Source of the DNA: Nitrospinaceae bacterium
GTDB taxonomy: Bacteria; Nitrospinota; Nitrospinia; Nitrospinales; JACRGP01
Direction of reading: 5' to 3'
Assembly: GCA_029261555.1 (NCBI GenBank)
Contig: JAJDBB010000005.1
Location: 32,552-96,551, forward strand
Length of the DNA stretch: 64,000 nucleotides
Shown: piece after piece, positions 1 through 64,000 of the stretch
Layout of the letters: each line of letters opens with the position of its first letter
Numbering within the stretch: position 1 is the stretch's first letter
Notes under the pieces: generated by a model
Databases searched by the model: none
The model's input: the letters and a program-made list of their open reading frames with translations, nothing else
What the model was told of the DNA's origin: nothing
Position numbers and translations under genes: made by a program

Positions 1-314
1 ATAGACATGCTCAAACTGTCGTCCAACAAAACCGCCACGGCATTTTTAGCGGCGCTTTTTTGCTTCATCTCCAAGCTGGGTTGCAACAAAACAAAAATCA
101 ATAGAGCGAATGCCAGAATTCTGAGACTGAACAAAAATCCTTTTTTTAAGGGCGACGTCACGCGCGCAAGACTGGTCCAAAAAAACCACAGCGCGAGCAG
201 AAAAAAAACTCCCATCGCCGGGAACAGCCAGCCAGCCTCGCTCAACGCCCAATGAATTTCCCAGTCGTTGTACTCGCCCGGCGGCAAACCCAATAGGGCC
301 AACAGAAGTTTCAT
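1..314 (-). CDS. VWA-type membrane protein, C-terminal part beyond the window
   Basis: About 104 N-terminal residues are visible before the gene runs off the left edge. Two hydrophobic segments (about residues 27-47 and 60-78) flank a short basic loop, and then the sequence LLDDSLSMS appears. That matches the first metal-site motif (DxSxS) of von Willebrand factor A domains. The ATG at 314 overlaps the TGA of the upstream DUF4159 gene (ATGA), so the two are probably translationally coupled. In many bacteria DUF4159 proteins sit in operons with VWA/BatA-like membrane proteins and a MoxR ATPase (family knowledge). The role here is unknown, and the rest of the operon lies outside the window. Confidence 0.75.
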   Translation of the reverse strand, partial: MKLLLALLGLPPGEYNDWEIHWALSEAGWLFPAMGVFFLLALWFFWTSLARVTSPLKKGFLFSLRILAFALLIFVLLQPSLEMKQKSAAKNAVAVLLDDSLSMS

Positions 315-1081
315 TGAGAATGATATCTCCGCAAACGTTCCAGAATAATGGGCAGGTGGACCATGTCCTTTTTATAATCCAGGGTGAGCGCATACATCGC
401 GATATTTATTCCCAGACGAATCGCCAGTTTTCGTTGTCGTTGGCCGCCGCCGATCAGATCATATTTCCAATGTCCCAGCTTGTCCCTGGCCCACGCGCCG
501 CCGAGATCGTTGGCGGAGTAAACCAGCGCGGTGCGGCCCTTGAGAGAAACCCCCTCCAAAAAAGGATTTACCCGCGCCCTTCCAGTCACCTCGTCGATCA
601 AATAAAACGAACGGAAAATAGAATGATCTTTCGGAATTTTTTGCAGAGGGTTGTGAGGGAACAATTGAGAAATCATTTCACGAACCGATCGATCAAATTC
701 GGAATGGACCTCCGCCGAGGCGTCGTCGATCAGCAGGAATCCTCCATAGCTCAGATAGCGCCGCAAAATTTTCAGTTCCTCGGAGGAAAAAGGATCAAAC
801 GCGGCGGCGCCCGCAAGATAGAGAAATGGATAGCGATATAAATCCTTGCTCGCCAAACTCAACTCCAAAAACTCCCGTTTGACCTCGACGGAGGTTCGTT
901 TGGCGGTTTGAATCAACAAACTTTCGACCGCCTGGGGGCGAGGTTTGTAATCACCGCCCTGGTATTTGATTTGCGGGATCGCCAGGCGGGAATATTCCCC
1001 CATGGCCCAGACGGCCCCGGAAGCGGCCCATTGGACAACGATTAAACCGAGCGTCAGATAAAAGTTTGTTCTTTTTGTCAT
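311..1081 (-). CDS. DUF4159-family exported protein
   Basis: This 256-residue protein has an N-terminal signal sequence or anchor (about residues 1-26). The middle carries the phrases FLYLAGAAAF, LRRYLSYGGFLLIDD and FDRSVREMISQLFP, which are typical of DUF4159, a domain with a glutamine-amidotransferase-like fold but no catalytic triad. It is coupled by ATGA to the VWA membrane gene downstream. Such genes usually belong to MoxR/BatA-like operons thought to act on the envelope. The function is not established. The family call rests on remembered motif resemblance. Confidence 0.75.
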   Translation of the reverse strand: MTKRTNFYLTLGLIVVQWAASGAVWAMGEYSRLAIPQIKYQGGDYKPRPQAVESLLIQTAKRTSVEVKREFLELSLASKDLYRYPFLYLAGAAAFDPFSSEELKILRRYLSYGGFLLIDDASAEVHSEFDRSVREMISQLFPHNPLQKIPKDHSIFRSFYLIDEVTGRARVNPFLEGVSLKGRTALVYSANDLGGAWARDKLGHWKYDLIGGGQRQRKLAIRLGINIAMYALTLDYKKDMVHLPIILERLRRYHSQ

Positions 1082-1178
1082 TTTTTTATTCTATAAAGAG
1101 TAGGAACTAAAAATCCATTTTCCAAGAAACCAACATAGTATAGACTTGCAAGGAAAAACGCTAACCGGATTCCGTACA

Positions 1179-2279
1179 ATGAAAAAACGCGAAATACTTT
1201 TAAATCCCGGCCCCGTCAACACCAGCCCAAGAGTGCAACAAGCCCTCCTGCGCGGAGACCTGTGCCACAGGGAAGCGGAATTTTCCACATTGATGGCTTC
1301 CATCCGCGCCAAACTTCTAAAAGCCTTCGACGTCGAAAAAAACTATAAATGCGTTTTGATTTCCGGCTCTGGAACCGCCGCGTTGGAAATGGCCGTCTCC
1401 TCCTGCCTGAGTCCCGGTCGAACCCTGCTGGTAATCGACAACGGAGTTTACGGCGACCGAATCGCGCAAATGGCCGACGCTTACGGCCTTAACAAAAAGG
1501 TTCTTTCTTATAAATGGGGAACTCCCCCGGACCTCGAAGAAATTGAACGCGCGCTGAAAGAAAACCCCGACGTCGAAGTCCTCGCCGTCGTGCACCACGA
1601 AACCACCACGGGACTGCTCAATCCTCTGGAGTCCATAACCGGCCTGGCGAAAAAATACGGCGTCCGCGTACTGGCGGATTGCATCAGCAGTCTTGGAGGA
1701 GATCCGCTGGACTTCGAAAAAATTCCCTTGGATTTTTGTGTCGGCACAGCCAACAAATGCATTCAAGGATTTCCCGGCGTCTCCTTTGTATTGGTCCAGT
1801 CCCCGGAGCTTGAGCGATTGGAATCCATTCCTCCCCGATCCGTCTACTTCAATTTGCACAAAAATTATAAAGCGCAGGAAAAAGGCGACGCCCTTTTCAC
1901 CCCAGCCATCCAGGCGCATTATGCGTTTGACGAAGCGTTGTCGGAGTTTTTGGAAGAAACTCCGGCGGGCAGAATTGAGAGATACCGCGCCACAGCAGAA
2001 TTGCTACGCGCCGGGTTTAAAAAACTTGGATTGCGTTTTTTGATTCCGGAGAATTTGCATTCCAACACGCTGACCTCGTTGACGCTTCCCGAGGGAATGA
2101 AGTACTTTCGCCTGCACGACCGGCTCAAGGAAAAGGGATTTGTTATTTATGCCGGGCAGGGAAATTTTAACGACCGAATTTTTCGCGTGGCCAACATGGG
2201 AGAGATAAGCCGGGAAGAATTCCAAGCGTTTCTCTCCGCGCTGGGCGACTGTCTCTTGGAGGAAGGCCATGGAAAATAA
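1179..2279 (+). CDS. PhnW-like class V aminotransferase
   Basis: A 366-residue PLP enzyme of the 2-aminoethylphosphonate:pyruvate transaminase type. It opens with ILLNPGPVNTS, the family phosphate-loop start. GSGTAALE lies near residue 63, the cofactor aspartate is in LADCISS (about D167), and the Schiff-base lysine is in TANKCIQGFPG (about K193), a very PhnW-like context. An in-frame TTG at 1146 would add 11 residues, but the family normally begins at the ILLNPGP segment, so I chose the ATG at 1179. No phosphonate-degradation partner (PhnX, PhnA, PhnY) lies nearby, so the substrate may be another amino donor, for example in a phosphonate- or sugar-modifying pathway. The 3' end overlaps the next gene by 11 bp. 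Confidence 0.85.
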   Translation: MKKREILLNPGPVNTSPRVQQALLRGDLCHREAEFSTLMASIRAKLLKAFDVEKNYKCVLISGSGTAALEMAVSSCLSPGRTLLVIDNGVYGDRIAQMADAYGLNKKVLSYKWGTPPDLEEIERALKENPDVEVLAVVHHETTTGLLNPLESITGLAKKYGVRVLADCISSLGGDPLDFEKIPLDFCVGTANKCIQGFPGVSFVLVQSPELERLESIPPRSVYFNLHKNYKAQEKGDALFTPAIQAHYAFDEALSEFLEETPAGRIERYRATAELLRAGFKKLGLRFLIPENLHSNTLTSLTLPEGMKYFRLHDRLKEKGFVIYAGQGNFNDRIFRVANMGEISREEFQAFLSALGDCLLEEGHGK

Positions 2280-2961
2280 TCCCGGCCTGTACGAATTGAT
2301 GGACGCCTACGCCCGGCAAACTGGGACGGCGCCAGACGCGGAATCGCCCACGCCCAATCTGGGGCGAAGCCTGTCTCTGCTCAACGCCTGCCTGATCGAG
2401 GCGGGGTTGAGCCGCATGGACGACGGCCGCCCGCAAACCAGCGCTTTGCCCGACCAAATTCATCCCGAACATTTGAGCCGCTTCGTCGTTGCGTTTCTTC
2501 CCTTCAATTCCGTAACCGGTAAAGAAGAAACCAACCAGACGCTCTTTGATGTGTTCTCGTTTTTAAAATGGATGGAGAAGAAAGGCGTCGCTCACGGCTG
2601 GCAATCCGTCGATTTCCAACAAGCCGTCCGCGACCTCTCCAACGACCAGGAACGCTGTCTGAAATTAAGCCACTTGATGGACGAGTTTACCGGACAGGTA
2701 TTAGACGACCCGCCTCCCATTGTGGATACCGTTCACGGTTTTTTTACCGTCGTCAAAAAGGAAGGTTCTTATCTTTTCCTGAATTTCGAGGGAAAAAGCG
2801 AAGCGTTTCGGTTGCGCTTGTCCGATCCTATTCTTTCCCTAGCGCGCTTGAGAGACCGGCTGGACCTGGTGTTGGGAGATTCTTCCGACCGCTGGATTCT
2901 ACTGGAAGCCGGTCAGGTTTTTCCAGAATACGAGACTAGCGGTAATCCCCCGTCAGATTAA
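2269..2961 (+). CDS. hypothetical protein, coupled to the aminotransferase
   Basis: A soluble protein of 230 residues with no signal peptide or membrane segment, and no motif I recognise. The ATG lies 11 bp inside the 3' end of the PhnW-like gene, so the two are almost certainly cotranscribed and probably functionally linked. The C-terminal half (about residues 150-225) alternates short hydrophobic strands with charged residues and looks like a small beta-rich domain. Its 3' end overlaps the convergent CHAT gene by 26 bp. Confidence 0.7.
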   Translation: MENNPGLYELMDAYARQTGTAPDAESPTPNLGRSLSLLNACLIEAGLSRMDDGRPQTSALPDQIHPEHLSRFVVAFLPFNSVTGKEETNQTLFDVFSFLKWMEKKGVAHGWQSVDFQQAVRDLSNDQERCLKLSHLMDEFTGQVLDDPPPIVDTVHGFFTVVKKEGSYLFLNFEGKSEAFRLRLSDPILSLARLRDRLDLVLGDSSDRWILLEAGQVFPEYETSGNPPSD

Positions 2962-5900
2962 ACGCCGACCAGTAGGAAGGATGCGGGTACAGGCTCTTGA
3001 CCAGCAACTGCGCCTTTCTTAAGCTCTCCGCTTTGTTTTCCCGATTGTAATTCCGGTAAAAATGTTTAATGAGCACCGCCGTGGAGACGTCGCTCACCCG
3101 CCACAGGGAAGAGAGCAGAGAGTGCGTTCCGGCGTATAGGAACGCCCGGTTGAGTCCCACCAGTTCGTCGCCCCCCGTGACCTCGCCCAACCCCGTCTGG
3201 CAGGCGCTGAGAGTCACCAGATCCGCCTTGATATTCAACGAGAACACCTCGCTCACCTGGAGACTGCCGTCCTCCGCCGTGTCCGAAGCCAGCTTCAACG
3301 AAGAGAACAGAGGATTCACCGCGTCGAATTCGCCGTGCGACGCGATGTGGATAATATCGTAATCCGCAATATGATCCCGAATCCAGCTTTCCGTCGCTTT
3401 CTCGCGGGTAAAGATATCGATTTCGGGGAAGTCCCATTGAATCGATTTGGCCTCCAACTCTGCCAAGGGAAGATCGTAATTTAAATTCTTAAGATCCGGA
3501 TTGCCCATCGCCAGCACACGAACTGGCCCTTGTTTCTTCCGCTTGCGCGCAAAGGTGTATTTCAAAACCGACGCGCTGGGCGAATAAAACAAGGGATGCT
3601 TTTCTATCAGATATCCCTTCTCGTCCTTGAGCGAAGAAAAGGAAACGTAATGCAGACGCCCGTGCGGGACGATTCCCAATATGCGTTTTGCGGCGATAAG
3701 TTTTTCGATAGGCGTCATCAACAAGCCGTACAATTGCATCGACTGGCTTTCCACGGGAGCGGAATCTTGGATCCGGTTGCGATAATTTTCGATCAAAGCG
3801 TTCAAATCGCTTTCCGCAACGGGAGTGCGCACGGAGGATATTCCGTCCCGCGTGATCACCCACGCGACCAGTTCCTTTTTGGTCACGAGGTATTCCACCA
3901 AAGCCACGTCCTCCTCCAACAATTTTTGCAAATCCTTGAGGGTGATGGACTCGACAGTAACGAAGTTGGAAATCTCGGGGCTTTCCGCCTTGGCCTCGAT
4001 CAGCAAATCCTGATAAGCAGTTCGAGCCTGCGCCAATTGGGACTTCAACAATTGCTTTGCCTTCTCGTCGTCCCCGGCAGCGCCCAGGGAATCCTCCAGT
4101 TTACGAATTTGGTTCTTTTGGGCGCCTATCCGGTCGAATAATTTTTGACTAACGTCGTCCTTCAAACTAATTTTCTGGTTGCCCAGCAAGTCGATAAAGC
4201 TCCTCGACTTTCCTCGTTCGGCGAAATTAAACGCCTCCTCCACCTTGCCCTGATTCAACAGCAGGATGATGAGTTCCTTATAAACGTCTTGCTTGTCCGT
4301 CAGAAAACCATTTTGAAATTCCTCGACCTTGATCGCGGCGCGCATATTATCGACAACCATCACCGCCTTTTTATAAGCGGCGGTAGCCTCCCCGGATTTG
4401 CCCGCCAGGTTCAGGCAAAACCCTTCGCCGCGCAAGGCTCTCCAATGAACTTCTTTGATGTTCAATTCTTCCGCCGTCCGCGCAGTTTCCCGGTAAACGG
4501 CGACAGCCTGCCCGCAATTCTGGCGCGCCCGATGCAAATTGCCCAGTTCTAGTTTAGCTTTCACCAGATTGGTGCGATTGCCAATCTCCGCGCTCAATTG
4601 AATGGCTTTTTTGATATGCCCTTCCGCTTCGTCCAAGTTCTCCATGCGCAGATAACTCATGCCCATGTTGCGATGGGTGTAGCCCTGCCCCCATTTGGTT
4701 TTTAATTGCACATCCAGATCGAGAGCTTTTTGAAAATACTCCAGGGATTCGGGATATTTTTTGTCCTTGCGGTAAACAAGGCCGATGTTGTTGTACGCCG
4801 AAGACACGTCCAGAAGAGAATGCGCCTCGTCCGCCAGATCGCGGCTGTCGTGAAGATGTTTTAAAGCGCGCGGCGAATCGTTCAACGTCCAGTGGATCAA
4901 ACCCAGCGTATTGTAAATGAACGCCTGCTGGCGCTTGTCCTGCAACTCGTCCGCCAGAGCGAGCGCCTGCCTTTGATACTTGAACGCGTTTTGATAATCG
5001 CCCTGAAACCAGGAAGTGTTGGCCTTGTACAAAAGCGCCTTAGACAGGCTGGACTTGAGATCATGCTCCCTCGCCTGTCCCTCCGCCTGATTGTAATATT
5101 TCATCGCCAGCCCGAAGTCGCTCTGCTTTTCCGCCACCAATCCCAGTTCCAGCAGGGCTTCCACCCATTGGTCCTGCTGATCGATTTCGCGGAAAATATT
5201 CAACGCTTCGGAAAAGTAATTCCGCGCCTTTCCGTAATCGTTCAACCGCAAATAATAAATCCGACCCAGGCGGCGAAGCTCGCGCCCCTGATTCAACTCC
5301 TCGCCAATCTCCTGATTGATCGCAAGAGAGGCCTGAAAAGCTTCCAGGGCCTTATCGTAATCCAAAGAGTTTTCCTCGACCACGCCTAACACGCTGTAAC
5401 TTTCCGCCAGCTTGTCGAGGATTTCATTTTCCTTATAAATCTTCAGCGCGGCCTGCAAATTTTTCACCGACTGCGGAAACTGCTCCGCCCGCGAATACAA
5501 AATGCCGAGAAAATAAACCGCTCCCGCCAGAACTTCAGGATCGTCGGCAAGCTTTGCCCTCTCCACCAACACTTTTTGATACTCGACCGCCTTGCCGTAA
5601 TCTTTCATATTGTAGGCGGCCTGCGACAGCGCCTTATAAATCTGGTCCGCCTGACTTTGATCTTCCATCAAGTCCAGAAGCGCCAAGGCTCGTTCAAAAT
5701 AGTTGACTGCGTCGCTCCAGTTTTTCCCGGTAAACGCCGCGATCCCTTGTTTCGCGTTGGCAAGAAAATGCTCGTTCGCAAATCGGCTTTTTTCCTCCTC
5801 GTCCATTCCCGGAAACCCGTAATAGCGGTATTGCGCCCAGGCATGAGAGCCGGGATGCTTGCGGGCCAGTTCCATTTGCGCTTGGCGCAAACTTTCCGCC

Positions 5901-8900
5901 GGATATCCCTTGCGAAAATTTGAATAGAATTTTTCAAGAAATTCTTCATGCAACGCCAGGTCGGGGGCGCCAAAATGCAATAGGATTCCGGGGAAGCCCA
6001 TAAAATCCAGACTGTGGATCAAAGGCGCAGAAGGGGAGATTCCCGATTCCGGGTCGGCCTGAAAATCGACATGATTCAACGCGATGAAATTTCCTTCCAG
6101 ACTCTCGCCCAACAGTTTGTCCAGGTAAAGACGCTCGAAATGATCCGGGCTGGCGCTCAAATTGATGTAAGCGGTTTTGGGCTCCAGACCGCCCAGGTTG
6201 GTTTTGCCGTCCACCTGGACGACTCCAAAATTCGCGGACTGTATTTGAAAGTTTTCCGCCGAGCTGGCGTCTCCCGCCAGCCGGACGGCGGTGGCAAAGG
6301 TTTTTGAGATTTTTGCAAACTGGGCCTGCGGCGTTTCCAGAGCTAGAAAACGGGAGTTATAAAGGTTCCGGTTTTCCTGCGAATTAACAAACTGGAACAG
6401 GGAGGATAAAAACACGACCGGAAAGCGCTCAACCAAAGGCGCGCCCTCCAACTTGAACGCCTGCCAGGGAAGACTCTCCAGGGCGCCGTTGGCGATCAAA
6501 TAAACCGATTTGGCGTCGGTCAATGTGCCGGCAATGGGCTGTATCAACGACTCGGAAAGAAACTTTAAATCCTCCGGAGAAGCGTTTTTTCCGATTTGGT
6601 TCAAATCTTGCGCCAGTTTCAACACGCGCCCTTCGCTTTGGACCGTTCCGCCCAAAACTTTTTCCGCCGAGAGGGCCCAGATAAAAATCCGGTCGTAAAC
6701 GATTTGATACTTCAAAATAATTTCGCCCGGTTTCAAAAATTCGCGGACCCGTTCAAGACTGGGAACGGTAGGAGAAAACAACGAGGCCAGCGCGGAGTCT
6801 TCTTCCCTAACAACCTGGAGAAAATCAAAATACTCCAACAGCGCTCCCTCCATTTCCTCCGAAGAAGAAGCGGCTCTTGGCTCCAACGAAAGTTTCCGGA
6901 CCGCTTCGGCAAACTCCGCCAGGGTCGTCCACAATTCTTCCCGGGCGGGTTGATTAAAATGTAGAGGCCTGTCCTGGTTCAGCGAAACCAGAATCTGTTG
7001 CAGGCCCTTTTCGGAATAGTGCAGGGCGTTGCTGTATTGTTTTCCTTCGAAATAATAACGGACCAGCGAGAGGTAAAGCTCCTCCATCATCGTCCGGGAG
7101 GGCGCGGCGTCGGGCAACATTCCAAAAGGCAAACGCGAAAGTTCTTCCTCCGCAGCCAACAGCGACGCGGCCTTTTCCTCTCCTTCAGCCTCGAAATATT
7201 CCAGAAAGCGGAACTGCCAATTGGAATTAATGACGATGGAATCGGAAAGCGCGGAAGCGTCTTCCTTCCTCTCGGTCCTGCCTGTCAGGGAATCAGCCAA
7301 CTCCAGGTTTTGCAGGAGCGCGGACTCCAACTTTTGCCGCAAGGGATTTTTAAGTTTTTCGCGGGTGAGCGCCAACGCCTGCTCAAAATAATTTCGCGAC
7401 TTTTTTATGTAGCTGTATTCTTTTTCCAGATCACCGTAGGCGGACTGCAAAAGTTGCTTTGCCGAGTCGCCCTTCGCTGCGGGAGTTATTTGCACGGACT
7501 CAGAATAAACCGCCCGGTAATGATACAAAATGCCGAGATAGTTTTTAAGAAACGCTTCGTATTCCGGGTTCGCGAAGTTCTCCGCCTGTTGGACGATCCC
7601 GGCGGACTCCTCCAGTAATTCCGTCGCCTCGTCCATTTCATCTTTCAATTCTTTCAGCGAATGGGTGCGCGCTCTGGCGATCAAAATCCTGCCCAGGTTG
7701 GCGGCGTTCACGGCGACGCCTTGCCGATTGTCAATCGACTTGCTCAGCGCGTAGGATTCCAGAAAGTAGCGTTTGGCCTCTTCCAGGTTGGCCGCGTGGA
7801 AATGGTAATTGCCTATCTGGTTGAGCAGTATTCCCCGTTCAAGCGCTACGGGCACGTTTGCCTTTGGATCTGATATTTCCGGAATCAAATCGAGCTTCTT
7901 TTGATAATAATCAATGGCCCGCTCGTAATCTCCCAGGTCCCCGTAAATTTTTCCGATGTAATTGAAGATGAGTTTTTCTTCGCCCGTCTTGTCGAATCCA
8001 GAAGCCGCCTGGGACGCATTATCGTTCAGTCCGGTCTCCACGCTCACGTCAATCAGGCCGGTCTTTTCCTTGGCCGCCTTGGTTCCCAGCCCGTATTTTT
8101 CCAGGTTGTCCACGGCCTTGAAATAATTCCCCAGCGCCAGGTTCAAGGATTTAACGTCCTGCGACTTCTTGTTCTGGTTGAGGGAGTACAGGTTATTGGC
8201 GATGTTCCTCAGGGCCTTGGAAATGGATTGGGTGTTTCCGGTCTGGCGGTGCAACTCGAGGGTCTTGGAAAAATAATCCACCGCCTTGGCGTAATGTCCT
8301 CCATCGTGATACGCCAGGGCGATTCGGTCGTTGATTTCCGCAAGACGTTTGGGGTCTTTTTTCTTTTCGAGCAGCGCCAGGGCTTTCAAATAATATTCCG
8401 CCGCTTCGTCCGGCAAACCGGACTTAAAAGCGCTCTCGCCGAACCGGCGGTAATAAAGGGCTTCGCGGTCCGCGTTGATAAAATCAATTTTTCGGTCCAG
8501 GCGTTTTTTGTAATACAGATAAGCGGAGTTAAAATTTTTCAACAAATAGTTGCCGTTGCCCAAGTTCAACGCCAGGTCTGCTTCGTTTCGCGGACGCAAA
8601 GCCGCGTCGTTCAGCGCCAGAGCAATTTGATATTCGTGAACAGCCCGTTCCAACGAGCCTTTTTCGCCGTTACTCTCCTTCTGCTCGTAAACATAACCCA
8701 GCGTCTGATGATAATACGGGTTCAGGGAATCCGCCGTCAGCGCCTGATCGATTTCCCTTTCGGCGTCCTTTAGATTGGGAGGAGTTAAATAGGTGTAGGC
8801 CAGACCCAGCGCATAATGCTCGGCGGGCAGAGCGTCTTTAACCTTACTAGTCCGGTCCTTGTAAAATTTGATCGTCTGATTGACCTGCCCCAAACTTGCT

Positions 8901-11041
8901 TTTGCCAGGATGTAGCCGCGGTGCGCCTCCACAACCTTCGGATCAAAGTCAATCAGCTTTTTATAAGTATTGACCGCCAGTTTCACCTCGCCGACCTTGA
9001 GTTCCCATTTGCCTTTTTCCAGGGATTTACGAATGTAACCCGCGCGCGCCTGGCGGTAATCCCCTTCCTGCTGGCGAGTTCCTTCGGTAATCTTTTGGTA
9101 AACGTTCAGGCTTCCCTGAAAATCCTCTTCCTCCGCCAGGATTCTGGCGAGCGCGAACATGGCCTTTAAACGTTCCCTGGGCGCCTTGGGGTAGCGTTTC
9201 ATGGTTGCCCGGTAAGCTTCCTTCGCCAGCAGGTTCTCATGCGCCTTGTGGTAAAGCTCCCCGATCCTGTTGCGGACCGCCGCCGCCAGCAAGGGAAGGG
9301 TTTTATATTTTTCTTCCAGGTTTTGCAGGCTGAACACTTTCTTTTTCAGGGTCGGCTGCTTTTCGAAAAGCGCCAGGATTTCGCCGACGGCTTTTTGGGT
9401 CCAGAACGGCACGTCGACGTAATTCCGCGTCACTTGAACGAAAGCGTCCACCAGTTTTTCCCGTTCTTCCAGAGAGGCGTAAACTTTACTCATGGAAAAC
9501 GCAGCTTCGGCTGAGGCCCAACGTTGACTGGAAAATTTTTCGACGACTTGTTTATAATTGTTCAGGGCGCGGACGGGTTGGTTCAGATCAAAATAAACGT
9601 GTCCCTTTTCCACCAGCCCGCGCGCCACGACCTCTGGCCGGTCTTGATAAACGACGATGATTTTTCCAAGCTCGACCAGGGCTTTTTTATTTTCCTCCGC
9701 GAATCGTGTGGCTCCCTCGTCCTGATAGTCCGCCGCTGCCAGCAAAAACAGTTCGATTTGCGCCAACCCTTTATAGATACGGTTCTGGTCGTGAAACTGG
9801 ATGATGGACTCAAAATGTTTTCGCGCCGCGTCCCGGTGTCCCAGCTTTTTATATCCAGACGCGGCGCGGTAGCGAGTCCGGGCCAGTAGTTTCTCCCCCG
9901 CAAAATCGCGAATAAGGTTTTCAAAAATTAATTGGCAGGGGTAGGAAACGTCGTACCTCGGGCAGAGGTCTTCCGCAAATTGGACGCCCTGCCCAAAATC
10001 GGATTGCCGCGGCGCCATGCCATCAAGAGGGATTTCCCAGACGTCCACTCCGGTTTTTCGCGTGGTAGTAAAAAACACATGCTCCTTGCCGGCGATGGGA
10101 AGCAGGTCGTATGTCGAACTGTCGGTCAATTGGCGAAATTTCCCAGGAATGGTTCCGCCCATTTCCACGCGCCAGATATTTCCGGGATCGTCGATCGTCA
10201 GGCGCCCGTCAAAATTAGCGTCGTCCTGATAACGGGTAAAGAAAATATATTGTCCATCCGGAGACCAACGGGGAGTCAGGTCGATTTCCGGTCCGGCAGT
10301 GATTTGCGTATTTTTTCCCGTCGCCAGTTCGTGAACCCATAGTCCTCCCGTGGGATCCTTGAACGTAGAGGTGAAAGCCAGATATTTTCCGTCGGGAGAA
10401 ACGGAAGGCGAAACGGAATCAATTTGAACAGAGGGTGCAACCGTTTTTCCGCCCACGGCCAGTTTAACAATCCGGTTTTCGCCGGACAGCGCGGTATTGG
10501 AAGCAAAGTAAATGAACTGCCCGTTTGGCGACCAAACCGGTTCTGAATCCGCCGTTTGCGCGTCGGTCATTTTTTCGAGCGCCGCCTGGTCCTGCTTTTC
10601 TTCTTTGTCGCCCAACCCCACGAGGCCCAACAGTTTGTTCTTTTTACTAACCGACGCGTTCTGGGCAGAGCCTAGATCCATAATATAGACGTCGCCTTTG
10701 GGGTCGCTGCGGTTGGAAATAAAAACCAGTCGCTTGCCGTCCGGACTGAATGCAGGCGAGTTGTCGTCGGCGCTGTGAAAAGTTAATTGCCGGTCCGGAG
10801 GCTGGCTTCCCGGCCCGATGATCTTCAACCAGATATCCAGGTTCCCGGTTTGGCCTGAAACGTAGGCCATCATCGATCCATCGGGAGAAAGAGCAGGGGC
10901 AAAATCGTCGCCGGGATTGGCGGAAACCTGAACGGCGGAGTTGAATTGCGATTCCGCCAAAGCTCTTAAGGGAAGTCCGCAGATCATGGTCAGGCAAAAC
11001 AGAATCAAAAGCGCTGTGTAGGAGCTGAAAGGTTTTTTCAT
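2936..11041 (-). CDS. giant exported TolB-like/TPR/tandem-CHAT protein
   Basis: 2701 residues. A signal peptide (about 1-30, hydrophobic core then ALAES) is followed by TolB/PD40-type propeller repeats (about 35-350; repeated SPDGK and WSPDGQYIFF motifs). Long TPR tracts cover about 375-1330. A divergent CHAT-like domain spans about 1430-1730, further TPRs about 1745-2270, and a C-terminal CHAT domain about 2390-2701. The last domain keeps the caspase-like dyad: His about 2569 in HIASHGEF and Cys about 2614 in LSACQTG. In the middle domain the aligned positions are Ser (about 1631) and Val (about 1658), so it should be inactive. CHAT proteases are mostly cytoplasmic effectors cued by attached repeats. 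Here export implies a periplasmic or surface peptidase. It appears monocistronic, with an extended -10 box about 85 bp upstream. Confidence 0.92.
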   Translation of the reverse strand: MKKPFSSYTALLILFCLTMICGLPLRALAESQFNSAVQVSANPGDDFAPALSPDGSMMAYVSGQTGNLDIWLKIIGPGSQPPDRQLTFHSADDNSPAFSPDGKRLVFISNRSDPKGDVYIMDLGSAQNASVSKKNKLLGLVGLGDKEEKQDQAALEKMTDAQTADSEPVWSPNGQFIYFASNTALSGENRIVKLAVGGKTVAPSVQIDSVSPSVSPDGKYLAFTSTFKDPTGGLWVHELATGKNTQITAGPEIDLTPRWSPDGQYIFFTRYQDDANFDGRLTIDDPGNIWRVEMGGTIPGKFRQLTDSSTYDLLPIAGKEHVFFTTTRKTGVDVWEIPLDGMAPRQSDFGQGVQFAEDLCPRYDVSYPCQLIFENLIRDFAGEKLLARTRYRAASGYKKLGHRDAARKHFESIIQFHDQNRIYKGLAQIELFLLAAADYQDEGATRFAEENKKALVELGKIIVVYQDRPEVVARGLVEKGHVYFDLNQPVRALNNYKQVVEKFSSQRWASAEAAFSMSKVYASLEEREKLVDAFVQVTRNYVDVPFWTQKAVGEILALFEKQPTLKKKVFSLQNLEEKYKTLPLLAAAVRNRIGELYHKAHENLLAKEAYRATMKRYPKAPRERLKAMFALARILAEEEDFQGSLNVYQKITEGTRQQEGDYRQARAGYIRKSLEKGKWELKVGEVKLAVNTYKKLIDFDPKVVEAHRGYILAKASLGQVNQTIKFYKDRTSKVKDALPAEHYALGLAYTYLTPPNLKDAEREIDQALTADSLNPYYHQTLGYVYEQKESNGEKGSLERAVHEYQIALALNDAALRPRNEADLALNLGNGNYLLKNFNSAYLYYKKRLDRKIDFINADREALYYRRFGESAFKSGLPDEAAEYYLKALALLEKKKDPKRLAEINDRIALAYHDGGHYAKAVDYFSKTLELHRQTGNTQSISKALRNIANNLYSLNQNKKSQDVKSLNLALGNYFKAVDNLEKYGLGTKAAKEKTGLIDVSVETGLNDNASQAASGFDKTGEEKLIFNYIGKIYGDLGDYERAIDYYQKKLDLIPEISDPKANVPVALERGILLNQIGNYHFHAANLEEAKRYFLESYALSKSIDNRQGVAVNAANLGRILIARARTHSLKELKDEMDEATELLEESAGIVQQAENFANPEYEAFLKNYLGILYHYRAVYSESVQITPAAKGDSAKQLLQSAYGDLEKEYSYIKKSRNYFEQALALTREKLKNPLRQKLESALLQNLELADSLTGRTERKEDASALSDSIVINSNWQFRFLEYFEAEGEEKAASLLAAEEELSRLPFGMLPDAAPSRTMMEELYLSLVRYYFEGKQYSNALHYSEKGLQQILVSLNQDRPLHFNQPAREELWTTLAEFAEAVRKLSLEPRAASSSEEMEGALLEYFDFLQVVREEDSALASLFSPTVPSLERVREFLKPGEIILKYQIVYDRIFIWALSAEKVLGGTVQSEGRVLKLAQDLNQIGKNASPEDLKFLSESLIQPIAGTLTDAKSVYLIANGALESLPWQAFKLEGAPLVERFPVVFLSSLFQFVNSQENRNLYNSRFLALETPQAQFAKISKTFATAVRLAGDASSAENFQIQSANFGVVQVDGKTNLGGLEPKTAYINLSASPDHFERLYLDKLLGESLEGNFIALNHVDFQADPESGISPSAPLIHSLDFMGFPGILLHFGAPDLALHEEFLEKFYSNFRKGYPAESLRQAQMELARKHPGSHAWAQYRYYGFPGMDEEEKSRFANEHFLANAKQGIAAFTGKNWSDAVNYFERALALLDLMEDQSQADQIYKALSQAAYNMKDYGKAVEYQKVLVERAKLADDPEVLAGAVYFLGILYSRAEQFPQSVKNLQAALKIYKENEILDKLAESYSVLGVVEENSLDYDKALEAFQASLAINQEIGEELNQGRELRRLGRIYYLRLNDYGKARNYFSEALNIFREIDQQDQWVEALLELGLVAEKQSDFGLAMKYYNQAEGQAREHDLKSSLSKALLYKANTSWFQGDYQNAFKYQRQALALADELQDKRQQAFIYNTLGLIHWTLNDSPRALKHLHDSRDLADEAHSLLDVSSAYNNIGLVYRKDKKYPESLEYFQKALDLDVQLKTKWGQGYTHRNMGMSYLRMENLDEAEGHIKKAIQLSAEIGNRTNLVKAKLELGNLHRARQNCGQAVAVYRETARTAEELNIKEVHWRALRGEGFCLNLAGKSGEATAAYKKAVMVVDNMRAAIKVEEFQNGFLTDKQDVYKELIILLLNQGKVEEAFNFAERGKSRSFIDLLGNQKISLKDDVSQKLFDRIGAQKNQIRKLEDSLGAAGDDEKAKQLLKSQLAQARTAYQDLLIEAKAESPEISNFVTVESITLKDLQKLLEEDVALVEYLVTKKELVAWVITRDGISSVRTPVAESDLNALIENYRNRIQDSAPVESQSMQLYGLLMTPIEKLIAAKRILGIVPHGRLHYVSFSSLKDEKGYLIEKHPLFYSPSASVLKYTFARKRKKQGPVRVLAMGNPDLKNLNYDLPLAELEAKSIQWDFPEIDIFTREKATESWIRDHIADYDIIHIASHGEFDAVNPLFSSLKLASDTAEDGSLQVSEVFSLNIKADLVTLSACQTGLGEVTGGDELVGLNRAFLYAGTHSLLSSLWRVSDVSTAVLIKHFYRNYNRENKAESLRKAQLLVKSLYPHPSYWSAFNLTGDYR

Positions 11042-11123
11042 TTGGGAAACCGGACCTGAAAAAATTTAGGAGAATGGATTGGCCAGCAAATAGGGTTGCA
11101 TGGTCGCGCTTCTTATCTTAATT

Positions 11124-11132
11124 ATTATAACA
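11124..11132 (-). promoter_or_regulatory. extended -10 promoter for the CHAT gene
   Basis: Read on the minus strand this is TGTTATAAT, a perfect extended -10 (TGnTATAAT). No good -35 lies upstream, as is common for this class. Transcription would start near 11117 and give a leader of about 75 nt before the ATG at 11041. The rest of 11042-11311, up to the divergent nuoN, shows no gene that I can support. Confidence 0.5.
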
Positions 11133-11311
11133 AACTCCAGCAAAACGCGAAGCGGCTTTAATGCGCCGCTTTGGCCTGGGATTTTTGCCCACGCTAAGGG
11201 CGCTCCCGAACCCTTTCGGCCCTCCCCTCGCCATATTTATGCCTTGAAAAAAACGCGGAAATGTTTTAAAACACCCCCTGCTGACTCCTACACCTTAATA
11301 AAGAAAAACAA

Positions 11312-12838
11312 ATGCAGTTTTTAATCAACTACAGCGACATGAACTGGCTGGCTCTGGGTCCGGAGATTATCATACTGGCGACGGCGTTTAGCCTGTTAAT
11401 TCTGGGTTTATCCAATACGTTTAACAATATCGAGTACCTTTCCAAAGCTTCATTCTGCGGCGTATTGATCGCCCTGGTCTTGTCGCTTTACCTGTGGGGA
11501 TTAGCCCCCTCCGTCAACGCCCAGTCCGACCCGCAAATTTTTAGCAACTCCCTGATTCACGATCGTTTCGCGCAAACGTTCAATCTGATCTTTCTCGGCA
11601 TGGCCCTGTTCGCCATTCTGGCCTCGTTTCGTTACCCCGGACCAGGGATTGAAAACAAATCGGAATATTTTGTTCTGATATTGACCGCAGTCGCCGGAAT
11701 GATGTTTCTGGCCAAATCCGGAAATTTGATAACCGCCTTCGTCTCTCTGGAGGTGTTTTCGATTTCCCTGTACATCCTCTGCGGTTTCTCCGCCAAGCAC
11801 GGAACAGGAAGGGAAAGCCCGAGCCAGGGAAACGTTCTCGACTGGGAAACGCAGGCGTCTCAGGAGTCTTCAATCAAATACCTTTTAACTGGAGCCTTCG
11901 CCTCCGCCATTCTGGTCTATGGAATGGCTTTGATTTATGCCGGAACAGGGACGACGGAGATTCGCCTGATCGCCCACGAGTTGCAGACCAATCCTTACAG
12001 CCACAACACCCTGGTCTATATCGGCATGGGACTGTTGTTCGCCGGACTGGCGTTTAAAGTGTCCGCCGTTCCCTTTCACTCCTGGACGCCGGACGTCTAC
12101 CAGGGCGCGCCGACTCCGATCACGGCGTTCATGTCCGTGGCCACCAAGGCGGCGGGCTTTGCCTTGATCGCCAGAGTGTTTTTCACCGCCCTGCCCGAGT
12201 TGCAACATGTCTGGGCGCCGATTTTCTTTGGCATTTCGGTATTGACCATGCTGGTCGGCAACACGGGAGCGATTTTCCAGGACGATCTCAAGCGCATGCT
12301 GGCTTATTCCGGCGTTGCTCACGCCGGTTATTTACTGATCGGTATTCTGGCCAACACCCAGGACGGCGTGGCCAGCATTATATTTTACATGGCCATTTAC
12401 CTATTCATGAATATCGGCGCCTTTGCGGTGGTCTATATCATGGAGGGCGAGGGGAAGGACGGCAATTCCATTTACCGTTTCAAGGGACTAGCCAAGCGTC
12501 GCCCGCTTTTGGCGGCGGCCATGGCCTTGTTCATGATTTCGTTGGCGGGCATTCCCCCCACGGCCGGTTTCTTCGGCAAGCTTTATGTGTTCATGGCCGC
12601 CATTCAGGCGGGATATATCTTGATCACCATCCTCGCGGTGATCGCCAGCATGATCTCCGTATACTTCTACCTGCGCGTTATCGTGATGATGTATTTCCAC
12701 GAAGACGAAACTCGCGAAGCCTTGAGCGTTCCTGCCGGTCTTGGCGCCGTGGTGGCGTTCAGTTCCTTTGTGATTTTGTTTTTTGGATTGTTCCCCTCCG
12801 GACTGATGAGTTTAGCGCAGTCCTCCATCCCGTTTTAA
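11312..12838 (+). CDS. nuoN: NADH-quinone oxidoreductase subunit N
   Basis: A 508-residue, strongly hydrophobic antiporter-like subunit of respiratory complex I. It has about 14 membrane helices and the family phrases FKVSAVPFHSWTPDVYQGAPTP and FQDDLKRMLAYSGVAHAGY. The conserved helix lysines and the Glu in VSLEVFSISLY are present. It would translocate protons in the membrane arm. An alternative start is the ATG at 11339 (MNWLALGPEI); neither start has a strong ribosome site. Unusually, no other nuo gene is adjacent: upstream is the divergent CHAT gene and downstream a TPR lipoprotein. Either the operon has been split or this is a detached extra copy. Confidence 0.95.
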   Translation: MQFLINYSDMNWLALGPEIIILATAFSLLILGLSNTFNNIEYLSKASFCGVLIALVLSLYLWGLAPSVNAQSDPQIFSNSLIHDRFAQTFNLIFLGMALFAILASFRYPGPGIENKSEYFVLILTAVAGMMFLAKSGNLITAFVSLEVFSISLYILCGFSAKHGTGRESPSQGNVLDWETQASQESSIKYLLTGAFASAILVYGMALIYAGTGTTEIRLIAHELQTNPYSHNTLVYIGMGLLFAGLAFKVSAVPFHSWTPDVYQGAPTPITAFMSVATKAAGFALIARVFFTALPELQHVWAPIFFGISVLTMLVGNTGAIFQDDLKRMLAYSGVAHAGYLLIGILANTQDGVASIIFYMAIYLFMNIGAFAVVYIMEGEGKDGNSIYRFKGLAKRRPLLAAAMALFMISLAGIPPTAGFFGKLYVFMAAIQAGYILITILAVIASMISVYFYLRVIVMMYFHEDETREALSVPAGLGAVVAFSSFVILFFGLFPSGLMSLAQSSIPF

Positions 12839-12906
12839 TATTGCCTTAATTTTTTCCGCGAATTATCCTGAACCTGTACCGCATATCGCAGGAGGCAGGC
12901 GCCACC

Positions 12907-14088
12907 GTGTTTTTCAATTCTGAAAATTTGAAGCAACTCCCAGCTTTCTTTCTCGTCTTTTTTATACTCGCTGCTTTGTCGGGTTGCCTTTTTGGGCAGG
13001 GCGATCCTGAAAGCGAAATTGCCGGACTGAAAAAAGATTTGATCGAGGAACCGCAAAACCCGGAGACCCATTACCAGATTGGCGTGCGTTTGATGAAGCT
13101 AAAAAAGTATAAGGACGCGGAGCGCCAGTTTCACGAAGCTCTCCTGTTCAACAAACTTTTTCCCGAAGCGCATCGGGAAATGGGAATCTCCCGGTTTTAT
13201 ATGGAAAATTACGATCAGGCCGAGGAGTCATTGAAACAAGCGCTGATCTACACCCCCGACGACGGTCGCGCCCTGACAAGCCTGGGAACGCTCTACCTCT
13301 CCCTGGGAGAAACCGACCAGGCCCTGGAACAATTCGAAGCCGCCCGCGGGGTCTGGAATCATCCCGACCTGCGTAACAACCTGGGAAGCCTTTACGCAAA
13401 ATTGGGCGAGGACAAAAAGGCGGAGGTGGAATGGGAAAAAGCCCTGGCGTTGGATTCAAAAAACGCGACGGCTCATAACAATCTGGGAACGCTGGCCGAA
13501 AAATCGGGCGACTTTCCGAAAGCGAAGGAACATTTTAAGAAGGCGGCAAAATTGAATCCAAATTATGCGCCGCCGTTTTATAACTTGGGCGCGCGTTACG
13601 CCCTGGAAGGGAAGTTAAAAAAATCGATTGAACTTTTCCAAAAAGCGACGGAACTCAACCCGGAGGAGGGAAAATTTTTTGCCGGTTTAGGCTGGTCCTA
13701 CATGAGAATGAACCATCGCATGCAGGCGACTCAGGCCTTTGAACGGGCGGGGAAGTTAAACTTCCAAACCGCCGCCATGCACAACGCTTTGGGAGAGTTG
13801 TACTGGGTCGCGGGAAAAACCAAAAAAGCCGAGACGTCGCTAAGGCGCGCTATTCTCATGACCCCTGAAGACCCTGAACCCTATTACCGGCTTTCAATGA
13901 TTCTCAATAGCGTTAACCAGGGCAGGAAAAGTATTCGCAACGGACTCGTTGCCCGCAAATTGTTTCAGGACCGGGGGGATACGACGATGGCACTCAAAGC
14001 GCAATCCAACCTGGAAAGATTTTACAAAAAATACCGGCTCGGCCCGGAAGATTTTAAAAGCCTTACCCTGCCCGGCTCCGGTTCTTAA
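12907..14088 (+). CDS. TPR-repeat lipoprotein
   Basis: 393 residues beginning at a GTG with AGGAGG about 11 bp upstream. A hydrophobic N-terminus ends in the lipobox LSGC (Cys about 27), so the mature protein should be lipid-anchored. The rest consists of about nine tandem TPR motifs (for example DAERQFHEALL, QAEESLKQALIYTP, KAEVEWEKALAL, KAKEHFKKAAKLNPNYAPPFYNLG). TPR lipoproteins commonly act as scaffolds for secretion, pilus or cell-wall machines; the partner here is not evident. It lies 68 bp after nuoN on the same strand. Confidence 0.88.
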   Translation: MFFNSENLKQLPAFFLVFFILAALSGCLFGQGDPESEIAGLKKDLIEEPQNPETHYQIGVRLMKLKKYKDAERQFHEALLFNKLFPEAHREMGISRFYMENYDQAEESLKQALIYTPDDGRALTSLGTLYLSLGETDQALEQFEAARGVWNHPDLRNNLGSLYAKLGEDKKAEVEWEKALALDSKNATAHNNLGTLAEKSGDFPKAKEHFKKAAKLNPNYAPPFYNLGARYALEGKLKKSIELFQKATELNPEEGKFFAGLGWSYMRMNHRMQATQAFERAGKLNFQTAAMHNALGELYWVAGKTKKAETSLRRAILMTPEDPEPYYRLSMILNSVNQGRKSIRNGLVARKLFQDRGDTTMALKAQSNLERFYKKYRLGPEDFKSLTLPGSGS

Positions 14089-14135
14089 CAGGTTGCAAAA
14101 AAGTCTTGAAAAAGGAAGGCTCTGCACCTGTCAGG

Positions 14136-14189
14136 CTGAACCTATCGAAGCCCGCGCTAAAATTTGCCTTTGCCCTTCGACAAGCTCAG
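14136..14189 (-). repeat. REP-like inverted repeat in the dtd 3' region
   Basis: Two 15-nt arms (14136-14150 and 14175-14189) are complementary except for three positions, all transitions. On the minus strand those three become G-U wobbles, so a continuous hairpin can form in RNA running out of dtd. The right arm contains CTTCGACAAGCTCAG, a motif I recall from REP-like intergenic repeats in many bacteria. It lies between the convergent TPR lipoprotein and dtd genes and may act as a transcript-end structure. Confidence 0.55.
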
Positions 14190-14223
14190 GGCGCCAACAA
14201 GTGGTTCAAATACTTTTTTGCTC

Positions 14224-14664
14224 TTACCGTTTTTCCAGGATGAAGGTGACTGGACCGTCGTTCTCGATGCTCACCGCCATGTGCGCGCCAAACCGGCCTT
14301 GCCGGACTATCGTCCCTGCGGCGGCAATCGCGTCCATGAACCTTTGATAAAGCTTTATAGCCACCTCCGGCGACGCGGCGCGGTCAAAGCCGGGTCGTCT
14401 GCCTTTCGCGCAATCTCCCGCAAGCGTAAACTGAGAAACGGCCAGTATTTCTCCTCCCACATCCTTGCAGGACAAATTCATTTTACCGTCGGCGTCGTTG
14501 AATATCCTGAGGCCGACGGTTTTCTCCGCCAAAAAATCGGCGAACTCATCGCGGTCCTCTTTTTCGGCGCCAAACAAGACTAAGAGACCTTTTGAAATGC
14601 GCGAAATCTCTACGCCGTCCACCGACACGGCAGCGCTCGTCACTCTCTGAACCACAAGCTTCAT
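14224..14664 (-). CDS. dtd: D-aminoacyl-tRNA deacylase
   Basis: A 146-residue enzyme that hydrolyses D-amino acids (and glycine from tRNA-Ala) mischarged on tRNA. It shows the family start MKLVVQRV, the SQFTL motif (about 78-82) and the cross-subunit Gly-Pro motif in NDGPVTF (about 135-141). Length is normal for a homodimeric DTD. It follows a 59-residue zinc-ribbon gene by 24 bp on the same strand, after the TerB gene, so the three may form one operon. The downstream end carries an inverted repeat. Confidence 0.95.
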   Translation of the reverse strand: MKLVVQRVTSAAVSVDGVEISRISKGLLVLFGAEKEDRDEFADFLAEKTVGLRIFNDADGKMNLSCKDVGGEILAVSQFTLAGDCAKGRRPGFDRAASPEVAIKLYQRFMDAIAAAGTIVRQGRFGAHMAVSIENDGPVTFILEKR

Positions 14665-14688
14665 TGGATTTTTTCGGAAAGGGAATTT

Positions 14689-14868
14689 TTAACGCGCAGT
14701 GAAAATCCGGTTGGAACTGCCTTCGGGACCTATTGTTACGATCACTTCCCGCTGACAATAGGGACACTTACCCTGGTAGGCGTTGCCCTCCTTATTGATA
14801 TAAATTCTCCGGTACACGTTGCAACAATCGAACAAAATACCTAGAAATTTCTTGCGCTCCCCGGCCAC
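14689..14868 (-). CDS. small zinc-ribbon protein (59 aa)
   Basis: A short gene with a GTG start preceded by AGGGAGG at the proper spacing. The product has a CC pair (residues 15-16) and a CPYC knuckle (35-38), four cysteines in all, as expected for a compact zinc ribbon. The segment YRRIYINKEGNAYQGKCPYC reads as two beta-hairpins. It fits tightly between the TerB gene (15 bp) and dtd (24 bp) on the same strand. I do not know its function; candidates are nucleic-acid or protein binding. Confidence 0.7.
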   Translation of the reverse strand: MAGERKKFLGILFDCCNVYRRIYINKEGNAYQGKCPYCQREVIVTIGPEGSSNRIFTAR

Positions 14869-14883
14869 GGTTTATCCTCCCTC

Positions 14884-15786
14884 TTAGCCCTTGTTCGCTT
14901 TTAAGGCCCGCACTTTCGAGTCGATAAACTGTTTGTGGGAAACGCGCAAGGCTTTGGTAATTTTCCGGATTTCTTCGGTTTCATCGTGGGATATATCGCC
15001 GTCCGCAGCGGCAATGGCAAAAAACCCATCGACCAGCGCCAACCGCTCCTTGTGGGTAAAGAGGCGATTGAATTCTGTCGCCGCTTCGTGAAAATCAAAT
15101 CCTTCTGTCGCCTGCTCTTCGACGACCTGCAACAATATTTTTACTTCCCCGGCGGCGAATGCAAATTGATCGGTCAATACTTTTTTTAGCGCTTTCTTCT
15201 CCGCCTTGTCGATAGTCCCGTCCACATGAGCGACGGACGCTAGCAGGGTTCCCAATAGACAAATTTTGTAAAGCGTCTCCTCGTCGAGAGCCGGTTTCTT
15301 CTGGTTTCTGGCGCTTTTGATTTCGATTTTTTTCAAGACCCGCTGTTTGAAATAACGAACCAGTTCGGGATTTTTTTCCGGCCTGACCTTGAACAGGGTT
15401 TCCTTCAAAAAATTTCGGACCTTGCCGAAGGACCGTCTTGTGAAAGTGGATTTTGCCAGCCAAAGGGTGAACTGCTCTATCAACCGGCTTTCTTCTTCTT
15501 TAATATTTAAATCCGCCTGGGTCATGGATTGCAGGGCTTGCATGATTTCAATTTTATCTTCGGGGGAATTCAATTCCGCGATCAATTGCTTGAACAGCTC
15601 CTCCTGTTCTTTTTTGGGGAGCGGGGCGAGGACATAGGGATCCAACTCTTTTATCTGTGCCTTGCTGAGATTAAACTTCCTGTAAAAAGATTTCAGGACG
15701 TTCAACTCTGAGTTGGTCACCTCGCCGTCCGCCCAGGCAATCACGGTAAGGACTTTCAAAAAAATTAACTTTTTGAATTTTTTCAT
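14884..15786 (-). CDS. tandem TerB-like domain protein
   Basis: About 300 residues with two TerB-like helical domains (roughly 1-140 and 165-300). Each has the duplicated acidic-loop signature: WADGEVTNSE and ADLNIKEEES in the first, HVDGTIDKAE and AADGDISHDE in the second. TerB domains bind divalent cations and occur in tellurite and other stress systems (family knowledge); no other Ter gene is nearby. I prefer the ATG at 15786, which has GAGG upstream, over one five codons earlier. Predicted cytoplasmic, though the first 20 residues are basic and hydrophobic. Confidence 0.8.
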   Translation of the reverse strand: MKKFKKLIFLKVLTVIAWADGEVTNSELNVLKSFYRKFNLSKAQIKELDPYVLAPLPKKEQEELFKQLIAELNSPEDKIEIMQALQSMTQADLNIKEEESRLIEQFTLWLAKSTFTRRSFGKVRNFLKETLFKVRPEKNPELVRYFKQRVLKKIEIKSARNQKKPALDEETLYKICLLGTLLASVAHVDGTIDKAEKKALKKVLTDQFAFAAGEVKILLQVVEEQATEGFDFHEAATEFNRLFTHKERLALVDGFFAIAAADGDISHDETEEIRKITKALRVSHKQFIDSKVRALKANKG

Positions 15787-15836
15787 CAGTAGGCCTCGCA
15801 CAGCGCAATTGAAAAATTCAGGTTGAAATTTAAAGT

Positions 15837-17129
15837 TTACTCAAACGTGGAAACCCACAAACGGGCTTTCCGGGTCTTCGCCGGAATCGTGAAGACGTCC
15901 AGAGAACCGTCTCCATTTATATCACCAAACGAGACGTCCTTCAAAGTCGTAAAATACGGCAGGCGCTTTGAGGTTTCCTGGGAGAAACCCCAGGGACCAA
16001 GTCCGCTGAAAAAGTAGGTTCCCTTCTGAGTCAAAAATATAATATCCACGGTATCGTTGCCGTCGGCGTCCAACATGTATATCTTTTCGGTGGGCAGAGT
16101 GGGAAAGACTTTCAGCGATTTTTTTGTGAAACGTCCGCGCCCTACGTTCTCCAGAAGATAGCAATATTCCCGCGGGTGATCCCTACTCTTTTCATCCAGA
16201 TCAAGGGAAACGACCAACAAATCGTTGTCCTTATCCTTGTCAAAATCTGCCCAGTCTGCGTGAGAATGGCGGCCCTGTATATTGGGCAGCGCGCCTGGCA
16301 AGGCTTCGCTCAGCTTGCCCAGGCCGTTGTTTATCAAAAGAACGTTGCCGCCGCGTTCATAAACCAAAAATACGTCAATCACTGCGTCGCCGTCGTAATC
16401 GGCGAATACGGGCGCGACAATACCCGGCCTCAGAGGCGGAGTCAAAATGAGGCTGGCGTCCTCAAAGATTGCCTGCCCGTTGTTGATCATTATCTGAATC
16501 TGGCGTTTGCCCGTTTTCCCTTCTGAGTCCAGCAACTTTTCGCCGGTGAAAAATAAATCCACGTCGCCATCCTGATCGATATCAACCAGATCGACGCGCT
16601 CGACGCCGGGAATCAGGATCGGCAAAGGGGGGGCTTTTTCTTCAACGTAGAAATACCCTTTTTGATTGTTCAAAAAAATACGCGCCATCGGCTCGTCCTT
16701 AGAGCTGGAAACTGCAAGCAAATCGGCGATGCGATCCCCGTTAAAATCTCCGGCGGAAAAGAAACGCGTCTCTTTATTAATTTCCCGGTCCAGAACTTCA
16801 TTGGGTTTCGCCATAAACTTTCCCTGAGGGCCGTTAATTAAAACCAGCAGTTTTTGATCGCCGCCCTTCGCTTGCGCGAGGACCAGCAGGTCTTTTCTGC
16901 CGTCGCGATTCAGTTGCGCGACTTCGACCTGGCGGTGGACGCCCGGCATTATGGGAAGGGATTTTTTTGTGACGTCGACGTAGCGTTGAGACTCGGGATC
17001 GTCCCCAAGCAACGGAGTGTGGGAACAGGCGCAAAGGGCGCCAAAGACAAAGAGAAGGGCAAGGAAGGTTTTATTCAAAACATGATTTTGGATAAATAGA
17101 CTTTTGAAAATCGATTTCCAGCCCCTCAT
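15837..17129 (-). CDS. FG-GAP/VCBS-repeat lipoprotein
   Basis: A propeller protein with repeated calcium-type motifs: FNGDRIADLL, DIDQDGDVDLFF, DYDGDAVIDVF, DFDKDKDNDLL, DADGNDTVDII, DINGDGSLDVF. These form FG-GAP blades like those in integrin-type propellers. The N-terminus has a hydrophobic stretch ending in ALCAC, a plausible lipobox. The start is uncertain: the ATG at 17129 is used here, a TTG at 17078 would give a shorter signal peptide, and a TTG at 17174 a longer one. All overlap the 3' end of the upstream MBL gene, so the pair is cotranscribed. Probably surface or periplasmic; ligand unknown. Confidence 0.82.
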   Translation of the reverse strand: MRGWKSIFKSLFIQNHVLNKTFLALLFVFGALCACSHTPLLGDDPESQRYVDVTKKSLPIMPGVHRQVEVAQLNRDGRKDLLVLAQAKGGDQKLLVLINGPQGKFMAKPNEVLDREINKETRFFSAGDFNGDRIADLLAVSSSKDEPMARIFLNNQKGYFYVEEKAPPLPILIPGVERVDLVDIDQDGDVDLFFTGEKLLDSEGKTGKRQIQIMINNGQAIFEDASLILTPPLRPGIVAPVFADYDGDAVIDVFLVYERGGNVLLINNGLGKLSEALPGALPNIQGRHSHADWADFDKDKDNDLLVVSLDLDEKSRDHPREYCYLLENVGRGRFTKKSLKVFPTLPTEKIYMLDADGNDTVDIIFLTQKGTYFFSGLGPWGFSQETSKRLPYFTTLKDVSFGDINGDGSLDVFTIPAKTRKARLWVSTFE

Positions 17130-17934
17130 ATGCGGCGGTGCTTTTTGGAAACAGTTCTCGAGCTTCGGATTCAATTTTTTTCACCGTATCATCGCAATGC
17201 GCTGGATCGTGATGGAACAAAATCAGCTGCTTGACGTTTGCCGCCTTTGCCAGCTTCACGCCATGGTTCATGGTGCTGTGTCCCCAACCTATCCGGGGGA
17301 AATGCCCGTTCCGCCCGTGGTATTCGTCCTCAGTATACTGACAGTCATAAATAAGGACGTCGGCGTCGGTGCAAAATTTTTGCAACCGGGGGTCCACAAC
17401 GTCTTCCGTCATATGCTCTACGTCGGTGGCAAAAACCATGGACTTACCTTCCGAATCGAAACGGTATCCATACGAACCGTTGGGGTGGTACATGGCAATC
17501 AAACTGACCCGGCAATTATCCGTTTCAATAACGTCCCCGGGTTTCTGGTCGTGAAAGCGAAGCGTGGAAGGCAGGGTTTTCATTGGGACGGGGAACACCG
17601 GGGGACTCATTTGCCTGTGCAGTATTTCTTCGATAGTTATAGGAAGGGAGGTGCCGCCGTATATGTCCAGTTCATTGCCTTCCAAATACAAGGGACCAAA
17701 AAACGGCAGGCCCTGGATATGATCCCAGTGAACGTGGGAATACAAAATCTTCGCCCGAATCGGCAATTGGTTCATCAAGGACAGTCCCAGGTTCCGGATT
17801 CCCGTGCCTGTGTCCAGGATGAACAAATCCTCGCCGCAACGAACCTCGACGCAGGTCGTGTTGCCCCCGATACCGGAGGTCTCTTTGTTGCCCGAGGGAA
17901 TACTGCCGCGTACCCCCCAAAATTTAACGCGCAT
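17071..17934 (-). CDS. metallo-beta-lactamase-fold hydrolase
   Basis: 287 residues. It opens with VKFWGVRGSIP, typical of one MBL-fold group, and has the metal motif SHVHWDHIQG (HxHxDH, about residues 65-74). Further metal ligands lie in ATDVEH and ILFHHDP. The enzyme should bind two metal ions and hydrolyse an ester or phosphodiester; the substrate cannot be read from sequence. It resembles PhnP/RNase Z-like phosphodiesterases more than beta-lactamases. The 3' end overlaps the FG-GAP lipoprotein gene. Confidence 0.85.
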   Translation of the reverse strand: MRVKFWGVRGSIPSGNKETSGIGGNTTCVEVRCGEDLFILDTGTGIRNLGLSLMNQLPIRAKILYSHVHWDHIQGLPFFGPLYLEGNELDIYGGTSLPITIEEILHRQMSPPVFPVPMKTLPSTLRFHDQKPGDVIETDNCRVSLIAMYHPNGSYGYRFDSEGKSMVFATDVEHMTEDVVDPRLQKFCTDADVLIYDCQYTEDEYHGRNGHFPRIGWGHSTMNHGVKLAKAANVKQLILFHHDPAHCDDTVKKIESEARELFPKSTAAYEGLEIDFQKSIYPKSCFE

Positions 17935-17966
17935 GAATTAGCCTGAAAAGTTTTTCGGATGGAACC

Positions 17967-18024
17967 CTAGAATGCAAAATTATTTTGCCTTTAAAAAAGC
18001 AAAATAATTCGCCGCCTATTCTAG
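17967..18024. repeat. nested AT-rich inverted repeat
   Basis: An inner perfect 11-bp inverted repeat (17978-17988 with 17999-18009, AATTATTTTGC type) is enclosed by outer 7-bp arms CTAGAAT/ATTCTAG (17967-17973 and 18018-18024). It lies in the 180-bp gap between the LipM-like and MBL genes, both on the minus strand. It could end the LipM-like transcript or be a regulator site for the MBL operon. Nearby, 18102-18117 holds a smaller hairpin with arms GAGGT/ACCTC. Confidence 0.5.
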
Positions 18025-18117
18025 ATAAAAAAATAATTAAAATCAAAAATTAACCGACTCGGCCGGTTTGGATTTCTCTTTTTGAAGCGCTTTTTATTAT
18101 GTAGAGGTTAATTTACC

Positions 18118-18888
18118 TCAAGTATTTCTTTCCAAACCCACCATAGCCCTTTTTGAGGTAGGCTTAAAAAAATTTTCAAAACCCTCTTTAAACCCTAGCG
18201 CCGCTTCCTGAAAATCGACTTTTTCGCCCAAGGCTTCAGACAGGGAAACGGTGGAATTGTTCAATCGCTCCAAGGCTTGCCGACTCGACAGACCATTGCC
18301 CTCCACAAACAACGAATTCATAAACTCCCGGTTCAATTCCAGCGGAATGGAACCGTGTTGCAAAAAAGCTCGACGGGTTCTTTTTTGCGCGCTCCCGATC
18401 ATTTTTTTTCCATTCCAGACGATTTCAAAATATCCCGCGTTGGCAAAACAAATAGGGGATCGATTAGCGGCGCCCAACTTATCATGTTTTGGACGATTTT
18501 TTGCCATTGACGCCCCGTCGACGCCTAATTCCTTCAAGCCGGCCAGAAGAGCAAGGGCCACTCGCTCATAAGCTCCGCGAAGCTGAGAAGGAAATTGCGG
18601 ATGAGGAATCGGCGCGACCACGCAATAGGTCAACTCCCTGTCGTGCAAAACCGCCTGCCCGCCCGTTGGCCTTTGCACAATGGGAACTTTAAATTTTTGA
18701 CACAACTCCCGGTCAACGTCCGGGAGTTCGTTTTGCGAATACCCCACGCTCAACGTCGGCCGCGACCAACCGTACAATCGCAATACGGGACTCGTTGGAG
18801 CGCTTTCCATAGCCTTGAGAAGAGCGCGGTCCGCAGCCATGTTCGCTTCGCCTTCGCACAAACCGTCTTGAATAAATTCCCAGCTCAT
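18118..18888 (-). CDS. LplA/LipM-family lipoyl or octanoyl transferase
   Basis: About 256 residues with the biotin/lipoate ligase fold. The substrate loop QRPTGGQAVLHDRELTY is followed by SPICFANAGYFEIVWNGKKMIGSAQ, which holds the lysine that contacts the acyl-adenylate and a cysteine at the position LipM octanoyltransferases use as nucleophile. LQHGSIPL follows. There is no C-terminal accessory domain as in full LplA. I favour a LipM-like octanoyl-ACP:protein transferase, but a lipoate ligase is possible. The ATG at 18888 is preferred over a TTG two codons upstream. Confidence 0.82.
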   Translation of the reverse strand: MSWEFIQDGLCEGEANMAADRALLKAMESAPTSPVLRLYGWSRPTLSVGYSQNELPDVDRELCQKFKVPIVQRPTGGQAVLHDRELTYCVVAPIPHPQFPSQLRGAYERVALALLAGLKELGVDGASMAKNRPKHDKLGAANRSPICFANAGYFEIVWNGKKMIGSAQKRTRRAFLQHGSIPLELNREFMNSLFVEGNGLSSRQALERLNNSTVSLSEALGEKVDFQEAALGFKEGFENFFKPTSKRAMVGLERNT

Positions 18889-18945
18889 TTTCAATTTTGA
18901 TAAGATATTAAAATTAAGTTTTTAACAATTCATTCCACGCAAACA

Positions 18946-19983
18946 ATGAACGCTAACAGACTTTTTTTTATCCTCGCCTTTTTAACTTTTTCCCTTCATG
19001 CGCCGCAGGCTTGGGGATTCCAGGGGTTTTTGCATCCCAAGAACCCGACCCTAAAATGCCAGACCGCCTGCCATCAACCCGAGAACATACATCAAGCCAG
19101 AAAAGACAAAACCAAAAACTCAAAATGCGCCGAATGCCACGTCGGCCGCATCGCGACGGAACCGAAGAAAACGCCACTATTCTCGCCGCTTTCAAACCGG
19201 CTGAAAAAAGTTTTTAATCCGGGGCTAAATATCGTTCCCAAATTAATCGCCAAACCGGCTTTAGACTCCGTCGAAAAAAATGCCGTTCATTCCGACGCGC
19301 CTCCAAGAATGGCTTTTGTTCCCGCCGGGGAATTCATTATGGGATCCAACGAGCGCTGGGCGGACGAGTCGCCGGAATACATCGAAACCGCCGACGCATT
19401 TTATATCGACCTGTACGAAGTCACAAACAAAGATTACGCCGCGTTTTTGAAAAGCGTTTCCGATAGAGACCCTCCGTATCACTGGCCGGACGGCGCGGTT
19501 CCCAAAAGCAAGGAAAACCATCCCGTCATTTACGTCAATTGGTTCGACGCTCGGGATTACTGCGCCTGGGCGGGCAAGCGCCTGCCCACCGAAGAGGAAT
19601 GGGAAAAAGCCGCGCGCGGACCGGAAGGATGGATTTATCCCTGGGGAAACATATGGGATCTCGACAAATCCAACAATCCCTATAAACCGGACGTCGCCGG
19701 CCCGGTTCCCGTGGGGAGTTACCCGCAAGGCAGAAGCCCTTACGGTTTGCACGACATGTCCGGAAACGTCTGGGAATGGGTGGACAGCCATTACCTGCCG
19801 CACCCCGGCAACGAGGTCCCAAGTAACGAATACGGGAAAGACAAGCGCGTGTTGAAAGGCGGTTCGTGGTTCGACTGCCTGTCCTACGGGTGCGGACTCA
19901 GTTCGCCGACCTTCAATCGCAGTTTCTTCACCCCGGAAGTGCGCAACAACAGTTTTGGATTCCGTTGCGCCAAATCGCCCTGA
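18946..19983 (+). CDS. exported FGE-sulfatase-family protein with haem-type CxxCH motif
   Basis: 345 residues. A signal peptide (about 1-24) is followed by CQTACH (38-43) and CAECH (61-65); the latter is a canonical c-type haem site, the former has one extra spacer residue. A linker leads to a formylglycine-generating-enzyme/SUMF1 fold (about 117-345) with MAFVPAGEFIMGS, EVTNKDYAAF, RLPTEEEWEKAARG and LHDMSGNVWEWV. Near the end, GGSW is followed by C311 and C316 in CX4C spacing, as in the copper-binding pair of true FGE; most relatives lack it. The protein may be periplasmic and redox-linked. The substrate is unknown and no sulfatase is nearby. Confidence 0.85.
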   Translation: MNANRLFFILAFLTFSLHAPQAWGFQGFLHPKNPTLKCQTACHQPENIHQARKDKTKNSKCAECHVGRIATEPKKTPLFSPLSNRLKKVFNPGLNIVPKLIAKPALDSVEKNAVHSDAPPRMAFVPAGEFIMGSNERWADESPEYIETADAFYIDLYEVTNKDYAAFLKSVSDRDPPYHWPDGAVPKSKENHPVIYVNWFDARDYCAWAGKRLPTEEEWEKAARGPEGWIYPWGNIWDLDKSNNPYKPDVAGPVPVGSYPQGRSPYGLHDMSGNVWEWVDSHYLPHPGNEVPSNEYGKDKRVLKGGSWFDCLSYGCGLSSPTFNRSFFTPEVRNNSFGFRCAKSP

Positions 19984-20017
19984 CCGGCGCAAAGGGTTGA
20001 GCGCCGAGGTAACGGAA

Positions 20018-20209
20018 ATGGCCGAATCATCAAAAGATAAAAACCTGCCCGCGCTCAGCCGGACCCGAAAAATCCTGATCGTTATTTTTATGATTGGGTT
20101 TTGGTTGATCTTTTACTGGCACAAGGGAAGCCAACCCCCGAGCGCGCCGGATATTCCGGACCCTTCCCAAAGCGCCACCCCCTCGGAGAAGCAGGACCGG
20201 AAGAAGTAA
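20018..20209 (+). CDS. small single-pass membrane protein (63 aa)
   Basis: Starts at the ATG at 20018, with GAGGT about 8 bp upstream. A charged N-terminus precedes one hydrophobic helix (about 18-35, ILIVIFMIGFWLIFYW) and a proline- and serine-rich tail. It begins 34 bp after the FGE-like gene and is probably cotranscribed with it. No function can be assigned. Confidence 0.6.
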   Translation: MAESSKDKNLPALSRTRKILIVIFMIGFWLIFYWHKGSQPPSAPDIPDPSQSATPSEKQDRKK

Positions 20210-20215
20210 TTCCTA

Positions 20216-20992
20216 TCAATCCGGGTTCCTGTACCGCTCACGGTTAATATCCGGATGGCCCACCAGCAAATCCATGGGATCTTTTTTTCCGTGAAGCTTT
20301 ATCAATTTGTCAGGCCTCTCGGCCAGCAAAAGGCGGGTTTCGGAAATACTTTTGGTAAAGCGCATGGCAGGGTCCGGCGCTGGCAACACTTCTTTTTCGC
20401 CGGAGGTTTTGGGCGTTTCAAAATACCCGCCGGGCCGAGAGTGAAAGACCAAAGCCTTATCACGTGTCGCCATTCCGTCGCCGATGAATAAAGTCTCCGG
20501 CCTGGACTCTTCGGGTTGGGCAACCGACGGTCCTTCAAACTGGCGCTTGGACGACAAAAATAATCGGTCGCTGGATCGATTTTCAAATCCACCGACGTCC
20601 AACCCCCTCCCGCCCAACACCAGGTTTTTTTCCGCAACGGCTAGGCTGTCAATTTCATCTTCACCCAGCCGCTCCAACTTATCATGAGTCTCTAAAACTC
20701 TTTTCAGGGGAACTTCATAACGCTTGAGGGCCAGGTACTTCCGATCGGTGGGGAATGGTTCCGCAGTCGTTGGAATTACCCGGGACTCTTTGGGCAGGGA
20801 AGTTTCAGTCGCGGACGGATCTTTTTCGGCGGTTTCCAGTTTTACCGGTTTGGATTGAACGACCGGTTTGCTCAAATCAAAGTCGACTTTTGAATCCACC
20901 ACAATGCCGGGGGCGTCCGTTGCAAATTTATCGCCGCTCCCGCATCCGAAGAGGATCAAAATAAAAACCGCCAGGCATGCGTAAGTTTTCAT
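20216..20992 (-). CDS. putative lipoprotein, unknown function
   Basis: About 258 residues. From the ATG at 20992 it has a short basic N-terminus, a hydrophobic core and the lipobox LFGC (Cys about 17). The mature part is polar, with low-complexity stretches rich in Pro, Lys and Glu and no recognisable domain. An upstream in-frame start (21085) would place the lipobox too far in, so I chose 20992. It is convergent with the small membrane gene, six bases away. Confidence 0.65.
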   Translation of the reverse strand: MKTYACLAVFILILFGCGSGDKFATDAPGIVVDSKVDFDLSKPVVQSKPVKLETAEKDPSATETSLPKESRVIPTTAEPFPTDRKYLALKRYEVPLKRVLETHDKLERLGEDEIDSLAVAEKNLVLGGRGLDVGGFENRSSDRLFLSSKRQFEGPSVAQPEESRPETLFIGDGMATRDKALVFHSRPGGYFETPKTSGEKEVLPAPDPAMRFTKSISETRLLLAERPDKLIKLHGKKDPMDLLVGHPDINRERYRNPD

Positions 20993-21051
20993 TCGTGTGT
21001 ATATCATTTCCCGATCGCTTCTCCTTGGCGCCGTATTCACTAACCAGAGAA

Positions 21052-21077
21052 TAATAAGATCCCCACCCGTCTTATTA
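21052..21077. repeat. 8-bp inverted repeat over a -10-like box
   Basis: TAATAAGA (21052-21059) and TCTTATTA (21070-21077) flank a C-rich 10-bp loop. On the minus strand a TATAAT at 21074-21079 overlaps the right arm and could serve the lipoprotein gene starting at 20992. No matching -35 is visible. The remainder of 20993-21280 holds nothing else I can support. Confidence 0.35.
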
Positions 21078-21280
21078 TAAATCATCGGACCAAAAACGTA
21101 TTTCTTGATCGACTGAACAGATTATCGCCGGGGAAAAAGCCCAACTTTGCCTTGAGGGGAAATTTTTACCCGTTCCCTCGCCGCACTTACAACAAAAATA
21201 TGTTTAAATTCAATAGCTTACAAAAGGAACGGCTTTTGCTATTACTCACGTATTGGAAACCTTTCAGGAGAACTTTAGTC

Positions 21281-21514
21281 ATGAGCGCCATGCCTCAAAT
21301 GCTGAATCTGCTTGACCCGGCGGCGGTCGAAGTATTGAAACGTAAAGTATTGGCCGGGGAAATTTCGCCCGGCTCCTTCAAGAGAGTTTTGAAGCGTCAA
21401 ATGCTCGTTCAATTTGACCGGTTATATTCCCAACGCTACAAAACCCTGGCCCGGCTCGCCGGAAATTATATACGGGAAAGGTTTTTCCAGCGTAGCCCGG
21501 ACAACGCCTCGTAG
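21281..21514 (+). CDS. small helical protein (77 aa), unknown
   Basis: I chose the ATG at 21281 because AGGAGA lies 9 bp upstream; the open frame extends further 5' but without such a site. The product is basic, helical and soluble (MLNLLDPAAVEVLKRKVLAG, then Arg/Lys-rich helices). No family recognised. Its stop codon abuts a copy of the dispersed intergenic repeat. Confidence 0.5.
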   Translation: MSAMPQMLNLLDPAAVEVLKRKVLAGEISPGSFKRVLKRQMLVQFDRLYSQRYKTLARLAGNYIRERFFQRSPDNAS

Positions 21515-21619
21515 CCAGGCAAGCGCCTGGATGCAATAGTTTGGATTTTCAAACCCAATGTAGATTGTAGCGTTATCCAAAGTAAGTAGAGCTATCTTGC
21601 CCCTCCGGCTAGAAGCCGG
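21515..21619 (+). repeat. dispersed intergenic repeat, copy C (divergent)
   Basis: The first hairpin is CCAGGC-AAGC-GCCTGG (21515-21530). A central region follows with GGATTTTCAAACCCAATG and TTGTAGCGTT, and the element ends in hairpin CCGGCT-AGA-AGCCGG (21605-21619). Order and spacing match copies at 22999-23097 and 58390-58486. The last hairpin keeps its pairing with different bases than copy A. It lies between a small gene and recA. The stretch 21620-21707 shows nothing further. Confidence 0.65.
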
Positions 21620-21707
21620 GCTATCGACTATCCCCCTCTATGGTCCGGTCTGGCGATTTCTCGCCTTCCTGAATTCAACCCCAAAATTATTCAATAACCG
21701 TTTGCGT

Positions 21708-21736
21708 TTGACATCGATTTTTCCTCTTTGTAAACT
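21708..21736 (+). promoter_or_regulatory. sigma70-type promoter for recA
   Basis: TTGACA at 21708-21713 and TAAACT at 21731-21736 are separated by exactly 17 bp. The start point would be near 21743 and leave a leader of about 125 nt before recA. I see no LexA box of the Escherichia (CTGTN8ACAG) or Bacillus (GAACN4GTTC) type around it. Confidence 0.65.
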
Positions 21737-21826
21737 GTGCCCGAGTAGCGCTGTTTTATCGCCGTCGATATTCCGCCCTTTACCACCGACATACACTGCT
21801 TTGCAAACATACCCATTAATCCAGCC

Positions 21827-21846
21827 TGATTGGGTTCAACCAATCA
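21827..21846 (+). promoter_or_regulatory. hairpin in the recA leader
   Basis: TGATTGG and CCAATCA form perfect 7-bp arms around GTTCAA, ending about 9 bp before the recA ribosome site (GAGGAG). It may act in RNA to tune translation or be a DNA operator; sequence alone cannot separate these. Confidence 0.45.
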
Positions 21847-21867
21847 TCCCTAATACGAGGAGTCAAA

Positions 21868-22953
21868 ATGTCCCTTGATCCCAATAAAGAGAAAGCCCTG
21901 GACCTCGCCTTTTCACAAATTGAAAAACAATTTGGTAAAGGGTCCATCATGAAACTCGGCCAAACGGACCCCCTAAAAGGAATCGGAGTCATTTCCACGG
22001 GTTCTATTTCGCTGGACAGGGCGTTGGGCGTCGGAGGGGTGCCCAGAGGACGAATCGTTGAAATTTACGGCCCAGAGGCTTCGGGCAAAACCAGCCTCAC
22101 CCTGCACATCATCGCGGAAGCGCAAAAAGCTGGCGGGGTGGCGGCCTTCATCGACGCGGAGCACGCTCTCGACCCGCAATACGCGGAAAAGCTGGGAGTC
22201 AATCTGGACGACCTTCTGCTTTCGCAACCCGATACCGGCGAGCAATCCCTGGAGATAGCCGAGGTCCTTATCCGAAGCGGCGCCGTGGACGTCATCGTTA
22301 TCGACTCAGTCGCCGCCTTGGTTCCAAAGGCAGAGTTGGACGGCGACATGGGCGATTCACACATGGGACTCCAGGCGCGGCTCATGTCCCAGGCCATGCG
22401 CAAACTCACCGGGGTCATCCAAAAATCCAACACCTGCCTCATCTTTATCAACCAAATCCGCATGAAAATCGGGGTGATGTTTGGCAATCCAGAAACAACC
22501 ACCGGAGGCAACGCGCTAAAATTTTACTGCTCGGTACGGATGGATATCCGACGTATATCCGCCATCAAGGACGCCGACAAGATCATCGGCGGACGAACGC
22601 GCGTCAAGGTGGTCAAAAACAAAGTGGCCTCTCCATTCAAAGATTGCGAATTCGATATCATTTACGGAGAAGGCATCTCGAAGACGGGAGACTTATTGGA
22701 CCTCGGCGTGGAGCAGGAAGTGATCGCCAAAAGTGGAACCTGGTTTTCGTATAACGAAAATCGAATGGGACAGGGAAGGGAAAATTCCAAAAATTTCCTG
22801 AAAGAAAACCCGGATATCTATGCGGAGATCGAAGCCAAAATAAAAGCAAACCTGGGCTGGGGTCCCGCGCCGGAGGGTGGAGCCGTCGACGATTCCGGGA
22901 AAGAATCTCCGGACGAAGAGAATCAGGGAACCCGTAAGAAACGTAAATCCTGA
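21868..22953 (+). CDS. recA: recombinase RecA
   Basis: 361 residues. This is the ATP-dependent DNA strand-exchange protein and coprotease of the SOS response. The Walker A GPEASGKT starts at residue 68, the Walker B-like [10 protein letters not shown] follows, then loop L1 ([22 protein letters not shown], quoted to the family pattern only), loop L2 ([16 protein letters not shown]) and the QIRMKIG segment. The C-terminus is acidic and then basic, as usual. A clear GAGGAG site precedes the ATG. recX lies 205 bp downstream, beyond a copy of the dispersed repeat. Confidence 0.98.
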
Positions 22954-22998
22954 CTGACGAGCGCCTCTAAAATTCACCATAGCCGCGAGCGCCCTTAT

Positions 22999-23097
22999 GC
23001 CGGACAAGCGCCCGGTGGCAGGGTTTGATTTGCAAATCCAATGCAGCTTGTAGCGTTCACCGTATAAGCGGCGCTATTGGGTCCAGCGGCACGCTGG
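22999..23097 (+). repeat. dispersed intergenic repeat, copy A
   Basis: Order: hairpin CCGGAC-AAGC-GCCCGG (about 23000-23015), a perfect 12-bp palindrome GATTTGCAAATC (23027-23038), then TTGTAGCGTTCACCG, GCTATTGG and the perfect hairpin CCAGCG-GCA-CGCTGG (23083-23097). It shares a 19-bp identity around the palindrome with copy B near 58415 and matches through the final hairpin. It lies between recA and recX. Confidence 0.75.
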
Positions 23098-23158
23098 CCG
23101 ACGAGGCGCCAAAAGAGAAAATATTCAATTATTAGAGATCCCCTTATACAAAAATCTC

Positions 23159-23623
23159 ATGGAGGCAGAATTCAAACGAGCCAAATCCGCCGCCCTGAAA
23201 TATCTTGCGCGCAGGCCTCGCAGTCGCTGGGAGGTTCGAACTTATCTCCATAAAAAGGAGCATTCTCCGTCCGCCACAGACGCCACCTTGAACTACCTTG
23301 CCGACCTGGGCTACATCAACGACCGGCGCTTTGCCGAGGACTGGGGACGGTCGCGCATCGAAAACCGGCGGTTCGGAAAACTTCGTATCCGGCAGGAACT
23401 TTTTCAGAAAGGAGTGGACGAAGGATTGATCGCCTCCGCGTTGGAAAAACTTTTTTCCGAAGCGGACGAAATTCAATTGGCCCGGACCTGCGCTGAAAAA
23501 CGCCTGCCCTCGCTGGCAGGCCTGGACTCGTTAAAACAAAAGCGCCGACTGACCCAGCACCTTCAACGCAAAGGATTCTCCTACGATATCATCCGCAATA
23601 TCGTTGAAACCAAGCTTTCATAA
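23159..23623 (+). CDS. recX: regulatory protein RecX
   Basis: 154 residues built of three-helix repeats. Typical motifs are ALKYLARRPRSRWEVRTYL, LADLGYINDRRFAEDW and GKLRIRQELFQKGVD, then RRLTQHLQRKGFSYDII. RecX binds RecA filaments and limits strand exchange. The recA-recX order is the usual one. No strong ribosome site is visible; part of the upstream gap is the dispersed repeat, so coupling to recA may be weak. Confidence 0.92.
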   Translation: MEAEFKRAKSAALKYLARRPRSRWEVRTYLHKKEHSPSATDATLNYLADLGYINDRRFAEDWGRSRIENRRFGKLRIRQELFQKGVDEGLIASALEKLFSEADEIQLARTCAEKRLPSLAGLDSLKQKRRLTQHLQRKGFSYDIIRNIVETKLS

Positions 23624-23652
23624 AACCGTAAGATAACCTGCCGCCAACGACC

Positions 23653-24432
23653 ATGGAATTTTTCGCTCAGATCCCCTTTGCTTTTCACGTCGCATACGTT
23701 GTTTTCATCGGGTTGTGCATCGGCAGTTTCGCCAACGTCTGCATCTACCGGATGCCGCTCAAGGAGTCGCTGGTCTTTCCCGGCTCCCACTGCCCCTCCT
23801 GCAATAGCGCGATAAAAATCTACGACAATATTCCGGTACTCGGCTACCTCCTTTTGCAAGGCAAATGCCGAAACTGCAAAACCCGTATTTCAGCAAGATA
23901 TCCGCTGGTTGAAGCGTTGACCGCCGCGTTAATGACCGGGGTATTTTTAAAATTCGGATTCACCTGGGAATGCCTAGCCTACCTGATCGTCACTCCGGCC
24001 CTGGTCATAATCACCGCCATCGACCTGGAACACCAGATCATCCCAGACGCATTGACCCTCCCGGGAATCGTATTGGGACTGGCGGCGGGGAGCTACATCA
24101 TGGGTCCCATAAATTCCATCATCGGGTTTCTGGTTGGCGGCGGATTATTTTACGGCATCGCCGTGGCGTCCCCGTTTATTTTTGGCAAAGAGGGAATGGG
24201 TGGGGGCGATATTAAATACATCGCCGGGGTCGGCGCCCTTCTTGGATGGAAGAGCGTTTTGCTGGTTATCTTTGTCGGCTCGTTTCTGGGAGCCGTAGTC
24301 GGCCTAGTCCAGAAGCTCTTCATGGGAAAGGGAAGCCAAATTCCCTTTGGCCCTTACTTGGCCGCCGCCACCTACATCGTCATCATGGCCGGCGACGAAC
24401 TGATCCGCCTCTACATCCAACTGGTCGTGTAA
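23653..24432 (+). CDS. pilD: prepilin peptidase / N-methyltransferase
   Basis: A 259-residue polytopic aspartic protease. It has the N-terminal cytoplasmic domain with two CxxC pairs (HCPSC and KCRNC, about residues 48-80). The two catalytic aspartates are in ITAIDLEHQIIPD and in GMGGGDIKY (the GxGD motif). It cleaves type IV prepilin or type II pseudopilin leaders and methylates the new N-terminus. No pilin genes are adjacent. It starts 29 bp after recX and may share its transcript. Together with comEC at 40.5-43.1 kb it suggests pilus-based DNA uptake. Confidence 0.93.
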   Translation: MEFFAQIPFAFHVAYVVFIGLCIGSFANVCIYRMPLKESLVFPGSHCPSCNSAIKIYDNIPVLGYLLLQGKCRNCKTRISARYPLVEALTAALMTGVFLKFGFTWECLAYLIVTPALVIITAIDLEHQIIPDALTLPGIVLGLAAGSYIMGPINSIIGFLVGGGLFYGIAVASPFIFGKEGMGGGDIKYIAGVGALLGWKSVLLVIFVGSFLGAVVGLVQKLFMGKGSQIPFGPYLAAATYIVIMAGDELIRLYIQLVV

Positions 24433-24438
24433 CCTTGC

Positions 24439-25383
24439 TCACGCGGCCGCGACGGCGAAAATTTCATCAATAGCTTCGGCGCTCTCCGGCTCCCAACCCA
24501 CCGATTCCAGGTTGTCCGCGATTTGGTCCGCGTTCTTGACGCCCGACAAAGCGCAGGTCAATCCCGATTGACGAATCACCCAGTTCATCGCCAGTTGCGC
24601 GCAGGACTTCCCCTCGGCCTGCGAAATTTCTTTCAAGCGGTCGACCTTGGCAATATTGCGCGCAAAAGCCTCGCCGGTGAACTCGCCTAAAATCCCCTTC
24701 CCGCGCCAATCCTTAAAGCGCGTGTTCTTGTCGTACTTGCCGGTCAACACGCCGGACGCCAGGGGACTGTAGGCGATAATCCCGATATTATTCTCAAGGC
24801 AAAAAGGAACCGTCTCCTTTTCAATCTTGCGCTGCAGTAAACTATACTCTGGCTGAAGCGAATCAATCCTGCCAAACTTCAGGCAATCCGCCATCTGCGC
24901 CGCGGAATAATTGCTCACGCCAATGGCGCGAACCTTGCCCTTTTGCTGAAGTTCCAAAAGCGCTTCCATGGATTCTTCTGCCGACGTTTTGTTGTCCGGC
25001 CAATGCACCTGATACAGATCGATCACGTCGATTTGCAAACGCTTCAAGCTAAGGTCGACTTCCTCGAAGATCGATTTTTTGGAACAATCTTTATCGATAG
25101 CGCCCAATTGCTCCTTTTTCCAGCGCAGGCCGCATTTAGTGGCGATAAGGACTTTATCGCGGCACGATTTCAGCGCCTCGCCGATCAACTCCTCGGAGCG
25201 CCCGAATCCATACACCGGAGCCGTGTCGAAAAAATTGATTCCCAGGTCGGCGGCTTTTTCGATTGCCCGTATGGACGCCGCGTCGCCCTCGTTTTTCCAA
25301 AATGGCGCGCCGCCGATTCCCCAGGCGCCAAAGCCTATGACCGAAACTTCCAAGTCGCTGTTTCCCAATTTACGATATTCCAT
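24439..25383 (-). CDS. aldo/keto reductase
   Basis: A 314-residue NADPH-type TIM-barrel oxidoreductase. The catalytic tetrad is visible: D53 and Y58 in FFDTAPVYG, K83 in IATKCG and H127 in YQVHWPD. VSNYSAAQM and AYSPLASGVLTGKY are family phrases. The substrate cannot be inferred. A TATAAT on the minus strand (25419-25424) lies upstream without a good -35. It is convergent with the prepilin peptidase, 6 bp apart. Confidence 0.93.
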   Translation of the reverse strand: MEYRKLGNSDLEVSVIGFGAWGIGGAPFWKNEGDAASIRAIEKAADLGINFFDTAPVYGFGRSEELIGEALKSCRDKVLIATKCGLRWKKEQLGAIDKDCSKKSIFEEVDLSLKRLQIDVIDLYQVHWPDNKTSAEESMEALLELQQKGKVRAIGVSNYSAAQMADCLKFGRIDSLQPEYSLLQRKIEKETVPFCLENNIGIIAYSPLASGVLTGKYDKNTRFKDWRGKGILGEFTGEAFARNIAKVDRLKEISQAEGKSCAQLAMNWVIRQSGLTCALSGVKNADQIADNLESVGWEPESAEAIDEIFAVAAA

Positions 25384-25524
25384 AGCCCATCCCGTTAAAA
25401 AATTATCAATTCGATGTTATTATAAGCTTTCGCCTGAAATTTGGTCGTCAAAAATTTTTAGCCTCCGCAATAATTCGCCGTTGAATATTATCTTTCTACA
25501 TTCCAAAAATAATACACAGACAAA

Positions 25525-27249
25525 ATGAAATCACTTTACCGCGTGTTGAGTTACCTGCGCCCCTACCAACGCCTCGTAATGTGGACGATGTTTTTTGCCG
25601 TTTTGACCACGCTTCTGGACCTCGTCCCTCCCTGGGTCATAAAAGAGATCATCGACCTGCTGATCGAAAAGCGCGGCGGCGAGTTGGTTTACTGGGCCAC
25701 AGCGGGCCTGGCGGTGGCCTACCTGGGTCGCAATTTCGCCAATTATATCCGGATCATGTTCAACAACGTCCTGGAGCAAAAAGTGGTTTACGACATGCGC
25801 TCCGAACTTTACCAGGCCATGCAAAAGCTGTCGCTGACTTATTTTGAAAATCGGTCGACCGGGGAAATCATGTCGCGGGTGACGGAGGACGTGACCAACG
25901 TTGAAAGGATTTTCATCGACGGCGTCGAACAGGTGATTACCGCCATTCTGACCCTCGTGGGAATCATTATTATTTTATTTTTCCTGCATTGGAAACTGGC
26001 GCTGGTCTCCCTGATCCCCATTCCCATTCTGTTTCTGGGAGCGATAAAGTACACCCACCGCGCCCAGGTCTTATACCAGATCAACCGGGAACGTTCCGCC
26101 AAGCTGAGTTCAATTTTGCAGGACACCATATCCGGAATTCGGGAGACGCTGGCTTTCAACCGCCAACAGCACGAGGCTCAGCGTTTCAACGAAAGAAGCG
26201 ACGCCTTGTGCAAGGGCACGCTCAACGTGATGCGCCTGTGGGCCATGTACTCGCCCGCGATGATGTTTCTAGGGTCGATGGGAACCTTGTTCATCCTGAT
26301 TTACGGGATCGGTCTCGTGCGCGCGGAAGAAATCACCGTGGGCGCCCTGGTGGCCTTCATCGGATACTTGGCGCTTTTCTACACCCCCATCAATCAACTG
26401 CATTCCCTGAATCATATGTTGCAACACGCTCTGGTGTCGGGCAATCGGGTGTTCGAGATCATCGACGCGCAACCGGAGGTCCAGGAAGCGCCGGACGCCA
26501 TTCTGCCCTCGACTAACGTGCAGGGCCGGATCGTTTACGACCGGGTTTCTTTTTCTTACGCGCAGGGCAAAGAGGTCATTCACGACGTTTCGTTCGCCAT
26601 CGAACCGGGGGAACACGTGGCCCTGGCTGGGGCCACGGGAAGCGGAAAATCCACGCTCGTTAAACTCCTTCTACGTTTTTACGACGCAAACGCAGGGTCG
26701 ATCGGCCTCGACGGCTTTCCCCTCCGCCAATTGAACCTGGCTTATCTCCGGGAACAAATCGGTCTCGTTTCCCAGGATCCTTTTTTGTTCAATGGAACCG
26801 TAGGAGAAAACATTCTTTATGGCAACCGGGAAGCCAGCCGGGAGCAAGTCGCCGAAGCCGCACGCGCGGCGCACGCGGACGAATTCATCGAACGACTTGA
26901 AAAAGGCTACGACACCCTGATCGGAGAGAGAGGCGTGAAACTTTCCGGCGGAGAAAAAACCCGAGTGGCCATCGCGCGCGCGTTTTTAAAAGACCCGCCC
27001 ATCCTGATTCTGGACGAGGCGACCGCTTCAGTGGATACGGCGACCGAAAGTAAAATCAAAGAGGCCTTGAGCAAACTAACGGCTTACCGGACCACCCTGA
27101 TCATCGCGCACCGGCTTTCCACGTTGGAAGACGTGGACCGGATTCTGGTGATCCAAAATGGAACTCTGGTGGAAGAAGGCACCCACGAAGGACTCATCAA
27201 CGAAAGTTCCGTCTATGCAGATTTGTTTCGGAGCCAGGTGCGGCTGTAG
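25525..27249 (+). CDS. ABC exporter, fused permease-ATPase (MsbA-like)
   Basis: A 574-residue half transporter that should work as a homodimer. The N-terminal six-helix membrane domain (about 1-310) contains the coupling phrase RSTGEIMSRVTEDV. The ATPase domain has Walker A GATGSGKST, Q-loop VSQDPFLF, signature LSGGEKTRVAIARAF, Walker B ILILDEATAS and the H-loop in IIAHRLST. Close to MsbA and other lipid or multidrug exporters; a lipid-A flipping role is possible in this diderm cell but unproven. Confidence 0.93.
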   Translation: MKSLYRVLSYLRPYQRLVMWTMFFAVLTTLLDLVPPWVIKEIIDLLIEKRGGELVYWATAGLAVAYLGRNFANYIRIMFNNVLEQKVVYDMRSELYQAMQKLSLTYFENRSTGEIMSRVTEDVTNVERIFIDGVEQVITAILTLVGIIIILFFLHWKLALVSLIPIPILFLGAIKYTHRAQVLYQINRERSAKLSSILQDTISGIRETLAFNRQQHEAQRFNERSDALCKGTLNVMRLWAMYSPAMMFLGSMGTLFILIYGIGLVRAEEITVGALVAFIGYLALFYTPINQLHSLNHMLQHALVSGNRVFEIIDAQPEVQEAPDAILPSTNVQGRIVYDRVSFSYAQGKEVIHDVSFAIEPGEHVALAGATGSGKSTLVKLLLRFYDANAGSIGLDGFPLRQLNLAYLREQIGLVSQDPFLFNGTVGENILYGNREASREQVAEAARAAHADEFIERLEKGYDTLIGERGVKLSGGEKTRVAIARAFLKDPPILILDEATASVDTATESKIKEALSKLTAYRTTLIIAHRLSTLEDVDRILVIQNGTLVEEGTHEGLINESSVYADLFRSQVRL

Positions 27250-27264
27250 GGCGGGATATTAAAT

Positions 27265-28242
27265 TCAGGAATCTTTTGCCTGGAGTTCTTCATAAACGCC
27301 CAGGTTGCGGAATTTTTCCTGTCGGGTTTTTATCAGTTCTTCCGCGGGAATGGGGAGCAATTCGTTTAAAGTTGCGCGCAAGGCTTTTTTAACCGCGATG
27401 ACGGTTCGTTTGGGATGGCGATGCGCTCCGCCCAGCGGTTCCATGATAACTCCGTCGATCATTTTCAGCTTGAGCAAGTCCTGCGCCGTCAGGCACAAGG
27501 CGTCCGCAGCCTGGACGACTTTCTCTTTATTCCCCCACAAGATGGAAGCGCAACCTTCAGGAGAAATGACGGAGTAGATGGAATGCTCCAGCATCAGGAT
27601 GCGGTTGCCCATCCCGATGGCCAAGGCGCCGCCGCTCCCCCCTTCGCCGATTACGATGGAAATCAACGGAACTCTTAACGTCGCCATGACCGCCAGATTG
27701 CCGGCAATGGCCTCGGACTGGCCTTTCTCTTCCGCGTCGATTCCAGGGTACGCGCCCGGGGTGTCGATGAAGGCGACGATGGGCAGGTTAAATTTTTCCG
27801 CAAGAGCCATGAGGCGCCGGGCTTTCCGATAGTCTTCAGGCTGAGGCATCCCAAAATTCCGAAGGATCTTTTCTTCATTGCTTCGGCCTTTTTGATTCCC
27901 CAAAACCACGATGGACTGGTCTCCAAATTTCGCCAGCCCGCCGGTGATGGAAGGGCCAAATCCGCCGTGCCTGTCGCCGTTCAACTCGACAAAATCCGTA
28001 AAGATCCCTTGAATGTAATCTGGAGAATGAGGCCGGTCGCGGTGCCGAGCCACCTGGGTTTTTTGCCAGCCATTCAGGTTGGAAAAAACTTCGTGCTTCA
28101 ATCGACGTTCCTTTTTTCTCAGCTTAGCTATCTCGTGGGAAATATCGCCCACGCTGTCTATCATATGGGAAAGCGAAAGCAGACGCTGGATTTCGTTTTC
28201 AAGAGCGAAGATTTCTTTTTCAAATTCCAGAATCTGGATCAT
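27265..28242 (-). CDS. accA: acetyl-CoA carboxylase carboxyltransferase alpha subunit
   Basis: 325 residues. It transfers the carboxyl group from biotin to acetyl-CoA together with AccD, giving malonyl-CoA for fatty acid synthesis. Typical segments are the coiled N-terminus (FEKEIFALENEIQRL), HRDRPHSPDYI, TPGAYPGIDAEEKGQ, GEGGSGGALAIG and SPEGCASILW. Full length for the family. accD and the biotin genes are not in the window. Convergent with the ABC exporter, 15 bp apart. Confidence 0.97.
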   Translation of the reverse strand: MIQILEFEKEIFALENEIQRLLSLSHMIDSVGDISHEIAKLRKKERRLKHEVFSNLNGWQKTQVARHRDRPHSPDYIQGIFTDFVELNGDRHGGFGPSITGGLAKFGDQSIVVLGNQKGRSNEEKILRNFGMPQPEDYRKARRLMALAEKFNLPIVAFIDTPGAYPGIDAEEKGQSEAIAGNLAVMATLRVPLISIVIGEGGSGGALAIGMGNRILMLEHSIYSVISPEGCASILWGNKEKVVQAADALCLTAQDLLKLKMIDGVIMEPLGGAHRHPKRTVIAVKKALRATLNELLPIPAEELIKTRQEKFRNLGVYEELQAKDS

Positions 28243-28298
28243 GGAAAAACCGTCGGAAAATAATTTAAGAAAAACTATCCAAACTAAAGCTTCTGCCT

Positions 28299-28314
28299 CC
28301 GGGGGCTACCCCGG
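28299..28314 (-). repeat. GC-rich hairpin after the LRR gene
   Basis: CCGGGG-loop-CCCCGG lies 5 bp beyond the LRR stop. Read on the minus strand it continues into GGAGGCAG, the same order as the hairpin at the end of the glycosylase gene (57890-57905 then GGAGGCAG). It is thus a relative of the first hairpin of the dispersed repeat. Outer arms GCTTCT (28289-28294) and AGAAGC (28325-28330) extend the pairing. It may help end the LRR transcript. Confidence 0.5.
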
Positions 28315-28319
28315 CCTGG

Positions 28320-29387
28320 TTAGTAGAAGCCGAAAATCGGGTGTGTCAGATTAGCAAGCGTTTTGGATTCTTTCAGAGCCTTGGCTCCTTCCCAACCGAC
28401 CCTGTTTTGCCCCAATCGCAGGGATTCCAAACGGATCAGATAAGGCGAGTCGGCCAGGGCAAAGGCTCCCGCGTTGCCAATGAAATTATAGTTTAAATCG
28501 AGCGTTTTAAGGTTTTTAAGATGCTCGGCTTCGGCCAGGGCTTTGGCGCCTTTGTCGCTGATCATATTTCCCGCCAGTCGAAGGGATTCGAGATGGGAAA
28601 GATTTCTCGACTGGGCCAGGGCTATAACGGCAACGTCCGTCAGGTTATTTTCGCTCAGGTTCAATTCCTTCAACTCGGAAAGCAGGGAAGAATCCAGCAA
28701 AGCCCGGACTCCCAAGTCGCCGATGTAGTTTTTTTTCAAGTCGCCGAGAGCGCCCTGGGACTTGAGCGATTTGAACTTCTGCAACATCTGAAAGCGCGCC
28801 CACTCGTTTTTGCCTTTTTCGCCCAGCGGATTATAAGACAACTCAATCTGCGACAAATTGGAATCCCGCCCCGCGTCGATCAGTTTTTGCGCCCCCGCGT
28901 CGGTGATCCGGTTATAACTCAGGTTGATGATGGCCAGACGATTCAGGGTCTTGGATTCAGCCAGGGCTTCGGCGCCCGCGTCGCCAATCTGGTTGCGATA
29001 TAAATTCAGAATCTCCAGATTGGAAAAGGTTTTGGATTGAGCCAAGGTCTCCACGCCGCGGTCGGTGATTTGATTATTTTCCAAATGCAGGGCCTTCAGG
29101 TTTTTCAAAACCGATGATTCGGCCAGGGCCTTCGCCCCCTCGTCGCCCACCAACCCTTTGTAAATGATCAGAGTCTCAAGCTTGGCCATACCCGGAAGGG
29201 CGGCCAGAACTTTTGCGCCCTCGTCTCCGATGCGTTTCTCTCGGAGCCGCAAAACTTTGGAGTTTCGCTTCAGCTTGCGGTTGACGTATTTTTCGACGTC
29301 CCCGGTGGACATCAGCGACGGCGACGCCGCGGAAAAAAGAACAAAAATCAAAATCAACCCAAGGGCGGTCCCAATGCGGAATTTCAT
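28320..29387 (-). CDS. exported leucine-rich-repeat protein (RI type)
   Basis: About 355 residues from the ATG at 29387; an ATG five codons upstream is also possible. A signal peptide (hydrophobic core LGLILIFVLFSAA) is followed by about ten LRRs of the ribonuclease-inhibitor kind, with the recurring pattern LxxLxLxxNxIxDxGAxALAxS (for example LHLENNQITDRG, LNLSYNRITDAG, LRLAGNMISDKG). Such folds are protein-binding horseshoes. One irregular repeat near residues 195-215 breaks the array. Bacterial RI-type LRRs are often interaction modules; the partner is unknown. Confidence 0.85.
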   Translation of the reverse strand: MKFRIGTALGLILIFVLFSAASPSLMSTGDVEKYVNRKLKRNSKVLRLREKRIGDEGAKVLAALPGMAKLETLIIYKGLVGDEGAKALAESSVLKNLKALHLENNQITDRGVETLAQSKTFSNLEILNLYRNQIGDAGAEALAESKTLNRLAIINLSYNRITDAGAQKLIDAGRDSNLSQIELSYNPLGEKGKNEWARFQMLQKFKSLKSQGALGDLKKNYIGDLGVRALLDSSLLSELKELNLSENNLTDVAVIALAQSRNLSHLESLRLAGNMISDKGAKALAEAEHLKNLKTLDLNYNFIGNAGAFALADSPYLIRLESLRLGQNRVGWEGAKALKESKTLANLTHPIFGFY

Positions 29388-29465
29388 AATTTGGCTTGCC
29401 ATGGTCGGTTTGTTAACGAATGAAAAAAATCATAGGGCTACTCTAATAGTTTATAGACGCCAAAT

Positions 29466-30479
29466 TTATTTTTCAATCTCATCCAGCCTTTTTTCCAGTT
29501 CCTTAATTCTTTTGGCCATTTCAGGAAGTTTATGAGAAAGCGCCACCAAGCGTCCGTATTCCTTGCGCGGCAGACTGGGAGAGCCGCCTTCAATAGCTCC
29601 GTCGGGGACGTCCCGCGCCACTCCGGCCTGCGACATCAGCATCGCCTTGTCTCCGATCTTGAGATGATCCGCGATTCCTACCTGCCCGCCGATCACCACG
29701 TAACTCCCCAATTGGCAACTTCCGGCGATGCCGGCCTGCGACACGATAATTGAATGCGGCCCAATGGCGCAATTGTGCCCGATTTGCACCAGGTTGTCGA
29801 TCTTGGTTCCTTCCCGGACTAACGTCACGCCCAGGTTCGCCCGGTCGATGCAGGAGTTGGCGCCTACCTCGACATGGTCCTCCAGCTTGACCGTGCCGAT
29901 TTGCGGTATTTTAAAATGCCGTCCAGCCTCGTCCAGAGTGTAGCCAAACCCATCGGCGCCGATCACCGCTCCGGAGTGGAGCACGACATGGTTTCCTACT
30001 CTGGTTTCGGGATAAAGCGTAACGTTGGAATAAAAAAGGCAATCGTCGCCAATCACGCAATCGTCGCCAACAAAAACTCCGGGATAGAGAACGCAGTTGT
30101 CGCCCAGAACAACATTATCCCCCAGGCAAACGAAGGGCGATAGGGTTACATTTTTGCCAAGCCGGACGTTGTCGCCTATCACGGCGCGAGAGTCCACACC
30201 GGGCTTGGATCGCTTTTGGGGATGAAAAAATGCCAGCAGTTTTGCAAACGCCAGCGCCGGATTTGGGACGACTATCTGCGTCATATCCAAATCGACGACC
30301 GCCTCGACCAGAACGGCGGAAGCCTTGCTTTGCTTCAGAGCCTCCAAATATTGCTTGCCGGCCAGGTAGGTAACGTGTCCACTGGACGCGTCCTCCACTC
30401 CACGAACGCCAACGACTTCCAAAGTCTCGTCGCCAACGATCTTCCCGCCCGCCATTTCGGCGATTTCCTTGAGCTTCAA
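29466..30479 (-). CDS. lpxD: UDP-3-O-(3-hydroxyacyl)glucosamine N-acyltransferase
   Basis: 337 residues; the third step of lipid A synthesis. The N-terminal uridine-binding domain (VRGVEDASSGHVTYLAGKQYL) leads into a left-handed beta helix of hexapeptide repeats (about 100-300). The catalytic histidine is in VQIGHNCAIG. ADGFGYTLDEAGRHFKIPQIG is a family signature. The C-terminal helix is coiled. It follows lolD by 36 bp in the order lysS-lolC/E-lolD-lpxD; bamA and skp, often found between lolD and lpxD, are absent here. Confidence 0.96.
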   Translation of the reverse strand: MKLKEIAEMAGGKIVGDETLEVVGVRGVEDASSGHVTYLAGKQYLEALKQSKASAVLVEAVVDLDMTQIVVPNPALAFAKLLAFFHPQKRSKPGVDSRAVIGDNVRLGKNVTLSPFVCLGDNVVLGDNCVLYPGVFVGDDCVIGDDCLFYSNVTLYPETRVGNHVVLHSGAVIGADGFGYTLDEAGRHFKIPQIGTVKLEDHVEVGANSCIDRANLGVTLVREGTKIDNLVQIGHNCAIGPHSIIVSQAGIAGSCQLGSYVVIGGQVGIADHLKIGDKAMLMSQAGVARDVPDGAIEGGSPSLPRKEYGRLVALSHKLPEMAKRIKELEKRLDEIEK

Positions 30480-30515
30480 AACGACTCCTCCTTAGCATCC
30501 AAAAAAAAGCGCCGC

Positions 30516-31238
30516 TTAAATTATGAATTCCTTTTCCCTGGGCGTCACTTTTCCATCGAACATTTGATACACCGCGTGCATTTTCGCGGCGACCTTTTGG
30601 CTGTGGGTCACTACCACGAAAGTTTGCCCGGCGTCCTGGTTCAATTGAATCAATAAATCCATGAGGGAATCGCTGGCGCGGTAGTCCAGGTTCCCGGTCG
30701 GTTCGTCGGCCAGCAACAGTTCCGGATCGTTGACCAAGCCCCTGGCAAGCGCCACGCGCTGGGTTTCCCCGCCAGACAGTTCCGCCGGCCTGTGCTCCAG
30801 TCGATCTCGCAATCCAACCTGGCATAAAAGACTTTCCGCCTTTTCCCGCGCCAACTTTTTGTCCGTATTTCCAATCAGGGCGGGAAACATGACGTTTTCC
30901 AACGCGGTGAAATCGGACAGGAGATTGAAGGATTGAAAAACAAAACCCACGTGGCGATTACGGAAGGCTTCGAGGAAACCGTTTTTTTGCGCGAAAATAT
31001 CCTGGCCGCGAAAATAAACCTTGCCAGAATTGGGCCGGTCCAACCCACCCAACATGTGCAGCAGGGTACTCTTCCCCGCTCCCGAGGCGCCGACCACGCC
31101 GACGATTTCTCCGGGACAAACTTCAAAGGAGGCTCCTTGCAAAACATGCAAAGGCTCCCCCCGGGTGGCGTAAGTTTTATGCAGATCGACCGCCCGGATC
31201 AGAGGTTCCTTCGACAATGAGGAGCTTTTATCATTCAT
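30516..31238 (-). CDS. lolD: lipoprotein-releasing ABC transporter ATPase
   Basis: 240 residues from the ATG at 31238, which overlaps the TGA of lolC/E by 8 bp. Walker A is GASGAGKST, signature LSGGETQRVALARGL, Walker B LLLADEPTGNLD, with the H-loop in VVTHSQ. It powers release of outer-membrane lipoproteins from the inner membrane to LolA. The open frame continues upstream through lolC/E, but only this start gives a normal LolD N-terminus. Confidence 0.93.
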   Translation of the reverse strand: MNDKSSSLSKEPLIRAVDLHKTYATRGEPLHVLQGASFEVCPGEIVGVVGASGAGKSTLLHMLGGLDRPNSGKVYFRGQDIFAQKNGFLEAFRNRHVGFVFQSFNLLSDFTALENVMFPALIGNTDKKLAREKAESLLCQVGLRDRLEHRPAELSGGETQRVALARGLVNDPELLLADEPTGNLDYRASDSLMDLLIQLNQDAGQTFVVVTHSQKVAAKMHAVYQMFDGKVTPREKEFII

Positions 31239-32508
31239 AGCGCAAGCCGTCGACGGGGTCCAGTCGCGAAGCCCGCCAGGAGGGATAAAGCGACGCAGCA
31301 AAACAGATGACAATGGAAAACGCGACGATGAGGAAAGAATCCTTCCACTGAATTTCCGAGGGCAGGCGATTGAGGTAATACACGTCGCTGGGAAATACTT
31401 TGATCCCAAAAACGGATTCCACCAGCCCCACCAGCTCGTTGATGTTGGGCACGATGGCGAAGCCCAGCGCACACCCCAGCAAGGTGCCCATGACGCCAAT
31501 GAACAATCCTTGATAACAGAAAATTTTCATGATGCTATTACGCGTGGCTCCCATGGATTTGAGCACCGCTATGTCGCGTGTCTTTTCCAGCACCACCATG
31601 AATAGGGTGCTGATGATGTTGAACGCGGCCACCATGATGATGAACATGAGGATGATGAACATGGTGATTTTTTCCAGCTTCAACGCCGAGAAAAGATTTT
31701 TGTTCATGTGCATCCAGTCGCGCGCGCGATAGGGAAAGCCGAGCTTTTCCTGCAGGGTTTCCGCCGCCTCTCCGGCGTTAAAGATATCGTCGACGCGAAT
31801 CTCAATTCCCGTCGCTCTATTTTTGAGCGAGAAAAACTTCTGCGCGGCGGGCAGGGAAACAAACGCCAGGTTGGAATCGTATTCAAACATCCCGGACTCA
31901 AATATCCCAACCACCCGGAACATTTTCATTTTTGGAATCAGGCCCAGAGGGGTTGCGCGGGAAACGGGCGAAACCATGGAAACGGCGTCGCCTGTATAGG
32001 CTCCCAGCTTGCGCGACAATTCCCGTCCCAAAATAATTCCGTCGCGCGAAACGGCGTCCGGGTTTTCCGGAGAAACCGACGGAGCCTGCAAGTCCCGCAA
32101 TTTGCCTTCGGTCAGATTTTTTGCGATATCGCTCACCTTCTCGGCGCGTTCGATATCCAGTCCGCGAACCACCACGCCGGCGGTGGATTTCTTTCGCATC
32201 AACATCGCCTGACCCATGATAAAAGGCGCGGCGGCCTCGACATGTTTCGTCGCCTGCGCTTGCTTGACGATCCATTCGTATTTGTTCAACCCGCCGCCCA
32301 TCGCGCGCGTCACGACGATGTGGCTGTTGGTTCCGAGAATTTTATCCCGCAGGTTTTTGCCGAACCCGGACATGACGGCGATCACGACGATCAGCGCCAT
32401 GACGCCGACGGCCACGCCGCCGATGGAAATCCAGGTGATGAGCGATATGAATCTCTGCGACCTTCGGGATCGCAGATGCCGGAAACTGATGAATAATTCG
32501 TAGGACAT
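31231..32508 (-). CDS. lipoprotein-releasing system permease LolC/LolE
   Basis: 425 residues with one N-terminal helix, a large periplasmic MacB-type domain (about 50-270) and three C-terminal helices. It starts FISFRHLRSRR and has the family phrases TWISIGGVAVGVMALIVV and EKTRDIAVLKSMGATRNSIM. Only one permease gene is present, so the complex is probably a homodimer, as in many non-enteric bacteria. It is coupled to lolD downstream and lies 45 bp after lysS. Confidence 0.93.
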   Translation of the reverse strand: MSYELFISFRHLRSRRSQRFISLITWISIGGVAVGVMALIVVIAVMSGFGKNLRDKILGTNSHIVVTRAMGGGLNKYEWIVKQAQATKHVEAAAPFIMGQAMLMRKKSTAGVVVRGLDIERAEKVSDIAKNLTEGKLRDLQAPSVSPENPDAVSRDGIILGRELSRKLGAYTGDAVSMVSPVSRATPLGLIPKMKMFRVVGIFESGMFEYDSNLAFVSLPAAQKFFSLKNRATGIEIRVDDIFNAGEAAETLQEKLGFPYRARDWMHMNKNLFSALKLEKITMFIILMFIIMVAAFNIISTLFMVVLEKTRDIAVLKSMGATRNSIMKIFCYQGLFIGVMGTLLGCALGFAIVPNINELVGLVESVFGIKVFPSDVYYLNRLPSEIQWKDSFLIVAFSIVICFAASLYPSWRASRLDPVDGLRYE

Positions 32509-32527
32509 ATGGGGGCCAATTTAAATT

Positions 32528-32549
32528 GCGGCGGCGTGTAGGCCGCCGC
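32528..32549 (-). repeat. intercistronic GC hairpin between lysS and lolC/E
   Basis: Perfect 8-bp arms GCGGCGGC/GCCGCCGC surround a 6-nt loop, followed on the minus strand by the palindrome AATTTAAATT. There is no U-run, so it is unlikely to be a simple terminator; it could stabilise the lysS transcript end or lower read-through into lolC/E. Confidence 0.45.
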
Positions 32550-32553
32550 CGGT

Positions 32554-34059
32554 TCAGCCCTCTTTTTTTAGTTGAGGGAACAAAATAACGTCGCGAATGG
32601 ACGAAGAGTTTGTGAACAACATGACCAGGCGGTCGATTCCTATGCCCTCCCCTGCCGTGGGTGGCATTCCGTACTCCAGCGCGCGAATAAAATCCAGATC
32701 CATCCAATGCGCTTCGTCGTCGCCGGAATCGCGTTGGGCGACCTGCTCCTCGAATCGTTGCTTCTGATCGATGGGATCGTTCAACTCAGTGTAAGCGTTG
32801 GCGATTTCCTTTTTTCCAACGAACAGTTCGAAACGCTCAACCAGAGTAGGATCGCCTTCTTTCTTTTTGGATAACGGGGACAGCTCCAGCGGGTAATCAG
32901 TAATGAAAGTGGGTTGCACCAGTTTAGGTTCGACAAAATGGTCGAACAGTTTTCCCATAACTTTTGCGTGGCTGTCCGTTTTCACCAGATGAATTTTGTG
33001 CTCGAGAGCGCAGGCAACGGCCTTTTCGGGGTCGTCTACGACGTCGCGCGCAAGCCCGCCGATTTCGATCAGCGATTCCTTGAAAGCGCAACGCCGAAAG
33101 GCGGGCTCAAAATCAAGAACGTCCTGCTTATCCTCGCCATTTTCTACATAATGGCAATCAAACTTCAATGTGTCAAAAACCGTATTGCCAATGTAGCGGA
33201 ACAACTCTTCGGAGAGGTCCATGAGTTCTTCATAGTCGGCATAGGCGGTGTAGAACTCCAGCATCGTAAACTCCGGATTGTGCTGAGTGGAGATTCCTTC
33301 GTTACGAAAATTCCGGTTAATTTCAAACACCCGGTCCATACCGCCGACCACAAGGCGTTTTAAATACAACTCCGGAGCGACGCGCAAATACAACTCCATA
33401 TCCAAGGCGTTATGATGCGTTTTAAAAGGCCGGGCGGTGGCGCCGCCCGGGATGGCTTGCATCATGGGCGTTTCAACTTCGAGATAGCCGCGGTCGGTAA
33501 GAAACTGGCGCAGAGCCTGGACGATCTTGCTTCGATAGACGAAAACCTGTTTCGCCTCCGGATTGACGATCAAGTCCACGTAGCGCTGGCGGTAGCGAAG
33601 CTCGACGTCGCGAAGTCCGTGCCATTTTTCAGGAAGAGGGAGAAGGGATTTAGAAAGCAGGACCAACTCGTCGCAAAACAGGGTCAACTCGCCGGTTTTA
33701 GTTTTGGATAATTTTCCGGTCGCGCCCAGAAAATCGCCGATGTCGTATTTCCCCGCCCATTCATAGGACTCGTCGCCCAAGGCGTTTTTGTTGATATAAA
33801 CCTGGATTTGCCCGGTTCCGTCCTTGAGGTTGCAAAAGGTGGTTTTGCCGTGTTTGCGGCGGGTCATCATGCGTCCGGCGATGGTGAACCGCGCGTTTTT
33901 TTCTTCCAGAGCTTCTTTATCAAATGAAGAGTATTCGGCGGTCAAATTCTCAATAAATGCGGTGGGCTTGAACCGGTTGATGTAAGGGTTCACCCCTTGG
34001 GCGCGGAATTCCTCCACCTTGTTTCTTCGGGTCTTGATCAGTTCGTTTGATTCCTCCAT
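32554..34059 (-). CDS. lysS: lysyl-tRNA synthetase, class II
   Basis: About 501 residues. The N-terminal OB-fold tRNA-binding domain (about 50-170; [29 protein letters not shown]) is followed by the class II catalytic core with motif 2 FRNEGIS and motif 3 [11 protein letters not shown] near the end. I chose the ATG at 34059 ([11 protein letters not shown]), with AAAAGG upstream, over an open extension to 34104. First gene of the lysS-lolC/E-lolD-lpxD group, common in deltaproteobacteria-like genomes. Confidence 0.96.
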
Positions 34060-34137
34060 GAAAACCTTTTCTATCGGGGTAAAAAATGCGCGCGCAAGCG
34101 CCAATGGAAAATATGAATCACTTTCTGGAAATTCTAA

Positions 34138-35724
34138 TTATCGGGCGTACTCGGTGTAACGGCTCTCCCTAACAACAGTGATTTTGATTTCGCCGGGATA
34201 GGTCACTTCCTTCTCAATGCGTTTGGCGACGTCGCGGGCCAAAAGGTTGGCGCCGTCGTCGTTAACGCCGTCCGGAAGCACGATGATCCTGATTTCACGT
34301 CCGGCCTGAATGGCGTAGGTTTTCTCGACGCCCTTGAACGAATCCCCGATTTCTTCCAACTGGGACATGCGCTTGACGTAGGTTTCGAGCATTTCCCTGC
34401 GCGCCCCGGGACGGGAGGCGGAAATAGTGTCCCCCGCCGTCACCAAAACCGCATAAATGGATTCCGCCTCTACGTCCTCGTGATGCGCCGCGATGGCGTT
34501 AATTACAAAAGGATGTTCGTTATAACGCTTACCGATTTCCACTCCCAACTGCGTGTGGGTGCCGTCCGTCTGGTGATCGATGGCCTTGCCGATATCGTGA
34601 AACAGGCCGGCTCTTTTAGCGAGCTTCGGGTCGAGGCCCAATTCGGAAGCCATGAACCCGCAGACCCAGGCGACTTCCTGGACGTGTTCCAAAACGTTTT
34701 GGGTGTAGCTGGTGCGGTATTTCAAGCGGCCTAAAAGTTTGACCATATCTGGATGAACGTTTTCAACCCCGACGTCCATCACCGCCTTTTCGCCGGCTTC
34801 CTTGATCTGCTGATTGACCTCTTTCTTACATTTGTTCACAACCTCTTCGATGCGGCCGGGGTGAATACGTCCATCGACGGTTAACTTTTCAAGCGCCCTT
34901 CGCGCCACCTCCCGCCGAATGGAATCGAACCCCGACAGCACGACGGCTCCAGGGGTGTCGTCTATGATCAGGTCGATTCCGGTGCATTGCTCCAAAGCGC
35001 GAATGTTCCTGCCTTCTCGCCCGATGATTCGCCCTTTGACGTCGTCGCTGGGCAAGGTTACGACGGAAACGGTGGATTCCGCGACGTGATCGGAAGCCAG
35101 CCTCTGAACGGCCATGGAAATAATTTTTCGGGCCTGGTCGTCCGCCTGGTTTTTCGTCCGCTCTTCAATTTTACGAATCTCCCTGGCGGCTTCCATGCGG
35201 GCTTCGTCCAACACTTTATTTTTGATCTCTTCTTTGGCCTGCACAACGGTGTAGGAGGCTATTTGCTCAATTTTTTGAGTTTCTTCCTGTGCCAGTTTTT
35301 CGTACTTGTCCTTTTCCTCTTTTACCCGAACCTCTTTGGTCTCCAATTGGCCGCGCTGATTTTTCAAATCGGCTTCGGCCTGCCTTTGTCTATCCCGGGT
35401 TTTATTCAGATCGTCTTCTTTTTGCCTGAGGGCATTCTCCTGTTTTCTGATTTCTCCCTGTTTTTCCTTTGCCTCTTTTTCCAGAGCGGTAGTAGCGGAC
35501 ATTCGCTCTTCTCGCAATTCCAGAGCGAAGGTCTTTTTGTTATTTTCCGCTTCCAACTCCGCTTCGCGAAGAATTTTCTTGCTCAGTTCTTCCGCTTCCT
35601 TGATCTGGTATTGGGAAAAAATCTTGCGGAGATAGTATCCGATCAAATAACCCAAACCCAGGGCCAGCGCGGACGCGATGATCAGAGTGATAAAGTTGAA
35701 TTTAATCGTGAAGAAAATATTCAT
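34138..35724 (-). CDS. rny: ribonuclease Y
   Basis: A 528-residue membrane-anchored endoribonuclease that starts mRNA decay. The N-terminal helix (about 12-30, IIASALALGLGYLIGYYL) anchors it. A long charged coiled coil covers about 35-200, then a KH domain with GREGRNIRALEQ, then an HD domain with the metal motif HDIGKAIDH and AAHHEDVEAES. Full length for the family. It follows the 5-formyl-THF cyclo-ligase gene by 41 bp on the same strand. Confidence 0.97.
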   Translation of the reverse strand: MNIFFTIKFNFITLIIASALALGLGYLIGYYLRKIFSQYQIKEAEELSKKILREAELEAENNKKTFALELREERMSATTALEKEAKEKQGEIRKQENALRQKEDDLNKTRDRQRQAEADLKNQRGQLETKEVRVKEEKDKYEKLAQEETQKIEQIASYTVVQAKEEIKNKVLDEARMEAAREIRKIEERTKNQADDQARKIISMAVQRLASDHVAESTVSVVTLPSDDVKGRIIGREGRNIRALEQCTGIDLIIDDTPGAVVLSGFDSIRREVARRALEKLTVDGRIHPGRIEEVVNKCKKEVNQQIKEAGEKAVMDVGVENVHPDMVKLLGRLKYRTSYTQNVLEHVQEVAWVCGFMASELGLDPKLAKRAGLFHDIGKAIDHQTDGTHTQLGVEIGKRYNEHPFVINAIAAHHEDVEAESIYAVLVTAGDTISASRPGARREMLETYVKRMSQLEEIGDSFKGVEKTYAIQAGREIRIIVLPDGVNDDGANLLARDVAKRIEKEVTYPGEIKITVVRESRYTEYAR

Positions 35725-35765
35725 CTTCGTTACCCCTAATTATATGAAAAGAATGCACAAGACAA

Positions 35766-36350
35766 TCAACAGTCAATCGTTCGCTTTTCGGTAATGATTT
35801 TGTTTACCCGGGAATCCCGGCGGTTTTGGGGTACGGTTTCCAAAACCTGAAAATCAAAAGCGACCGCAACGCGTTGAGCCTTGTGACGTTCGAGAAAACG
35901 ATCATAATAACCCCCTCCATAACCAATCCTTCCACCGTCCACGCCAAAAGCGACGCCGGGGACGACGATAAGATCCAATACTGAGGGGGAACAAATTTTT
36001 GCAACCGAACCCGCCGGCTCCTGAATCCCAAAAGCTCCGCGGACAAAAGGAATGTCCAGATCCGGAATTCGAGAGATCTTTAGTTCGCCGGTTTCTTTAT
36101 CCACCAATGGCGCGTAAACATTTTTACCCAGACCGATGGAGCAGCGAATCATTTCCTCGGTCTGCGCTTCGGTTTCCGTAGACAAGTAAAATAAAACGTC
36201 GTTGGAATCTACAAATTCAGGAGAAGCAAACAACCCTCGGGCAATTTCCGCGCTCTTAAGCGCCCGATCAGCCGGGTCAAGAGCCGAGCGGGCTTTTAGC
36301 ATTTCTTCCCTGATCGATTGTTTATCCAAAACTCGAGTTGGATTGATCAA
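35766..36350 (-). CDS. fau: 5-formyltetrahydrofolate cyclo-ligase
   Basis: 194 residues; an ATP-dependent enzyme converting 5-formyl-THF to 5,10-methenyl-THF. Family phrases: REEMLKARSALDP, FYLSTETEAQTEEMI, the C-terminal signature VVPGVAFGVDGGRIGYGGGYYDRFL and a final VAFDFQVLETVP. It lies downstream of zapA and a candidate 6S RNA. zapA-ssrS-fau is a conserved neighbourhood in many proteobacteria. Confidence 0.95.
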   Translation of the reverse strand: MINPTRVLDKQSIREEMLKARSALDPADRALKSAEIARGLFASPEFVDSNDVLFYLSTETEAQTEEMIRCSIGLGKNVYAPLVDKETGELKISRIPDLDIPFVRGAFGIQEPAGSVAKICSPSVLDLIVVPGVAFGVDGGRIGYGGGYYDRFLERHKAQRVAVAFDFQVLETVPQNRRDSRVNKIITEKRTIDC

Positions 36351-36779
36351 TTAGGGCGAGTCCATCGCCAAATCCTCAATACGCCCGATTATAAAACAAC
36401 CTTGCTAAACAGGCGGAGACGAATTGGATCGCCGCTTTATCCGAAGCGCAAAATCAGAGCGCTTTACGAAAAATGATAGGTTTTGCGGGAGGGTGAGAGG
36501 GACTGGATACCGGGGAATATTGCAACGAGAGAAAGCCAAAACGCTCTCCCCTTCCTAGGCCAGATGGGTTGGAACAACATACTTGCGGTTTATTCATAAA
36601 AACGAAATTCGAGAAAAAATTCCGTTGATGGTTAGCTAACCCATGACTGTAAAGACTCCCGGCGCTTTCAAAGACGAGGCCGCCCCCCATCCATCGCAAA
36701 AACGCCGCTGCCATTTCCTCTAAAACTAAAATCGCCATTCCCTGTCAATCCGCCTGCTTTTATACGCCCGACCTTTGGG
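36351..36779 (-). other. spacer between the 6S candidate and fau
   Basis: A 94-codon open frame on the minus strand (36738 to 36454) has AGGG before its ATG. Its product (starting MAILVLEEMAAAFLRW) lacks any recognisable domain and turns irregular and Pro/Ser-rich. I do not support it as a gene. A GCCC/GGGC mini-hairpin at about 36766-36780 follows the RNA candidate. Nothing else is evident. Confidence 0.3.
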
Positions 36780-36945
36780 CAGTTTTTGAAAGCTCCCCCG
36801 TTGACGCCGATGAAAGAAGACTTTTTTGAACCTGTCAAGGACAGGTTGGGATCTCCACGGCCGGTTTAGGCTTCCTTTCCAGGGAAAGGCTTGCACACCC
36901 CGACCTGATTTCAATCCCGTTTTTTATGAGTTGGCTCAAAAACGT
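36780..36945 (-). ncRNA. ssrS: candidate 6S RNA
   Basis: About 166 nt between zapA and fau, where 6S RNA sits in many proteobacteria. The ends pair through GTTTTTGA (36943-36936) and TCAAAAAC (36789-36782). The middle has a strong apical hairpin AACCTGTC-CTT-GACAGGTT (about 36846-36828). The internal parts are unpaired enough for an open-promoter-like bubble, and the size is close to the usual 180 nt. 6S RNA binds the housekeeping RNA polymerase. The call rests on synteny, size and fold; I could not run a covariance model. Confidence 0.6.
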
Positions 36946-37028
36946 TTTCTAAAACGAACGCTACAGGGAAGCTAATAAATCGCTTCCAAACTCTACTATT
37001 TGTAATCTAACACAAAGGCAAAAATGGC

Positions 37029-37340
37029 TCAAGAGTAATCAGAAGACCCGGTTTGCGCCTCTCCCAACGCCAGTCGCAATTCTTCAATCATGGCGGAAGA
37101 TTTTTCGTCGACCGTCTTTTCGAGATCAGCGTTTTCCCGGCGTAATTCCAGCAATTCCCGCGCAATGTTCAAGGCCGTAAGAATGGCCAGATCCAAAGTC
37201 GACGCCTTGGAAGGGCCGGATTCCAACTCTTTCATCCGCCCATCCACATAGGCGGCTAACTCTTCGGGGTCAATCTCCGAAGACAGGTTCTTTATATTGT
37301 ACGATTTACCGTAAATTATTATCGGGCGGGCGGGAGTCAT
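37029..37340 (-). CDS. zapA: cell division protein ZapA
   Basis: 103 residues. It binds and crosslinks FtsZ filaments. The N-terminal beta part (IIIYGKSYNIK) with the family segment EELAAYVDGRMKEL is followed by LDLAILTALNIARELLELRRENADLE, the long tetramerising helix. It follows a ZapB-like coiled-coil gene by 7 bp, giving a likely ZapA/ZapB-type pair. A small GGAAGC/GCTTCC hairpin at 36967-36987 lies between zapA and the 6S candidate. Confidence 0.9.
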   Translation of the reverse strand: MTPARPIIIYGKSYNIKNLSSEIDPEELAAYVDGRMKELESGPSKASTLDLAILTALNIARELLELRRENADLEKTVDEKSSAMIEELRLALGEAQTGSSDYS

Positions 37341-37347
37341 GGCAAGG

Positions 37348-37626
37348 TCATATCCAGTTCAATTTCTCGACGGTATCTAGAATGTTTTGAATTTTTTGGC
37401 GGACGAAAACCCGGTCGTCTTTTAATTTCTTATTGGCGTTTTCGAGAACGACAAGTTCCTGCAAACCTCTCCGGCCCACTTCCTGTCCCTCAAGCGCCGA
37501 TTCCATTTGCGCCTTAAGCTCGCCAAGCTCCTTTTCCAATTGTAGGTTGCGTTCTTCCGCGCTTTTGGCTTTTTCCAACAACGCCGCCACCAAGCCTTCT
37601 AATTCTGTCAGTTTTTCGCCGGTCAT
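37348..37626 (-). CDS. ZapB-like coiled-coil protein
   Basis: 92 residues that are almost entirely heptad-repeat helix (LEGLVAALLEKAKSAEERNLQLEKEL and so on), ending in the conserved-looking VRQKIQNILDTVEKLNWI. The C-terminal phrase is typical of the small coiled-coil proteins encoded beside zapA in many bacteria. Probably a division-ring partner of ZapA. First gene of the zapB-like/zapA/6S/fau group. Confidence 0.72.
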   Translation of the reverse strand: MTGEKLTELEGLVAALLEKAKSAEERNLQLEKELGELKAQMESALEGQEVGRRGLQELVVLENANKKLKDDRVFVRQKIQNILDTVEKLNWI

Positions 37627-37754
37627 TCTGGAATCCTAGCGCCGGGCCGCCGGACTGTCAACGCACAAGCCCGATTTTTTATAAACGGAACAGCTCTCGC
37701 TGGAATGCAATCTCCGCATTGCATTTTTCGCCAAATCGGTAAATAATCCCATCC

Positions 37755-37850
37755 ATGGACTACAACGAAATTTACCTTAAATTATTCATCGCCGTCGCCA
37801 GCCTGGTCGCGCTTTATTTTCTGGTGGAAAAGGAAGACGGCGGGAAATAA
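37755..37850 (+). CDS. possible 31-aa single-pass membrane peptide
   Basis: An ATG at 37755 opens 31 codons: a short polar start, one hydrophobic helix (about 8-24, LFIAVASLVALYFLV) and the charged tail EKEDGGK. The ribosome site is weak. It lies alone on the plus strand in the gap between the ZapB-like and gatA genes, which both run the other way. Size and composition fit small membrane peptides, but it may be chance. Confidence 0.35.
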   Translation: MDYNEIYLKLFIAVASLVALYFLVEKEDGGK

Positions 37851-37871
37851 ACCGCCTCCTGCCGGGGCATT

Positions 37872-39335
37872 TTAAAGGTTAGGAAACTGCTTGTGGTAGT
37901 CCGTGGCGAGTTGGAATTGACTCCCGACGCTGAACAGCGTTTCTTCCTGAAAATGTGGCGCCATTAATTGCAGGCCGACGGGCAATTTCCCCTGGGCAAA
38001 TCCGCAGGGGATAGACATCGCCGGGATTCCCGCCAGATTGACCGATAACGTATAAATATCCGCCAGGTACATCTGCATCGGGTCGTCCAGCTTTTCGTTT
38101 AATTTAAACGCGGGAGTGGGACAGTTGGGTCCGGCAAGGACGTCGCATTTTTTGAACGCCTCTTCAAAATCGCGTTTGATCAGGGTGCGCGCCTTTTGTC
38201 CTTTTAAATAATAAGCGTCGTAATATCCCGAACTCAAAACAAACGTTCCCAGAATGATCCGGCGTTTCACTTCCTCGCCAAAACCTTCGTCGCGTGTATT
38301 TTCGTACATTTCCAGAAGGCTTCCCGCCCGCTCGGTGCGGTGGCCGTACTTCACCCCGTCGTAGCGCGAAAGGTTGGCGCTCGCCTCGGCGCAGGCCAGG
38401 ATGTAATAAGTCGCCACCGCGTATTTTGTGTGCGGCAGGGAAACCTCCACCGTCTCCATTCCCAAAGACTGCATTGTTTTAACAGCCTCCTGAACGGAAG
38501 CTTCGACCTCCGGGTCGATCCCTTCGGTAAAATATTCTTTGGGAATCCCTACCTTCATGCCTTTGACGCTTCGACCCAACGCCTGGGTAAAATCCGGTAC
38601 GGGCACGTCGACGGAAGTCGAGTCGAGCGGATCCTTGCCGCCGATAACGTTCATCAATAACGCCGCGTCGTCGACCGTTTGCGTCATCGGACCGATCTGG
38701 TCGAGGGACGAAGCAAAGGCGACTAATCCGAAACGGGAGACCCGTCCGTAAGTCGGTTTGAGTCCGGTGACGCCGCAAAAACTGGCCGGTTGCCGAATTG
38801 ATCCTCCGGTATCGCTTCCCAAAGCCGCAACGCATTCTTTCGCCGCCACTGCCGCCGCCGAGCCGCCGCTGGAGCCGCCGGGAACGCGCTCCAAATCCCA
38901 GGGATTGCGCGTCGGACGCCTTCCGGAATTCTCCGTCGTGGAACCCATGGCGAATTCGTCGAGATTGGTCTTCCCCAGAATCACCGCGCCCGCTTTGAGC
39001 AGTCGGTCGACGCTAGTCGCGTTGTAGGGCGACTTGAATTGACTGAGAATTTTCGAGGCGCAGGTGGAGGGAAGACCCTGCGTGCAAATATTATCCTTGA
39101 TCGCCAGGGGGACGCCGAGAAGCGGCGCGTCCTCTCCACGGGCTATTTTTGCATCCGCCGCCCTGGCCTGTTCAATCGCATGTTCCCGGCTGATATGCAG
39201 ATAGGCTTGAACGCGATCTTCCACCGCGTCCATGCGCCGTAAACAGGATTCAGTCAACTCCAGCGCGGAGTATTTTTTATTTTTTAAATCTTCCCGAGCC
39301 TGGAGGAGGGTCGGTGCGCTTGCGAGGTCAGCCAA
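37872..39335 (-). CDS. gatA: Asp/Glu-tRNA amidotransferase subunit A
   Basis: 487-residue amidase of GatCAB, which converts Glu-tRNA(Gln) and Asp-tRNA(Asn) to the amide forms. The Ser-cisSer-Lys catalytic set is present: Lys in LAIKDNICT, cis-Ser in [14 protein letters not shown] and the nucleophile in [11 protein letters not shown]. The apparent start is a TTG at 39335 overlapping the end of gatC by 8 bp. gatB is not in the window. Confidence 0.96.
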
Positions 39336-39612
39336 TGATCTTTGGAACCTCGTAATGCCCTTTGTCCGGTTTTGGAGCCAACGACAAATAGTCGGTTTCC
39401 GGGAAATTTTTTACGGGTTCGTCTTCGCGGAATACGTTTTGGACCGGGAAGACGTGCGCGGTGGGTTCGACGCCCGCGGTATCAAGTTCCCCCAGCAAGT
39501 CGATATAATCGACGATTTTGGCCAACTGCGGCGCGAGTTTTTGCTTTTCCGCGTCGGTCAACTTCAGCCGGGCCAGCCGGGCGACGGCGTCGATATTGAG
39601 TTCGTTGGACAT
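39328..39612 (-). CDS. gatC: Asp/Glu-tRNA amidotransferase subunit C
   Basis: 94 residues from the ATG at 39612 ([18 protein letters not shown]); the open frame extends upstream into a basic, unlikely region. Typical phrases: [34 protein letters not shown] and REDEPV. It wraps around GatA and stabilises the complex. Translationally coupled to gatA. Confidence 0.94.
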
Positions 39613-39652
39613 GGGGTTTGGGGATGGAAATAAAACAACCGGACGGATGACG

Positions 39653-39871
39653 TCAATCTTTCTTCTCGCGGTCCTTTTTCTTCGTTTTGTGAATTGCCGC
39701 GTTTTTTTCGTCGTTGACGATTTTCGCAACCTTGCGCGTCAAGCGTTTTGTTTTTTTCTTTTGCTTGCGGACCGCAAGATCGTACTTGTTGTCACCGGCG
39801 TTTTTTTTCGCTTCCGCCAGTTTTTCTTTCGATGTATCAATGTGTTTCGCGATTTGTTCTTTGGTGGCCAT
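39653..39871 (-). CDS. small lysine-rich basic protein (72 aa)
   Basis: ATG at 39871 with AGGA upstream. About a third of the residues are Lys or Arg, in helical stretches such as KYDLAVRKQKKKTKRLTRKV. No signal peptide. It may bind nucleic acid or ribosomes, but composition is the only ground. It precedes gatC on the same strand by 40 bp. Confidence 0.55.
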   Translation of the reverse strand: MATKEQIAKHIDTSKEKLAEAKKNAGDNKYDLAVRKQKKKTKRLTRKVAKIVNDEKNAAIHKTKKKDREKKD

Positions 39872-39978
39872 TGAGTTTCCTGAAAAACGTTTGCGATGAT
39901 AGATTGAATTCAATTAGTCTGTATAACAAATTTTGCCCCTTCCCGCAAGGGTTTTGGGACGAGGAGCTCTTATTTTTG

Positions 39979-40031
39979 AAATAAAAAGCCGGAGGCTGAA
40001 ACGCGGGTTTGAGGCGAATCAGCTCCGGCTT
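39979..40031 (-). terminator. rho-independent-type terminator
   Basis: On the minus strand a perfect 9-bp stem AAGCCGGAG/CTCCGGCTT (40031-40023 with 39994-39986) with a long loop is followed by TTTATTT. It should end transcription of the Pro/His-rich gene just upstream (stop at 40044). Confidence 0.65.
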
Positions 40032-40043
40032 ACACTTTTGGAT

Positions 40044-40442
40044 TCAGCGGGAGCGCCTCCCGTTGTGGGATCGATTCCCGTGCGAACGGCCGTCGTGCCC
40101 ACGATGACGCCCGTTGCCGTAACGATGATTGGCGAAATGGCCTTGATGGCGATGGCCTTGGTTATGCGCCCGGTAATGGTGAGGCGGCGGTCCGCCGTAA
40201 GGTCCCGGTCCGTAGCCCAAAACAAAAGGCGGAGGCGGTTGTGGCGGATAAAAATGCGGCTGTGGCGGCGGAAAAACATGCACCACTGGCGGTGGGTAAA
40301 AATGCACTGGCGGAGGCGGCGGATGGATGCCGAAGTGAATCACTCCCGGCCCGATATAAAACTTGATCCCCCCCGCCAGGGCCAGGGACGGCAAAACAAA
40401 AACCAGAACGGCGCTAAACAACGCTACTTTCAAGATCCTCAT
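40044..40442 (-). CDS. exported proline/histidine-rich protein
   Basis: 132 residues from the ATG at 40442, with GGAGG 5 bp upstream. The signal peptide ends in ALA-GG (about residue 23). The mature part is low complexity: first HPPPPPVHFYPPP-like repeats, then a His/Arg/Gly/Asn-rich tail (HRHQGHFANHRYGNGRHRGH). Such chains often bind metals (Cu, Ni, Zn) or mineral surfaces. It has its own terminator and is probably monocistronic. No domain is recognised. Confidence 0.65.
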   Translation of the reverse strand: MRILKVALFSAVLVFVLPSLALAGGIKFYIGPGVIHFGIHPPPPPVHFYPPPVVHVFPPPQPHFYPPQPPPPFVLGYGPGPYGGPPPHHYRAHNQGHRHQGHFANHRYGNGRHRGHDGRSHGNRSHNGRRSR

Positions 40443-40562
40443 GGTAACCTCCGGAGAATGGTTTGCACTCTCCTCTCCCCACGCTTCCAACGAAGCGCAT
40501 ATACTAAATATATACGCCTTGATTTGAGGTTGCAAACTTAATTGACGCTAATAAATAGAGCG

Positions 40563-43085
40563 TCATGAACGCCCATGACCGTGGATTTCATATTCCTCCC
40601 CGTCGGTCTCGATGAATACCGCTCCGTCCCGATCCGTGCGCCAAATTTGCGCTCCTGCTCCGCGATATTTTTCCACCGCCTGCCGGTGCGGATGCCCAAA
40701 GCCATTCAAATATCCAGCGGAAAAAACCGCCGCCGCCGGACTCGTCGCGGCGATGAATCCCGCCGTGCTGGAAAATCGACTGCCATGATGCGGTACCTTG
40801 AGGACGTCGACGTCCAGCGCCGCTCCTCGCTTTAGCAGATACTCCTCCGCCTCGCGCTCGACGTCGGCGGTCAACAGCATGCTGAACTTCTTGTAATCAA
40901 TCCTCAACACGACAGAGCGATTGTTTCCAGTTTTGTATTTTGATTTTTTTCGTTTACCAAAGCGGCGATTCATAAACTCGACGTCGGGGTGCAGAACCGT
41001 TACAAGGACTTCGCCAAACTCCAGACTCTCCCCTGCCTTCGCAATGACCCGCGATATGCCGCGCCGCCGGGCGTCTTCTCCCAGTTCAAAAATACGAGGG
41101 TCTCGCGAGCGTCCTTCCAGATCCAGATAATTGCCGATGGGAAAAAACCGGACCAGCGATTCCAATCCCGACACATGATCCTGATCGGAATGCGTCGCCA
41201 GAATATAATCCAGCTTGCGGATCCCCCGGTTCCAGAGAAAGGGGGCGAGAACCGCTTTGCCCACGTCCAGTGAGTTTTCGTAAAACCCTCCGCCGTCGAC
41301 CAGCAGGGTCTGGCGATTGGGAAACTCCAGGAAAATGGATTCCCCCTGCCCCACGTCCAGAACCGCTATCGTAAGAAGACGCGGTTTCCAATCCGGGAAA
41401 CGCGGCCACGCCAGCCATACAATCGCCATAGACAAAGACAGGGCCAAGCCAACCGCCAAACAACGTTGCTGAAATTTTTCCTTTGTGTCGGAACCTTTGA
41501 TAGCGAGGCGATGTTTTTCATAGAAAAAATAAGGGACTCCCAGGACCAAAAAATAATAAACCAGCAACCAGGCCTTGGGGGGCGTGGGGACAAATGCGGA
41601 GGCGTATGGAAACGAGGCCAGTACTTTGCAGAATAAAAGCAGGAGCGAAAGCGGATAAGACAAAATAAATAAAAGCAAATCCCCGCCCCACTGCCAAACC
41701 AAACCGACGGCCAACGCCGCCATCAAGGGCGGCAGGACGAATAATGTAAAGGGAACAGCGATCAGATTAGCCAGAAAGCCGATCAGGCTGATCTGGTGAA
41801 AATGAAAAATCAGGATGGGGAGCGTTCCCAGATAAGCCGCCAGGGAAATCAAGGCGGTTCCATAAAAAAAGCGATAGAACCAACTGCGCTCTCCCATGCG
41901 GTCCACGGGATCGACTTCCATGCTATCGGCAAACTTCAAGGCCAGGAGGATGAACAAAACCGCGCTGAAGGATAATTGGAATCCCGCCGTCGCCACTGCC
42001 ACGGGATTACATATCAGGATGACAAACGCCGCCAATAAAAACGCCTGGAACAAACTGTTGTCGCGATCCAAAAGAATCGCCGCCAGATAAAAGAAAACCA
42101 TCAATCCCGCGCGAATGGCGGATATTTTCCAGCCGACGATCATGGCGTAAAACAGGACGCACAGCAGGCTGAGAAGGGCCGCCCATTTTCTGGCGTGTCC
42201 GGCGTGGGCAAAGTGAGGATACCAGCGCCACAAAATTTTAAAACTTATTCTATATCCAACCCAAAAAGCCGCCGCCGCGATAATCCCCAGATGCAAGCCG
42301 GAAACCGCCAAAATATGCGCCAGCCCGGTGGCTTTAAAAGTTTCGTAAGTTTCTTCGGAAAGAAAACGTCTTTCCCCCAGCGCCAGCGACTTGACCAGCG
42401 CCGCCGTCTCGCCCTGCAGGTTGCGGTCGATTTGCCGGAGCATGGCGCGTCGAACGCGTTCTGGAAAGGTCGCGTAAAAAGGCGGGGGTTCAAATCCCAG
42501 CACATCAACCTGATCGGCTTTGGCAATTCCCCCGGTGGCCTGAATGCCGGAAAAACGCAGGTAGCGCGCATAGTCGAATCCGCCTGGGTTTTTCAAATTC
42601 CGAGGCCGTTTCAAGCGAACCCTTTTGATCCTCACACGGTCGCCCATCTTAAGTCTTTTGAGAGTGTTAAGCGAACCGTAGAAATTGATGCGCGCCCGGC
42701 CTTCGACCGGCTTGGACTCGTCGGCGTATTGAATGGAAGACAGATCGATCAGGTGGGAAATTTTTCCGTCCAAGACTCTGGGCGGTTCCGCCACCACGCC
42801 TTCGACTGTGGCGCGTCGGCTTTCCTGAAGGTTGCGGAGGAGACTGGCGTCTCCGGAATCCGGGGCGTGCAGTCCGGGCGCGAGAAATCCAAAAGCAAGA
42901 AATCCCGCCAAGGCGACGAACTCGCGCATCCACAATCGCCGACGGCGTATTTTATAAAAAACATATCCCGACAGCGCCAGGGTCGACAGCGAAATCAGAA
43001 GCGAAAACCTAAATGACTCTGCGGAAAAAATGGAAAAAACGATTCCAGAAAAATACGCCAGGAACCAGGGTAAAAGGCAATTCAT
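40563..43085 (-). CDS. comEC: DNA uptake channel ComEC/Rec2
   Basis: 840 residues. An N-terminal OB-like DUF4131 region (about 25-190) is followed by the polytopic competence domain (about 215-510; AHILAVSGLHLGIIA) and a C-terminal MBL-fold nuclease-like domain (about 555-830) with VLDVGQGESIFLE, LATHSDQDHVSG and KVPHHGSRFSS. It forms the inner-membrane channel for single-stranded DNA during transformation. Its ATG overlaps the rnr stop (ATGA). Full length for the three-domain form. Confidence 0.95.
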   Translation of the reverse strand: MNCLLPWFLAYFSGIVFSIFSAESFRFSLLISLSTLALSGYVFYKIRRRRLWMREFVALAGFLAFGFLAPGLHAPDSGDASLLRNLQESRRATVEGVVAEPPRVLDGKISHLIDLSSIQYADESKPVEGRARINFYGSLNTLKRLKMGDRVRIKRVRLKRPRNLKNPGGFDYARYLRFSGIQATGGIAKADQVDVLGFEPPPFYATFPERVRRAMLRQIDRNLQGETAALVKSLALGERRFLSEETYETFKATGLAHILAVSGLHLGIIAAAAFWVGYRISFKILWRWYPHFAHAGHARKWAALLSLLCVLFYAMIVGWKISAIRAGLMVFFYLAAILLDRDNSLFQAFLLAAFVILICNPVAVATAGFQLSFSAVLFILLALKFADSMEVDPVDRMGERSWFYRFFYGTALISLAAYLGTLPILIFHFHQISLIGFLANLIAVPFTLFVLPPLMAALAVGLVWQWGGDLLLFILSYPLSLLLLFCKVLASFPYASAFVPTPPKAWLLVYYFLVLGVPYFFYEKHRLAIKGSDTKEKFQQRCLAVGLALSLSMAIVWLAWPRFPDWKPRLLTIAVLDVGQGESIFLEFPNRQTLLVDGGGFYENSLDVGKAVLAPFLWNRGIRKLDYILATHSDQDHVSGLESLVRFFPIGNYLDLEGRSRDPRIFELGEDARRRGISRVIAKAGESLEFGEVLVTVLHPDVEFMNRRFGKRKKSKYKTGNNRSVVLRIDYKKFSMLLTADVEREAEEYLLKRGAALDVDVLKVPHHGSRFSSTAGFIAATSPAAAVFSAGYLNGFGHPHRQAVEKYRGAGAQIWRTDRDGAVFIETDGEEYEIHGHGRS

Positions 43086-45214
43086 TTACCTGGAGAGGGA
43101 GAGGGCAATTTTTGAACCAGTGAAAAATCGATTTGGCGTTTGCGAATATCCACCCCGGTCAGTTTCACCTTCACCGACTCGCCGATGCTGAAGCTCTTTC
43201 CGCTGTGTTGCGCCTGGAGTTTGTGCTCGTCCTCGAAATAAACATAGTAGTCGTCCCGCAAGCTGGAGATGTGCACCAGGCCTTCGACTAAAATATCCGC
43301 GAGTTCGACAAAAAACCCAAAGGCGGTGACGCCGTTGATGAGTCCGGGGTAAACGCTTCCTATTTTATCCGCCATGAACTGCGCCTGCCGCAGACTGATG
43401 ATCTCGCGTTCCGCTTGCACGGCCTTGACCTCGGCGTCGGTGGACTGCTTGGCAATATCGGCCAGCGTTGAATACAGCTGTTTGCGTTCCTTGTTGGAAC
43501 ATTTTTTTCGTTGGTAGGCTTTGACCAAGCGGTGCACGACCAGGTCCGGGTAGCGCCGGATGGGCGAAGTGAAATGGGCGTAATGCTCGAACCCCAGACA
43601 AAAATGTCCCGGATCGCTTTCCGAGTAACGCGCCTTTTTCATCGACCGCAAAAGAAGGGTGTTCACGACCCGCTCTTCCGGCCTTCCTGCGGCTCGCTTC
43701 ACCAGGCTTTGCAAATCACGAGAGGAAGGTTTGTGCGTGTGGAGCAGGCGGAGTCCAAACGTTTTTACGAAACGGTTGAACTTGGTCAGCTTTTCCTCGT
43801 CCGGCGCCTCGTGAATCCGGTGAATGAACGGAACGTTTTTGGCGTCCAGATGGCGCGCCACTTCCTGGTTGGCGGCCAGCATGAATTCTTCGATCAAATG
43901 ATGGGCGTCGTTGTGTTCAGCGGCGGCAATCGATTCCACCGCCCCGTCCTTGTCGATTTTGATCACCGGTTCCGGAACGTTGAAATTCACGCTTCCATTA
44001 TAAAACCGGCGAGAACGCAATTTTCGGCTCAGCGCATGCATTTGGAACAAGGCGGACGATAGAGCGGCGTGTTCGTCGTCTACAGTTTCCGCGTCCAGCC
44101 ATTTCGCGACCTGATTGTACGTCAGGCGAAACCGGCTGTTGATAACCGATTCGCAAACCTTGCTCCCCAATACCTCGCCCTCGGAGTTGAAGTCGATAAA
44201 AACGCTGAGCGTCAGGCGGTCCACTCCGGGCTTGAGACTGCAAATATCGTTGGAAAGCTCCACCGGCAACATGGGGACCACGCCGTCGGGATAATACAGG
44301 CTGGTCCCGCGCTCAAACGCCTCGTCGTCAAGCGGAGCGCCCTCCAGAACATAATGGCCCACGTCGGCGATGTGCACGCCGAGCCGATAGCCTTCCGCCA
44401 TTAATTCCAGGGAAACCGCGTCGTCGAAGTCTCTGGCTTTTTCGCCGTCGATGGTAAAAACCATTTCCCGGCGCAGATCCATTCTCCGTTGGCATTCCTC
44501 TTCCTCTATGGAGTCTGGAATCGCCGCCGCCTCTTGCTGAACAGCCTCCGGAAAAGCCAGCCGCACCTGATGCTTGCGTAAAAGAGATTGCACCTCCACG
44601 CGAGGATCGCTTGAATCGCCGATAACTTCGACGATGCGCCCCGTGGCCGCGTGCTGGGACGTTGGATAATCCACGATCTCCACGCTAACGATTTGCCCGT
44701 CCCGACCGCCGCCGCGCCACTTGAGCGGAACGAAAATTTCGTGAACGATTTTGGCGTCCGACGGGACCACCCACCCTTCCCGGCTGAACGTTTCATACAT
44801 GCCAATCAGGGTTTTGGTATTGCGCTCCAGTACCCGGACCACGCGGCCTTCCGGCTTGCCGGCGTCCCTCCCCGCTTCAACTCGGACCATCACATGGTCG
44901 CCGTGCATGGCGTCTTTCATTTTGGTTCTACCGATGAAGACGTCCGACCCCTCCTTGTCGCGGATCAGGAACGCATATCCGTCGGGATGGCCTTTTAGAA
45001 TTCCAGGAACCAGATTCATCTCTTCCGAAAGTCCGTACCGGTTGCCCTTGAGACGAATGAGGGTTCCCTCTTGAGCCATACCCCTGATGAGTTTTCGGAA
45101 CTCGCTGCGGCTGGGACTCGGAATGGCAAACGCCTTGGACATTTCGGAAATTTTCATCGGCCTGTTGGTTTTCTTCCTGATCAGATCGAGGACGCCGGAT
45201 TCGGTGAGTTTCAT
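43082..45214 (-). CDS. rnr: ribonuclease R
   Basis: About 710 residues from the ATG at 45214 (MKLTESGVLDLI); the open frame runs 51 codons further upstream without a good site. Order: winged-helix-like N-terminus, two cold-shock domains, RNB catalytic domain with GEKARDFDDAVSLE (the metal-binding aspartates) and SPIRRYPDLVVHR, then an S1 domain (GVTAFGFFVELADILVEGLVHISSL). It is a processive 3'-5' exonuclease that degrades structured RNA. It has a short C-terminus without the basic tail of the enteric enzyme. Confidence 0.96.
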   Translation of the reverse strand: MKLTESGVLDLIRKKTNRPMKISEMSKAFAIPSPSRSEFRKLIRGMAQEGTLIRLKGNRYGLSEEMNLVPGILKGHPDGYAFLIRDKEGSDVFIGRTKMKDAMHGDHVMVRVEAGRDAGKPEGRVVRVLERNTKTLIGMYETFSREGWVVPSDAKIVHEIFVPLKWRGGGRDGQIVSVEIVDYPTSQHAATGRIVEVIGDSSDPRVEVQSLLRKHQVRLAFPEAVQQEAAAIPDSIEEEECQRRMDLRREMVFTIDGEKARDFDDAVSLELMAEGYRLGVHIADVGHYVLEGAPLDDEAFERGTSLYYPDGVVPMLPVELSNDICSLKPGVDRLTLSVFIDFNSEGEVLGSKVCESVINSRFRLTYNQVAKWLDAETVDDEHAALSSALFQMHALSRKLRSRRFYNGSVNFNVPEPVIKIDKDGAVESIAAAEHNDAHHLIEEFMLAANQEVARHLDAKNVPFIHRIHEAPDEEKLTKFNRFVKTFGLRLLHTHKPSSRDLQSLVKRAAGRPEERVVNTLLLRSMKKARYSESDPGHFCLGFEHYAHFTSPIRRYPDLVVHRLVKAYQRKKCSNKERKQLYSTLADIAKQSTDAEVKAVQAEREIISLRQAQFMADKIGSVYPGLINGVTAFGFFVELADILVEGLVHISSLRDDYYVYFEDEHKLQAQHSGKSFSIGESVKVKLTGVDIRKRQIDFSLVQKLPSPSPGK

Positions 45215-45284
45215 ATTTGCGTTGTGGAAAGGTTTTTTAGAAACGGCAGACGCGCGTAAGCTTGCGCCCGTATTACATCCTGCT

Positions 45285-45361
45285 AATATAATGCATTGCC
45301 CGTTGATGTCCAGTCCCGCGCCAAAGCGAAATTTCCATATTTCTCCAGCTTGGCTTATAAT
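45285..45361. promoter_or_regulatory. divergent promoters for rnr and pheT
   Basis: Minus strand: TGGACA (45312-45307) and TATATT (45290-45285), 16 bp apart, would serve rnr. Plus strand: TATAAT at 45356-45361 with only a weak -35 (TTCCAT at 45333-45338) would start about 32 nt before pheT. No shared operator is visible. Confidence 0.45.
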
Positions 45362-45399
45362 CCCCAAAAAATGTCGACCTTCCCTCAGAAAAGGTGTTT

Positions 45400-47496
45400 A
45401 TGTTAATTGATTACGATTGGTTGAAACAGTACGTCAGCCTCGACCTGCCGCCGCATGAGTTCGGGCATTTATTGACCATGAGCGGATTGGAAATCGAAGC
45501 CGAAGAGTCGGTGAAGTTGCCGGACGGGAAAATGGCGGAAGTCCTGGAACTCAACGTGACCCCTAATCGGGGCTATTGCCTGAGCCATTTAGGCGTGGCC
45601 CGCGAGGCGGCGTCCTTACTGAACCTGGAATGCCGCCTGCCTGCCCCGCTGGAGGAATTGGAAAAAGTTTGGGAGGGCGACGCGGTTGACTCCGCCCTCA
45701 AAGTCGTCAACGAAGCGCCCGACCTTTGCTCCCGGTACGCGGGCATGGTCGTGGAAGGCGTTCGGCCCGGACCTTCGCCCAAATGGCTGGCGGACCGGTT
45801 GATCTCCATCGGCCTGCGGCCCATCAACAACATCGTCGACGTCACAAATTTCGTGATGATGGAATACGGTCAGCCTCTGCACGCATTCGACCGCGCCTTG
45901 TTGGCGGAAAGTAAAATCGTGATACGCCGCGCAAAAGAGGGCGAAGCTTTCACCGCGCTGGACGGAAGCGAAAACAAGCTTGGACCCGACGCCTTGGTCA
46001 TCGCCGACGCCGAAAAACCCGTCGCCCTGGCGGGAATCATGGGAGGAGCCAACAGTCAGGTGACTGAGCAAACGCAAAGCGTGGTCCTGGAGAGCGCCTG
46101 TTTCGATCCGGCGACGGTGCGCAAGGCTTCGAAGAAATTCAATTTACGCTCCGACTCGTCTTTCCGTTTTGAACGCGGAGTGGACATTGAGGGCGTTATT
46201 TCAGCGCAGGCTCGCGCGGCTTTGTTGATCCGCGAACTGGCCGGCGGCAAAATTTTAAAAGGCCGCATCGACCTTTATCCGGAACCTCGAAAATCCGTCG
46301 TGGTGAACGTCCGCGTCGCCCAAGTGAACAAGATATTGGGAGCGCGAATGGAGAGCGCCAAAATTGCCGAATACCTAAGGCGGCTGGGAATGATCTTTCA
46401 AAATTCACTTAGCCCGGCTTCGGAAGAGTTTCAGGTGGAAATCCCCACCTTTCGTCCCGACCTGTTGCGGGAAATTGATTTGATAGAAGAGATCGCCCGC
46501 ATGGCTGGGTACAATAATATCGAAACCGTCCGCCCATCGGCGCCTATCCAACCAGTCCGCTGGAAGCCCAAACAAACGACGGCCAGAACGATCCGCGAAA
46601 TTTTGAGCCGAACCGGATTCCTGGAAGCGATCAATTACAGTTTCATCGACGAGACCTCCGCTTCAAAATTTAAAACCGCGTTTGGCGACCGGGATTCCGT
46701 CGCCATTCCCCTGCGCAACCCTTTGAGCGCGGATATCAACGTCATGCGCCCCAGCCTGGCTCCCGGTTTGATCAAAGCCGCGTCGCGCAATTTCAACAAG
46801 GGACAGAAGCCGGTCAAGATTTTCGAGTTGGGACATGTGTATTTCCGCGAAAAGGAGAAGGCTCCCGTGACGGAAAGAACCTGTCTGGGAATTTTGGTCG
46901 CCGGTCCGTACGAAAATACTTTATGGAAAAGTACGGGGAAAGCTTACGATTATTACGATTTGAAAGGCGCGCTGGAAACGGTTTTGGACGGTTTTAAATT
47001 AAGCGCGGAATTTGAATCCCTCGATCGCGAGTTTTTGCAATCTGGAGAAGCCGCGGCTTGCAGGATCAATGGGCGAGACGTCGGGTTTATCGGGAAACTG
47101 GAATCCGCGTTCTGCGACGATATTGGCCAACCGGTTTACATCTGCGAAATTGACCTCGACGCGTTGGCGGAATTATTGCCCGGTCGAGTGGAGTTTCAAA
47201 CGATCCCAAAATTTCCCGAAACCTACCGCGACATTTCCATATTGGTGGACCGCGAGGTCCATTCCGGCGAAATTGAAAAGGCGATCCGCGAAGCCTGCGC
47301 GCCTTTAATCAGCAAAGTGGAATTGTACGACCATTTTGAGGGCAAGAAATTGCAGGCGGGCAAGAAGAGCCTGACCTTTGCCCTGGCGTTTCTTTCCGAG
47401 GAAAAAACTCTCGCCGACGAGGAAGTAAACCCGCTGTTCGACCGCGCGCTGAAAAGCTTGCAAGAAAAATTCGGCGCCTCCCTGCGCGAAGGGTGA
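45400..47496 (+). CDS. pheT: phenylalanyl-tRNA synthetase beta subunit, short form
   Basis: 698 residues from the ATG at 45400 (AAAGG upstream). It has the N-terminal MLIDYDWLKQYV segment, then directly VLELNVTPNRGYCLSHLGVAREAASLL, the B3/B4 editing domain (LRPINNIVDVTNFVMMEYGQPLHAFD), B5 (about 285-370), the catalytic-like core and a C-terminal FDX-ACB domain (PKFPETYRDISILVDREV). The roughly 100-residue EMAPII-like tRNA-binding OB domain that usually sits after residue 40 is missing. pheS is not adjacent. Confidence 0.93.
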   Translation: MLIDYDWLKQYVSLDLPPHEFGHLLTMSGLEIEAEESVKLPDGKMAEVLELNVTPNRGYCLSHLGVAREAASLLNLECRLPAPLEELEKVWEGDAVDSALKVVNEAPDLCSRYAGMVVEGVRPGPSPKWLADRLISIGLRPINNIVDVTNFVMMEYGQPLHAFDRALLAESKIVIRRAKEGEAFTALDGSENKLGPDALVIADAEKPVALAGIMGGANSQVTEQTQSVVLESACFDPATVRKASKKFNLRSDSSFRFERGVDIEGVISAQARAALLIRELAGGKILKGRIDLYPEPRKSVVVNVRVAQVNKILGARMESAKIAEYLRRLGMIFQNSLSPASEEFQVEIPTFRPDLLREIDLIEEIARMAGYNNIETVRPSAPIQPVRWKPKQTTARTIREILSRTGFLEAINYSFIDETSASKFKTAFGDRDSVAIPLRNPLSADINVMRPSLAPGLIKAASRNFNKGQKPVKIFELGHVYFREKEKAPVTERTCLGILVAGPYENTLWKSTGKAYDYYDLKGALETVLDGFKLSAEFESLDREFLQSGEAAACRINGRDVGFIGKLESAFCDDIGQPVYICEIDLDALAELLPGRVEFQTIPKFPETYRDISILVDREVHSGEIEKAIREACAPLISKVELYDHFEGKKLQAGKKSLTFALAFLSEEKTLADEEVNPLFDRALKSLQEKFGASLREG

Positions 47497-47504
47497 TGGA
47501 CATT

Positions 47505-48197
47505 ATGAAATTACTACTCCCGATACTGCTATTCCTTTTCACCTTGCCAGCCACTTCTGTTTGTGCGGATGACTTCCAAGATGGGCTGGATGCCTATAAA
47601 CGGAAGGACTACAAGGTCGCATTTGAGAGGATGAAACCCTTTGCCGAGCAGGGTGACGCCAAAGCCCAGGCCAACATTGGGTTTATGTATAAACGAGGAC
47701 TAGGAGTCACGCAGGATTACAGGGAAGCAATCAAGTGGTATCGAAAATCAGCCGAGCAGGGCGACGCCAACGCCCCACACAACCTGGGCGCGATGTATCA
47801 CAAAGGACAAGGAGTCAAAAAGGATTTAGCAGAAGCGGTTAAGTGGTACAGGCTGTCTGCGGAACGGGGTAATGTCTTCGCCCAGTTTAACCTGGGGCAT
47901 ATGTTGAATTATGGAAAAGGAGTTACTCAGGACTATGAAGAGGCCGTCAGGTGGTACAGGCTTTCGGCGAAACAGAGTTACCCCAGAGCCCAATCCAATC
48001 TAGGTTTACTATACGCCCAGGGAAAAGGAGTAACTAAAGACTATGTTGCGGCATACAAGTGGTCAAATATTGCGGTGACGAATGGGTATAAGATGGGAGA
48101 AAAAATCATAAGGCTGATCGAAAAAGGAATGACCCCCGCCCAAATCACTAAGGCTAAGAGACTGGCGAGGGAGTGGATGGAGAAGCATAAAAGATGA
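47505..48197 (+). CDS. exported Sel1-repeat protein
   Basis: About 230 residues. The signal peptide MKLLLPILLFLFTLPATSVCA is followed by about four Sel1-like repeats of 36 residues (AQANIGFMYKRGLGVTQDYREAIKWYRKSAEQGD and copies), quoted here only as the pattern AxxNLGxMYxxGxGVxxDYxEAxKWYRxSAEQG. Sel1 arrays bind proteins and are common in secreted regulators. Starts at 47496 (TGATG with the pheT stop) and 47505 are both possible. Base use appears less GC-rich at third positions than in pheT, so recent acquisition is conceivable. Confidence 0.82.
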   Translation: MKLLLPILLFLFTLPATSVCADDFQDGLDAYKRKDYKVAFERMKPFAEQGDAKAQANIGFMYKRGLGVTQDYREAIKWYRKSAEQGDANAPHNLGAMYHKGQGVKKDLAEAVKWYRLSAERGNVFAQFNLGHMLNYGKGVTQDYEEAVRWYRLSAKQSYPRAQSNLGLLYAQGKGVTKDYVAAYKWSNIAVTNGYKMGEKIIRLIEKGMTPAQITKAKRLAREWMEKHKR

Positions 48198-48213
48198 CCA
48201 CTTTGGAAGCCGA

Positions 48214-49134
48214 TCAGGAGAACCACTCCTTTAGGAACAATTCCAGATATTGCGGCGCTGCGGCGGACAGGTGGGGCTGGATCAACACATTTTCGAAATC
48301 CCACAACCGCGAGGTTTCGGATAAAGGTTCGGTTTCAAAGACGTCGAGATAAGCGCCGCGAATCCATTCCTCCTCCAAAGCCTCGACGACGTCCCGCTCG
48401 CTAAACACCCTGCCTCTGCCCACATTATAAATAAAACAGCTTTTCTTTAATAAGCGAAAATGATCCCGCGTAAAAATTCCGTCGGTTTCCTCCCCACCCG
48501 GTAACGCGAATATCAGATGATCGGCTTCCGGCAGATTATCTTCAAGCTGATCCGGCAAAATCACCCGGTCGCCTTCTTCAAAATAATCGGGCGTCGGTAC
48601 CATCCGTCTTTTGAGTCCGGTGATTCGACACCTAAACGGTTTCAATTTCCGCGCGATGGCTTGCCCTATATTTCCGAAGCCCAGGATGAGGACTCGGGAG
48701 TTATCGAGGGACGTCATTTCATTGGAAATCTTTATGGGAGCCCAACGGCGTTTTTTCTGCATCCTTATTGCCGGTCCAAAAGCGCGGCAAAAATACAACA
48801 TGGCTCCCAAAACGGTTTCTGAAATTATGGCGCCGTGAAACCGCCCAAACCTCAATTCGATTCCCTTCCCCGGCTCGACGTCGATCCAATCCTTTCCGGC
48901 GGCGGGCGTGGCGATCAATTTTAATTTTGGCGCCGTCTCCAACCATTCCTTTTTGAAATACCAGACCAATACCGCCTCCGCCTCGGGAAGCAATTTCAGA
49001 AAATCCCTGGACTTGTAGCAGACCGTCGCCGTGAACCCTGGAATGGCCGCTTGCAGGGTTTTTAGATGCGTCTGGTCAAAATTCCAGGCTTGTACATAAG
49101 GATGGGTCAAATAAATTAGAATGCTTTTTAACAT
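48214..49134 (-). CDS. D-2-hydroxyacid dehydrogenase family protein
   Basis: 306 residues. The NAD-binding Rossmann part has VLILGFGNIGQAIARKL, then LPGGEETDGIF, FIYNVGRGRVFSERDVVEAL, GAYLDVFETEPL and the His of IQPHLSA. This is the GhrA/SerA-like fold. The catalytic Arg lies in NVGRGR, Glu in FETEPL and His near the end, so it should be active on a 2-keto or 2-hydroxy acid. It is convergent with the Sel1 gene. Confidence 0.9.
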   Translation of the reverse strand: MLKSILIYLTHPYVQAWNFDQTHLKTLQAAIPGFTATVCYKSRDFLKLLPEAEAVLVWYFKKEWLETAPKLKLIATPAAGKDWIDVEPGKGIELRFGRFHGAIISETVLGAMLYFCRAFGPAIRMQKKRRWAPIKISNEMTSLDNSRVLILGFGNIGQAIARKLKPFRCRITGLKRRMVPTPDYFEEGDRVILPDQLEDNLPEADHLIFALPGGEETDGIFTRDHFRLLKKSCFIYNVGRGRVFSERDVVEALEEEWIRGAYLDVFETEPLSETSRLWDFENVLIQPHLSAAAPQYLELFLKEWFS

Positions 49135-49330
49135 TGAATTAAATTGCTCACACCTGTTAACAAAAGTATACGACTTGCAGTGTTTTTTTTAACCGTCGCA
49201 TTTTCAATATCTTTTAACTTATTCAAATAAAAGGGGTTAGTTGATATATGGTTTTTTGGCACACTTCCTGCTCTATTGCTAGTAGCGCTTTTGAATTACC
49301 AAAAGACTTGAAATATCAGGAGGAATAATC

Positions 49331-49696
49331 ATGACCCGAGCAGACCTAGCTGAAAAACTCTCGCTGAAGATGAACGTTTCCAAAAAGGAAGCGGACAAAC
49401 TGATCCTGCACATCCTTGAAGGCATCATGGCCAACCTCAAGAAGGACGGACGCGTGGTAGTTCATGGATTCGGCTCCTTTCAATTAAGGGAGTATGAAGC
49501 ACGGACCGGTAAAAAACCTCTCTCCGAAGAGGAAATGGAAATTCCGGCGAGAAACAAACCCTTGTTCCATGCCAGCCAGGAATTAAAAGAAATGATCAAC
49601 AACGGCGCGCCTTCGATCCAGGAAGAATTCGTCGAAGATTTGGACGTACGTCGGGAATATTCCGGACCAGGGCTATCCATGGAATCGGCTCCGTAA
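49331..49696 (+). CDS. HU/IHF-family DNA-binding protein
   Basis: 121 residues; AGGAGG 9 bp before the ATG is one of the strongest ribosome sites in the window. The fold is clear: MTRADLAEKLSLKMNVSKKEAD, then VVVHGFGSFQLREYEARTG (the beta arm, with the intercalating residue region IPARNKPLF). It bends DNA as a dimer. The tail after residue 92 (about 28 residues, acidic then Ser/Pro) is longer than normal HU. Closest to IHF subunits; single gene. Confidence 0.93.
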   Translation: MTRADLAEKLSLKMNVSKKEADKLILHILEGIMANLKKDGRVVVHGFGSFQLREYEARTGKKPLSEEEMEIPARNKPLFHASQELKEMINNGAPSIQEEFVEDLDVRREYSGPGLSMESAP

Positions 49697-49699
49697 AGT

Positions 49700-49752
49700 G
49701 GGCGATGATTTGTAGTTGTGTTATAATTTTGCCGGGTACAAATCATCCGCCC
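49700..49752 (+). promoter_or_regulatory. long hairpin with an extended -10 box in its loop
   Basis: GGGCGATGATTTGTA (49700-49714) pairs with TACAAATCATCCGCCC (49737-49752), with one bulged base. The loop contains TGTTATAAT (49719-49727), a perfect extended -10, which would start RNA near 49734, about 44 nt before the zinc-ribbon gene. The structure could end the IHF transcript while firing the next promoter, or act as an operator pair. Confidence 0.5.
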
Positions 49753-49777
49753 CCTTTAAGGTGGAGCCGCGATAATT

Positions 49778-50059
49778 TTGATATTATGTAACGATCCTAA
49801 CAAATGTAGCAAATGTGGAAGTTCCCGAATCATCCGGGGTGACCTGGGTTTGCGCACCAGCGTGGATTTGGAATTGATCATGGTCGTACGCAAGGACCAC
49901 GGAATAGAAAAGAAAGTTCCGCTCCATCCCAAAGTGTGCGGAGAATGCGGCTACGTCGACCTTTTTGTCCAGGAACCGAAAAACCTTATTATCGACCAGA
50001 GCGACAAACCCATCAACCCCGATTATAAAAACCGCCCGCTTTTGGAATCTGACTTTTAA
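49778..50059 (+). CDS. small double-CxxC zinc-ribbon protein
   Basis: 93 residues. CSKCGS (about 10-15) and CGECGY (about 54-59) make one zinc site; between them lies a beta-rich stretch (LRTSVDLELIMVVRKD). The apparent start is a TTG at 49778 (MILCNDPNKC), with GGTGGAG upstream. No family name recognised. It follows the IHF-like gene and a promoter-bearing hairpin. Confidence 0.7.
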   Translation: MILCNDPNKCSKCGSSRIIRGDLGLRTSVDLELIMVVRKDHGIEKKVPLHPKVCGECGYVDLFVQEPKNLIIDQSDKPINPDYKNRPLLESDF

Positions 50060-50192
50060 CACCCGATTCCAAACCTACCCTCTTGATATACCCTTGTTTT
50101 CCCTTTGAAATTCGGTAAGAATATTCGCTGGGATTGGATTCCCCGTCCCCGAAGCTATCGTAGCGTTCGTTAAGCTCTTTCCACCCCGGCGA

Positions 50193-50882
50193 ATGAAAAC
50201 TCTGAGCAAATCGGAAATTCAATTCCTCCTGCTAAAACTTCATTCCCTCACCGGGATCATTCCCATCGGATTGTTTCTCGTGTTCCACCTGGGTTTCAAT
50301 TCCCTGCGCACGGTGGGCGTCCAGCAATACCAGTTTGGCATAGACCTCATCAACAATATGCCATTTTTGCTTTGGATCGAAGTTCTATGCATCCACATTC
50401 CCATTTTGTTCCATTCCTTCATGGGTTTTTACGTCGCCTATCAGGGAAAATATAACGCCTTCCGTTACGCTTATGCGCGTAACTGGATGTACACCCTGCA
50501 AAGGATTACCGGCGGCGTGGTTTTTCTCTTTTTGATTTACCATGTCGGCACCACTCTTTTTCCTAAAATGATGGAGGGCAAACATTTATACGAGGCCTCG
50601 CCTTTCCTCATCGGAATCATGAACGAGCAAATGGCCACCTGGTCGGGACGCCTGATTTATCTCGTCGGTATCCTTTCCGCGACGTTTCATTTCGCCAACG
50701 GGCTTTGGGGATTCTGCATTTCCTGGGGCCTGTTGATTGGTAAAGACGCCCAGCGCAACGCGGGAATCGCTTTCATGTTCATGGGCCTGATCCTGACCCT
50801 GTGGGGAGTGGCCACCATGGCGGCCTTCGCGCTCGACCCGGTTTCAGTGGAACCCGTTTTCTCCGGAGGAACCTTCTTATGA
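50193..50882 (+). CDS. sdhC: succinate dehydrogenase cytochrome b558 subunit
   Basis: 229 residues, five membrane helices. Histidines that can bind haems lie in KLHSLTG, VFHLGFNS, CIHIPILFHSFMG, IYHVGT and TFHFANG. This is the single-polypeptide b558 (Wolinella/Bacillus-type) anchor rather than the SdhC/SdhD pair. It carries the quinone site and two haems b in such enzymes. First gene of sdhCAB, with ATGA overlap to sdhA. The upstream 50105-50190 stretch shares GTAGCGTTCGTT with 36953-36964. Confidence 0.92.
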   Translation: MKTLSKSEIQFLLLKLHSLTGIIPIGLFLVFHLGFNSLRTVGVQQYQFGIDLINNMPFLLWIEVLCIHIPILFHSFMGFYVAYQGKYNAFRYAYARNWMYTLQRITGGVVFLFLIYHVGTTLFPKMMEGKHLYEASPFLIGIMNEQMATWSGRLIYLVGILSATFHFANGLWGFCISWGLLIGKDAQRNAGIAFMFMGLILTLWGVATMAAFALDPVSVEPVFSGGTFL

Positions 50883-52825
50883 TGAAGCGCAAGGCCAAGG
50901 TCGTCGTCGTGGGCGGAGGGTTGGCTGGACTTTCCGCCGCCATGAAAATTTGCGAAGCCGGGGTCCGCGTCGTTCTAGTCTCTCATCAACCCGTGAAGCG
51001 CTCGCATTCGGTTTGCGCCCAGGGCGGCATCAACGCCGCCATCGACTCCAAGGGCGAAGGCGACTCGCCGGAGGTCCACTTTTACGACACGGTCAAGGGT
51101 GGCGACTTCCTCGCCAACCAACCCCTGGTGCACGACATGTGCAACCAGGCTCCGGCCATCATTCACCTCATGGACAGGCTGGGCGTGGCCTTCAACCGAA
51201 CGGCGGAAGGCCATCTCGAATTTCGCCGCTTTGGCGGCACCCTATATTCGCGCACTGCCTTCGCCGGAGCCACCACCGGACAACAATTGCTCTACGCCCT
51301 GGACGAACAGGTTCGACGCTACGAACACGACGGCTTGGTGGAAAAACTGGAATGGCACGAATACCTGGGCGTGGTATTGGATGAAAGCCAGGTATGCCGA
51401 GGCGGAGTTTTTCACGACCTTCGAACCGGCGCCATATTCACCATTGCCGCGGACGCGGTGATCCTGGCCACGGGAGGACCCGGCCAGCTTTACGGCAAAT
51501 CCACCGGCTCCGCGGTTTGCACCGGTTCCGCCGCCGCCGCCACTTATTTGCAAGGCGCCAAATACGGCAATGGAGAATTTATCCAGATCCATCCCACCGC
51601 CATTCCAGGGCAGGACAAACTGCGCCTGATGAGCGAATCGGCGCGCGGCGAAGGCGGCAGGATCTGGGTTCCCAAAGACGCCAAGGACAAACGCGGCCCG
51701 AAAGATATCCCGGAATCCGACCGGTATTATTTTCTGGAGGAAAATTATCCTCTGTTCGGCAATCTGGTGCCGCGCGACGTTGCCAGCCGGGAAATTTACG
51801 AAGTGGTGTACAACAAGAAACTTGGCGTCGGCGGCGAAGCCATGGTTTACCTCGATCTCACCCACAAGTCGCCGGAGTTTCTGGACGATCGTCTGGGAGG
51901 CATCCTCGACATTTACGAAAAGTTCACCGGCGACAATCCCAAGAACACCCCGATGAAAATTTTTCCCGCCGTGCATTATTCCATGGGCGGATTGTGGACC
52001 GATTACGAAAGCGACGGAAGCGGGAACGGCCTGATCGATCATCAATCGCCAAAAAACCAGATGACCTCTATCCGAGGATTGTACGCCGTGGGCGAGGTGG
52101 ACTATCAATACCACGGGGCCAACCGGCTGGGCGCCAACTCCCTGCTCAGTTGCATTTACACCGGCATAATGATGGGACCGGGCGTGGCGAATTACACAAA
52201 AAACCTGGACAAGGCGCCGGAGGATATTCCCTCTTCCCTCTTCGATCAGGCGCGAAATAAATGGGAAAGCCGGTTCAAGGAAATCAAGTCGATGCACGGC
52301 AAGGAAAACCCCTATTCCCTGCACAATGAATTGGGAGAAACCCTGTTAGCCAACGTCCTGATCGTTCGGGAAAATGAAAAGCTGGAAGCGACCCTTTCGA
52401 AAATCGACGAAATAGAAACCCGGTTTGGCGACCTGCACTGCCTGGATACTTCCGACTGGGCAAACCCGACGCCCAGTTTCGTCAACCAACTGCACAATAT
52501 GATTCATCTGGCCCGCATCATCACCAAGGGCGCCCTGTTGCGCAACGAATGCCGGGGTGCGCATTACAAGCCGGAATTCGAAATCGTCCAGCCCGCCGAA
52601 TTCGATCCGCACGAATACATCGATTACCTGGAAAAGAAGAGCTATGAAGAGGTCCGGGAAGAGGCTTTCCCGCCCGGCCATCTGGAATACATGAAAAAAT
52701 TCGAGGACAACAACAACAAATGGTTGAAAAGCTCCATTGCGGTTTATAATGATAATCAACCGGAAATTTCTTACGAAGACGTGGACGCCTCGCAAGTCAC
52801 CCCGCGTCCGAGAAAATATAACTAG
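50879..52825 (+). CDS. sdhA: succinate dehydrogenase flavoprotein subunit
   Basis: 648 residues from the ATG at 50879, which overlaps the sdhC stop; GGAGG is 9 bp upstream. The FAD site is GGGLAGLSAA, and the covalent-FAD histidine lies in HSVCAQGGINAA. Active-site segments LATGGPGQLYGKSTGS, HPTAIPG and GLYAVGEVDYQYHGANRLGANSLLSC are intact. Oxidises succinate to fumarate (or the reverse). The length and the b558 partner point to the Bacillus/Bdellovibrio-like SDH subgroup. Confidence 0.96.
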   Translation: MMKRKAKVVVVGGGLAGLSAAMKICEAGVRVVLVSHQPVKRSHSVCAQGGINAAIDSKGEGDSPEVHFYDTVKGGDFLANQPLVHDMCNQAPAIIHLMDRLGVAFNRTAEGHLEFRRFGGTLYSRTAFAGATTGQQLLYALDEQVRRYEHDGLVEKLEWHEYLGVVLDESQVCRGGVFHDLRTGAIFTIAADAVILATGGPGQLYGKSTGSAVCTGSAAAATYLQGAKYGNGEFIQIHPTAIPGQDKLRLMSESARGEGGRIWVPKDAKDKRGPKDIPESDRYYFLEENYPLFGNLVPRDVASREIYEVVYNKKLGVGGEAMVYLDLTHKSPEFLDDRLGGILDIYEKFTGDNPKNTPMKIFPAVHYSMGGLWTDYESDGSGNGLIDHQSPKNQMTSIRGLYAVGEVDYQYHGANRLGANSLLSCIYTGIMMGPGVANYTKNLDKAPEDIPSSLFDQARNKWESRFKEIKSMHGKENPYSLHNELGETLLANVLIVRENEKLEATLSKIDEIETRFGDLHCLDTSDWANPTPSFVNQLHNMIHLARIITKGALLRNECRGAHYKPEFEIVQPAEFDPHEYIDYLEKKSYEEVREEAFPPGHLEYMKKFEDNNNKWLKSSIAVYNDNQPEISYEDVDASQVTPRPRKYN

Positions 52826-52846
52826 CGTCAAGACGCATTAACTATT

Positions 52847-53593
52847 ATGAGCGAAATCGTATTAGTAAAAATCAAACGCAGGGAAAACCCTCAATCGGCG
52901 CCTTATTGGGAGACGTTTGAACTGCCGAACAAGCCGTTCGCCAACGTCATCTCCGTCCTGCAGGATATCCAGAGAAACCCGGTCAACATAGGCGGCGTCC
53001 GGGTGAAACCGGTGGTGTGGGATTGCAATTGCCTGGAGGAGGTGTGCGGCTCCTGCACGATGGTGATCAACGGCCGGGTGCGGCAAGCCTGCGCCGCCCT
53101 GATCGACTCGCTGGAAAAACCCGTCACCCTGGAACCGATGAGCAAATTTCCCGCCGTCCGAGATCTTCAGGTGGACCGGTCGCGAATGTTCCGCGATTTG
53201 CAACAGGCGCACGCCTGGATCGATATCGACGGCACACACGACATCGGCGAAGGTCCCGTAATCGATCAGGACACCCGGCACAAGGCTTACGAGTTATCCC
53301 AATGCATGACCTGCGGCTGTTGTCTGGAATCCTGCCCGCAATACACGCTCGACAATAATTTTCTGGGTCCGGCTGTATTCAGTCAGGCCCGGTATTTCAA
53401 CATGCATCCCACGGGCGCCATGCACAAGGACAAGCGTCTGGAACCGCTGATAAAAGAAGGCGGTATCGCCAATTGCGGCAACGCCCAAAACTGCGCCGCC
53501 GTTTGCCCCAAACACATCCCGCTCACGGAATCCATCGCAGAAATTGGACGGCAAACCACCTTCTATCTCCTCAAAAAACTGTTCACAGAATGA
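52847..53593 (+). CDS. sdhB: succinate dehydrogenase iron-sulfur subunit
   Basis: 248 residues carrying electrons from FAD to the haems and quinone. The [2Fe-2S] ligands are in CNCLEEVCGSC and RQAC; the [4Fe-4S] and [3Fe-4S] ligands in CMTCGCCLESCPQ and CGNAQNCAAVCPKHIPL. All cluster cysteines are present. It begins 21 bp after sdhA and ends the operon. Confidence 0.96.
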   Translation: MSEIVLVKIKRRENPQSAPYWETFELPNKPFANVISVLQDIQRNPVNIGGVRVKPVVWDCNCLEEVCGSCTMVINGRVRQACAALIDSLEKPVTLEPMSKFPAVRDLQVDRSRMFRDLQQAHAWIDIDGTHDIGEGPVIDQDTRHKAYELSQCMTCGCCLESCPQYTLDNNFLGPAVFSQARYFNMHPTGAMHKDKRLEPLIKEGGIANCGNAQNCAAVCPKHIPLTESIAEIGRQTTFYLLKKLFTE

Positions 53594-53674
53594 CCGGGAC
53601 CGGGTGAATTATATTTAAAATCCAAACGGCTTTTGATATCATCAAACTTGTAAGAGTTTAGACCAACAATTTAT

Positions 53675-53689
53675 TTGAACGTCGTTCAA
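53675..53689. promoter_or_regulatory. perfect palindrome upstream of ispH
   Basis: TTGAACG-T-CGTTCAA, 15 bp, ends 22 bp before the ispH ATG. The half-site spacing (GAAC-N3-GTTC) is not that of a Bacillus LexA box; it looks more like a TetR-type or other dimeric repressor operator. AAGGA follows as the ispH ribosome site. Confidence 0.45.
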
Positions 53690-53711
53690 TTCCATATCAA
53701 AGGAATCGCCA

Positions 53712-54602
53712 ATGAAAGTTTCGCTCGCCAGCGCCTTGGGCACTTGTTTCGGGGTAGAGGACGCCATTAACCTGGCGATGGAACCTCAATTCAATAACGA
53801 TCTCACTATCGTCGGACAATTGGTGCACAACAAACAAGTCAACGAATCACTGAAAAAAAACGGCGTCTCCCTAGTCAACGGCATTCACGAACTGGACCAG
53901 ATAAAAACCCGGAAGGTAATGATCACCGCGCACGGCGCCGCGGATCGCGTTAAAAAGGAATTGACCGACGCCGGGCTGGTGGTGTTCGACGCCAGTTGCC
54001 CGCTGGTCATGCGCGTGCATAAAACCATCAAAGGCATGGTCGAAAAAAATTATTTCCCCGTAGTCATCGGGCAGGAAGACCATGTCGAGGTCAAGGGCAT
54101 CGTGGGCGACCTGGACGAATACGTCGTCGTTAAAGACGAGAACGACTTGCCCAAACTCCGCGAAACTGGAAAACGTAAATTCGGCATCGTGGTCCAAACG
54201 ACACAACAGGTGGAAAATGTCGAAGCTCTGGTTGAAAAAATCATGCAAATGGATTGCGTGGAGGAAGTCAATTTCGTGAATACCATTTGCCAACCCACGC
54301 GGGACCGACAAATTGCGGTGTTGAATTTGACCGAAAAAGCCGACCTGATGATCGTCGTGGGCGGTCATAACTCCTCCAACACGAAAAAACTCGCGCACGT
54401 CTGCGAACAAAAAAACATCGACACCCACCATATTGAATCCGAAACCCAACTCAAGCGAGAATGGTTCGTCAACCGCAAGCATGTGGGAATCACCGCCGGC
54501 ACCAGCACCCCGGAATTTGTCATCAACAAGGTGCACAAGGCCATCATGGTGATTGCGAACGAAATGAACGCCTTGGAATTGAACCAGGCCGCCGCCTCCT
54601 GA
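53712..54602 (+). CDS. ispH: 4-hydroxy-3-methylbut-2-enyl diphosphate reductase
   Basis: 296 residues; the last step of the MEP isoprenoid pathway, with a [4Fe-4S] cluster. The three cluster cysteines are C12 (GTCFG), C96 (DASCPLV) and C193 (NTICQPT). Substrate residues H124 and E126 are present, and TICQPTRDRQ and VGGHNSSNTKKL are family phrases. The usual HPEVxG segment is altered to DHVEVKG. It stands 28 bp upstream of a squalene-synthase-like gene, linking IPP/DMAPP supply to triterpenoid synthesis. Confidence 0.94.
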   Translation: MKVSLASALGTCFGVEDAINLAMEPQFNNDLTIVGQLVHNKQVNESLKKNGVSLVNGIHELDQIKTRKVMITAHGAADRVKKELTDAGLVVFDASCPLVMRVHKTIKGMVEKNYFPVVIGQEDHVEVKGIVGDLDEYVVVKDENDLPKLRETGKRKFGIVVQTTQQVENVEALVEKIMQMDCVEEVNFVNTICQPTRDRQIAVLNLTEKADLMIVVGGHNSSNTKKLAHVCEQKNIDTHHIESETQLKREWFVNRKHVGITAGTSTPEFVINKVHKAIMVIANEMNALELNQAAAS

Positions 54603-54630
54603 AATTCATGACCCCGCCCCATTATTGTCT

Positions 54631-55761
54631 ATGACCTCCGTTTGTATGCAGGACGATTGGGACTTTTGCGTAAAAACCCTTCCAAAGGTTAGCCGGACGT
54701 TTGCGCTAAACATTTCCGTATTGCGCGGTCCGATCCTCAAGAGCATCAACGTCGCCTATCTTTTTTGCCGGATCGTCGATACGGTTGAAGACGCGCCCAA
54801 ACTGGACCCAAAGATTAAAATCCGTCTTCTTCTGGAATTTCCCCGATTGATCCAGGACCGCGCCCATCGGGAGACGAATCTTTCGCAATGGATCAAGGAT
54901 TGCGAAATTGTCGACGGCTCGCCCAACGACCTGGCTCTGCTGGCGCAAACCGAAAGAGTGTTCAACGTTTTTGATTCGCTTGGCGTCGATCACAAAGAAT
55001 GTATCGCGGCGGCGGTTTCCAAAATGGCAGAGGGGATGGCCTATTTTCAAACCAAGTTTGATTGCGCCCAGTTGACCCTGCTCGAAGACCTGAACGAGTT
55101 GGAAGAATATTGTTACTTCGTCGCCGGCGTGGTGGGGGAAATGCTCTGCGGCCTGTTCCTCCTGGACATGCCCGGACTTGGCGCGGACGCCAAAAATACA
55201 ATGCAACGGACCGCCGTGTCGTTTGGCCTGGGGTTGCAAATGACTAATATTTCAAAAGACCTTGTGGCCGACCGCGCCCGAGGCTGGTCCTACATTCCCC
55301 GAAGCCTGATTACCGGATGCGGGATTAGCGTGGAGGAGTTCGGCTCCAGCGCTTCCGCGGAAACCAGCCTGATCATTCTTGAAAAACTTCTGAACAAAAC
55401 CCTGGGCCATCTTAAAGACGCCCTCGAGTTTACGCTGGCCATTCCCCGGCATAAAATCTCCTTGCGGTTGTTTTGCATCTGGCCCCTGTGGATGGCCATG
55501 GAGACGGTAGCAGTGTTGCATAATAATAAGGACCTGCTGAATTCCGACGCTCCCGTAAAAATTTCCCGCCGGACGGTCCGCAAGATTTTACGAAGAACCC
55601 CCCTGATGTGCTGCTCGGACTCACTCTTGAACTGGTCGTTTAACGACATTATGAAACGCAGCGCATTGGACGATCCTTCAACATTCGATCTGGACCAGTT
55701 GAAGGAACGCCTGGGAAAAATTTCCCTTAATGACTTTCCCAATAACTCCAAGGTGGCATGA
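54631..55761 (+). CDS. squalene/phytoene synthase family protein (squalene-synthase-like)
   Basis: About 376 residues. First Asp-rich motif: YLFCRIVDTVED; second: LQMTNISKDLVADRARGWSYIP. Both metal-binding motifs are intact. YFVAGVVGEMLCGLF is a family helix. The pattern is closer to head-to-head farnesyl-PP condensing squalene synthases than to HpnC/HpnD. The product may be squalene for hopanoids or sterol-like lipids; no cyclase is nearby. The ATG at 54631 is preferred over a TTG at 54625. Confidence 0.85.
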   Translation: MTSVCMQDDWDFCVKTLPKVSRTFALNISVLRGPILKSINVAYLFCRIVDTVEDAPKLDPKIKIRLLLEFPRLIQDRAHRETNLSQWIKDCEIVDGSPNDLALLAQTERVFNVFDSLGVDHKECIAAAVSKMAEGMAYFQTKFDCAQLTLLEDLNELEEYCYFVAGVVGEMLCGLFLLDMPGLGADAKNTMQRTAVSFGLGLQMTNISKDLVADRARGWSYIPRSLITGCGISVEEFGSSASAETSLIILEKLLNKTLGHLKDALEFTLAIPRHKISLRLFCIWPLWMAMETVAVLHNNKDLLNSDAPVKISRRTVRKILRRTPLMCCSDSLLNWSFNDIMKRSALDDPSTFDLDQLKERLGKISLNDFPNNSKVA

Positions 55762-55765
55762 AACG

Positions 55766-56191
55766 ATGAGCGAACGATTTACCGATAATCAGGATGGAAC
55801 GATAACGGATACCCAAACGGGATTGATCTGGACGCGGGAAGACTCCTGGCTGGACAAGGAGCAGTGGATGACCTGGGACGAGGCCGCTGACTGGGCCAAA
55901 AACCTTTCCACCGGAAAGTTTGCCGGAAACTACGATTGGAGACTCCCCACTATTTTAGAAGCCAAAACCCTGTACGATCCCGCAAGCAGCAACAAGGATA
56001 AATATGGCAAGGAAATCCATTTGGACTCCGTCTTCCCCGAAGGGCCGCAAGCTATCATTTGGTGCGACGAACCGGGAGGCGGCGGCGACGGCTATACTCT
56101 CAATTTTCACGACGGCGAGATCAAACCACTTTACAAAAGCAAATGCCCGCGAATGGCCGCACGCGCCGTGACCGGGGAAATGGCAAAATGA
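55766..56191 (+). CDS. DUF1566 (Lcl-type) domain protein
   Basis: 141 residues from the ATG at 55766. FTDNQDGTITDTQTGLIWTR opens the domain, followed by DEAADWAKNLSTGKFAGNYDWRLPT, both classic for DUF1566, and a C-terminal RAVTGE. The DUF is a C-lectin-like fold often on surface proteins, but this copy has no signal peptide. It starts 4 bp after the squalene-synthase-like stop. Confidence 0.82.
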   Translation: MSERFTDNQDGTITDTQTGLIWTREDSWLDKEQWMTWDEAADWAKNLSTGKFAGNYDWRLPTILEAKTLYDPASSNKDKYGKEIHLDSVFPEGPQAIIWCDEPGGGGDGYTLNFHDGEIKPLYKSKCPRMAARAVTGEMAK

Positions 56192-56264
56192 TTGCGCCAA
56201 CCGCGATCAATTAAGCGCACATCAATCGTCAACCCTATAAGGTTGGACTTCTGGAGGCCTGGGT

Positions 56265-56705
56265 GTGAATAAAAAAAGTTTAATAAAAATCGCCGGATCG
56301 GTTTGGGTGTTGGCCGGCTTGTTTTTGATATTAAGAGGCTGGGAACTTTTGCAACGCGCCATGGCCGAGCAAGGAAGCGCGGCGTCGGCAGTTTATATTG
56401 CGCTGGGGATCGGACTGATCGTGGGAGGCGCAAAGGGAAAATTTGTGCTCTCTAAATCGGCCAACCGCAACAAAGCCCGTATCGACGACCTGGACGAGTC
56501 GACAATTAAAGTCCATCAGGTCTATTCCAAATCGTTATATATCATGATAGGCGGCATGATGCTCCTGGGAATTCTTCTGCGAACCTTCAACGACTATCTG
56601 GGAGGCTTTATCGTGGTGGGCGCAATCTATTGCGGGATTGGAACCGCGCTGATCGTTAGCAGTTTGGTCTATTGGAAAGCGCAACCCTCCACCGAACAAG
56701 CCTGA
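56265..56705 (+). CDS. polytopic membrane protein, unknown
   Basis: 146 residues with about four hydrophobic helices (near 10-25, 40-55, 90-108 and 114-136) and a basic cytoplasmic loop between the second and third. Start is a GTG at 56265. No family recognised. Same strand as its neighbours, 73 bp after the DUF1566 gene. Confidence 0.6.
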   Translation: MNKKSLIKIAGSVWVLAGLFLILRGWELLQRAMAEQGSAASAVYIALGIGLIVGGAKGKFVLSKSANRNKARIDDLDESTIKVHQVYSKSLYIMIGGMMLLGILLRTFNDYLGGFIVVGAIYCGIGTALIVSSLVYWKAQPSTEQA

Positions 56706-56745
56706 CCTAAAGGTTTTCGCTTTCACTCTTCTCTACGAATAAACC

Positions 56746-57153
56746 ATGAAAAATTTCTTTCTGACGCTTCATATGATTTCCATGTGCCTGACCATCGGCA
56801 CGCTGTTCGTCCAATCTCTTTCGGTCGTGTTCCGTCTCCGGCTCAAAAGCAAGGAACAGGCGACGGGACTGGAAAATACTCAAAACCGCATTCACAAGTT
56901 CATCTACTATCCAATTTTAGGCCTCACCATCATCTCCGGAATGTATCTGGCGATCAACACAGGCGCCTTCGGCAAGGGTACCTGGCTTCACGTCAAATTG
57001 ACGTTGCTGGTCGTGCTGATCGGACTCGGAGTCCTCAACGGACGGCAGATAAAAACCGACGCGTTGCCAAAAAAATATGCGATGATGGTACACATCGCCA
57101 TATTCATTGTCGGGGCCTTCATGATCTACTTGGCCACCGTGAAGCCGTTCTAA
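56746..57153 (+). CDS. four-helix membrane protein with conserved histidines
   Basis: 135 residues, four helices. Histidines at the ends of helices (H9 in TLHMIS, IHKFIYYP, WLHVKL, MVHIAIF) resemble CopD/HemJ-like or urate-oxidase-N-type haem membrane proteins. It shares the general plan with the 60018-60482 protein. A haem- or copper-binding role is possible but not shown. Confidence 0.6.
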   Translation: MKNFFLTLHMISMCLTIGTLFVQSLSVVFRLRLKSKEQATGLENTQNRIHKFIYYPILGLTIISGMYLAINTGAFGKGTWLHVKLTLLVVLIGLGVLNGRQIKTDALPKKYAMMVHIAIFIVGAFMIYLATVKPF

Positions 57154-57162
57154 AGTTTCGTC

Positions 57163-57327
57163 ATGGACATTTTACTCACCATAGTCGCCAGTGTTCTCAT
57201 GCTTGTCGGATTCCTGGTGGTGTGTCGCACCAGCTTGGAAGACGATGAGGAGGAGGATGAAATTGAAGAAGGCGAAACCGAAGAAATCCCCTCCACGAAC
57301 GCCCCGAATCAAGAAGATCGCCCCTGA
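57163..57327 (+). CDS. small acidic single-pass membrane protein (54 aa)
   Basis: ATG at 57163. One N-terminal helix (about 3-20, ILLTIVASVLMLVGFLVV), then a very acidic tail (EDDEEEDEIEEGETEE). Its 3' end overlaps the start of the glycosylase gene by about 80 bp in another frame, and the poly-Asp/Glu coding bases (GAGGAGGAGG) also supply that gene's ribosome site. It starts 9 bp after the preceding membrane gene. Real translation is likely but untested. Confidence 0.5.
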   Translation: MDILLTIVASVLMLVGFLVVCRTSLEDDEEEDEIEEGETEEIPSTNAPNQEDRP

Positions 57328-57916
57328 GTTTGACGCGCTGTTTCAGGCCGCCGCGAAATGCAAACTGTGCCCGCGCATGGCCGACCAACTCGCCGTTTTG
57401 GGTCCAGGCAACGGGCCGCGTAACGCAAAAATCCTCTTTATCGCGGAAGCTCCAGGCCGCTTTGGCGCCGGACGCACCGGGATCCCATTTTCCGGCGATA
57501 AGTCCGGTGAAAATTTTGAGACCCTTCTCGCCCACGCCGGACTTACCCGCAAAGACGTCTTCATCACCAACGCCGTCCTGTGCAATCCCCTGAAAGACGG
57601 AAACAACAGCCGACCCACTAGCGCGGAGATAAAAAATTGTTCGGGATTTTTGCGATCGACGATTGATCTGATTCGTCCGCGCCTGGTCGTTACCCTGGGC
57701 GGCGTCGCTTTGGACGCAGTGAATCGCCTGTTGCAAACCCGTTATCAATTAAAAGCCGACGCCCTCCGGCCCGTAACCGCTCCCGATTTCATCCTCCTGC
57801 CTCTGTACCATCCCAGCCCCAGAGTTGCCAACTGGAAGCGCCCTCTGCGTCTGCAAAAACGCGACTTTGCAAAAATCCCCAAACTGATCCCGGGCAAGCG
57901 CCCGGAGGCAGTTTAA
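57245..57916 (+). CDS. uracil-DNA glycosylase, family 4/5-like, Fe-S
   Basis: About 223 residues. CKLCPRM (C39, C42), LCNP and NCSG supply a [4Fe-4S]-type cysteine set. Motif A is FIAEAPGRFGAGRTGIPFSGDKSG in pattern, quoted as EAPGxxGAxRTGxPFxGDxSG, closer to family 5 (UdgB) than family 4; the second motif is LYHPSPR. It excises uracil from DNA. Start 57245 or 57257; both have AGGAGG-like sequence. The last codons coincide with a hairpin of the dispersed repeat. Confidence 0.85.
   Translation: MRRRMKLKKAKPKKSPPRTPRIKKIAPEFDALFQAAAKCKLCPRMADQLAVLGPGNGPRNAKILFIAEAPGRFGAGRTGIPFSGDKSGENFETLLAHAGLTRKDVFITNAVLCNPLKDGNNSRPTSAEIKNCSGFLRSTIDLIRPRLVVTLGGVALDAVNRLLQTRYQLKADALRPVTAPDFILLPLYHPSPRVANWKRPLRLQKRDFAKIPKLIPGKRPEAV
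57890..57905 (+). repeat. repeat-family hairpin at the glycosylase 3' end
   Basis: CCGGGC-AAGC-GCCCGG, followed by GGAGGCAG and the stop codon. It matches the first hairpin of repeat copies A and C (AAGC loop) and codes for the last residues PGKRPEAV. The full repeat does not follow; 57917-58077 shows no other gene. Confidence 0.55.
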
Positions 57917-58077
57917 AAACAACAACCATTAATAAAAAAAACACAGGTGGACGCAATTAGCTTTCATCTCAGAAATACTGATCCCGGACGCCCTGATAAC
58001 TTGACAATTTATTTCCCAAATCTTATCTAATCCATAGAGAAGAATATTGAAATTTTCCGGGAAGGAGGAATGAAATA

Positions 58078-58416
58078 ATGCGCGCCTGGAATACATCACA
58101 AAGATTTGTATGGAAAGACGTTTTTCAAGGACTGCAAAATGGCGCACTGATGGCCGGAGCCGCGCTGGTTCTTTTGGCCCTGTTCACCCTGGCGTTTCCA
58201 ACGTTCGTCGCAATGATCGTAGCGACGTTCATCCTTTTTGTGGGAGCATTGGCGCTGATTCTGGGTTATAAAGTCTACAAGTTTAGAAAAGACCCGGAAG
58301 TACTTCGGCCCTACAATTCTAATAGCGATTATTGGGTCGAGCCGGACGTCGAGTGGCGCCAGATCGTTTGGACCCGTCGTGGTCCAGGCCACTCGCCGGG
58401 TAGGCAACGTTTTTGA
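58078..58416 (+). CDS. small two-helix membrane protein
   Basis: 112 residues. AGGAGG lies about 9 bp before the ATG at 58078. Two hydrophobic helices (about 24-45 and 46-65) precede a basic then mixed tail. The last residues (about SPGRQRF) and the stop codon are made by the start of repeat copy B, so the C-terminus may be recent. Function unknown. Confidence 0.6.
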   Translation: MRAWNTSQRFVWKDVFQGLQNGALMAGAALVLLALFTLAFPTFVAMIVATFILFVGALALILGYKVYKFRKDPEVLRPYNSNSDYWVEPDVEWRQIVWTRRGPGHSPGRQRF

Positions 58417-58486
58417 TTTGCAAATCCAATATATTTTGTGGCATTGACCGAATAAGCGCTGCATATTGTGTCCGGCGGCACGCTGG
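58390..58486 (+). repeat. dispersed intergenic repeat, copy B
   Basis: It contains GATTTGCAAATC (58415-58426) inside a 19-bp identity with copy A, then TTGTGGCATTGACCGAATAAGCG, ATATTG and the hairpin CCGGCG-GCA-CGCTGG (58472-58486). The first hairpin is degenerate. It overlaps the 3' end of one gene and ends 26 bp before the next. Confidence 0.72.
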
Positions 58487-58511
58487 CGGATTTTTTTCAT
58501 CATGAGGTGAT

Positions 58512-59459
58512 ATGCGAAATACGGAATGCGTCGGCGTTGACAAACCCTGGAGCCCCGTAACATTAGGTTGCTGGCAAATCGCCCCGAGCGGCGGCTGGGG
58601 CGATTTGTGTTCGAAAGATGAAGCGGAACGGGTCGTCAAAACCGCGCTCGACATAGGAATCACCGCGTTCGACACGGCGGAAGGCTACGGCGACAACGAA
58701 TCCGAACGCCGCCTGGGCCGCGCCCTGGGATCCAAAAAACACGACGTCGTGGTGATCTCCAAAATCTGGCCCGACGCCGAGTTGACTCTGTCTGCATACG
58801 AGGAGCGGCTGGACGGCACCTTGAAAGCGCTGGGCCGTGATTATGTTGACGTTTATCTGGTCCACTGGCCGGGAAGTTATTTTGACTCCCCGGAGAAAAG
58901 CGATCAACTTTCCAAAATAATGTTTCGCCTGAAGGTGAGCGGCAAGGCCAAAACCATCGGGCTTTCCAATTTCCAGGCGCCGGATCTCAAGCTTTTGGGC
59001 GAAGGGGTCTCGCGTTTTACCGTCAATCAGGTTCCCTACAGTATGCTGGAGCGCGGGTACGAAGCCGAGACCCGCGCCTTGTGCGTCGAGCGCGGGTTGC
59101 AATACATGGCCTACTCCTCAACCGCCGTCGGGTTCCTCGCCAGGGAAATGGCGCCGGACGATCTGCAATATCCCGCCCGCAACGGGGAAGTCTGGTTCCA
59201 CGAACCGCATTTGACGCATTCCCGAAAGCTATTGCAAACCGTTCAGGAAATCGCGAGCGAACTTCAAGTCAAACCCATTCAGGTCGCGGTCGCCTGGGTT
59301 CTGGCTCAGGAGAATATTCTGACGGCCATTGTCGGATCGCGAAAAGCCGCGCAGGTAAAAGATTTGGAAGGGGCCGGAGACCTGCGATTAAATTCGACCC
59401 AACTGAACCGGTTAACCCAGGCCAGCGACGACTATCGGCAAGCCGTCCGCGCCCTTTAA
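58512..59459 (+). CDS. aldo/keto reductase, second copy
   Basis: 315 residues; GAGGTG before the ATG. Tetrad D54 and Y59 (FDTAEGYG), K84 (VISKIWPD) and H118 (YLVHWPG). It belongs to the same superfamily as 24439-25383 but to another branch (WQIAPSGGWG near the start, AYSSTAVGFL). Substrate unknown. It is followed by a small coiled-coil gene, 13 bp on. Confidence 0.92.
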   Translation: MRNTECVGVDKPWSPVTLGCWQIAPSGGWGDLCSKDEAERVVKTALDIGITAFDTAEGYGDNESERRLGRALGSKKHDVVVISKIWPDAELTLSAYEERLDGTLKALGRDYVDVYLVHWPGSYFDSPEKSDQLSKIMFRLKVSGKAKTIGLSNFQAPDLKLLGEGVSRFTVNQVPYSMLERGYEAETRALCVERGLQYMAYSSTAVGFLAREMAPDDLQYPARNGEVWFHEPHLTHSRKLLQTVQEIASELQVKPIQVAVAWVLAQENILTAIVGSRKAAQVKDLEGAGDLRLNSTQLNRLTQASDDYRQAVRAL

Positions 59460-59472
59460 CGCTCCTCAGGCC

Positions 59473-59811
59473 ATGACTGAAAATTGGTCGGAAAAACCGG
59501 AAGACGACGGGGTCACGCTGGGCCCAGAAGAGGCCTTACGACGCGAAATCGAAAAATCCAAATCCCTCAAGGTTGTAAAGCTTCAGTTAAAGGACGCGCT
59601 GGAAAAAGCCCACGCCAAAAACCGTGAACTGGAAGCGGCCAACCGCCTACTGGCTGAAAAAGTCACTGCGCGGGAGGACACGCCCACCCCCTCGCCCCAC
59701 AATCCGGACCGGAAAACCGCCGCCCCGCCCGCTTTTTCCCTGATCTTGTATGTGCTCGTCTTCAATATTCTCGCTCTGGCGGTTCTGGCGTTTTTCATGT
59801 CCCAGAAATAA
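59473..59811 (+). CDS. tail-anchored coiled-coil protein
   Basis: 112 residues: a charged coiled coil (about 20-65, KLQLKDALEKAHAKNRELEAANRLL), a Pro/Thr-rich linker, and one C-terminal helix (about 88-108, ILYVLVFNILALAVLAFF). No known family. Cotranscribed with the aldo/keto reductase; a terminator follows directly. Confidence 0.65.
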   Translation: MTENWSEKPEDDGVTLGPEEALRREIEKSKSLKVVKLQLKDALEKAHAKNRELEAANRLLAEKVTAREDTPTPSPHNPDRKTAAPPAFSLILYVLVFNILALAVLAFFMSQK

Positions 59812-59850
59812 ATTTGCCCAATTCAGTATTGGCCTTTCAAATTTTTTTTT
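59810..59850 (+). terminator. terminator after the coiled-coil gene
   Basis: Outer arms AAATTTG/CAAATTT and inner arms CCAAT/ATTGG form a two-step hairpin followed by a run of T. The next 165 bp up to 60018 hold no gene I can support. Confidence 0.6.
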
Positions 59851-60017
59851 GTTAAAATTCCCGAAAAATTGGAAAAACTGAATCCTGGCTTGATTTTTTC
59901 CATCTTATTCCCAATAGAACGTCCGTTCAGGATTTTCAACCGGAAATTAAATCGCGCTCAAATGAATCCGCTACTACCGGGATTCTTTCAAAATAACCAT
60001 TCAGAGAGGAAAAACTA

Positions 60018-60482
60018 ATGTGGCTTGCTGAATTTGCTCATGTGCTTGTCGGTATTTTATGGATCGGTCTGTTGTATTTTTTCAATCTGATTCAGGTGCA
60101 GTCCATGCCCAAAATGCTGGAAGAAGGGGCCGCCAAACCCTACACCCAAATCATTCTTCCCAAGGCCCTGTTCTACTTTCGGCACGCCGCCTTGTGGACC
60201 GTCATCACCGGAATCATTTATTATGGCGCCGGACGCGGCACGGTGGAAGGCATTCCCAGCCATCTCATCCATCTGGGCATGGTGTTGGGAATCATCATGG
60301 CCTTGAACGTTTGGGTGATTATTTGGCCTAATCAGAAAAAAATTATTGCGGGCGCGCTTGAAGGCGACGCTCTGGCCAAGGCCAAGAGACATGCGTTTCT
60401 TGCCAGCCGGACCAATGCCTGGCTGTCCCTCCCCATGCTGGTTTGCATGGTCGCCGCCAACCACGGCGGTTTGGCATTTTAA
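60018..60482 (+). CDS. urate-oxidase N-terminal-like membrane protein
   Basis: 154 residues, about four helices. FAHVLVGILWIGLLYFFNLIQ is the hallmark of the Urate_ox_N (PuuD membrane part) family. Histidines in EFAHVL, YFRHAALW, SHLIHLG and KRHAFL could hold haem. Here the domain stands alone without a cytochrome or hydroxylase extension, as in many organisms that do not degrade urate. GAGAGGA lies upstream of the ATG. It has a strong terminator of its own. Confidence 0.82.
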   Translation: MWLAEFAHVLVGILWIGLLYFFNLIQVQSMPKMLEEGAAKPYTQIILPKALFYFRHAALWTVITGIIYYGAGRGTVEGIPSHLIHLGMVLGIIMALNVWVIIWPNQKKIIAGALEGDALAKAKRHAFLASRTNAWLSLPMLVCMVAANHGGLAF

Positions 60483-60512
60483 TTTTTAATTAGAAATTTG
60501 AACTTTTAAATC

Positions 60513-60548
60513 GGGCGTTTCGGTTGAATACCGAAGCGCCCTTTTTTT
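60513..60548 (+). terminator. rho-independent terminator
   Basis: A 12-bp stem GGGCGTTTCGGT/ACCGAAGCGCCC (one G-U pair) with loop TGAAT, followed by seven T. It ends the urate-oxidase-N-like transcript and touches the stop of the convergent permease gene. Confidence 0.9.
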
Positions 60549-61767
60549 ATTCCACTCTCAGAGCTTCCAAGGGATCGAGCCGGGAAGCCTTCACGGCTGG
60601 ATAGACGCCAAACGCCACGCCTATCAATCCACAAACTCCCGTCGCCAAAATCATGGGGTCCGGCTCCAATATCAAGGTCCAAGGTCCCCAACGGTCTAAT
60701 CCCAAAGAGATTCCCGAACCCAAGGCAATCCCAGCGATCCCGCCAAACAAGCTGATCATCAACGACTCCAGGAGAAACTGAAGAATGATCGTTCGCTTGG
60801 AAGCGCCCACTGCCCGGCGCACCCCGATCTCGCGCGTCCTCTCCTTGACCGACGCCAGCATCACCGCAAAAATCCCGATCCCGCCGACAATCAGTGAAAT
60901 CGCCGCCACGCCAACAATCAGCCGGGTGAAGAGATCGGCCGTCTCCTGCTTCATCTCTTCGATATCCAACTGGCTCCGCATCGTAAAGTCGTCGTCGTGG
61001 TCGTCGCGGATTCGGTGGCGCTCGCGCAAAATGTCGCGGATTTTTTCCACGGCGCCGCCGATGTCTTTTTTAGATACCGCCTGCACATAAATTGTACGGA
61101 TATAGTTTTGATTTAAAATTCTCCGCATCAATGTCGTCAGCGGCGTCATGAGAATGTCGTCCTGGTCCGCGCCGTCGGTGTCCATGCCCTTCGATTTAAA
61201 AACTCCGATGATCGTGAAAGGAATTGTATCGACGCGAATAGTCTGGTCAAGCGGATCGTCCTCGCCAAAAATATTTTTCACCGTGGTGGCGCCGATCACG
61301 GCCACGCGGCTGGAGAGCGTCAATTCCTTTTGGTCAAAAAAACGGCCCCGATCGATCTCATATTTTCGCACTTGCAAAAATTCCGGAGTGGACCCGCTGA
61401 CGGTAGCCTGTGTGTAGGCGTTTCCATACTTAACCTTAGTCTCCTTGTATTCGTAGGGGGCCACGCGCGCAAGTTCTGGAATATCCTCCGCCAAGAGCAG
61501 TGCGTCGCGGAGGGTCAACGTGGTCACATTATCGGCGAAACGCAATTTGCCGCCGCGCCTTTTAGCTTCCCCCGCGTTCAAGGTGATCAGGTTTTCACCC
61601 ATGCGCGAGATGACGTCCATCACCTCTTTACGCGATCCCTTGCCGATGGCTACCATGACAATCACCGATCCAATGCCGATCACGATTCCCAACGAGGCGA
61701 GCAGGCTTCGCGTCTTGTTTGCCAGAAGCGCCGCAATGGCGACTCGAACTCCAGTCAATATATTCAT
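60547..61767 (-). CDS. MacB/LolE-type ABC permease 2
   Basis: 406 residues. N-terminal helix with RSLLASLGIVIGIGSVIVMVAIG, a periplasmic MacB core (about 50-270; RVAVIGATTVKNIFG) and three C-terminal helices with VKERTREIGVRRAVGASKRTI. Lacks a fused ATPase. Last gene of a unit MFP-ATPase-permease-permease; two unlike permeases could form a heterodimer. Substrate unknown. Confidence 0.9.
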   Translation of the reverse strand: MNILTGVRVAIAALLANKTRSLLASLGIVIGIGSVIVMVAIGKGSRKEVMDVISRMGENLITLNAGEAKRRGGKLRFADNVTTLTLRDALLLAEDIPELARVAPYEYKETKVKYGNAYTQATVSGSTPEFLQVRKYEIDRGRFFDQKELTLSSRVAVIGATTVKNIFGEDDPLDQTIRVDTIPFTIIGVFKSKGMDTDGADQDDILMTPLTTLMRRILNQNYIRTIYVQAVSKKDIGGAVEKIRDILRERHRIRDDHDDDFTMRSQLDIEEMKQETADLFTRLIVGVAAISLIVGGIGIFAVMLASVKERTREIGVRRAVGASKRTIILQFLLESLMISLFGGIAGIALGSGISLGLDRWGPWTLILEPDPMILATGVCGLIGVAFGVYPAVKASRLDPLEALRVE

Positions 61768-61780
61768 GATCGTCTCAACC

Positions 61781-62992
61781 TCAACGGATCGTCTCCTCTG
61801 GACTCCAGTTCGCCGCCTTGCGCGCGGGTTGAATGCCGAAAACCAAACCCACCGCGCCGGAAAAAAGCGCAGCCAACACGAAAGGCTCCCAGGTGATTTG
61901 GGCCGGGATAAAGTCCGTTCTCTTTAAAACCAGCGAAACGACGACTCCAAAAATTGTTCCCACAATCCCTCCCAACATGGAAACGAAAACCGACTCGAAT
62001 AAAAACTGTTGTGTGATATCCGACCGCCGGGCGCCGAAGCATCGCCGCACTCCAATTTCATGAATGCGCTCGCGAATGGAGACAAGCATGATATTCATGA
62101 TCACAATCCCCCCCACCAGCAGGGACACGGTGGAGATCAATATCAGCATGCGGTTCATCGCCTGTTTTTGCTCCGTGATCCATTCCATGATTCCGGTAGG
62201 GGTCACGAAACGAAAATCGTCCGAGGTAATGGGCGACAGGTTATGATTGCGCCGCAGAATTTGCCGGGTCGCCTCCATGGTTTCATCCACCACTTCGGGA
62301 CTCATCGCTTGCACCTTGATGCTGTGCAAATGCGCTTCGTGGGTCAATCGCGCCACGGAAGTGGAGATGGGAATCAACACCCGGTTGTCCGGATCGTAAC
62401 CGCTCTCGGTCAATCCCTTTTCCTCCAACAGGCCGACCACTTTAAAAAAAACATTGCCCATACGAACCGATTTTCCGAGCGGGTCTTCGCCTGGCGGGAA
62501 AAGATTTTTTACCGGAGTGGCGCCAAGAACCGCAACCTTGCTCTTCCGGTCCATGTCTCGATCGTCAAAAAATTTCCCGTCCACAATAGGCCAGGCGCGA
62601 ATGATCTCCCATAGCGGAGTCACCCCGTAGATACGCGTGGAGGTGGAATTTTTGCGGTAAACGGCGCGTAAACGTTTGCGCTGGCGCGGCATAACGTGAC
62701 GCACAGTGGGCAGGGAAGCGACGTCCTCCACGTCCTGGAACGACATGTTGGTCGGCATTTGCGCCTTTCGGAAAAACAACCGACCAGACCCGGCGTAAAT
62801 GGAAAACGATTCGGGACCGAAACCAAACCCTGCGATGCGATCTAGGACTTTGGCCCGCGTCCCCTCGCCAATAGCGACGATCACGGTGAGCGAAGCGATT
62901 CCCACGGCGACGCCGAGGGTCATCAAAAAAACGTTGGCCTTGTTACGCCCGAGTCCCCTCAGCGCCTGAACCAAATTCCGGAAAATTCTCAT
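61781..62992 (-). CDS. MacB/LolE-type ABC permease 1
   Basis: About 403 residues from the ATG at 62992 (MRIFRNLVQALRGL). Same plan as its neighbour: RNKANVFLMTLGVAVGIASLTVIVAIG, periplasmic core with KVAVLGATPVKNLFPPGEDPLG, then IRERIHEIGVRRCFGARRSDI. It overlaps the end of the ATPase gene by 50 bp. The two permeases are clearly paralogous, probably from an old duplication. Confidence 0.9.
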   Translation of the reverse strand: MRIFRNLVQALRGLGRNKANVFLMTLGVAVGIASLTVIVAIGEGTRAKVLDRIAGFGFGPESFSIYAGSGRLFFRKAQMPTNMSFQDVEDVASLPTVRHVMPRQRKRLRAVYRKNSTSTRIYGVTPLWEIIRAWPIVDGKFFDDRDMDRKSKVAVLGATPVKNLFPPGEDPLGKSVRMGNVFFKVVGLLEEKGLTESGYDPDNRVLIPISTSVARLTHEAHLHSIKVQAMSPEVVDETMEATRQILRRNHNLSPITSDDFRFVTPTGIMEWITEQKQAMNRMLILISTVSLLVGGIVIMNIMLVSIRERIHEIGVRRCFGARRSDITQQFLFESVFVSMLGGIVGTIFGVVVSLVLKRTDFIPAQITWEPFVLAALFSGAVGLVFGIQPARKAANWSPEETIR

Positions 62993-63668
62993 TTTTTTCG
63001 TCGCTCTCAATCAAGCCGTCTTTAATACGGATGGTTCGATGGGCGCGGGCCGCCACTTCAGGGTCGTGAGTGATGAGGATAATGGTATTTCCTTCCGCAT
63101 TGAGCCGGTCAAAAATCGCCATGATCTCCTTGCCGGTTATAGAATCCAGGTTCCCCGTCGGCTCGTCCGCGAGAACAATTTTAGGCTGGTTGACCAACGC
63201 CCGCGCGATGGTGACCCTTTGTTGTTCGCCGCCGGAAAGTTTTCCAGGCGAATGGTTCATCCTTTCACTCAGCCCCACTTTTGCCAGAATTTCACGCACC
63301 CGATCGCGCGCGTCCGCAGGCGTTTTTCGGCAATAAACCAAGGGCAGGTAAACGTTGTCGAACGCAGAAACTCCGGCCAGGAGATGGAAGGCCTGAAAGA
63401 CGAATCCGATTTTTTCATTCCGTACGCCCGACAACTGCTTGTCGTTCATCTGATCCACCAGCTCGCCGTCCAGATAATATGAACCGCTGGTCGGGCGACC
63501 CAGACAACCCATGATGGACATCAACGTACTTTTCCCGGCGCCCGAAGGACCGATGATCGCGACGTATTCTCCCTCCGAGATTTTAAGGGTCACCCCCTTT
63601 AGAACCTCGGTGGTCATCCCGATACTTGTATAGGATTTTTTAACGTCTTCCAGGTGAATGAGACTCAT
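62943..63668 (-). CDS. MacB/LolD-type ABC ATPase
   Basis: 241 residues. Walker A GPSGAGKST, Q-loop VFQAFHLL, signature LSGGEQQRVTIARAL, Walker B IVLADEPTGNLD and H-loop LITHDP. It energises the two permeases downstream. The C-terminal tail (about 20 residues past the ATPase core) lies within the permease overlap. Confidence 0.93.
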   Translation of the reverse strand: MSLIHLEDVKKSYTSIGMTTEVLKGVTLKISEGEYVAIIGPSGAGKSTLMSIMGCLGRPTSGSYYLDGELVDQMNDKQLSGVRNEKIGFVFQAFHLLAGVSAFDNVYLPLVYCRKTPADARDRVREILAKVGLSERMNHSPGKLSGGEQQRVTIARALVNQPKIVLADEPTGNLDSITGKEIMAIFDRLNAEGNTIILITHDPEVAARAHRTIRIKDGLIESDEKNENFPEFGSGAEGTRA

Positions 63669-63707
63669 TGCATCGTAACGCCGCGAGGAACAGTTCGTTT
63701 CAGTTGC

Positions 63708-64000
63708 CTACCCGCGCCTCTTGCGCCGGCCTTTTTTGGATTTCTTTTTCACGGGGACGCCTACCCGATCGCCTTCTTTCAAACCGGAAAGAATTTCTAA
63801 AGCGGCCCCTTCCCGCCAACCGGTCTTGACGGCTCTTTCAACGATCTTATCGCCAAGGCGAAGCGCCACAAAAGTTTCCTTGTCCCTGCGCTTCAAGGCG
63901 CCCTTTGGAATGGAAAGAACCTTTGGATGCACTCCGGTAGTGACGATGACATTGGCGGTCATTTCCGGACGCAACAGACTCAACTGATTTTTTTCAATGT
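63708..64000 (-). CDS. membrane fusion protein (MacA/HlyD-like), partial
   Basis: The last 96 or so residues of a periplasmic adaptor; the gene continues past the right edge with no stop in frame. The visible part, LLRPEMTANVIV, KVLSIPKGAL and SGLKEGDRVGVP, is the usual C-terminal beta domain of MacA-type adaptors, then a very basic tail (KKKSKKGRRKRRG). It lies 39 bp before the ATPase, so the operon is adaptor-ATPase-two permeases. Confidence 0.85.
   Translation of the reverse strand, partial: IEKNQLSLLRPEMTANVIVTTGVHPKVLSIPKGALKRRDKETFVALRLGDKIVERAVKTGWREGAALEILSGLKEGDRVGVPVKKKSKKGRRKRRG

Follow-up and report, generated by a model that had tools for sequence, protein, structure and literature searches.

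We find that one intact open reading frame in the 64,000-nucleotide stretch of DNA analyzed here (the window) encodes a 2701-residue protein that carries two CHAT domains, one dead and one live, on a scaffold of a TolB-like propeller and two TPR arrays (Table 1). A preliminary description of this DNA had reported an exported TolB-propeller/TPR/CHAT protein. Its coordinates are confirmed and the frame is intact; the strand, which it did not give, is minus. Pfam recovers each of the named parts, with PD40 in five stretches, many TPR models that bear out the two arrays, and one CHAT. The propeller, the TPRs, and the live CHAT of that architecture therefore hold, but a second, dyad-less CHAT region between the arrays had been missed. 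The protein is probably a giant periplasmic protease gated by a sensor, in which the propeller and the two TPR arrays act together with dead and live CHAT halves.

The architecture belongs to a large family. A first search kept 110 proteins, the window protein included, from the best 120 of 294 matches after removal of 10 no longer than 2400 aa; a later one kept 114 from the best 120 of 285 (115 new, one dropped), giving 224 listed members longer than 2400 aa. By source names these come from Nitrospinota, Planctomycetota, Nitrospirota, Magnetococcales, and many Desulfobacterota (Thermodesulfobacteriota), and since Desulfonema magnum, Humidesulfovibrio idahonensis, Candidatus Nitrohelix, and Nitronauta are among the named carriers, the family is open to testing. 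The preliminary description had proposed looking for the same architecture in related genomes. A homolog of residues 1400-1760 is present in 36/61 genomes (the protein's own included) and in 13/16 genera, and the homologous open frames are mostly 2565-2800 aa, which argues that the giant architecture is not due to chance. A scan of genome contigs returned one locus only, a 92%-identical sister in Nitrospinaceae bacterium OFTM44. Our alignment covers 35 loci (34 plus the window). Those of G038 and G049 stop short of the live CHAT, and the frames of G002, G032, G042, G044, G045, and G046 are cut or split. In two of these, L034 (G002) and L061 (G045), the giant gene appears as two adjacent open frames, either a natural break or an assembly error.

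CHAT content varies among the genomes of the order. In its own genome assembly (86% complete), the giant protein is the sole CHAT match. None of the eight genomes of genus g8, some of them incomplete (G011, G013, G015, G017, G019, G023, G027, and G029), gave a CHAT match, although the giant gene is present in most other genera of the order. G026 stands out with at least eight rows of CHAT matches spread over several contigs, some of which are fragments of a single protein, and with more TPR-CHAT genes than other genomes of the order.

Table 1. The giant gene, its encoded features, and the neighboring nuoN in window coordinates
Feature	Position	Strand	Basis
Whole ORF, 2701 aa: signal peptide (predicted), propeller, TPR, dead CHAT, TPR, live CHAT	2936..11041	-	ATG start; Pfam; full-length homologs
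Signal-peptide-like N-terminus, residues 1-29; predicted cleavage after ALA	10955..11041	-	Hydropathy; home-made rule with controls
TolB-like PD40 beta-propeller, residues ~36-345	10007..10936	-	Pfam; TIGR02800; TolB structures by sequence
EF-hand-like acidic loop DANFDGRLTIDD in propeller, residues 274-285; putative Ca2+ site	10187..10222	-	Pattern count
Cys360 and Cys369 after propeller, possible disulfide	9935..9964	-	Family counts
First TPR array, residues ~381-1390 (limits approximate)	6872..9901	-	Pfam
Dead CHAT (pseudopeptidase), residues ~1425-1743	5813..6769	-	K1613 and V1658 at the places of live H2569 and C2614
Second TPR array, residues ~1757-2270 (limits approximate)	4232..5773	-	Pfam; structure model
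Live CHAT, residues ~2370-2701: N-terminal lobe and caspase-like lobe	2939..3934	-	Pfam; model; structure matches
His2569 codon, predicted catalytic	3335..3337	-	Craspase alignment; 224/224 listed members
Cys2614 codon, predicted catalytic	3200..3202	-	Craspase alignment; 224/224 listed members
nuoN, divergent neighbor; marks the conserved locus, outside the mechanism	11312..12838	+	Family match; recurrence across loci

Live and dead CHAT domains

The C-terminal CHAT domain bears the marks of an intact protease. It matches Pfam PF12770 at full length (residues 2435-2699, positions 5-289 of 289, E = 1.5e-68), and the whole protein scores 231.8 bits against a curated cut-off of 24. Profile alignment with the TPR-CHAT of Craspase sets H2569 opposite the His of "CHGE" and C2614 opposite the Cys of "GACET", so that the dyad named in the preliminary description is found at the residues it gave. 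Both are kept in 224/224 listed members and H2565 in 220/224, while a SACQTG-like motif occurs exactly once in 220/224 and twice in 0/224. The caspase lobe is also the most conserved segment of the protein, with a mean identity of 72% to P0001 over 109 relatives. Structure models, each built on an alignment of 27 listed relatives, predict for the live half the double-lobed protease fold of separase type. Any facing of the dyad in this model is tentative, as its active-site loops are partly of low confidence (88 for the block ending with H2569 and 60 for the next; 59 for the C2614 block and 51 for the next). The live CHAT is likely a separase-like protease, with predicted activity.

The first CHAT domain is recognized by homology and by its predicted fold, also separase-like, with the help of relatives and profiles. 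Pfam on this region alone reports no family up to E = 1, a PDB sequence search gives no match, and a PDB search with the profile of the region retrieves only HU proteins (E = 0.82). In the profile alignment, K1613 stands opposite H2569 and V1658 opposite C2614, and neither a His at 1613 nor a Cys at 1658 occurs in any listed member (3/224 have both residues in wider windows around the dead site, in other columns). Counted over the listed members, the first dyad is present in 0/224 and the second in 224/224, which establishes the dead/live split at the level of aligned residues. The dead domain diverges faster, with a mean identity of 34% to P0001 against 72% for the live caspase lobe (109 relatives). 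Both halves are under purifying selection in comparison with the sister (dN/dS of 0.083 and 0.079 for the dead and the live CHAT, respectively, and 0.084 overall, one pair). Because of this constraint, seen in one sister pair, the dead CHAT looks like a retained pseudopeptidase rather than a product of decay.

One alternative is that the protein is a scaffold or sensor in the periplasm: both CHAT domains would bind partners, nothing would be cut, and the signal would pass by conformation, as in a transmembrane anti-sigma factor. The dead domain itself illustrates that a CHAT fold can be retained without its dyad, and Foldseek matches the live half best to DdvA (PDB 8rot, 8rw5), deposited as a CHAT domain-containing protein and, going by the PDB titles on which our comparison is based, a "transmembrane anti-sigma factor" of 991 residues against 2701. 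However, the 50 entries listed by VIA-align for the live half are led by the TPR-CHAT of Craspase and do not include DdvA, and the giant protein has neither an anti-sigma domain by Pfam nor an internal membrane helix (no internal stretch exceeds a mean hydropathy of 1.31). Binding alone fails to explain the live half, since its dyad is invariant and its caspase lobe is the most conserved part of the protein, and we therefore consider such a scaffold unlikely.

The chromosomal neighborhood

The giant gene occupies a recurring chromosomal position. A divergent nuoN lies within three ORFs upstream in 28/31 loci that have upstream sequence; downstream, phnW recurs in 17/32 and DUF4159 in 18/32 loci, with contig ends explaining part of the misses. 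Recurrence of these genes suggests a settled chromosomal gene rather than part of a defense island. Pfam on ten neighboring ORFs finds nuoN, phnW, DUF4159, and others, the named ones mostly metabolic, and among these ten there is no Cas or gasdermin family and no linkage to Cas7-11/gRAMP of the kind that characterizes Csx29. A plasmid search with the live CHAT returned 204 records, all below 60% identity (best 37.1%), and the ten listed are cyanobacterial.

This setting bears on a second alternative, an anti-phage or cell-death effector whose triggered CHAT protease would activate a killing partner, as TPR-CHAT reportedly does with gasdermin or Csx30. The idea has precedent, in that the TPR-CHAT of Craspase cleaves Csx30 and a TPR-CHAT protease is cited as a bacterial gasdermin activator (PMC9729208, excerpt), and a match to PADLOC's BovA model falls on the live CHAT (E = 3.2e-6). 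Yet the stable locus with its mostly metabolic neighbors, the absence of Cas and gasdermin families from the ten ORFs, and a predicted location in the periplasm rather than the cytosol make such an effector improbable.

We considered nuoN, phnW, and DUF4159 as conserved partners and rejected them, since their recurrence looks like chromosomal neighborhood; comparison of the loci yielded no partner gene outside this general neighborhood. Only 11/35 loci have, between nuoN and the giant gene, an additional gene (up to 429 aa) that Pfam does not recognize. One candidate partner is a ~411-aa gene just upstream of the giant gene and on the same strand (L057:4338-5573), which has no Pfam or PADLOC match and has relatives in 11/35 loci. 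Downstream of the giant gene, a DUF4159 gene precedes a 767-aa gene that gives a GATase1-like match (window 311-1081 and L069:8563-10866). Finally, a 230-aa ORF without a family match (window 2269-2961) is convergent with the giant gene and shares 26 bases with its 3′ end, and related ORFs occur in 13 loci, the window included.

Predicted export and the propeller

Several features of the N-terminal part are consistent with export. The N-terminus MKKPFSSYTALLILFCLTMICGLPLRALA^ESQF passes a home-made Sec-signal rule, in agreement with the signal peptide of the preliminary description, as do 91/110 first-search members among the matches listed (window protein included), against 9/2200 internal windows and 170/2200 shuffled N-termini as controls. 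In the wider set 174/224 listed members pass and 50/224 fail, and several of the failures have a truncated or miscalled start. By a loose pattern, 34/224 listed members have a lipobox, 30 of these coming from the second family search. Weighing against the reading, 13/224 have an internal 19-residue stretch with a hydropathy of at least 1.8. Cysteines are scarce (0.26 per 100 residues in the giant protein and a mean of 0.21 over 110 listed members). Among the 110 first-search listed members, C360 and C369 are both present in 84, one only in 0, and neither in 26; among the 224 listed members the corresponding counts are 84, 2, and 138. We rejected the idea that this pair is universal, and its presence in 84/224 listed members indicates that only some of the family share it.

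The propeller resembles that of TolB, as the preliminary description had supposed. Beyond its PD40 stretches, the region matches TolB structures by sequence and is hit by the TolB equivalog model TIGR02800 (E = 2.4e-32). The giant protein thus shares PD40 propeller blades with TolB, but at 112.4 bits it falls far below the cut-off of 343.15 and is not a TolB equivalog; the true TolB of this genome is encoded elsewhere (369.4 bits). At the aligned place of the EF-hand-like loop, the strict pattern occurs in 162/224 listed members, and beyond residue 400 there are 33 occurrences in total over the 224 listed proteins. Among the 62 members without the strict pattern, three are short or gapped there, and most of 12 that were inspected keep acidic residues. 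Taken together, the signal rule, lipoboxes, cysteines, and propeller loop favor the periplasm, and the giant protein is likely exported. A cytosolic protein whose hydrophobic start is something other than a signal peptide is very improbable, for although the export call is rule-based and 50/224 listed members fail the rule, the pass rate of 91/110 against 9/2200 internal windows, the lipobox-like patterns, the scarcity of Cys with a pair that never occurs singly among the 110, and the TolB-like propeller all speak against it.

Export had been thought unexpected in the preliminary description because CHAT proteins are mostly cytosolic. That premise is weak, since exported-looking CHAT proteins are not rare. 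A 1064-aa TPR-CHAT query gave 111 listed matches, 73 with a recognizable Cys motif, and 55/73 of these have a signal-peptide-like start, a figure that is biased because the query itself looks exported and the 38/111 matches without a recognizable Cys motif are left out. The matches listed for this query also include proteins named filamentous hemagglutinin in their sources that have a CHAT match. A 2012 survey of prokaryotic caspase homologs describes N-terminal helices that are possibly signal peptides (PMC3501461, excerpt), and DdvA, a CHAT protein titled transmembrane in the PDB, is a further case. Exported-looking TPR-CHAT proteins are thus common and already known. Of the earlier reading, export (by our rule), the propeller, the TPR arrays, and the intact CHAT survive, and the surprise at export is weakly founded. 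Its proposal that a ligand is detected and an envelope protein then cut is plausible, although our analysis turned up neither a ligand nor a substrate.

Proposed mechanism and known relatives

For a sensor-gated periplasmic protease, the parts suggest the following sequence of events. The propeller, with its possible Ca2+ loop, and the TPR superhelices would bind an envelope protein or ligand, and, as the analogous pseudo-caspase part of Csx29 suggests, the dead CHAT may be the lobe for docking and regulation. Binding would order the live active site, and the ordered live CHAT would then cut a specific periplasmic protein. One more far-reaching and tentative possibility is that the protein is an extracytoplasmic counterpart of separase. 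The conserved dead CHAT would clamp the live one, and release would come when a damaged or foreign envelope protein is caught by the Ca2+-loaded propeller together with the TPR coils; the single specific cut that follows would signal the condition of the envelope. The family, whose full-length members number more than 200 and carry source names from at least four phyla, would be ancient. The role of dead partners such as the pseudo-caspase part of Csx29 is hard to test, and here a large family has an invariant dead/live CHAT split, apparently outside the cytoplasm. If active, the giant protein would be an envelope protease switch of new build.

The closest known systems each differ from it in several respects. 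In Csx29, the TPR-CHAT of Craspase (type III-E CRISPR), an active part is accompanied by a pseudo-caspase one, and the protein is similar to separase (PMC10028731, excerpt). In contrast, the giant protein has a whole second, dyad-less CHAT region, is more than three times longer, adds a signal-peptide-like start and a propeller, and is encoded beside nuoN rather than Cas7-11. Unlike eukaryotic separase, it is bacterial, predicted to be exported, and equipped with a propeller and two CHAT regions. The combination of a dead with a live CHAT on a scaffold of propeller and TPRs is apparently undescribed, as we found no description of it in titles and abstract openings of the mostly open literature.

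Nearer in taxonomy are TPR-CHAT proteins of ~1060 aa with a lipobox-like start (for example L068:6558-9752), which come from the same bacterial order, likewise look exported, and have His and Cys motifs. Unlike the giant protein, they have no propeller match, a single CHAT match, and a CHASE2-cyclase neighbor. At L068:3564-9752 and L067:5641-11800, such a gene lies beside the CHASE2-cyclase gene and a gene for a small protein without a Pfam match (the cyclase was identified by Pfam in L068, and its L067 counterpart matches it by BLAST). Judging from this arrangement, the two may form an exported-protease and cyclase signaling pair.
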